DNA from: a virus
IMG/VR virus record: IMGVR_UViG_3300009177_000112
Location: 1 to 24,359 of that record
DNA: 24,359 nucleotides
Direction: 5' to 3' (one strand)
In this document: piece by piece, positions 1 through 24,359 of the stretch
Numbering within the stretch: the stretch's first letter is position 1
Layout: each line of letters starts with the position of its first letter
The notes under the pieces: model-generated
What the model was told of the DNA's origin: nothing
Seen by the model: only the letters and a program-made list of their open reading frames with translations
The model's database searches: none
Made by a program: the position numbers and the translations under genes

Positions 1-1
1 C

Positions 2-283
2 GCAGTTGATGCTGGCCACTACCGCTCGATTGGATCGGCGCCGCATCTGCGCTTCAACGAGGACAACTGCCACGCACAGAGCAAGCATGACAACCAGTGG
101 AAGTCTGGGAATGCAGTTGATTATCGGCTTGGGCTAATTGCCAGGATTGGATTGGAACGAGTCGAAGCGTTGGAGGCAGATAACAGCGTCAAGAAATGGA
201 CGGTAGATGAGTTGGTTGCAATCCGCGATCATTACCGTAAGAAAGCCAATGAACTGAAGAAACTGATAGGAGAAAGAGGATGA
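2..283 (+). CDS. ninG: NinG (Rap) recombination protein, C-terminal part
   Basis: The gene enters from the left edge, and 93 residues up to the stop are visible. They match the conserved C-terminal half of lambda NinG/Rap: the segment GHYRSIGSAPHLRFNEDNCH, followed by SGNAVDYRLGLIARIG and LERVEALE, then a basic helical end. NinG/Rap proteins act on branched DNA in phage recombination (Holliday-type and D-loop intermediates); this is family knowledge. The Cys and His residues in this block fit the metal-bound nuclease-like core of the family. Full-length members are about 200 residues, so roughly half is missing to the left. The stop overlaps the next start as ATGA, so the two genes are translationally coupled. 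Confidence 0.9.
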   Translation, partial: AVDAGHYRSIGSAPHLRFNEDNCHAQSKHDNQWKSGNAVDYRLGLIARIGLERVEALEADNSVKKWTVDELVAIRDHYRKKANELKKLIGERG

Positions 284-537
284 TTTGCCCAAATGATGGT
301 CAGCGCCTTAGCTGCATGGATACCAGGCAAAGAGAAGGCTATGTAAGCAGAAATTATCGTTGCTCTTATTGCGGCGAGCGCTTTGTCTCAGCAGAGTTTT
401 TTAGAGAAAAGCAAGTAGGTGGCCGAAAATCTCGCATGGTACAGGGTGATTCCTTTGGAGCCGCCCAAATCCGCGAAATAAAAGCGACCATAGCTGACAA
501 ACTTCGATCTGTGCTTGATGACCTGGAAAAATCATGA
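280..537 (+). CDS. Small NrdR-like zinc-ribbon protein (85 aa)
   Basis: The first 36 residues resemble the zinc ribbon at the start of NrdR repressors: CPND near the start, a DTRQRE stretch, then C28-x2-C31-GERF. The ATP-cone that follows in real NrdR is absent, so this is not NrdR. In NrdR the first metal pair is CxxC. Here it reads C3-P-N-D6, so one ligand is an aspartate or is replaced by C12. The C-terminal half is a charged helix. It probably binds nucleic acid. The start overlaps the ninG stop, with an AGGAG/GAGG-rich stretch just upstream. Its stop overlaps the next start as ATGA. Confidence 0.75.
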   Translation: MICPNDGQRLSCMDTRQREGYVSRNYRCSYCGERFVSAEFFREKQVGGRKSRMVQGDSFGAAQIREIKATIADKLRSVLDDLEKS

Positions 538-689
538 TGCAACTAATTTACAACACTTTGCGCGGCTATCTTCCCTACACCAATGATCGCCGCAACCAGG
601 CTAAACGCATCCTCGGCTGGGCGATAGCGTTCTCTTGCTGGATTCCTTTGGTGTGGATATGGTTGGCTTGCTGTGAAGGAGGGAAATGA
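534..689 (+). CDS. Small single-span membrane protein (51 aa)
   Basis: A 51-codon frame starts in an ATGA overlap with the preceding stop and ends in an ATGA overlap with the next start. The spacing is exact on both sides, which is the main evidence that it is a gene. The N-terminal half is polar and basic (RRNQAKR). It is followed by one strongly hydrophobic, Trp-rich segment (residues 25-46, ILGWAIAFSCWIPLVWIWLA) and a short Cys-rich end. No function is recognised. An inner-membrane protein with a cytoplasmic N-terminus is the simplest reading. Confidence 0.65.
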   Translation: MMQLIYNTLRGYLPYTNDRRNQAKRILGWAIAFSCWIPLVWIWLACCEGGK

Positions 690-937
690 TGGACAAAAAA
701 ACAGTTTTACGAATGGCAGAGAAAGCAGGCCTGGGACAAGTGGCAAACTTGTCTACTCTTGAGTGGAAAGGTGGCGCTCAGTCTAGCTTGATTGAATTTG
801 CCGAACTTATAGCTGCTGTTGAGCGTGAACGTTGCATAGATATCGTTCTAGCGACAGCCCTTAATCGTAAAACGCTTGGTGAGCAGATTAGGACCGCTGA
901 TCTTGCAACAGAAATTCGAGCTTCAAGTAAACGTTAA
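686..937 (+). CDS. Phage protein of unknown function (83 aa)
   Basis: It starts in an ATGA overlap, and GAAGGAGGG just upstream serves as ribosome binding site for either of two adjacent ATG codons (686 or 689). The middle carries the pattern LIEFAELIAAVERERCIDIV. This recurs in small nin-region and replication-region proteins of many phages (FAxLVAAAERExCA). No catalytic motif is visible. It is the last gene before a 487-bp non-coding stretch. Confidence 0.7.
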   Translation: MMDKKTVLRMAEKAGLGQVANLSTLEWKGGAQSSLIEFAELIAAVERERCIDIVLATALNRKTLGEQIRTADLATEIRASSKR

Positions 938-969
938 GCAACGCTCCGTAAGATTTCACAACTAAGTGC

Positions 970-999
970 TTGCGGGAATTAATGACAGTAGGATAGAAT
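970..999 (+). promoter_or_regulatory. Candidate sigma-70 promoter before the long hairpin RNA
   Basis: TTGCGG (970-975) and TAGAAT (994-999) are separated by 18 bp. The -10 matches five of six consensus positions. The -35 is weaker, matching only its TTG core. Transcription would start near 1006, just upstream of the long hairpin at 1047-1147. Confidence 0.4.
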
Positions 1000-1005
1000 T
1001 TTGCG

Positions 1006-1149
1006 TAATGGTGTGGTAGCCAGAGCAAATGGAGAGCATGCAGTCCAAGGCCGTTTAAGTCTTGGGCGCTGTTGAGAAAGAGGGAACTGAAGCATGATCT
1101 CCGCTCTCTTTCTCTCTACCTCCAGCGCCCAAGACTTAAATGGCTTTTT
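1006..1149 (+). ncRNA. Candidate small RNA: long imperfect hairpin with a 3' T-run
   Basis: The arms 1050-1071 and 1123-1144 are complementary over 22 positions with one G-U pair (core TTTAAGTCTTGGGCGCTG). AAG at 1047-1049 pairs with TTT at 1145-1147 (one G-U), giving about 25 bp. After an asymmetric internal loop, GAGAAAGAGGG (1074-1084) pairs with CTCTCTTTCTC (1104-1114) for 11 more bp. The T-run 1145-1149 follows the 3' arm, so the hairpin could end a transcript of about 144 nt begun at the promoter above. The function is unknown. It could be a regulatory RNA, or only a terminator for the upstream operon. Confidence 0.45.
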
Positions 1150-1209
1150 GCATTTCTGGGCCACATCATTCGTACTCCGCACGATAGCAAGCATGAACCT
1201 CGATGGCGC

Positions 1210-1368
1210 GGAAGAAAAGAGTAGCGGTAGCTCAGAACATCGGGCCTAGGGCAACTACCCTAACAATCCGCTGGCTGGCGTAGATCCATGAGCCAGGGGC
1301 ATACGGTGAAAATCCGTAGCAGCATGGAATCCGGTTTACCGGGGTGACGCTCACTCGCTTTCTTTTCC
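1210..1368 (+). ncRNA. Structured RNA candidate, element A
   Basis: It is a cluster of short perfect stems. TAGGG/CCCTA is at 1247-1251/1258-1262 with loop CAACTA. CTGGCT/AGCCAG is at 1271-1276/1291-1296. TACGG/CCGTA is at 1302-1306/1314-1318 around loop TGAAAAT. CCGG-TTTA-CCGG is at 1331-1342. GGAAGAAA near 1210 could pair with TTTC..TTCC near 1359-1368 as a closing stem with a bulge. The motif order GGGCAAC, hairpin, TGAAAATCCG, small hairpin, GGTGA is repeated in element B (4459-4595). It lies in the leader of the Ser-rich gene. I do not recognise the family; phage C4-type antisense RNAs and HK022 put-type antiterminators are candidates to test. Confidence 0.45.
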
Positions 1369-1424
1369 TGTTGGGGAAGGGGGGCGTTTGGGTGAAAGTA
1401 ATAAAAATCTACCGATAGGAGAAG

Positions 1425-1859
1425 ATGATGTGGCCATTTGACATTGCACGCAAAAAGCGTGAAGCGGAGCAGAAAAAGCAAGCTGAGGCAAAAAAACGTC
1501 TGCGGGAAGAAAGCGAAGAGATGCAGCGCCGATTGGCTATGTCTCTACAGGCAGCAAACAATGCACGTTCTTTCCATAACAGGCCGACCTATATTTCATC
1601 GACAGCAGCTTCTCCTGCTGCCAGCGATTGGACAAGCGATTTGCTAAACCCTTTGAATGTTCTGAGTCCTATTAGCCCATTCAATCCATTCATGCATTCT
1701 TCGTCATCTGAATCGAGCGACTGCTCTTCTAATTCTTCGGACTACAGCAATAGCTATTCGAGCGGTTCGGATTCATCTTCCTCTTATTCGTCCTCCTCCT
1801 CAGACGATAGTTGCTCGTACTCTAGCAGCGATTCTGGCTCTAGCTATTCTTCGGACTGA
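1425..1859 (+). CDS. Protein with coiled-coil head and Ser/Asp/Tyr-rich low-complexity tail (about 144 aa)
   Basis: ATAGGAG (1415-1421) lies 3 nt before ATG 1425 and 6 nt before ATG 1428, so 1428 (MWPFDIARKKREAEQ) may be the true start. Residues 5-45 are a highly charged Lys/Arg/Glu/Gln helix, probably a coiled coil. A middle part rich in Pro, Ser and Ala follows. The last 50 or so residues are almost only Ser with Asp, Tyr, Gly and two Cys. The serine codons are a mixture of TCN and AGY, so the tail is selected as protein rather than made by recent codon repeat expansion. No homologous function is recognised. Confidence 0.65.
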   Translation: MMWPFDIARKKREAEQKKQAEAKKRLREESEEMQRRLAMSLQAANNARSFHNRPTYISSTAASPAASDWTSDLLNPLNVLSPISPFNPFMHSSSSESSDCSSNSSDYSNSYSSGSDSSSSYSSSSSDDSCSYSSSDSGSSYSSD

Positions 1860-1866
1860 GGGACAT

Positions 1867-2079
1867 ATGCGAGCGACTATCGAAATTGAGATTGATCTGC
1901 TGATGGATAGCATTGCTGGAATTAGCGAAGCCCTGCACGCAGCTGCTGATGAGATCAAGGCATACACTCCGGTTCGAAAAGGTCTAGGAATTTACCTTAT
2001 AAGCAGAAATGGAACAGATATGGGCTGCGTAGCATTGTTTGGTGGCGCACGCGATAATTTGATGAAGGAGGCCGCATGA
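1867..2079 (+). CDS. Phage protein of unknown function (70 aa)
   Basis: It starts 7 bp after the preceding stop, with GAGGG at 1858-1862 as ribosome binding site. It ends in an ATGA overlap with the next gene. It begins with an alternating hydrophobic/acidic strand (ATIEIEIDLL), followed by an amphipathic helix. No motif is recognised. Gene status rests on packing, spacing and the lack of any competing frame. Confidence 0.6.
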   Translation: MRATIEIEIDLLMDSIAGISEALHAAADEIKAYTPVRKGLGIYLISRNGTDMGCVALFGGARDNLMKEAA

Positions 2080-2390
2080 ATGAATTGCCTGATTGGATCC
2101 CATTGGATGCCTGGGAAGGCTGGATTCAGATGCGCAAGGAGACATTGCGTAAACCTCTGAAGACCGAGCGTGCTTTTAAGCTTGCTATCAATACACTAGA
2201 GAAGCTGCGATCTGAAGGAAATGACCCGGGTGCTGTTCTGGATCAATCGACGCTGAAAGGCTATCAAGGTCTCTTCGCTGTTCGCGTTGAACGTCGCGGC
2301 TTACCTAAAGGCGCTCAGGTTTCATCATTGGGCAAATGCGGCCAGATCACGGCCAATAACGCGCAGGATTGGTTGGAGGAACAATGCTAG
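2076..2390 (+). CDS. Replication-associated helical domain protein (104 aa)
   Basis: The sequence LPDWIPLDAWEGWIQMRK, then KPLKTERAFKLAINTLEKL, SEGNDPGAVLDQSTLKGYQG and LF, is the domain usually found at the C-terminus of phage replisome-organiser or lambda O-like proteins, after a winged-helix DNA-binding part. Here it stands alone, with its own AGGAGG ribosome binding site and an ATGA overlap. It is followed by a loader-like gene, as O is followed by P. I infer a role in assembling the replication complex, perhaps with a DNA-binding partner encoded outside the window. Confidence 0.7.
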   Translation: MNELPDWIPLDAWEGWIQMRKETLRKPLKTERAFKLAINTLEKLRSEGNDPGAVLDQSTLKGYQGLFAVRVERRGLPKGAQVSSLGKCGQITANNAQDWLEEQC

Positions 2391-3019
2391 ACAATCTTGA
2401 AGAAAAGCGCCGCTTCGCCTCTCTCATGGTTGCCCTTGCAGACTACTACAAGCAAGAAATCAGCAAGGGCGTCATGGCTCTCTATTGGGAAGGACTGAAG
2501 CGATACGACTACGCTGCTATCGAGAAGGCAGCTTGGGCACATACGCAAAGCCCGGACGAGTCGGGCCGCTGGATGCCGAAGATCAGCGATCTGACCAAAG
2601 TTCTGCAAGGCTCGACTAAAGACCAAGCAAGTCTCGCCTGGAGCAAAGTTGACCGCGCAATCCGAACTGTCGGGACTTATACCGATGTCGCATTTGATGA
2701 CCCACTTATCCACAGAGTTATCCAGGATATGGGCGGCTGGGTCCACATTGGCTCCAAAGACGATGACGCATGGCCCTTTGTCGCCAAGGAATTCGAGAAC
2801 CGATATCGCGGCTACAAGATGAAAGATGAGAAGCCGGATTACCCGCGCAAGATGATCGGCATTGCCAGCTCTCAAAACGGCGCGCAAGGCATCCAGTTCA
2901 ACGCAGGAACGGTTTTAATCGGTGATGAGCAGAAGGCCATCGCTGTGATCAAAGGCGGTTCAGAATCGGCTGCAATCAGTTTTACGCGGATGGAAGTTCC
3001 AAAGATCGAAGCACAATAA
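2384..3019 (+). CDS. Replication P-like / DUF6475-type protein (211 aa)
   Basis: The start is placed at ATG 2384 because GGAGGA (2375-2380) precedes it. A TTG start at 2369 would put the ribosome binding site inside the gene. The N-terminus (KRRFASLMVALADYY..ISKGVMALYWEGLKRYD) and the segment GRWMPKISDLTKVL match phage replication proteins that take the place of lambda P, the helicase loader. Later, ASLAWSKVDRAIRTVG and the segment WPFVAKEFENRYRGY fit the same family. There is no ATPase motif. It overlaps the preceding gene by 7 bp, as expected for an initiator/loader pair. The family name is from memory of the pattern, not from a search. Confidence 0.65.
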   Translation: MLDNLEEKRRFASLMVALADYYKQEISKGVMALYWEGLKRYDYAAIEKAAWAHTQSPDESGRWMPKISDLTKVLQGSTKDQASLAWSKVDRAIRTVGTYTDVAFDDPLIHRVIQDMGGWVHIGSKDDDAWPFVAKEFENRYRGYKMKDEKPDYPRKMIGIASSQNGAQGIQFNAGTVLIGDEQKAIAVIKGGSESAAISFTRMEVPKIEAQ

Positions 3020-3035
3020 CCTGAAGGAGAAGAAG

Positions 3036-3311
3036 ATGGCATTTGATGACGGCGTTGGCGCAGCAATGGAATTGGCGCAAATGAAAGAAAGGCAACAAGC
3101 ACTGAAAAAGCATATCGACTCTGCTAATGATATGGCTACTAGAATTAATAATGCGGCACTTCGTGACCAGTTTGCTATGCATGCTTTACAAGGAATGATG
3201 GCAAATGGATTTGTTCCCAACAGGAATGTTGTATACGGCAACGAAAATCACGATATGTTCGCAATTGAGGCATATCGGATGGCTGATGCGATGCTTAATG
3301 CGAGGAAATAA
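3036..3311 (+). CDS. Phage protein of unknown function, paralogue of the gene at 4229 (91 aa)
   Basis: GAAGGAGAAG upstream is a good ribosome binding site. The C-terminal half reads RDQFAMHALQGMMAN, then EAYRMADAMLNARK. This pattern is common in small phage proteins of replication regions and recurs in this window at 4229-4456 (RDAFAIGALPALV, EEAYALADAMLKARE). The N-terminal half is a charged helix (MKERQQALKKHI). The function is not known. The stop overlaps the next start as TAATG. Confidence 0.7.
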   Translation: MAFDDGVGAAMELAQMKERQQALKKHIDSANDMATRINNAALRDQFAMHALQGMMANGFVPNRNVVYGNENHDMFAIEAYRMADAMLNARK

Positions 3312-3484
3312 TGCGCACATTTCTCGACCATCTAAACGGCATGCAGGCGGACCAGATTATCGCCTGGACATTCATTTGCAGCTTGCCATTTATCGGAGCC
3401 TATGCGCTGAAGCAGATCATTGAAGCTGCATGCGAGCTTTATGGAGCATTGGCTGAGCGGCATGCCGACAACAAGGAGAAATGA
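3311..3484 (+). CDS. Small membrane-associated protein (57 aa)
   Basis: A 57-codon frame starts in a TAATG overlap with the preceding stop. It holds one hydrophobic segment (IIAWTFICSLPFIGAYAL, about residues 16-33) between a polar N-terminus and a charged amphipathic C-terminal helix (KQIIEAACELYGALAERHA). Its end carries AAGGAG, the ribosome binding site of the next gene. It is probably a single-span membrane protein. No family is recognised. Confidence 0.55.
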   Translation: MRTFLDHLNGMQADQIIAWTFICSLPFIGAYALKQIIEAACELYGALAERHADNKEK

Positions 3485-3485
3485 A

Positions 3486-3698
3486 ATGTGGGCCTACATT
3501 CATAAAGCATGTGGGAAAGCTGCATTTCTGCTTACTGAAATGCCGAAAAAATATGCAGTTTGCGACCATAGCAAAGCACAACATCTTGACGGATCTCCGA
3601 TTGAGCCATATTCGGCGATGATCTGCGATTCATGCGGAAAGCAAATTGAAAATCCGCCACAGGTCGAAAATATTATTCCATGGGGAATAACAGAATGA
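3486..3698 (+). CDS. Small zinc-ribbon phage protein (70 aa)
   Basis: ATG 3486 is chosen because AAGGAG (3473-3478) sits 7 bp upstream; the frame extends to 3420 but has no better signal there. H6-x2-C9 and C47-x2-C50 form an HxxC/CxxC zinc-ribbon signature, with HLDGSPIEPYSAM between. This arrangement is typical of small phage proteins of unknown role (MWAYxHxxCGK..AFLL..). It is likely a metal-bound structural fold. The stop overlaps the next start as ATGA. Confidence 0.7.
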   Translation: MWAYIHKACGKAAFLLTEMPKKYAVCDHSKAQHLDGSPIEPYSAMICDSCGKQIENPPQVENIIPWGITE

Positions 3699-4126
3699 AC
3701 CAGGGTAAATACAAAGGCGCTGGCATCGGCTATACACGGATGAATGCAATCATGGCTCATCTCCGGCATGAGGATCTGACATGCGAGGAAGTAGCTCAGG
3801 CAATCCACATGGAGCACAATCAGACGCGAAAGTACATGAAGCACCTTTGCGATTGCGGAAAGCTGACCTTCACGCAACTGGATCATCAAACGCCACGAAT
3901 CTACAGCATTCTGCCCGACGCGACTGATTTTCATGTTCCTGAACCGATCAAGCCGCCAATGGCATCAAGAGCAACTGGAAAGAAGATCGGACGACCAGCA
4001 AATCAACCTGGCGCTATTGGGAAGTATGAGAAGGGCGAACAGCGAAGGATTTCAGTTCTGCCAGCACGAAATGAAGGCAAGAAACGTGATCCATTGGTAG
4101 CAGCATTGTTTGGGGAGGCGGCATGA
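3695..4126 (+). CDS. Winged-helix DNA-binding protein, candidate late regulator (143 aa)
   Basis: ATG 3695 overlaps the previous stop; an upstream ATG at 3680 is less likely because the GGGGAA ribosome binding site would lie inside. Residues 9-70 form a predicted winged helix (RMNAIMAHLRHEDLTCEEVA, then AIHMEHNQTRKYMKHLCDCG, then a strand ending PRIYSIL). The rest is basic and loop-rich (KKIGRPANQPG). It is the last sizeable gene before the late leader and the terminator at 4921, where lambda has its late regulator Q. A role in late control is inference from position only; no sequence similarity to Q is seen. Confidence 0.6.
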   Translation: MNQGKYKGAGIGYTRMNAIMAHLRHEDLTCEEVAQAIHMEHNQTRKYMKHLCDCGKLTFTQLDHQTPRIYSILPDATDFHVPEPIKPPMASRATGKKIGRPANQPGAIGKYEKGEQRRISVLPARNEGKKRDPLVAALFGEAA

Positions 4127-4227
4127 ATGACATTGGCGATATCCTCATATTCCTAGGTGCAGCTTTTATTGGCGGTATCGCGGGAATTTATGTGACCGAT
4201 TTCATCTTCGATCTTTTGGGGCTATAG
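4123..4227 (+). CDS. Very small hydrophobic protein (34 aa)
   Basis: A 34-codon frame starts in an ATGA overlap with the winged-helix gene, after GGGGAGG (4112-4118), an almost ideal ribosome binding site. It ends 1 bp before the next ATG. Nearly the whole product is one membrane span (ILIFLGAAFIGGIAGIYV) with a short acidic start and end. The glycine spacing suggests helix packing. The function is unknown; nothing links it to lysis, although its size and position would allow a small holin-like role. Confidence 0.5.
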   Translation: MNDIGDILIFLGAAFIGGIAGIYVTDFIFDLLGL

Positions 4228-4228
4228 C

Positions 4229-4456
4229 ATGATTGATGAACTTGAGAAGAAGCAAAACGAAATGCCTAGCGCATTTCCGAATGGGAATCTATTTCCAGGC
4301 AATCGAGGACTGACGATGCGGGATGCGTTTGCTATTGGCGCCCTTCCTGCACTGGTTCAGCATCTTTGGAATGCAGAAGCGATTTGGCTGCCACAGATTG
4401 CTGAGGAAGCTTATGCATTGGCCGATGCAATGTTGAAGGCCAGAGAGAAATCATGA
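4229..4456 (+). CDS. Phage protein of unknown function, paralogue of the gene at 3036 (75 aa)
   Basis: The pattern MRDAFAIGALPALV..EEAYALADAMLKARE is widespread in small phage proteins and repeats the C-terminal pattern of the gene at 3036-3311. The N-terminus is different: short, charged, then FPNGNLFPGNRGLT. The stop at 4454-4456 is immediately followed by structured RNA element B, and no further gene occurs for 505 bp. Confidence 0.7.
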   Translation: MIDELEKKQNEMPSAFPNGNLFPGNRGLTMRDAFAIGALPALVQHLWNAEAIWLPQIAEEAYALADAMLKAREKS

Positions 4457-4458
4457 TA

Positions 4459-4595
4459 GACTGAATTCCTCTGACCGTAAGAACTCTGGGCAACCAGCGA
4501 TTCACTCCCGTAAGGAGTGGCTACACGCATGCTGATTGAAAATCCGCGATATGGGAGTCGCGCTTCTCCGTTAGGAGGTGAATATCCCTTCAGTC
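4459..4595 (+). ncRNA. Structured RNA candidate, element B
   Basis: GACTGAA (4459-4465) pairs with TTCAGTC (4589-4595) and closes a domain with four hairpins. These are CTGG-GCAA-CCAG (4486-4497, a GNRA tetraloop), CACTCC/GGAGTG (4503-4508/4514-4519, loop CGTAA), CGCGA/TCGCG (4545-4549/4558-4562) and CTCC-GTTA-GGAG (4566-4577). It begins 2 bp after the stop of the preceding gene. The motif order GGGCAAC, hairpin, TGAAAATCCG, hairpin with a TTA loop, GGTGA matches element A, which supports a shared origin. I cannot name the family. A covariance-model search would settle it. Confidence 0.5.
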
Positions 4596-4603
4596 AGCAG
4601 TCG

Positions 4604-4733
4604 TGTGGTGAAATGCATTCTTTAGATGGTTACCACTTGCCCAAGGCAGCCCAGATCAGCATTAATTGCGATATCTGATTTCAACAGGCATAACTCGCCA
4701 AGAGTAAGCAGATGGTAACCATGTGGTGAATGC
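4604..4733 (+). repeat. Direct repeat flanking a long-range inverted repeat
   Basis: TGTGGTGAAATGC (4604-4616) recurs as TGTGGTGAATGC (4722-4733). Between and overlapping them, ATGGTTACCA (4626-4635) is the exact complement of TGGTAACCAT (4713-4722), and GCATTC (4615-4620) that of GAATGC (4728-4733), separated by a 5x5 internal loop. The result is a 16-bp interrupted stem with a loop of about 77 nt, which itself holds AGATCAG/CTGATTT. It could be an RNA fold or a protein-binding DNA site upstream of the packaging genes. Confidence 0.55.
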
Positions 4734-4829
4734 GCAGGCTGATGCGCGCGGGCTGGCCGTCCGTCATGGGCCAAAAACCAAGCTGACACCGTATCGGATG
4801 CCGGAGATCAGTACCGGCCACCACAATCC

Positions 4830-4858
4830 TTGCATTGCCAACAAACAAGCACTACACT
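4830..4858 (+). promoter_or_regulatory. Candidate late promoter (weak)
   Basis: TTGCAT (4830-4835) and TACACT (4853-4858) are spaced 17 bp. Each matches four of six consensus bases, including the critical T1, A2 and T6 of the -10. A start near 4865 would give a leader of about 85 nt ending at the terminator 4921-4950, a short version of the lambda pR'-tR' arrangement. Confidence 0.3.
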
Positions 4859-4920
4859 AACTCCAGATTCATCTTCTCTCTGAAGGCTTAGCCAGATACC
4901 AGCCCTGGCAGCGATCTTAA

Positions 4921-4950
4921 AAGCCGACATCCAAAGTCGGCTTCTTTTTT
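4921..4950 (+). terminator. Rho-independent terminator before the late genes
   Basis: AAGCCGAC (4921-4928) pairs perfectly with GTCGGCTT (4936-4943) around a 7-nt loop, followed by CTTTTTT. This is a textbook intrinsic terminator. It stands 11 bp before the first late gene, so transcription from the left must be antiterminated, or the late genes need another promoter. Confidence 0.85.
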
Positions 4951-4961
4951 ATGGGGCGATC

Positions 4962-5165
4962 ATGGCAAAGCTAACAGCAGCAAAGCGTAACAATCTTTCG
5001 AAATCCTCTTTCGGCCTTCCTGGCTCTGGCAAATATCCAATGCCGGATAAAGCACATGCGGCTAACGCAAAAGCCCGCGCAACGCAGCAAGTGAATGCGG
5101 GTAATCTGTCGCCATCTTCCAAGGCCAAGATCGATGCTAAAGCCAACAAGATCCTCAAAAAATAA
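4962..5165 (+). CDS. Small basic phage protein, DUF6582-like (67 aa)
   Basis: It begins 11 bp after the terminator, with GGGGCG (4953-4958) as ribosome binding site. The pattern MAKLTAAKRNNLSKSSFGLP, then GKYPMPDKAHAANAKARA, followed by a lysine-rich helical end, is typical of small basic phage proteins (SYPIPDxxHARNALxR). The function is unknown; the charge suggests nucleic-acid binding or packaging with DNA. Confidence 0.7.
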   Translation: MAKLTAAKRNNLSKSSFGLPGSGKYPMPDKAHAANAKARATQQVNAGNLSPSSKAKIDAKANKILKK

Positions 5166-5167
5166 TC

Positions 5168-5320
5168 ATGCCTTGGACTCCCAAACAAAACCGGCTATTC
5201 CAAGCCGCTGCGCATAATCCCAAGATTGCTAAAAGCGCTGGCATTCCACAAAGCACGGCAAAGAAACTTGCCGCAGAAGGCGTAAAGAAAACATCTTTGT
5301 CAAAGCCAACAAAGAAGTAA
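5168..5320 (+). CDS. Small basic phage protein (50 aa)
   Basis: A 50-codon frame starts 2 bp after the previous stop. The product begins MPWTPKQNRLFQAAAHNP, then KIAKSAGIPQSTAKKLAAEG and a Lys-rich end. This pattern (MPWTxxQxRLFRAAAHNPxIAKxxGIxQ) is frequent in short-tailed phages of proteobacteria, next to a DUF6582-like gene as here. It is probably a small helix-turn-helix-like, DNA-associated protein. No experimental function is known to me. Confidence 0.65.
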   Translation: MPWTPKQNRLFQAAAHNPKIAKSAGIPQSTAKKLAAEGVKKTSLSKPTKK

Positions 5321-5378
5321 GTTGCCCATAAGGTAGCAAAACGGCATACTTTCGGTAACTCATCAAGAGGTGCTGAAT

Positions 5379-6164
5379 ATGAATGCCGAATACGATACCG
5401 CAATAGCTTCGCTGGGCAACTATGGTGTCTTTGTACGCCGCGTCACAGGACTGGGGCAAGTCACCATTGCGGGAACTGGAGTCGCTGCCAATGACATTTG
5501 GCCCAATGGTGGCCTTTATCCTTGGATGACGGGCCTAACAACGCTTGAAGTTGTCTCATCCAGTGCAAACGATTCGGCAGCAGGAACCGGCGCACGCACA
5601 GTTACCATTAGCGGCCTGGATGCGACATACACTGAAATTAGCTCCACGGTCACGATGAACGGGACGACGGCAGTTGTCATTCCAATTCAATTCCTTCGCG
5701 TCAATTCCATCTCAATAGCTTCCAACGGCACAAGCCGCCGCAATGAAGGAACAATCACCGTTCGAGATTCGCCAGGCGGCACGGCTCGCTCGATCATTCC
5801 AATTGCATCGGTAGCCGATTTAAGTCCAGCCATTTCCAAACAGGCGCAATATACCGTGCCTGCTAACCATACGTTGCTCATTTACGACATTGATATACAG
5901 ATCAATTCGTCTGCTGGTGGTGGCGGACAGTCTAAAGGCGCGGACGTTCTTTTCTATTTCGCCAGTTCGAATACGAGTCTGCCTATTCGTCTGCCGCGAG
6001 CATTGACCTGCACTGATATCGGCAACGGCAAAAGCCTGGACCCGAAAACACAAGTGCCAGTGCTTGAGAAAACTGATTTCGGACTGCGAGCAAGCTATAC
6101 GAGTGCAGCAGGCGTAATTCTTTCCGGCTCATGGGAAGGATTGTTATTCCGTCGCACTGCATAA
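5379..6164 (+). CDS. Beta-rich virion-type protein of unknown function (261 aa)
   Basis: ATG 5379 has AAGAGGTG (5365-5372) 6 bp upstream; a GTG at 5370 lies inside that site. The segment SSSANDSAAGTGARTVTISG, then LDATYTEISSTVTMNGTT, followed by further strand-rich sequence, resembles domains seen in phage particle proteins. The C-terminus repeats strand-turn units (DFGLRASYTSAAGVILSGSW). It may decorate the particle or belong to the spike or fibre. It lies upstream of terminase, away from the tail genes, which is unusual for a fibre component. Confidence 0.55.
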   Translation: MNAEYDTAIASLGNYGVFVRRVTGLGQVTIAGTGVAANDIWPNGGLYPWMTGLTTLEVVSSSANDSAAGTGARTVTISGLDATYTEISSTVTMNGTTAVVIPIQFLRVNSISIASNGTSRRNEGTITVRDSPGGTARSIIPIASVADLSPAISKQAQYTVPANHTLLIYDIDIQINSSAGGGGQSKGADVLFYFASSNTSLPIRLPRALTCTDIGNGKSLDPKTQVPVLEKTDFGLRASYTSAAGVILSGSWEGLLFRRTA

Positions 6165-6165
6165 G

Positions 6166-6174
6166 TGATACAAT
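6166..6174 (+). promoter_or_regulatory. Candidate extended -10 promoter before terS
   Basis: TGATACAAT fits the extended -10 pattern TGnTATAAT with one mismatch in the hexamer. No good -35 lies at 17 bp, which extended -10 promoters can tolerate. The start would be near 6181, giving a 34-nt leader to the terminase small subunit gene. Confidence 0.35.
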
Positions 6175-6214
6175 TTGGCAACTATTAACCTAGCTCGACA
6201 GCGAGGAAGATAAT

Positions 6215-6769
6215 ATGTCAGGCCAAAAAAGTCACAATGATTCCGCAGAGACACAAGAAGTATCCGAAAACACGGGATTAAACCAAGAAATTGTTAAATC
6301 GGTGCCGAAAAAGACTGGGCGTCCTTCAAAATATAGCGAATCCTTAGTGAATTCTATCTGCGAGCGTATAGCGAATGGTGAGCCATTGCGGCAAATCTGC
6401 CGTGAAGATGGAATGCCAGCTTGGACGACGATCTATAGCTGGATCAATGCGAATAAGGATCTTTCCGAACGCTTCGCGCATGCGCGTACTCTTGGTGAGG
6501 ACTGCATCGCCCAGGAATGCCTAGATATTGCTGATAACGCATCCAATGATTGGATGGAATATTACGATAAGGAAGGCGAATCGCTTGGCTGGAAATTGAA
6601 CGGTGATCATGTTCAGCGTTCTAAACTCCGAATCGAAACACGCCTAAAATTGCTGGCAAAATGGAATCCAAAGAAATGGGGCGAGAAACAATCGCTTGAA
6701 CATTCTGGCCCTGATGGTTCTCCACTTACCGTAGAGATTGTCCGATTTGGAGCACGTGATGAGCAATAA
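6215..6769 (+). CDS. terS: Terminase small subunit (184 aa)
   Basis: Residues 33-95 carry the usual helix-turn-helix of this family: GRPSKYSESLVNSICERIAN, then GEPLRQICREDGMPAWTTIY and SWINANKDLSERFAHAR. After it come ECLDIADNASNDWM and HVQRSKLRIETRLKLLAKWN, followed by PKKWGEK, all standard. The protein recognises the packaging site and hands DNA to the large subunit. The ribosome binding site is GAGGAAG (6203-6209). The first 30 residues are an acidic, low-complexity extension. The gene overlaps the next small gene by 11 bp. Confidence 0.93.
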   Translation: MSGQKSHNDSAETQEVSENTGLNQEIVKSVPKKTGRPSKYSESLVNSICERIANGEPLRQICREDGMPAWTTIYSWINANKDLSERFAHARTLGEDCIAQECLDIADNASNDWMEYYDKEGESLGWKLNGDHVQRSKLRIETRLKLLAKWNPKKWGEKQSLEHSGPDGSPLTVEIVRFGARDEQ

Positions 6770-6986
6770 TAATGGCTATGAAATTATTGAAATCACATCA
6801 CAAATCGCTCTTTCCGAAGAAGAAATTAAGCTTCGAATGTATGACGATTGCTTGATGACATATAAGAATCTTTCTAAGAATTGCACTGATGCAGAGAAAG
6901 AAAGAATGTGGGAGATTCTTACATCCCGTGGCGATGAGAAACTAATGTACGGCCCTAAGCCTAGTGATGAGAATCAGGCTTCCTAA
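6759..6986 (+). CDS. Small acidic protein between terS and terL (75 aa)
   Basis: ATG 6759 follows GGAG (6749-6752). The product (ITSQIALSEEEIKLRMYDDC, then LMTYKNLSKNCTDAEKERMW) is acidic and helical, with no recognised motif. It overlaps terS at its start and terL at its end (20 bp), so the three are probably translated in sequence. It may be a helper of the terminase complex, but that is only suggested by position. Confidence 0.6.
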   Translation: MSNNNGYEIIEITSQIALSEEEIKLRMYDDCLMTYKNLSKNCTDAEKERMWEILTSRGDEKLMYGPKPSDENQAS

Positions 6987-8325
6987 TAATTGGGAGCCAC
7001 GCAGCTATCAAATGGCTGCTTGGAACTACCTAGAACGAGGCGGCAAGCATGCCGAATTGGTATGGCATCGCCGAGCTGGCAAGGATGAGGTTGGCCTTCA
7101 TCGTACAGCGGTAGCTGCTTTCGAACGAGTAGCGACCTATTGGTACATGCTCCCCCAAGCTGCTCAGGCCCGCAAAGCTATTTGGGATGCGATCAATCCT
7201 CATACTGGTAAGCGACGGATTGACGAAGTATTCCCGCTTGAATTGCGATCCAATACACGTGAACAAGACATGATGATCAAGTTTCGCAATGGCGCAACTT
7301 GGCAAGTCTTAGGATCAGACAATTTCAATTCTGCTGTTGGTTCTCCACCTGCTGGTGTGGTTTATTCCGAATGGGCATTGGCTAATCCAGCAGCCCGTGC
7401 TTACTTACGCCCAATCCTTGCAGAAAATTGTGGGTGGCAAATTTACAACACTACGCCACGTGGTAAAAATCATGCATTCCGTACTTATGAAACTGCCTTA
7501 ACTTTGCCTGGCGCATTTGCACAGCGACTGACGGCATTAGAGACTGGCATCTTCACACTTGAGCAATTAGAAGCTGAGCGAGCAATTTATGTCGCTGACT
7601 ATGGTGAGGATCAAGGTAATGCACTATTTGAACAAGAATTCATGTGCAGCTTTGAGGCGGCAATTCTCGGTGCATATTATGGTGCCGAGCTTCGTCGGGC
7701 TAATGAAGAAGGCAGAATGGTTCATAACCTATGGGACGAGAATCTCAAAGTTCATGTCGCATTCGACCTCGGTTATGACGATGATACAGCTATCTGGTTC
7801 TTCCAAGTCTCGCGTAACCAAGTCCGATTCATCGATTGTTATTCAGCTAGTGGGCAAGACGTCGAGCATTACTCCAAGATCCTGCGTGACAAGCCATATT
7901 GCTATGCTGAGCATATCTGGCTGCCACACGATGCTAAAGCCAAGACATTGGCAGCTCGAGGAAAGAGTGTAGAGCAACAATTCCGCGATTTAGGGTGGAA
8001 ACCGCGCATTACTCCTGATCTTTCTTTGCAAGTCGGGATACAAGCTGCTCGTAAAACTTTTCCACAAGCATACTTTGATGTGGGAAAATGCACAGGAATT
8101 GATGCATTGACACAATATCGACGCGAGTGGGATCAGGATAAACGATGCTTCCGTGATCATCCATTGCACGATTGGACTAGTCACTATGCAGACGCATTCC
8201 GCTATGCTTGTATCGTTTGGCGCGAGGAAATGGCTCCAAAAGTGCAAGAAGTGGCAAAATATGCTACACATCAGACAATTGACCAGATTATTGCGGCGCA
8301 TCGTCGCCAGAAATACGGAGACTGA
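6967..8325 (+). CDS. terL: Terminase large subunit (452 aa)
   Basis: The start ATG 6967 gives MRIRLPNNWEPRSYQMAAW, the usual opening of this family. W33-HRRAGK-D40 is the variant Walker A of phage packaging ATPases. VVYSEW (131-136, E135) is the Walker B with catalytic glutamate. The C-terminal RNase H-like nuclease carries D267 (AFDLGYDDDT), D322 (WLPHDAKAKT) and D409 (HYADAFRYA). The enzyme pumps DNA into the prohead and cuts the concatemer. Length and motifs are complete, so it should be active. Confidence 0.96.
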   Translation: MRIRLPNNWEPRSYQMAAWNYLERGGKHAELVWHRRAGKDEVGLHRTAVAAFERVATYWYMLPQAAQARKAIWDAINPHTGKRRIDEVFPLELRSNTREQDMMIKFRNGATWQVLGSDNFNSAVGSPPAGVVYSEWALANPAARAYLRPILAENCGWQIYNTTPRGKNHAFRTYETALTLPGAFAQRLTALETGIFTLEQLEAERAIYVADYGEDQGNALFEQEFMCSFEAAILGAYYGAELRRANEEGRMVHNLWDENLKVHVAFDLGYDDDTAIWFFQVSRNQVRFIDCYSASGQDVEHYSKILRDKPYCYAEHIWLPHDAKAKTLAARGKSVEQQFRDLGWKPRITPDLSLQVGIQAARKTFPQAYFDVGKCTGIDALTQYRREWDQDKRCFRDHPLHDWTSHYADAFRYACIVWREEMAPKVQEVAKYATHQTIDQIIAAHRRQKYGD

Positions 8326-8327
8326 CC

Positions 8328-8570
8328 ATGCAACTGACATTCTCGACATATAGCGGATATATTGCCGTCACTCCATCGGATACAACTCGTCTTAATTGCC
8401 GAGCAATTTATGTAGCGGGAACTGGAGATGTGGCATTGTCTGTCGATGGCACGACGGCGTCTGTAGTATTCAAGACAGTTCCAGGCGGAGCAATTCTGCC
8501 GATTAATCTGGATCAGGGCCGCATTCTAGCTACTGGCACTACCGCAACCAATATCGTTGCCCTGCAATAA
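8328..8570 (+). CDS. Spike-base-like small beta protein (80 aa)
   Basis: VTPSDTTRLNCRAIYVAGTG, then DVALSVDGTTASVVFKTVPG and ATGTTATNIVALQ, is the pattern of small beta proteins annotated as spike base proteins of the RCAP_rcc01079 type in gene transfer agents and many phages (PCRALYVGxxGDVxV..VTFxxVPAGxILPV..ATGTTAT.IVALY). It lies between terL and portal and meets the portal start as TAATG. A role as a small virion or spike component is likely; the family call is from pattern memory. Confidence 0.6.
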   Translation: MQLTFSTYSGYIAVTPSDTTRLNCRAIYVAGTGDVALSVDGTTASVVFKTVPGGAILPINLDQGRILATGTTATNIVALQ

Positions 8571-10828
8571 TGGCTGACATTAACGCATCTGCTGGTGGTC
8601 AGGTTGAGACTGTCGAAGAATTCGGCATGTCTCCGCAGCGCAAAGTAGCTCGATGGCTGCTTGAACTTGATTTGGCCGATAAGCGCGAAAAGGATTGGCG
8701 AAAGCGTTGTGCTGAAATCTGGGAGAAATACCGCCAGAAAGATTACAAACGCAATCCATTCAATATCATCTGGAGCAACACGGATACGCTGTTGCCATCC
8801 ATTTACAATAGCCAGCCTAAACCGGATGTACGCCGCCGCTTCCGTGACGCTGATCCGGTGGGCAAAGCTGTATCGGAAGTACTGAGCCGAGCGTTGGAAT
8901 TCTCGCTCGACACCTACGACTTTAACTCGGTAATGACTGCTGATGTTCTGGATATGCTGCTGCCAGGGCGTGGTGTCTCGCGTGTGCGTTATGTTCCGAG
9001 CTTGCGTGAATCGGCTGAAATCCGCGAAGAACTGCCGGATGATCGCATTGAAGGCCAGACAAATGAAGATGACGATCAACCGCCATCAGAAGAGTTAGCA
9101 TGGGAGCAAGTCATTGCAGAACACGTGCAATGGGATGACTATCGCGAAGGCCCAGGTAAAACATGGGACGAGATCCCATGGTTAGGCTATAAGCATCGCA
9201 TGACTCGCGAAGAGCTAGTGCAGAAGTTCGGCGAAGAAATTGGTAATGCGGTGACGATGGATGCAAGCGCCGATGAAGAAGTGACCAAGCATCGCGATGA
9301 AGTGATCCGTGAAATCTTCAAGACTGCTGTAGTATGGGAAATCTGGGATAAGGATACTCGCAAGGTAATCTTTGTCAGTTCTGGCTATCGTGTAGGTCTA
9401 TTGAATGAAATCGATGATCCGCTCAACCTTATTGGCTTCTTCCCTTCTCCTCGTCCTCTTCGTGCAATCCGTGATTCTTCCAGCAATTGTCCTATTCCGC
9501 TGCCTGACTACTATCGTCAGCAGGAAGAAGAGCTAAATAAGATCACCAATCGCATCGGGCGTCTGATTAATGGTCTGAAGCTGCGCGGTGTCTATGACGC
9601 TACGCTGACGGAATTGTCTGAGCTGATGCGTGGTGAGGATAATGATCTGATCGCAGCGCAGAATGTCACTGAACTGCTGGAGCGTGGCGGTCTGGAGCGC
9701 GCTATCTGGTTCATGCCTATTGAACAGGCAGCTAATGTTCTAATGGCGCTCTATCAGCAGCGTGACCAGGTCAAGCAGACCATCTACGAAATCACGGGCA
9801 TTTCGGACATCATGCGCGGCGCTACGCAGGCGCAAGAATCGGCTACGGCCCAGCGTATCAAAGCCAACTTCGGCAGTATTCGCGTGCGTGATGACCAGGC
9901 TGAAGTGCAGCGATATGTAAGAGATATCCTACGCATCAAAGCTGAAATTATTGCTGAGCGCTTCCAGCCTGAAACTCTTTATGCGATGACTGGCTTGCAA
10001 TTCCCTGATGCTCAACAGAAGCAACAGGCGATGATGCAGTATCAGCAGCAGGCACAAATGGCTCAGCAGCAAGGTCAGCAGCCTCCGCCGCCACCTCAGA
10101 TCGCGAATATCCCAAGCTGGCAAGAAATCATCGGCGTGATGCGTGATGATGCGATGCGCACGTTCAAAGTGGATATTGAGACGGATTCGACTGTCGCGGC
10201 CGCAATGGAAGACGATATGTCCGGCTTACAAGAGGCAATGACTGGTCTTGTAGGTCTGATCAATGGCTTCGGGCCGGTCGTGCAGCAAGGCGCAATGCCA
10301 ATCGATACGCTGAAAGAATTGATGCTAGTTGTCGTTCGTCGCTCGCGGATGGGTAATGCCATCGAGGACGCGATTGAGAAGATCCAGCAACCGCCTCCGA
10401 AGCAGGATCAACCGGCGCCAGCAGTTCAAGTTGCTCAGATCAAGGCTCAGCAAGACGATAAGAGCGCTCAGCAAGACGCTCAGCTTGAACAAGCAAAACT
10501 TGCGTCTGAAGAACGATTGGCTGAGAAGCAAGCTCAACTTGATGCCTGGGTAGCTCAACAACAGCAAATCGCGCAGCAACAGCAAGCCGAAGCTCAGGCG
10601 CGAGTAGACCTACAAGTTAAGCAGATGGAATTTGCCATGGAACAGCGCATGGGCCAGATGCAAGCAATGTTGGCCGAGCAAAGCAAAGAACGTGATCGAC
10701 AATTGCAGATCATCTTGCAGACCATGAAGGGCGAACAAGCTATCCAAACGGCTGAAATCGGCAAATTGACGGTAGAGACGCCTGATCAAGCTGCTGCAGC
10801 ACAGGGAGACTTCAATGCCGGTGTATGA
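8570..10828 (+). CDS. Portal protein, P22-like (752 aa)
   Basis: Its size, place after terL and content match the large portals of P22-like phages. The N-terminal helical part (LADKREKDWRKRCAEIWEKY) is followed by NPFNIIWSNTDTLLPSIYNS and a stem/clip region around DYYRQQEEELNKITNRIGRL. GISDIMRGATQAQESATAQR then precedes a long Gln-rich end. Residues about 480-512 and 600-720 are rich in Gln, Ala and Lys and should form the helical barrel or coiled coil. Twelve copies form the DNA channel at one head vertex. The end overlaps the FmdB-like gene by 14 bp. Confidence 0.92.
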   Translation: MADINASAGGQVETVEEFGMSPQRKVARWLLELDLADKREKDWRKRCAEIWEKYRQKDYKRNPFNIIWSNTDTLLPSIYNSQPKPDVRRRFRDADPVGKAVSEVLSRALEFSLDTYDFNSVMTADVLDMLLPGRGVSRVRYVPSLRESAEIREELPDDRIEGQTNEDDDQPPSEELAWEQVIAEHVQWDDYREGPGKTWDEIPWLGYKHRMTREELVQKFGEEIGNAVTMDASADEEVTKHRDEVIREIFKTAVVWEIWDKDTRKVIFVSSGYRVGLLNEIDDPLNLIGFFPSPRPLRAIRDSSSNCPIPLPDYYRQQEEELNKITNRIGRLINGLKLRGVYDATLTELSELMRGEDNDLIAAQNVTELLERGGLERAIWFMPIEQAANVLMALYQQRDQVKQTIYEITGISDIMRGATQAQESATAQRIKANFGSIRVRDDQAEVQRYVRDILRIKAEIIAERFQPETLYAMTGLQFPDAQQKQQAMMQYQQQAQMAQQQGQQPPPPPQIANIPSWQEIIGVMRDDAMRTFKVDIETDSTVAAAMEDDMSGLQEAMTGLVGLINGFGPVVQQGAMPIDTLKELMLVVVRRSRMGNAIEDAIEKIQQPPPKQDQPAPAVQVAQIKAQQDDKSAQQDAQLEQAKLASEERLAEKQAQLDAWVAQQQQIAQQQQAEAQARVDLQVKQMEFAMEQRMGQMQAMLAEQSKERDRQLQIILQTMKGEQAIQTAEIGKLTVETPDQAAAAQGDFNAGV

Positions 10829-11198
10829 GTCCCGTTGCCGAGCATGCGGATCAGTGCATGAATATTTCCGCACCATCGCTAATTGCATGGATACACCGGT
10901 CTGCTGCGCAGCGCCGACTGAAAAGGTGATTCTGACAGCTCCTTTCGGCCAAGTTGATTTGCCAGGCTACGAGTCACCGATTACTGGCGAATGGATCGAA
11001 GGGCGAACTGCACGGCGCAATGATCTAGCAAAGCATGGCTGCCGTCCATGGGAAGGCATGGAACAGGAACAAAAGCATGCCGCCCAAGCTCGGGCAAAGA
11101 TTGATGCACAAATCGACAAAGAAATTGAAACTGCTGCCGTCGATGCATGGCAGGCGCTGAAACCGGAACAACGAAAGGCGCTTGAAAGCGCAAACTGA
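10815..11198 (+). CDS. FmdB-like zinc-ribbon protein (127 aa)
   Basis: The opening MPVYESRCRACGSVHEYFRT, with C8-x2-C11 and later C24 and the pair C30-C31, is the FmdB-like zinc ribbon. SPITGEWIEGRTARRNDLAK and HGCRPWEGM follow, a pairing found in phage proteins placed between portal and scaffold. The C-terminal 50 residues are a charged helix. It starts inside the portal gene. Its role in head assembly is unknown. Confidence 0.75.
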   Translation: MPVYESRCRACGSVHEYFRTIANCMDTPVCCAAPTEKVILTAPFGQVDLPGYESPITGEWIEGRTARRNDLAKHGCRPWEGMEQEQKHAAQARAKIDAQIDKEIETAAVDAWQALKPEQRKALESAN

Positions 11199-11221
11199 TT
11201 TTGTAACCAACGGAGAAAACC

Positions 11222-12274
11222 ATGGCTGATATCGAACAGGCGACCCTGGACGACGAAACCACGCAAGAGCCTGAGCAATCAATGGAAGACACCATTGCTG
11301 CGACTTGGGAAGCTATTCAAGCACGTGATTCTGGGGAAGAAGAAGTAACTGAGGAACCAGAATCTCGTACTCGGGATGAACAAGGCAAGTTCAAGGCGAA
11401 AGAGCAGGAAGAAGCGCCTGAGCAAACTCAGCAAATCGAACAGACTCAGCAAACAACCGAGCAAGGACAAGTCCCAGGTTGGATGCAAATGGGCCTGCGC
11501 AAAGCTGAAGCTGAAGCCGTGGCAAAAGCTCCGAAGGAAGCACAGGAAGCATTCGAACGTCGCATGCGCGAAAGCCAGGAAGGTCTCAAACGCATGCATG
11601 AGCAGCTAGGCCCAAAAGCTCAAGCTGCCGACCAATTTGAGCAGGCAATTGCGCCATTTAAGCAAACAATGGCACAACTTGGCGTCGAACCGCACATTGC
11701 AGTACAAAATGTGCTTGCAGCAGAACATGGCTTGCGCTATGGTAACGAACAGCAACGTGCAACTCATGCGTTGCAATTGATGAATTCGTACGGTATCAAT
11801 CTGAATACGCTGTTTGCGATTGCAAGTGGCAATCAATCACCGGCTCAACAGCAGGTGGCCATTCCCCAACCTCAACAGCAAAGAGATTTTAGCAGTGCAG
11901 TCGATGAGGCTGTCGAAGCGCGTTTCGCCCAACAGGAAATCGCTCAATTCGCGTCTCAACCAGGTCATGAGCATTTTGAAGAACTGCGTCCGTTGATGGC
12001 ATCCCTGATGACATCAGGCGCTGCGCAGAAACTTGACGATGCTTATGACCAAGCCCTTCGTGCGCATCCAGTTCATGGACAAGCTTGGCTGACCAAACAG
12101 TTAGCAGATCAAGAAGCCCAGCGAAAAGCGGAAGCAACGAAGAAAGCACAGGAGGCTCGCCGAGCCGCTGCTCCGAATGTTGCCCGTCGTGGCACTCTTC
12201 CAGCAGCAAAAGCGGTGGGCACCATTGATGACACGATCCGCGAGACGGCACAACGTCTTGGATTGATTTCTTAA
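11222..12274 (+). CDS. Scaffolding protein (350 aa)
   Basis: The ribosome binding site is GGAGAAA (11211-11217). The protein is acidic and Glu/Gln-rich at the N-terminus (EEVTEEPESRTRDEQGKFKA) and helical throughout. Its C-terminus is basic (KKAQEARRAAAPNVARRGTL), the charge pattern needed to bind the coat protein. It lies directly before the coat gene with an AAAGGAG site between, the standard order. Scaffolds guide prohead assembly and are then removed. No protease domain is visible here or nearby, so release is probably without cleavage, as in P22. Confidence 0.82.
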   Translation: MADIEQATLDDETTQEPEQSMEDTIAATWEAIQARDSGEEEVTEEPESRTRDEQGKFKAKEQEEAPEQTQQIEQTQQTTEQGQVPGWMQMGLRKAEAEAVAKAPKEAQEAFERRMRESQEGLKRMHEQLGPKAQAADQFEQAIAPFKQTMAQLGVEPHIAVQNVLAAEHGLRYGNEQQRATHALQLMNSYGINLNTLFAIASGNQSPAQQQVAIPQPQQQRDFSSAVDEAVEARFAQQEIAQFASQPGHEHFEELRPLMASLMTSGAAQKLDDAYDQALRAHPVHGQAWLTKQLADQEAQRKAEATKKAQEARRAAAPNVARRGTLPAAKAVGTIDDTIRETAQRLGLIS

Positions 12275-12285
12275 AGGAGTAAAAC

Positions 12286-13281
12286 ATGGCCTCTCCCGGT
12301 CAAAGCACGCTGTTTAACAGCTTTACGGAACTGGTATCGACCACTTACCGTAATCACTCGAAAGAAGTAGCAGACAACGTTTCCAAGCACAATGCTCTGT
12401 TCCGCCGTATGACGGAAAAAGGCAAGATTCGCTTGGAAGATGGTGGTCTGTCCATCGTCCAGCCTCTGGACTACGCGAACAACTCGACCTATCAGCGCTA
12501 TTCCGGCTTTGATGTGCTGAACATCAATGCTGTAGATGTGCTGTCGGCAGCCGAATACCCATGGCGTCAAGTCGCCGTGAACGTCGCTGCTTCCGGTCTG
12601 GAAATTCGTACCAACTCGGGCGCAAACCGCATTATCAACTTCGTGAAAGCGAAGATCAAAAATGCTCAGCGTTCCATGGCTAACGGTCTGTCGGTCGATA
12701 TCTATTCGGACGGCACCGCAGCTAACCAGATCAACGGTCTGCAAGCGCTTATCGCCGATGCTGGCACCGGTACTGTGGGTGGTATCAATTCCACCACTTT
12801 CCCATTCTGGCAAAACGCCGTGCAATCTGCTGCTGCTCCGATCCAAGGTGGTGGTGCGATTACTCCAGGCCCAACCACGATTGAATCGCTGATGCTGCCG
12901 ATGTACATCCGCCTGACTCGTGGCATGGATCAACCTGACATGATCGTGATGTCCGATGACTACTTCGCGTTCTTCGAGCAATCGCAGACTTCGCTGAAGC
13001 GTTATTCGAGCGATACCGGTCCTACCACTGGCACTGCTGGCTTCGTGAGCCTGAAATACAAGAATGCTGACGTGTTCTTCGATTCCTCGGGTGGTATCCC
13101 AGCACAGCACGCCTATTTCATCAACACCGACTACATGGATCTCGTCGTGCATCAGGATGCGAACATGGAAATCATGCCAGAACTGCGCTCGGTGAATCAG
13201 GATGCAATCGTGATCCCTATTCTGTTCCAGGGCAATCTGTGCGTTTCTAACCGTTTTTTGCAAGGGGTCATGAAGAGTTGA
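12286..13281 (+). CDS. Major capsid (coat) protein (331 aa)
   Basis: AAAGGAG stands 7 bp upstream, one of the strongest sites in the window, as expected for the most abundant product. DNVSKHNALFRRM, EDGGLSIVQPLDYANNSTYQ, RYSGFDVL and YPWRQVAVNVAASGLEIRTN form the conserved N-terminal half of the coat family in BPP-1-like short-tailed phages. MDQPDMIVMSDDYFAFFE and the C-terminal DAIVIPILFQGNLCVSNRFL are also typical. The fold is expected to be HK97-like. The codon choice is more GC-rich than in the following HNH gene. Confidence 0.9.
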   Translation: MASPGQSTLFNSFTELVSTTYRNHSKEVADNVSKHNALFRRMTEKGKIRLEDGGLSIVQPLDYANNSTYQRYSGFDVLNINAVDVLSAAEYPWRQVAVNVAASGLEIRTNSGANRIINFVKAKIKNAQRSMANGLSVDIYSDGTAANQINGLQALIADAGTGTVGGINSTTFPFWQNAVQSAAAPIQGGGAITPGPTTIESLMLPMYIRLTRGMDQPDMIVMSDDYFAFFEQSQTSLKRYSSDTGPTTGTAGFVSLKYKNADVFFDSSGGIPAQHAYFINTDYMDLVVHQDANMEIMPELRSVNQDAIVIPILFQGNLCVSNRFLQGVMKS

Positions 13282-13289
13282 GCAGGGCG

Positions 13290-13298
13290 TGTTAAAAT
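13290..13298 (+). promoter_or_regulatory. Candidate extended -10 promoter of the HNH gene
   Basis: TGTTAAAAT fits TGnTATAAT with a single mismatch in the hexamer. No useful -35 is present at 16-18 bp. The predicted start, about 7 bp downstream (near 13305), falls inside the left arm of the hairpin that masks the start codon. Confidence 0.45.
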
Positions 13299-13329
13299 AT
13301 GGCGTTGTTCATTTTATGGAGAACGCCAT
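13299..13329 (+). promoter_or_regulatory. Hairpin hiding the ribosome binding site and AUG of the HNH gene
   Basis: ATGGCGTT (13299-13306) is the exact complement of AACGCCAT (13322-13329). The right arm includes the first two bases of the start codon at 13328, and the Shine-Dalgarno GGAG (13318-13321) is held in the loop next to the stem. Read-through RNA from the head genes would form it. RNA starting at about 13305 would not. Confidence 0.6.
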
Positions 13330-13981
13330 GAATTATCACGATTTGATTGGGCAGCGATTCGGTTTGCTTTTGGTTGTTGGTATAGAGAGAGAAGCAGGCA
13401 AGAACGTCATGCCATTGATGGCATGTCAATGTGATTGCGGTAAAAAATCTACACCACAGCCTTATACTCTGCTTCGAGGAACCACTAAATCATGTGGATG
13501 CCTACAAATTGCGAAAGCAACGAAGCATGGGCAAGCGTATGGGAAAAACGGCAGCAAGACTTATATGGCATGGTCGCAAATGAAAGCTAGATGCGATAAT
13601 GAGAGAAATAAGTCATATGCTGATTATGGTGGCCGAGGAATCAGCTACTGCGAAAGCTGGAAGAATTTTGCAAACTTCCTTGCTGATATGGGTGAAGCGC
13701 CAATTGATCTAAGTTTGGATCGTATTGATAATTCGCTAGGTTATTCGAAGGAAAACTGTCGTTGGGCTACGTCTAAACAACAAAGCAATAATCGACGGAA
13801 TACTAGGATGATCGAATATCAGGGCAAGAAATGGCCTAAGCAGGAACTAGCAGAAGAATTTGGCATTAGCGCCTCTACGTTGATGAGCAGATTGCGAAGC
13901 GGTTGGCCAATTGAAAAGGCTCTGATTCATCCTGTGAATCTTTTGAAGGCATCTAAACGAATTAAAGGAGTCATCTCATGA
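13328..13981 (+). CDS. HNH homing-endonuclease-like protein, free-standing (217 aa)
   Basis: ATG 13328 is chosen for GGAG 6 bp upstream; longer starts at 13289 (GTG) or 13316 lack a site. It has three parts. Residues 5-60 are a DLIGQRFG module with a cysteine cluster (C33, C35, C37, C56, C58), a zinc-binding N-terminus common in phage HNH proteins. Residues 78-157 hold YADYGGRGISYCESWKNF and DRIDNSLGYSKENCRWAT plus Q/N-rich NNRR, the HNH-type core of this family. Residues 162-205 are a NUMOD-like DNA-binding unit (EYQGKKWPKQELAEEFGISA, then RLRSGWPIEKAL). It probably nicks or cuts DNA and spreads itself. It separates the coat gene from the next head gene, and its last codons contain that gene's AAAGGAG site. 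Confidence 0.82.
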   Translation: MNYHDLIGQRFGLLLVVGIEREAGKNVMPLMACQCDCGKKSTPQPYTLLRGTTKSCGCLQIAKATKHGQAYGKNGSKTYMAWSQMKARCDNERNKSYADYGGRGISYCESWKNFANFLADMGEAPIDLSLDRIDNSLGYSKENCRWATSKQQSNNRRNTRMIEYQGKKWPKQELAEEFGISASTLMSRLRSGWPIEKALIHPVNLLKASKRIKGVIS

Positions 13982-14703
13982 CAACCGCAGCAAATAACAC
14001 CGCCGTTGCCGGGTTTTCCGCCGTAGGCAACTGGTTCATTCCTGACAATATCCAGCGCCATCCTCTGGGCACGATCATGTCTGTGATCGATCCTTTCTGG
14101 GGTGGCCAGGAAATTGTCTATTGCAGCTTCCCTGCATCCACCGCTCTGCGCGTTGGCACTTGCGTTGTTTATGACAATGCATTCAGCGCTACTGCCGTCC
14201 CGAATACTGCCAACCTGGGCCAACCTCTGGCCTTTGTGCTGAACTCTGTGCCTAGCGTGGCAGCGGTTCAATATGGCTGGGTTGTATTCGGCGGCAAGAT
14301 TCCGGCTTACTCCAATGCTTCCGTCGCAGCGAATGCGGCAATCGGCATTGTGGCTGCTGGCCAACTGGGTGCAAACTCGGCTGGTAAGCAGGTGCTGGAT
14401 TCCAAAGTTCAAGCAGCCGCTACGACTACTGTTGCCAAAAGCAATGTGGTTACTCAGAACGGCTCGCCGAAACTGTTGGCATCGAATACTGACGGCTGGT
14501 TTGTCGGTATGCCAATCTCCGGTACTGGTATCCCTGCTTCGACCACTGTGTCGTCGCTAGACCCAGATAACCGCACTGTGGTGATGAGTGCCAATGCAAC
14601 TGCAACTGGCGCTGTGACTGTGACGGGCACTTACAATGACGGCACCAGCTTCTGGAACGTCCTGTATGTGAATCGTCCTCTGGCACAGGGTGCGATTACT
14701 TAA
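13978..14703 (+). CDS. Head decoration or minor head protein (241 aa)
   Basis: The ribosome binding site AAAGGAG is within the end of the HNH gene and the start overlaps its stop (ATGA). The product is Ala/Thr/Val-rich and beta-rich, with DNIQRHPLGTIMSVIDPFWG, then GQEIVYCSFPASTALRVGTC and a final domain (GMPISGTGIPASTTVSSLD) of the kind found in particle surface proteins. Its place right after the coat gene, strong ribosome binding site and following terminator suggest an abundant head component. It would sit directly after the coat gene but for the HNH insertion. Confidence 0.7.
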   Translation: MTTAANNTAVAGFSAVGNWFIPDNIQRHPLGTIMSVIDPFWGGQEIVYCSFPASTALRVGTCVVYDNAFSATAVPNTANLGQPLAFVLNSVPSVAAVQYGWVVFGGKIPAYSNASVAANAAIGIVAAGQLGANSAGKQVLDSKVQAAATTTVAKSNVVTQNGSPKLLASNTDGWFVGMPISGTGIPASTTVSSLDPDNRTVVMSANATATGAVTVTGTYNDGTSFWNVLYVNRPLAQGAIT

Positions 14704-14708
14704 TCGCG

Positions 14709-14727
14709 AAGGGGCTTCGGCCCCTTT
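14709..14727 (+). terminator. Hairpin terminator after the head genes
   Basis: AAGGGGC (14709-14715) pairs with GCCCCTT (14720-14726) around a TTCG tetraloop, followed by TTTATTCTTC-type sequence. The stem is very stable but the T-tract is short, so it may act as a partial terminator or 3'-end stabiliser that lowers downstream tail-gene expression. Confidence 0.7.
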
Positions 14728-14786
14728 ATTCTTCAGAGCCTTCCGACAAGGGTTCTGAACAATAAATCCCCTACAGGAGAAATCTC

Positions 14787-15410
14787 ATGCAATTGCATCA
14801 AGCCCGTCCACCTTACGTTGAATTCCGCCAAATCGCTATTGAAGATCGTCAGGCGACGATTGAAAAGGGCCGTCGTGTCACTAAAGACATCAATATGGCC
14901 TTCATCATGCAGCCAGGTGGCCGCGATCAAGTCGAAAAAGTAGCTGAGGAATGGCTGTCTCAGATTAAGCACAAAATGCTTTCTGGCGCTCCCGATGCTT
15001 ATCCGCTTGAATGGGTGGATGCCTTCCGTAAGAAATTCGACATGTGGAAAGAAGGCATTGAGGCGCCTCCTGACGGCATGAATCTGCGTGAAGTAAGCTT
15101 CCTCTCTCCATCCGCAGTTCAAAATTATCAAGCCATGGGGATTATGACTGTGGAAGATCTGGCTGGAATGGATGAGGTAGCCATGCAGAATGTTGGCATG
15201 GGCGCTCGTTCTGACCGTGATAAGGCACGTGCTTATCTGAAATCTATTCAAGATCATGGCGCCGCTACGGAAGAAGTTGCAGCCTTGCGCGCCCAGGTTG
15301 AAACGCAGAATCAGACGATTGCTGAATTGCGTGATGTGATTGGCGATCTGAAACTGCAAATTGATTCGACGGCTCCACGCCGTGGGCGTCCACCAGCTAA
15401 CGCGAACTAA
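14787..15410 (+). CDS. Virion-associated protein with HhH-like segment and coiled coil (207 aa)
   Basis: CAGGAGAAA upstream is a good ribosome binding site. Residues about 115-152 (NYQAMGIMTVEDLAGMDEVA, then MQNVGMGARSDRDKARAYL) resemble a helix-hairpin-helix-type segment. Residues 158-195 (EEVAALRAQVETQNQTIAEL) are a clear heptad coiled coil. The end is basic (RRGRPPANAN). It lies between head and neck genes, as in P22/BPP-1-like phages, and is probably a minor head or neck component. Confidence 0.6.
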   Translation: MQLHQARPPYVEFRQIAIEDRQATIEKGRRVTKDINMAFIMQPGGRDQVEKVAEEWLSQIKHKMLSGAPDAYPLEWVDAFRKKFDMWKEGIEAPPDGMNLREVSFLSPSAVQNYQAMGIMTVEDLAGMDEVAMQNVGMGARSDRDKARAYLKSIQDHGAATEEVAALRAQVETQNQTIAELRDVIGDLKLQIDSTAPRRGRPPANAN

Positions 15411-15412
15411 CT

Positions 15413-16117
15413 ATGACTTGCCTCTCCATCATTCAATCTGCAAGCGCTCGACTTGGTCTGATCAAGCCGACTTTCGCTTTTGCATCGCAGGATCTTCAAA
15501 TTCAGCAATTGCTGGAACTATTGAATGAGGAGGGGCAAGAACTTGCCAATCGTGCCAATTGGACGGCATTGGATCGTGAGATTTCGTTTACGACAGTGGC
15601 TAGTATTGACCAAGGACTGATCAATACGATTGCGCCTGGCTTTTCGTTTATCATCAACGATACGATCTGGAACCGTTCTCTCCGTCGTCCAGTCTTCGGC
15701 CCTCGTACACCGCAAGAATGGCAGCAGCAGCTCGCATTTGCGATTAACGGGCCTTGGTCGAACTTCCGTATCGAAAATGGCGTTCTCCGCATGTTCCCGG
15801 TTCCTGTGGCTGGTCAATCGTGCTACTTCGAATATGCTTCGAAGAATTGGGTATCTACAGCGACTGCGACAACTGCATCTACGTGGACAAGCGATAACGA
15901 TACGTCATTGCTCGATGAAACGATCATGACGCTTGGCTTAATCTGGCGCTTCCGCAGCGCTAAAGGTCTGCCATATGCTGAAGATCAGGACAAGTACGAG
16001 AAGCGTGTCATGAATGCGATTGCTCGTGATGGTGGTAAGGATGCCCTCAATCTCGATAACGCGAAATACGACATCTTCCCTGGCGTTGTAGTGCCTTCTG
16101 GTAGCTGGGGTACGTAA
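15413..16117 (+). CDS. Head-to-tail adaptor, P22 gp4-like (234 aa)
   Basis: The opening MTCLSIIQSASARLGLIKPT, then QIQQLLELLNEEGQELANRA and NWTALDREISF, matches the neck adaptor family that binds below the portal (P22 gp4 group). NGVLRMFPVPVAGQSCYFEY and the segment LIWRFRSAKGLPYAEDQDKY are also typical. It helps keep packaged DNA in the head and forms the base for the tail. It meets the next gene as TAATG, implying coupled synthesis of two neck parts. Confidence 0.75.
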   Translation: MTCLSIIQSASARLGLIKPTFAFASQDLQIQQLLELLNEEGQELANRANWTALDREISFTTVASIDQGLINTIAPGFSFIINDTIWNRSLRRPVFGPRTPQEWQQQLAFAINGPWSNFRIENGVLRMFPVPVAGQSCYFEYASKNWVSTATATTASTWTSDNDTSLLDETIMTLGLIWRFRSAKGLPYAEDQDKYEKRVMNAIARDGGKDALNLDNAKYDIFPGVVVPSGSWGT

Positions 16118-17892
16118 TGGCTCGCCTGAATTTCGCTCAGAAGGCACAGCCTGCCTCTGTGACTTTCAGCATCCCCGCACCTATTGGCGGCCTGAATGCT
16201 CGCGATGGTCTGGCGCAAATGCCACCAACCGATGCAGTAAAACTGGAAAATTGGTTTCCTACTCCATCCACCGTTGACCTGCGTGGTGGCTCGGCTGTCT
16301 GGGCTACTGGACTTGGTGGCAATGTCGAAAGCTTGATGATGTATGGCGGCTTGACTGGCAATAAATTGCTTGCGGCCGCCGATGGCAATATTTATGACGT
16401 TTCGGTTACTGGTGCGGTTGGCGCGCCTTTATGGACCGGTAATACGAATGCGCGTTGGCAGCATGTAAACTTTGGTTCTACTGCTGCGAATGGCCAATTT
16501 CTTGTGATGGTCAATGGCGCCGATTTGCCATTAATCTACAATGGGACTCAAGTTCAAGTAGCGGCCACGACCACGACTGCTCAGACGATTAGCTCGATTA
16601 CCCGTGTCGGCACTTTAGCGACACTGACAACTGCGGCTCCGCATGGCCTAGTAACTGGCAATGTCGTCACCATCAGCGGCACGACTCCCGCAGGATTCAG
16701 CGGAACATATCGCATTACTGTCACCAGTCCAACGACGTTCACTTATGTCATGTCTGCTGACCCGGGCGGCAATGCAACTGTGGTAGGAACATATGTAGTG
16801 ATCTTCGGAATTACTGGCGTTGATCCGCATTTGTTCATTCAGGGTGTCAGCTTTAAGCAACGGCTGTATTTTGTCGAAAAAGACAGTTTCCGTTGCTGGT
16901 ATCTGCCAGTAAATTCTATTGGTGGGGCAGCGCAATCGCTTGAGTTTGGCGGCATGTTCAAACTCGGTGGCGCTTTAATGGCTGTTGCTACTTGGTCGGT
17001 CGATAATGCAGCCGGTATTCAGGAATATTTTGTCGCGATTTCGACGCTCGGCGAAGTAGTCGTATATCAGGGCTTCGATCCTACAAATGCGGCTAACTGG
17101 TCAATCGCATATCACTTCCGCATTGGTCGTCCAATTGGTCGCCGATGCTTTGCTAAGCTCGGAAGTGATTTGGTATTCATTACTGCTGATGGAGCATTCC
17201 CACTCTCAAAAGGCTTGCTTACTGATCGATATCAGACAGACCAGGCTTTGTCAGCGAAGATCCAGAATTTGATCAATGCTGATGTGCAGGCATTCAATGC
17301 CAATTTTGGATGGCAGATTATTCTGTATCCGATTGGCAACAAAGTGATCGTGAATGTCCCTCAATTTGAGGACAACACGAGCTATCAATATGTGATGAAT
17401 ACAATCACACGTGCCTGGACAAAGTTCACCGGCTGGAATGCCTATTGCTGGGAGCTTTACAACGATCAGATTTTCTTTGGGACCGCCAATATTGTCTATC
17501 AGGCCGATGTAGGTTTTTCCGATGCAGGCAATGCGATTTCCTGCGAGGCGCTTCAGGCATTCAATTATTTCGGCGCATCGCAACAGAAGTTCTTTACGAT
17601 GATGCGGCCAGTCCTTTATGGAACAACCGGTCTATCGCCTTCGTGCTTGATGAATGTGGATTTCGATACGACCACAGCGCCCCAGGTTACCTCGGTTACA
17701 TCTGGTGGCTTTACTTTGTGGGGAAGCCCATGGGGAAGCCCATGGACAACGCCTAATAGCACCGTGAGGGTATGGCATAACGCTTCGGGGATTGGATATG
17801 CTGGTGCGCCACATATCTCAATGAATGTCATGAATACTGTCTGCAAATGGCAAAGTACCGATGTTGTCTATCAACAAGGTGGAACGCTATGA
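16117..17892 (+). CDS. Packaged-DNA stabilisation / tail nozzle protein, P22 gp10-like (591 aa)
   Basis: FSIPAPIGGLNARDGLAQMP, then PTDAVKLENWFPTPSTVDLR, is the typical start of this family, and long beta-propeller-like sequence follows (LVFITADGAFPLSKGLLTDR, QYVMNTITRAWTKFTGWNAY). Residues about 149-228 form an extra Ig-like beta domain (ATLTTAAPHGLVTGNVVTIS, then TFTYVMSADPG). This kind of domain is often inserted in phage surface proteins. Near the end a 12-bp tandem duplication gives GSPWGSPW. It should plug the neck and carry the tail spikes or fibres. Confidence 0.78.
   Translation: MARLNFAQKAQPASVTFSIPAPIGGLNARDGLAQMPPTDAVKLENWFPTPSTVDLRGGSAVWATGLGGNVESLMMYGGLTGNKLLAAADGNIYDVSVTGAVGAPLWTGNTNARWQHVNFGSTAANGQFLVMVNGADLPLIYNGTQVQVAATTTTAQTISSITRVGTLATLTTAAPHGLVTGNVVTISGTTPAGFSGTYRITVTSPTTFTYVMSADPGGNATVVGTYVVIFGITGVDPHLFIQGVSFKQRLYFVEKDSFRCWYLPVNSIGGAAQSLEFGGMFKLGGALMAVATWSVDNAAGIQEYFVAISTLGEVVVYQGFDPTNAANWSIAYHFRIGRPIGRRCFAKLGSDLVFITADGAFPLSKGLLTDRYQTDQALSAKIQNLINADVQAFNANFGWQIILYPIGNKVIVNVPQFEDNTSYQYVMNTITRAWTKFTGWNAYCWELYNDQIFFGTANIVYQADVGFSDAGNAISCEALQAFNYFGASQQKFFTMMRPVLYGTTGLSPSCLMNVDFDTTTAPQVTSVTSGGFTLWGSPWGSPWTTPNSTVRVWHNASGIGYAGAPHISMNVMNTVCKWQSTDVVYQQGGTL
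17719..17742 (+). repeat. 12-bp tandem duplication in the nozzle gene
   Basis: TGGGGAAGCCCA occurs twice in direct succession (17719-17730 and 17731-17742) and keeps the frame, coding for GSPWGSPW. The identical copies suggest a recent slippage or a variable surface loop. Confidence 0.8.
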
Positions 17893-18302
17893 GCATGATC
17901 TTTTATGGCGATTCGGCCCGGGTGAAAGAATGGATGACGCAGAAACTTGCTCATCCACTTCAAGGCGAATGCCATACAACGATTGCCTTGATTGAAAACG
18001 ATGAAATTCGTGGTGCCGCCTGGTTGGAAGGCTACAATGGTGCAAGCGTATCGATTCATGTTGCAGGAGCCGAAAAAGGATGGGCAACACGTGAATATCT
18101 GCGAGCAGTGTTTCATTACGTGTTCAATGTGCTTAAATGCAAAAAATTGCTCGGAACAGTATTAGAATCGAATCTAGCGGCCCGTCGCTTTGATGAAGGG
18201 CTTGGATTCAAAATGGAGGCATTCATCAAAGATGTGGCGCTCGACGGCGGCCTGATTATCTACTCGATGACCCCTGAAACTTGTAAGTATCTGGAGAAAT
18301 GA
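17889..18302 (+). CDS. GNAT-family acetyltransferase (137 aa)
   Basis: ATG 17889 overlaps the preceding stop (ATGA). The body ATREYLRAVFHYVFNVLKCK, then KLLGTVLESNLAARRFDEGL and GFKMEAFIKDVALDGGLIIY, is the C-terminal half of the GNAT fold, including the helix-strand part around N-x-A-A-R-R-F-x-E-x-L-G-F. The acetyl-CoA loop usually written R/Q-x-x-G-x-G/A is degenerate here (AGAEKGWATREY). Such genes recur in the tail modules of short-tailed phages. The substrate is unknown; it may modify a virion protein or a host target. Confidence 0.75.
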   Translation: MSMIFYGDSARVKEWMTQKLAHPLQGECHTTIALIENDEIRGAAWLEGYNGASVSIHVAGAEKGWATREYLRAVFHYVFNVLKCKKLLGTVLESNLAARRFDEGLGFKMEAFIKDVALDGGLIIYSMTPETCKYLEK

Positions 18303-18303
18303 C

Positions 18304-19605
18304 ATGGGATTCCTGAGTAAGCCAAAACCGCCAAGCGCTACCGATACGGCGAATGCGCAGACCGGTTCGAACATCAATACGGCGATTGCCAATGCCAATC
18401 TGAATCGTGTGGATCAGTACTCTCCTTATGGATCGAGTACTTATACCATTACCGGCTATAACGCTGATGGCACGCCTAAGTATCGCCAGGATACGACTCT
18501 TTCTACGCCTACTCAGGGCCTCGTTGATACGACCATCCAGAACCAGCAGCATCAAATCGATATCGGCAAAAATCTGCTCAATAGCGTTGATCAGCAATAT
18601 TCCAAACCTATTGATCTGTCTGGCATCAATCCTCTGCAAACTTCTGCTGGCCCTGCCGCACAAGCGCAATTGGGTAGCTATGTGACCAATGTCGGGAATG
18701 GTGGTGGTGAGGTACAGCGATCTCTTGGTGACTGGAGCAATATTCCTGGCGTGATTCAAGGCGCTCAAGATGCTGCTTATAAGAATCAAATGGCGTATCT
18801 TGATCCGCAATTTAAAAATCAGAGCAATGATTTGCAGGCTCAGCTTGCTGCTCAAGGCATTACTCAAGGCTCTGCGGCTTATGACCGTGCCCAATCTGAA
18901 CTTGCACGAAACCAGACATTCTCGCAACAACAAGCGCAGAATGCAGCATTTAATCAAGGTCTACAAGGCGGCAATACTGCCTTCAATATGAACTTGCAAT
19001 CTGGTCAGTTTAACAATCAAGCTCAGCAGCAAGGATTCAATCAAGCGCTTGCTAATGCAGGACTTGCGAATACAGCAGCTGATGCCCAAACCCGCATCAA
19101 TCTGGCAAATGCAGCGGCTCAGAATCAACAGGGTCAGTTCAATGCAGGTCTGAATAACCAGGCGAATGCACAAGGTATGCAGAATGCTTTTGCTGCTTAT
19201 AATCAGCCGCTACAAACTTACAATGCATTGCAAAGTGGTGCGCAGCCTCAAATGCCATCATTCGGGAATGTCCCAGGTGCGAATGTTGCTGGAACTGATG
19301 TGGCAGGCATTAGCAATCAAGCATATAACAATGCCGTTGGCTATCATAATGGCTTGATGGGGGATATCAGTTCTTTGGCTAATGCAGGCATGCAATTATT
19401 CTCGGATCGGCGTCTGAAAGAAGATATTGAAAAAGTAGGCGAAACGCCTGGCGGTTCCAATGTTTATTCGTATAACTACAAGGCTGATCCTGAAAAGCGA
19501 AAACGCATCGGTGTGATGGCACAAGAATTGATGAAGAAGCAACCTGATGCAGTTACCAAAACTCCTTCTGGTTATCTCGCTGTTGACTACTCTAAGGTGA
19601 CGTAA
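18304..19605 (+). CDS. Virion protein with C-terminal S74 intramolecular chaperone domain (433 aa)
   Basis: Residues 1-365 are rich in Gln, Asn and Ala with repeated NQA-like units (QQAQNAAFNQGLQGGNTAFN, NNQAQQQGFNQALANAGLAN), like tail-associated or ejected proteins. Residues 367-433 match the endosialidase-type chaperone domain (Peptidase S74): SDRRLKEDIEKVG, then KRKRIGVMAQELMKKQPDAV and GYLAVDYSKV. In this family the domain helps trimer folding and cuts itself off before the serine, so cleavage between F366 and S367 is predicted. The domain is short (67 residues). The order before two ejection-type genes suggests a tail or ejection-apparatus role. Confidence 0.75.
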   Translation: MGFLSKPKPPSATDTANAQTGSNINTAIANANLNRVDQYSPYGSSTYTITGYNADGTPKYRQDTTLSTPTQGLVDTTIQNQQHQIDIGKNLLNSVDQQYSKPIDLSGINPLQTSAGPAAQAQLGSYVTNVGNGGGEVQRSLGDWSNIPGVIQGAQDAAYKNQMAYLDPQFKNQSNDLQAQLAAQGITQGSAAYDRAQSELARNQTFSQQQAQNAAFNQGLQGGNTAFNMNLQSGQFNNQAQQQGFNQALANAGLANTAADAQTRINLANAAAQNQQGQFNAGLNNQANAQGMQNAFAAYNQPLQTYNALQSGAQPQMPSFGNVPGANVAGTDVAGISNQAYNNAVGYHNGLMGDISSLANAGMQLFSDRRLKEDIEKVGETPGGSNVYSYNYKADPEKRKRIGVMAQELMKKQPDAVTKTPSGYLAVDYSKVT

Positions 19606-21275
19606 TGGCAGCTCCTGATAACAGCTTCCTAGGCCGTCTTGATCCCAATCTGAATGCTCAACTTGCTACTGCCCAGCAGCAGCAGGCATTAGCACAGGCA
19701 TTGCAGGCGCGTGCATATGGCGGTGTTCAACCGGTTCAGCCTAATGCACCAATTGGTCTCGGTACAATCATTGGTAATGCTTTGCTAGCATATAAAGCAC
19801 CAAAAAATCTCGAAGAAGCAAATGCAAAGATCGGCGATATTGAAGCTAAGATCGGCCAACAGCGCCTGAATCTCATGGCTCAGATCCTTAATGGTGGTGG
19901 AGAGCAATCCGCACCGCAAACCGGAACTGTAGCGCCTACTCAATCTGGTGGTCCTGTTGCTGCAACTGGTGGTGGTGGTCAACAACGTCCACCGCCAGGA
20001 CAAGGCGCAATTGGTCAAACTGTACCTGACGTAACACAAGATCCGGTATGGAAGCGTTTTGCCTTTGGTGAGCAGCTTGGCCTACTTCCTAATGGAACGG
20101 CAGACAATTACGCCAAAGCTCGATATGGCGCTGCTTCGCCAACAGACCAGATGAAGAATGACATTGCTTCGGGCGTGACGCCTGAGCAGCGCAATGCAAT
20201 CGCAACTAGTGTTCAGATGTCGCCGAATCAGTCTAACGTCCGCTATGGTCCGAATGGTCAACCACAGGTTGGCATGGTGGCAGCTGATCCGGCCAACAAT
20301 CTCCAATATGGCGTACAGAATGGCATGATCGGTGCTGCTCCGGTTGGTGGTGTAGCAGGCGCTCGTGCGCAGCTTGCGGGGGCAGAAAATGCTGCTCGTT
20401 CTGGAACGAACATCATGACTGTGACCGGTTCCAATGGTGAACAAGTTCCTGTTTGGGCTGGGTCTGCTGCGACCGCTGGTACTCAGCAACTTGGCTTGTC
20501 GCCTGGTGAAGTTCCGCCTTATACCGGCGGCACATTGCCTGCGTCTCGCGTGAAACAAATTGAACAATCTGCTGCTGCCGGTAATCCTCAGGCACAGATG
20601 TTCATGCAGTCCTATAATAATCGTCCTCAACTTGGTCAGACGCAATCCAACAAGTTGATGACGGATCAGGGCAATCAGCTTTACTCGCAGATTACGAATG
20701 AGAATATGAACAATGCTCAGCATCGCCAAATTCTCAACGAAATGTGGCATCTCGCTCAAACTGGGCAATTCGGCCCAGGCGCTAGCGGTATTGCTCGCTT
20801 GAAGGCGCTTGCCTCGAATGCTGGTATTGATATGACTGACGCTCAGTCTGATCAAGATGTGATGAAGAAGCTTGCCGCAAACTTCTCCATGTCTCAGCTT
20901 GGTAAAGGTGGCACTGGCACTGATGCCCAACTCGCCAATATCCAATCTGCGTTCCCAAATGGCGAGATGACTAATGCAGGTATGAAAAAAGTCATTCCCA
21001 TGTTGGTCAGCGCTATCGATGCACGCCAAGCACGCGGAAATGTGGCGAATAATTTCCTGCAATCAGGCGGCAAACTATCGGATTTGCAAGGCGTATTAAG
21101 CAAGTTTAATGAAGTTGCAGATCCAGGAACGATCAGCCTTGGTCGCCGATTGAGTGCTGCATCGCAAAATGGCAATGTTCAGCAGGAAGTTCAACAATTG
21201 CGTCAGCAACACCCGAATGATTGGCAGCAATTGCTGAACAAAATCCAAAAACTTGATCAGATGGGAGCCTTCTAA
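19605..21275 (+). CDS. Internal virion / DNA ejection-type protein (556 aa)
   Basis: It starts as TAATG with the preceding stop. It is Gln/Ala/Gly-rich and largely helical or disordered, with a Gly/Pro/Gln linker (about residues 100-140) and a helical C-terminus (GRRLSAASQNGNVQQEVQQL, then RQQHPNDWQQLLNKIQKL). Size, composition and position between tail proteins and the fibre fit the proteins injected with DNA in P22-like phages (gp7/gp16/gp20 group). There is no enzyme motif and no visible lysozyme domain. It is followed by a second protein of the same type. Confidence 0.55.
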   Translation: MAAPDNSFLGRLDPNLNAQLATAQQQQALAQALQARAYGGVQPVQPNAPIGLGTIIGNALLAYKAPKNLEEANAKIGDIEAKIGQQRLNLMAQILNGGGEQSAPQTGTVAPTQSGGPVAATGGGGQQRPPPGQGAIGQTVPDVTQDPVWKRFAFGEQLGLLPNGTADNYAKARYGAASPTDQMKNDIASGVTPEQRNAIATSVQMSPNQSNVRYGPNGQPQVGMVAADPANNLQYGVQNGMIGAAPVGGVAGARAQLAGAENAARSGTNIMTVTGSNGEQVPVWAGSAATAGTQQLGLSPGEVPPYTGGTLPASRVKQIEQSAAAGNPQAQMFMQSYNNRPQLGQTQSNKLMTDQGNQLYSQITNENMNNAQHRQILNEMWHLAQTGQFGPGASGIARLKALASNAGIDMTDAQSDQDVMKKLAANFSMSQLGKGGTGTDAQLANIQSAFPNGEMTNAGMKKVIPMLVSAIDARQARGNVANNFLQSGGKLSDLQGVLSKFNEVADPGTISLGRRLSAASQNGNVQQEVQQLRQQHPNDWQQLLNKIQKLDQMGAF

Positions 21276-22933
21276 TGCCTGCCATCGACTGGAATGCTGT
21301 AAGCGGACAATCTGCTCCATCGCAAGGTGGGGCGATTGACTGGAATGCTATTGCTCAAACGGCTAAGACTCCATTACCCGCTGCTGTCCAGAAAAGTGGG
21401 CAGCAGCAAGTTCTGGAGACAATGAGTCCATTTGAGCGCGGGCTTGCAGGTGTTGGCGGCGGCATGATGGGCCTGTATCTCGGTGCAAAGCAGCGTCTCG
21501 GTTTGGCAGATCAGAAAGAGATTGATGAATTCCGCCAGAATATGGACCCACTTGCTGCAACAACGGCAGGCGGTGTAGGACAGGCCATAGGTGCTGGTGC
21601 TGCTGCTGCACCAGCAATGCTTATCCCAGGTGCTAATACGGCCCTTGGAGCTGCATTGATTGGTGGCGGAACTGGCGCCCTTCAGCCTACCAAAGCGAAT
21701 GAGAGCGTAGCGCAGAATGCTGCTCTTGGCGCAGCAGGTGGCGTGGCAGGCAAATATATCGGCGATGCACTTAAAGCTGGTGCTGGCGCTATCAAACAAA
21801 AGGCAAGCCAAATGCTTGCTGAACGATTGCAACCTGCCGCTGCTGCTGGGATGAACGAAGCGCAAGCTGCTGCGTCTTCTGCTGGCAAAAATCTGGGTAT
21901 GCGCCTTACACCAGGTCAGGAAACTGGAAGTGTTCCGTTGCAACAGGTTGAAGCTTTTCTCGAAAGCCATCCAGCTACATCCGCGCCATTCAATTCGATC
22001 AAGCAAGCCAATCAGGAAATCCTGAATAAACAGGCTGCAAAGGCTATTGGTGAAGGCGGGAAGACTGTTGATGCAACTGTGCTAGGACGCGCGGCGGATC
22101 GCATTGGGAGCGTCTATGATGAGGTTCGTGCTACCGGGCAACGATCAATCGATCCAGATCAGTTCCTCAATTCGATGTCGAATATCGAAAAGGAATATGA
22201 AGGCTTGATTGGTGATGGAGCCAAATCTGTAGTAGATCATCCGCTTGTGAAGCGTTTCATGGGCTATGCGACTAAAGGTGAGGCTTCAGCAGAACAACTT
22301 TCTGATCTGGCCTCGAAACTGACGAAAGCATCTAATCAGCAGATGACATCCGGGATGGGAGACCGTCAACTCGGCATGGCGCTGGCTGATGTGAAGAATC
22401 ATGTAGATGATCTGCTTCAATCCGGGTTGCCTCAAGACTTAGCGTCGAAATTCGCTGATGCACGCGGCCAATACCGTAATCTGATGCTGCTCACTTCGCG
22501 CCAAGGTGTTATCAACCCGTCCAGCGGGAATGTGAATGGTCGAGCATTAGCGGCGGCTTTACAGGCGAAAGATCGCTCAGGCTTTCTCTTTGGACGCAAT
22601 GAAAGCCCATTGTATGAAGCTGCACGTTTCTCGCAGGCATTCCCGGCAATTGTTGGCGATTCTGGAACCGCTACGCGTAGCAGCGCATTTAATCCAGTCA
22701 ACATCGCATTGGCAATTCCTGGCTATGTTGGATCGCGTGCATATGTCTCTGGCCCTAGTATCGCATTGGCTAAAGGGTTGTCAGCAGGAACAACTGCCGC
22801 TGAGAATGCAGGATTGCAATTGGCAAAAGCAGGAGCGACCGCTATTGATCCATTGGCTAGTTTGTATGCATCTCCACTATCGGCTGCGCTTCTTCAGGGA
22901 ACCGTCCCAGAGAAGAAAACTGCGAAGAAATGA
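21275..22933 (+). CDS. Ejection-type internal protein with glycine-zipper membrane segments (552 aa)
   Basis: It starts as TAATG. The N-terminus repeats the unit IDWNA (AIDWNAVSGQS and AIDWNAIAQTA), a common opening of injected phage proteins. Residues about 50-165 hold Ala/Gly-rich segments (GLAGVGGGMMGLYLGAKQRL; AIGAGAAAAPAMLIPGANTA; AALGAAGGVAGKYIGDAL) that could insert in membranes. A long helical region and a second Ala/Gly-rich hydrophobic stretch near the end follow. It probably forms part of the channel for DNA across the envelope. Its last codons overlap, on the other strand, a possible small gene. Confidence 0.6.
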   Translation: MPAIDWNAVSGQSAPSQGGAIDWNAIAQTAKTPLPAAVQKSGQQQVLETMSPFERGLAGVGGGMMGLYLGAKQRLGLADQKEIDEFRQNMDPLAATTAGGVGQAIGAGAAAAPAMLIPGANTALGAALIGGGTGALQPTKANESVAQNAALGAAGGVAGKYIGDALKAGAGAIKQKASQMLAERLQPAAAAGMNEAQAAASSAGKNLGMRLTPGQETGSVPLQQVEAFLESHPATSAPFNSIKQANQEILNKQAAKAIGEGGKTVDATVLGRAADRIGSVYDEVRATGQRSIDPDQFLNSMSNIEKEYEGLIGDGAKSVVDHPLVKRFMGYATKGEASAEQLSDLASKLTKASNQQMTSGMGDRQLGMALADVKNHVDDLLQSGLPQDLASKFADARGQYRNLMLLTSRQGVINPSSGNVNGRALAAALQAKDRSGFLFGRNESPLYEAARFSQAFPAIVGDSGTATRSSAFNPVNIALAIPGYVGSRAYVSGPSIALAKGLSAGTTAAENAGLQLAKAGATAIDPLASLYASPLSAALLQGTVPEKKTAKK

Positions 22934-23035
22934 TGGTGGCATTTGCTTTACTCGTTTTACTGCAAATGAGCAAAACAGTGAGAGAATAGCTGCGATAAGT
23001 GCTTGTGCAATACCAATCAGAAATACAGAGGACAT
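22877..23035 (-). CDS. Possible minus-strand small membrane protein (52 aa)
   Basis: On the minus strand, an ATG at 23035 is preceded by TTTGAGGAAACT, a good ribosome binding site at 6-7 nt. It opens a 52-codon frame with one strong membrane span (VFLIGIAQALIAAILSLFCS) followed by KRVK, then a basic end (LKKRSR). It fills most of the 136-bp gap between the ejection-type gene and the tail fibre and overlaps the 3' end of the former by 57 bp. Topology would be N-out, C-in. It is the only minus-strand candidate in the window, and no promoter is evident. It may be chance. Confidence 0.4.
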   Translation of the reverse strand: MSSVFLIGIAQALIAAILSLFCSFAVKRVKQMPPSFLRSFLLWDGSLKKRSR

Positions 23036-23069
23036 AGTTTCCTCAAACTAGGAATAAGGAGTACAAATT

Positions 23070-24257
23070 ATGCCATGGAATGGGTCTGGCACATTCAATC
23101 GAAAGCACAATTGGACGCAAGAGGCCGCTGTTGGTACTCCTATTCTCGCGACTAATTTTGACGATGATACGAACGACATTACAAGCGTAGGTCTTGGCAA
23201 TTGCATCACTCGTGATGGCCAAGGCGGTCCCGCTGCGAATATCAGCTGGAACAATTTCAAGATCACAAATCTTGCTAATCCAACCTTAGCACAAGATGGT
23301 GTAACGCTTAGTTTTATGCAGACTGCGATTACACAGGCCACATTCAATACAGCGCTTCCTAGTCAGCCTGGTAATGCTGGCAAATTCGTTACTACTGATG
23401 GCACGAATGCAAGTTGGTCGAATGTATTCGGCGTAGCTGTTGACGAAGCAAAAGGCGCGAATATCGCATCTGCTGCCACGATCAATCTGAGTACCGGCGT
23501 TGGTACAGGTAATCTTATCCATATCACCGGCACGACAACGATTACAGCAATGACGATTCCTAGCGGCGCCGAACGTACACTAGTGTTCGATGGCATTCTG
23601 ACGTTGACCAACAGCGCAAATCTGATTCTGCCAAGCGGTGCAAATATCACGACTGCGGCAGGAGATTCCTGCAAAGTACGCGGCGATGGCGCTAGCGTAG
23701 CGCGAGTGGTGAGCTATACCACAGCTACAGGCCGAGCATTGGTTGTAACGCCGCCTGGCTTGGTAAAGATCGCTGGCCCAGTCACTCCATTAGCGGCACC
23801 TACTGCTGATTTCCTGAGCCTATTCAATAGCACGTATGATAACTATCGAATCATCATTGATGGTATTACACCAGCAGCTGATGATTCTCTGCTTCTTCGC
23901 GTAGCAGTAGCGAATGCTGCTGATTCGACTAGTAATTATTATGGCGGTCTTCCAAGTGGTACTGTCATTACTGCTTCGGCGACATCTGCGCCAATTACAG
24001 CAGGTGTTACAACCACAGCAGGAAGTGGAGCGTCATTTACAATCGATATTTTGAATGTGAATGATGCCGTAAGAGCAAAACAAATTCTTGCGTCTGGTGC
24101 ATCTCAGCGTAATGCAACGCCTGGATTCATTGTCACGCAGCAGAATACACAATTTAATCGAGCCAACGTCGTAACGGGATTCCAATTGCTTTGGTCTACT
24201 GCTAGCAATTTCAGTGCTGTAGGTTCGATTACAGTGTATGGCTATTCAAAAGTGTGA
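23070..24257 (+). CDS. Tail fibre / receptor-binding protein (395 aa)
   Basis: AAGGAG stands 9 bp upstream. The N-terminus MPWNGSGTFNRKHNWTQEAA, then VGTPILATNFDDDTNDI and ITRDGQGGPAANISWNNFKI, is the typical particle-binding domain of fibres in short-tailed proteobacterial phages. VNFG-type motifs of long contractile fibres are absent. The middle is beta-rich (NLSTGVGTGNLIHITGTTTI; LTLTNSANLILPSGANITT) and the C-terminus forms an independent beta domain that likely binds the host surface. No chaperone or endosialidase domain is attached; a small following gene may be its assembly partner. Confidence 0.82.
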   Translation: MPWNGSGTFNRKHNWTQEAAVGTPILATNFDDDTNDITSVGLGNCITRDGQGGPAANISWNNFKITNLANPTLAQDGVTLSFMQTAITQATFNTALPSQPGNAGKFVTTDGTNASWSNVFGVAVDEAKGANIASAATINLSTGVGTGNLIHITGTTTITAMTIPSGAERTLVFDGILTLTNSANLILPSGANITTAAGDSCKVRGDGASVARVVSYTTATGRALVVTPPGLVKIAGPVTPLAAPTADFLSLFNSTYDNYRIIIDGITPAADDSLLLRVAVANAADSTSNYYGGLPSGTVITASATSAPITAGVTTTAGSGASFTIDILNVNDAVRAKQILASGASQRNATPGFIVTQQNTQFNRANVVTGFQLLWSTASNFSAVGSITVYGYSKV

Positions 24258-24264
24258 GGTTAAT

Positions 24265-24359
24265 ATGCAGATTGCTTATTACGATGTCGAGAAAAATGAG
24301 ATGTGTTTGCGTGATGCGACAGCAGAAGAGCAAGTGGCTATTCTGTCCGCATCTTCCGA
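24265..24359 (+). CDS. Start of a gene after the tail fibre (partial)
   Basis: GAGGT (24256-24260) precedes ATG 24265. The frame stays open to the window edge (31 codons: MQIAYYDVEKNEMCLRDATA, then EEQVAILSAS). The position after a fibre gene suggests a fibre-assembly or accessory protein, but too little is visible to assign a family. Confidence 0.5.
   Translation, partial: MQIAYYDVEKNEMCLRDATAEEQVAILSASS

Follow-up and report, generated by a model that had tools for sequence, protein, structure and literature searches.

The window, the whole 24,359-nt stretch of DNA analyzed here, is an IMG/VR virus record in which an HNH-type gene lies directly 3′ of the coat gene. The features of this locus are:

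12286..13281, + strand: major head (coat) gene (phrog_9953 major head protein, E 1e-77), the presumed origin of read-through RNA
13290..13298, + strand: extended -10 box TGT-TAAAAT of the sigma70 type, TGTTAAAAT, score 8.5
13299..13306, + strand: left arm of the leader hairpin, ATGGCGTT, predicted to be mostly missing from RNA begun at about 13305
13304..13306, + strand: predicted transcription start, placed 6-8 nt downstream of the -10 box
13308-13312/13316-13320, + strand: upper helix UUCAU/AUGGA of the minimum-energy fold, in which GGA of the Shine-Dalgarno (SD) sequence is also paired
13318..13321, + strand: SD sequence GGAG of the HNH gene, as read from the sequence
13322..13329, + strand: right arm of the hairpin, AACGCCAT, taking in the AT of the start codon
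13328..13981, + strand: HNH-type endonuclease gene, 217 aa (phrog_374, E 1e-61), start codon 13328-13330
13965..13970, + strand: AAGGAG within the end of the HNH gene, the SD serving the next gene (ATG 13978)
13978..14703, + strand: next late gene, whose ATG at 13978 overlaps the HNH stop and which directly follows the coat gene in relatives without the HNH gene

No terminator-like site was found on the + strand between the coat gene and the HNH gene, so transcripts of the coat operon are expected to read on into the latter; no known RNA family was matched in the window. The letters of the leader run, in order, TGTTAAAAT-ATGGCGTT-g-TTCAT-TTT-ATGGA-g-AACGCCATG. An earlier note on this DNA had described a perfect 8-bp inverted repeat that includes part of the AUG, and we located it exactly as claimed, at 13299-13306 and 13322-13329. 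This repeat is, however, only the core of a larger one, with 25-nt arms at 13288-13312 and 13316-13340 that are 76% complementary. For the segment 13279-13345 the folding energy is -23.8 kcal/mol, whereas dinucleotide shuffles give -12.1 +/- 2.5 (z -4.7), and none of 200 shuffles was as stable. The note had also pictured GGAG as looped out; this fails for GGA, which the upper helix pairs in the minimum-energy fold, leaving the SD half paired. The further proposal that a shorter RNA would free the site is borne out in part. By computation, opening the ribosome-binding site (RBS) costs about 12 kcal/mol with the left arm present and 6.4 kcal/mol once the 5′ end of the RNA lies beyond 13302, but the release in the window is partial, as UUUAUGG and CCAUGAA remain free to pair in the shortened RNA and 6.4 kcal/mol is left. 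The extended -10 box was likewise where the note had placed it, its last base directly preceding the left arm. A generic promoter scan did not list this box because that scan demands a -35 element. Chance is rejected as the origin of the hairpin-promoter layout.

We think it likely that the HNH leader is a two-state expression switch, shut on read-through RNA and open on RNA from its own promoter, which keeps the nuclease off in the flood of late coat RNA. As judged from the fold, transcripts continuing from the coat gene would contain both arms, fold over the SD and AUG, and be poorly translated. The sigma70-type extended -10 would start an RNA at about 13305 from which most of the left arm is missing, and the RBS would be freer. 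The gene's own promoter would then yield a small amount of nuclease, probably early in infection or constitutively, and the gene would be off while the late coat-operon RNA is synthesized; this timing is expected because the box is sigma70-like while the surrounding operon is late.

To place the window among its relatives, we searched IMG/VR. Searching with the coat protein gave 43 loci, searching with a coat alignment gave 80, and all searches together yielded 150 loci with the coat gene, many of which have an HNH gene immediately after it. Behind this same coat gene we found 34 non-redundant HNH genes (less than 85% identity), and as controls we used 115 other genes of the same loci, 245 HNH relatives located elsewhere and reduced in the same way, and dinucleotide shuffles. 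A stable stem covers the SD and start codon on upstream-started RNA in the window and in all 34 HNH genes behind the coat gene. The median RBS opening energy on read-through RNA was 14.3 kcal/mol for the 34 genes, compared with 6.2 for the HNH genes elsewhere and 6.3 for the 115 other genes; the median -10 scores of these three sets were 6.7, 3.2 and 2.9, and shuffles gave 4.3. When both a relief of at least 5 kcal/mol and a -10 score of at least 5 were demanded, 24 of the 34 genes qualified as against 1 of the 115 other genes (Fisher p 9e-19; this and the other p-values overstate the number of independent events, because genes of the same subgroup share ancestry). The corresponding control rates were 5.3% of the 245 HNH genes elsewhere and 1.5% of shuffles.

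The two elements are also in register. Across the 34 genes the position of the -10 tracks the start of the left arm (Spearman 0.68, p 1e-5), and the distance from left-arm start to -10 end lies between -6 and +2 in 59%, compared with 21% of shuffles and 16% of other HNH genes. In the window and in 25 of the 34 genes, the promoter is placed such that the predicted start would remove the left arm: a -10 with a score of at least 6 has its +7 start inside that arm in those 25, versus 78 of 1360 shuffles and 15 of 245 other HNH genes. About a quarter of the 34 genes have no strong -10 in the right register under the scoring used here. When boxes were chosen by their hexamer only, so that TGn played no part in the choice, TGn preceded the -10 in 17 of 34 genes against 2.3 expected; a -35 element, never used in choosing the -10, lay at 16-18 nt in 12 of 34, against 8% (p 7e-6). 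Permuting the -10 positions among the 34 genes lowered the mean relief only from 8.1 to 7.5, and 116 of 2000 permutations were as high; this is a weak test, the effect being small because the leaders are all similar in size, and the register test complements it.

These figures bear on a hairpin-only account, in which the stem reduces translation of read-through RNA (or governs the stability or processing of the mRNA) and the -10-like box has no promoter activity, having arisen as a by-product of A+T-rich intergenic sequence. The hairpin signal, at 34 of 34, is indeed stronger and more uniform than the -10 signal, and the -10 boxes in A+T-rich arms are partly forced by the arm's mirroring of the start codon: in several genes with the -10 inside the arm, the letters TAT/CAT are dictated in this way. 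Nevertheless, the -10 scores exceed those of shuffles and of other genes, the TGn and -35 enrichments do not depend on how the -10 was chosen, and TGnTAnAAT stays constant while the arms change among the nearest four genes. A hairpin with no outlet would, moreover, leave the gene nearly silent. We therefore regard a hairpin acting without a promoter as unlikely, and a switch in which the promoter opens what the hairpin shuts as the better account.

The arms of the hairpin differ widely among the relatives. The same layout is written in different letters in L211 (TTGTATCATATGGCCTCC..GGAGGGCCATATG), L034 (TTGACA-17-CATAATATG..CATATTATG), L419 (TGGTATAATACCTTCTC..GAGGGTATTATG), L290 (TGGTACAATACATACTC..GAGTATGTATG) and L214 (TGCTATCTTCCTCCTAT..ATAGGAGG). 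The HNH proteins nearest to that of the window, in L007, L228 and L369, are 67-71% identical to it, and their genes keep the TGnTAnAAT box. Among these four leaders, compensatory changes were found at pair 6 (C-G to U-A), pair 7 (G-C to A-U) and pair 9 (U-A to C-G). The covariation of the arms that the earlier note had anticipated is thus seen as compensatory changes in the nearest four genes and as wholly different arms across the 34. The layout, although present in this phage as the note held, is not special to it; it is general for HNH genes at the coat junction.

The nearest four genes also allow a role for translation of the leader itself to be weighed. A ten-codon ORF at 13299-13331 (ATG GCG TTG TTC ATT TTA TGG AGA ACG CCA TGA) ends in an ATGA overlap with the HNH start, and ribosomes translating it on read-through RNA could unfold the hairpin and reinitiate at the HNH ATG that overlaps its end, in which case the hairpin would tune rather than block expression. 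Counted from ATG to ATG, the spacing is 29 nt in the window, 32 nt in L007, 29 nt in L228 and 26 nt in L369, and each value is 2 mod 3. Yet one shared frame in four cases is expected by chance about 1 time in 27, and the left-arm ATG is a consequence of mirroring CATG. The ORF of L369 stops after three codons, the upstream AGGG is 11 nt away and too far for a good SD, and the frame is absent beyond the nearest four genes (for example in L211, where the distance is 25). Such coupling is accordingly very unlikely.

The palindrome could, alternatively, act in the DNA, either as a binding site through which the HNH protein represses its own gene or as the end of a mobile block, its overlap with the RBS being secondary. 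Autorepression of this sort has a precedent in I-TevI, which binds to an operator overlapping the I-TevI promoter (PMC2988022), and the palindrome does lie at the edge of a mobile block. However, the arms are unrelated even among genes with 70% identical proteins (L209, L211, L301) and still always end on the SD/AUG; the loop length varies; and G-U pairs in several stems (L220, L369, L398) preserve RNA pairing but not DNA symmetry. The likeness between leader and empty site, through which an operator or homing-site reading was tried, showed no signal beyond chance (score 19; 95% of shuffles 19). We consider an element of this kind highly improbable, and return to the leader as an RNA switch.

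Close relatives without the HNH gene show what the junction looks like when empty. In L003, L004 and L036, whose coat proteins are 96-97% identical to that of the window, the coat stop is followed at once by the next gene's TAAGGAGAAAGACATG or a close variant of it. These phages lack the whole of the block 13282-13977, an outcome in favour of the note's reading, and the promoter, hairpin and HNH gene thus come and go as one. Where the HNH gene is present its end supplies the SD of the next gene; in the empty site coat-TAAGGAGAAAGACATG stands in its place. What the present analysis shows is the layout itself, its repeated appearance in unrelated letters, the placing of the -10 together with the left arm, and the empty sites. 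Occupation of the junction by an HNH gene usually replaces an intergenic stretch of 10-15 nt, and the junction (window 13282-13977) is a hot spot that holds HNH genes of 8-10 tree groups among the relatives. At one locus (L005:2422-3801) no stop codon closes the HNH reading frame ahead of the next late gene, into which it continues in frame; that next gene apparently starts at a TTG in the same frame (3073) and has an AAGGAG of its own.

The encoded protein belongs to the HNH superfamily by sequence (phrog_374 HNH endonuclease, E 1e-61), and its AlphaFold2 model has a beta-beta-alpha arrangement (E129-132, E144-147, H149-154). Fold and sequence searches of Pfam, NCBIfam and the PDB gave no significant match. 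The canonical catalytic His of HNH proteins is absent, Arg132 standing at the expected place in 38 of 38 aligned relatives, and N143, N155, Y139, H67 and Cys 35, 37 and 56 are invariant in these 38. To judge from these residues, the Arg-for-His protein would have either an unusual active site or be a non-cutting protein. The presence and absence of the block fits homing into an empty allele.

Four phages of the coat group carry insertions inside the coat gene itself. Group I introns (RF00028) lie at differing places of the gene in L034 (3060-3355), L290 (2105-2342), and L032 and L033 (2279-2966). Those of L034 and L290 have no long ORF, and in both phages a free-standing HNH gene immediately follows the coat gene, an arrangement like that of collaborative homing; the intron ORF of L033 is GIY-YIG-like by eye. 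A 759-nt insertion in L211 and its duplicates (893-1658, at about coat residue 69) had no Rfam match at the gathering score and is possibly another intron. Because L034, L290 and L211 each combine a coat-gene insertion with an adjacent free-standing, leader-bearing HNH gene, the coat gene may be the putative cleavage target of the HNH protein.

The earlier note had likened the leader to that of T4 I-TevI, and the precedent is as it stated: early I-TevI RNA is masked at the RBS, and an internal late promoter opens the gene (PMC2988022). In T4 I-TevI, I-TevII and I-TevIII (in the td, nrdD and nrdB introns), as here, a hairpin over the SD and AUG forms only on upstream-started RNA, and an adjoining promoter omits the left arm (PMC2988022). 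These systems use T4 late (or middle) promoters against early upstream RNA, whereas here a sigma70 extended -10 lies behind a coat gene; I-TevI and I-TevII are, in addition, intron-borne GIY-YIG enzymes, while the present genes are free-standing and belong to a different HNH family. T4 segB and mobE of Aeromonas phage Aeh1 are likewise free-standing; in each of these homing endonuclease genes a hairpin sequesters the RBS and a promoter lies next to it (PMC2988022), but they belong to T4-like phages and have T4 late promoters; segB is of the GIY-YIG type and mobE splits nrdA. T4 e and soc share the masking of the RBS on a long early RNA and its release on a short late one (PMC3014915), but are ordinary late phage genes with T4 late promoters, not mobile nucleases.

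T4 late or middle promoters were not found in the window group. Since the boxes are TGnTATAAT-like and a -35 element is enriched, the promoters appear to be of the sigma70 type, and the timing is probably the reverse of that of I-TevI. The device is best read as one of the I-TevI/II/III, segB and mobE kind, but with sigma70-type promoters. We found no such dual-control case outside T4-like phages in the open-access literature searched, in line with the note's suggestion that the logic had not been described there, and the present genes number in the dozens; it is the T4-type late promoter that does not carry over. Dual control of homing endonucleases had been described in a few T4-like cases. 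At one coat junction we now find dozens, with unrelated arms, and they permit a statistical study, in simple phages, of why mobile nucleases are silenced on read-through RNA and when they are active. The two-part layout also offers a recognizable sequence pattern by which switches of this sort could be sought in other phage operons.

We then examined cultured phages with HNH genes of the same family. The layout was found in two, both with the HNH gene directly behind head genes, so that the same logic extends outside the coat group. In Shewanella phage 3/49, gp25 (HNH) follows the major head gene gp24 with TGTTACACT-ATCCCC..GGGGAT, and opening falls from about 10 to 2.8 kcal/mol; the -10 box was chosen by its place and is not the top-scoring one. 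In Acinetobacter phage AP22 and its relatives the layout is TGATATATT-CACCACTT..AAGTGGTGATATATCATG, with opening falling from 17.8 to 6.1 kcal/mol. The HNH genes of D3, BcepMigl, EFDG1, Javan46, PEi21, PfAn1 and others lack the layout, and mostly stand in replication or recombination surroundings or directly abut the preceding gene. A late location is rejected as a sufficient cause, given that no such leader precedes the HNH gene of Pam5 or several HNH genes that, in other phages, follow portal, head-closure, terminase or tail genes. Cultured phages with a related coat (MW202489, Mx8, Mx9, ppBjS10J-1, BUCT555) have no annotated HNH gene behind it.

In protein trees the 34 genes scatter into 8-10 groups among leader-less relatives, requiring 8-10 changes, which suggests that the leader likely arose repeatedly; a single clade for the 34 is not rejected (p-AU 0.095). 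Our broader reading, held tentatively and at somewhat under even chances, is that free-standing HNH genes in the head-gene operons of several unrelated phage groups evolved this switch independently, using host sigma70 promoters and a timing opposite to that of T4 (open early or constitutively, shut under the dominant late coat RNA). If true, such independent evolution would mean that mobile nuclease genes lodged within strongly transcribed operons arrive at this switch time and again.

Two further inverted repeats were noted. A perfect 8-bp repeat, CATGCCAT-tg-ATGGCATG, lies inside the HNH coding sequence of the window at 13408-13425. On a 125-kb phage contig (L270, about 2400-2510), the SD of an HNH gene lies in a very strong hairpin that costs 25 kcal/mol to open, and a -10 sits where the left arm ends.
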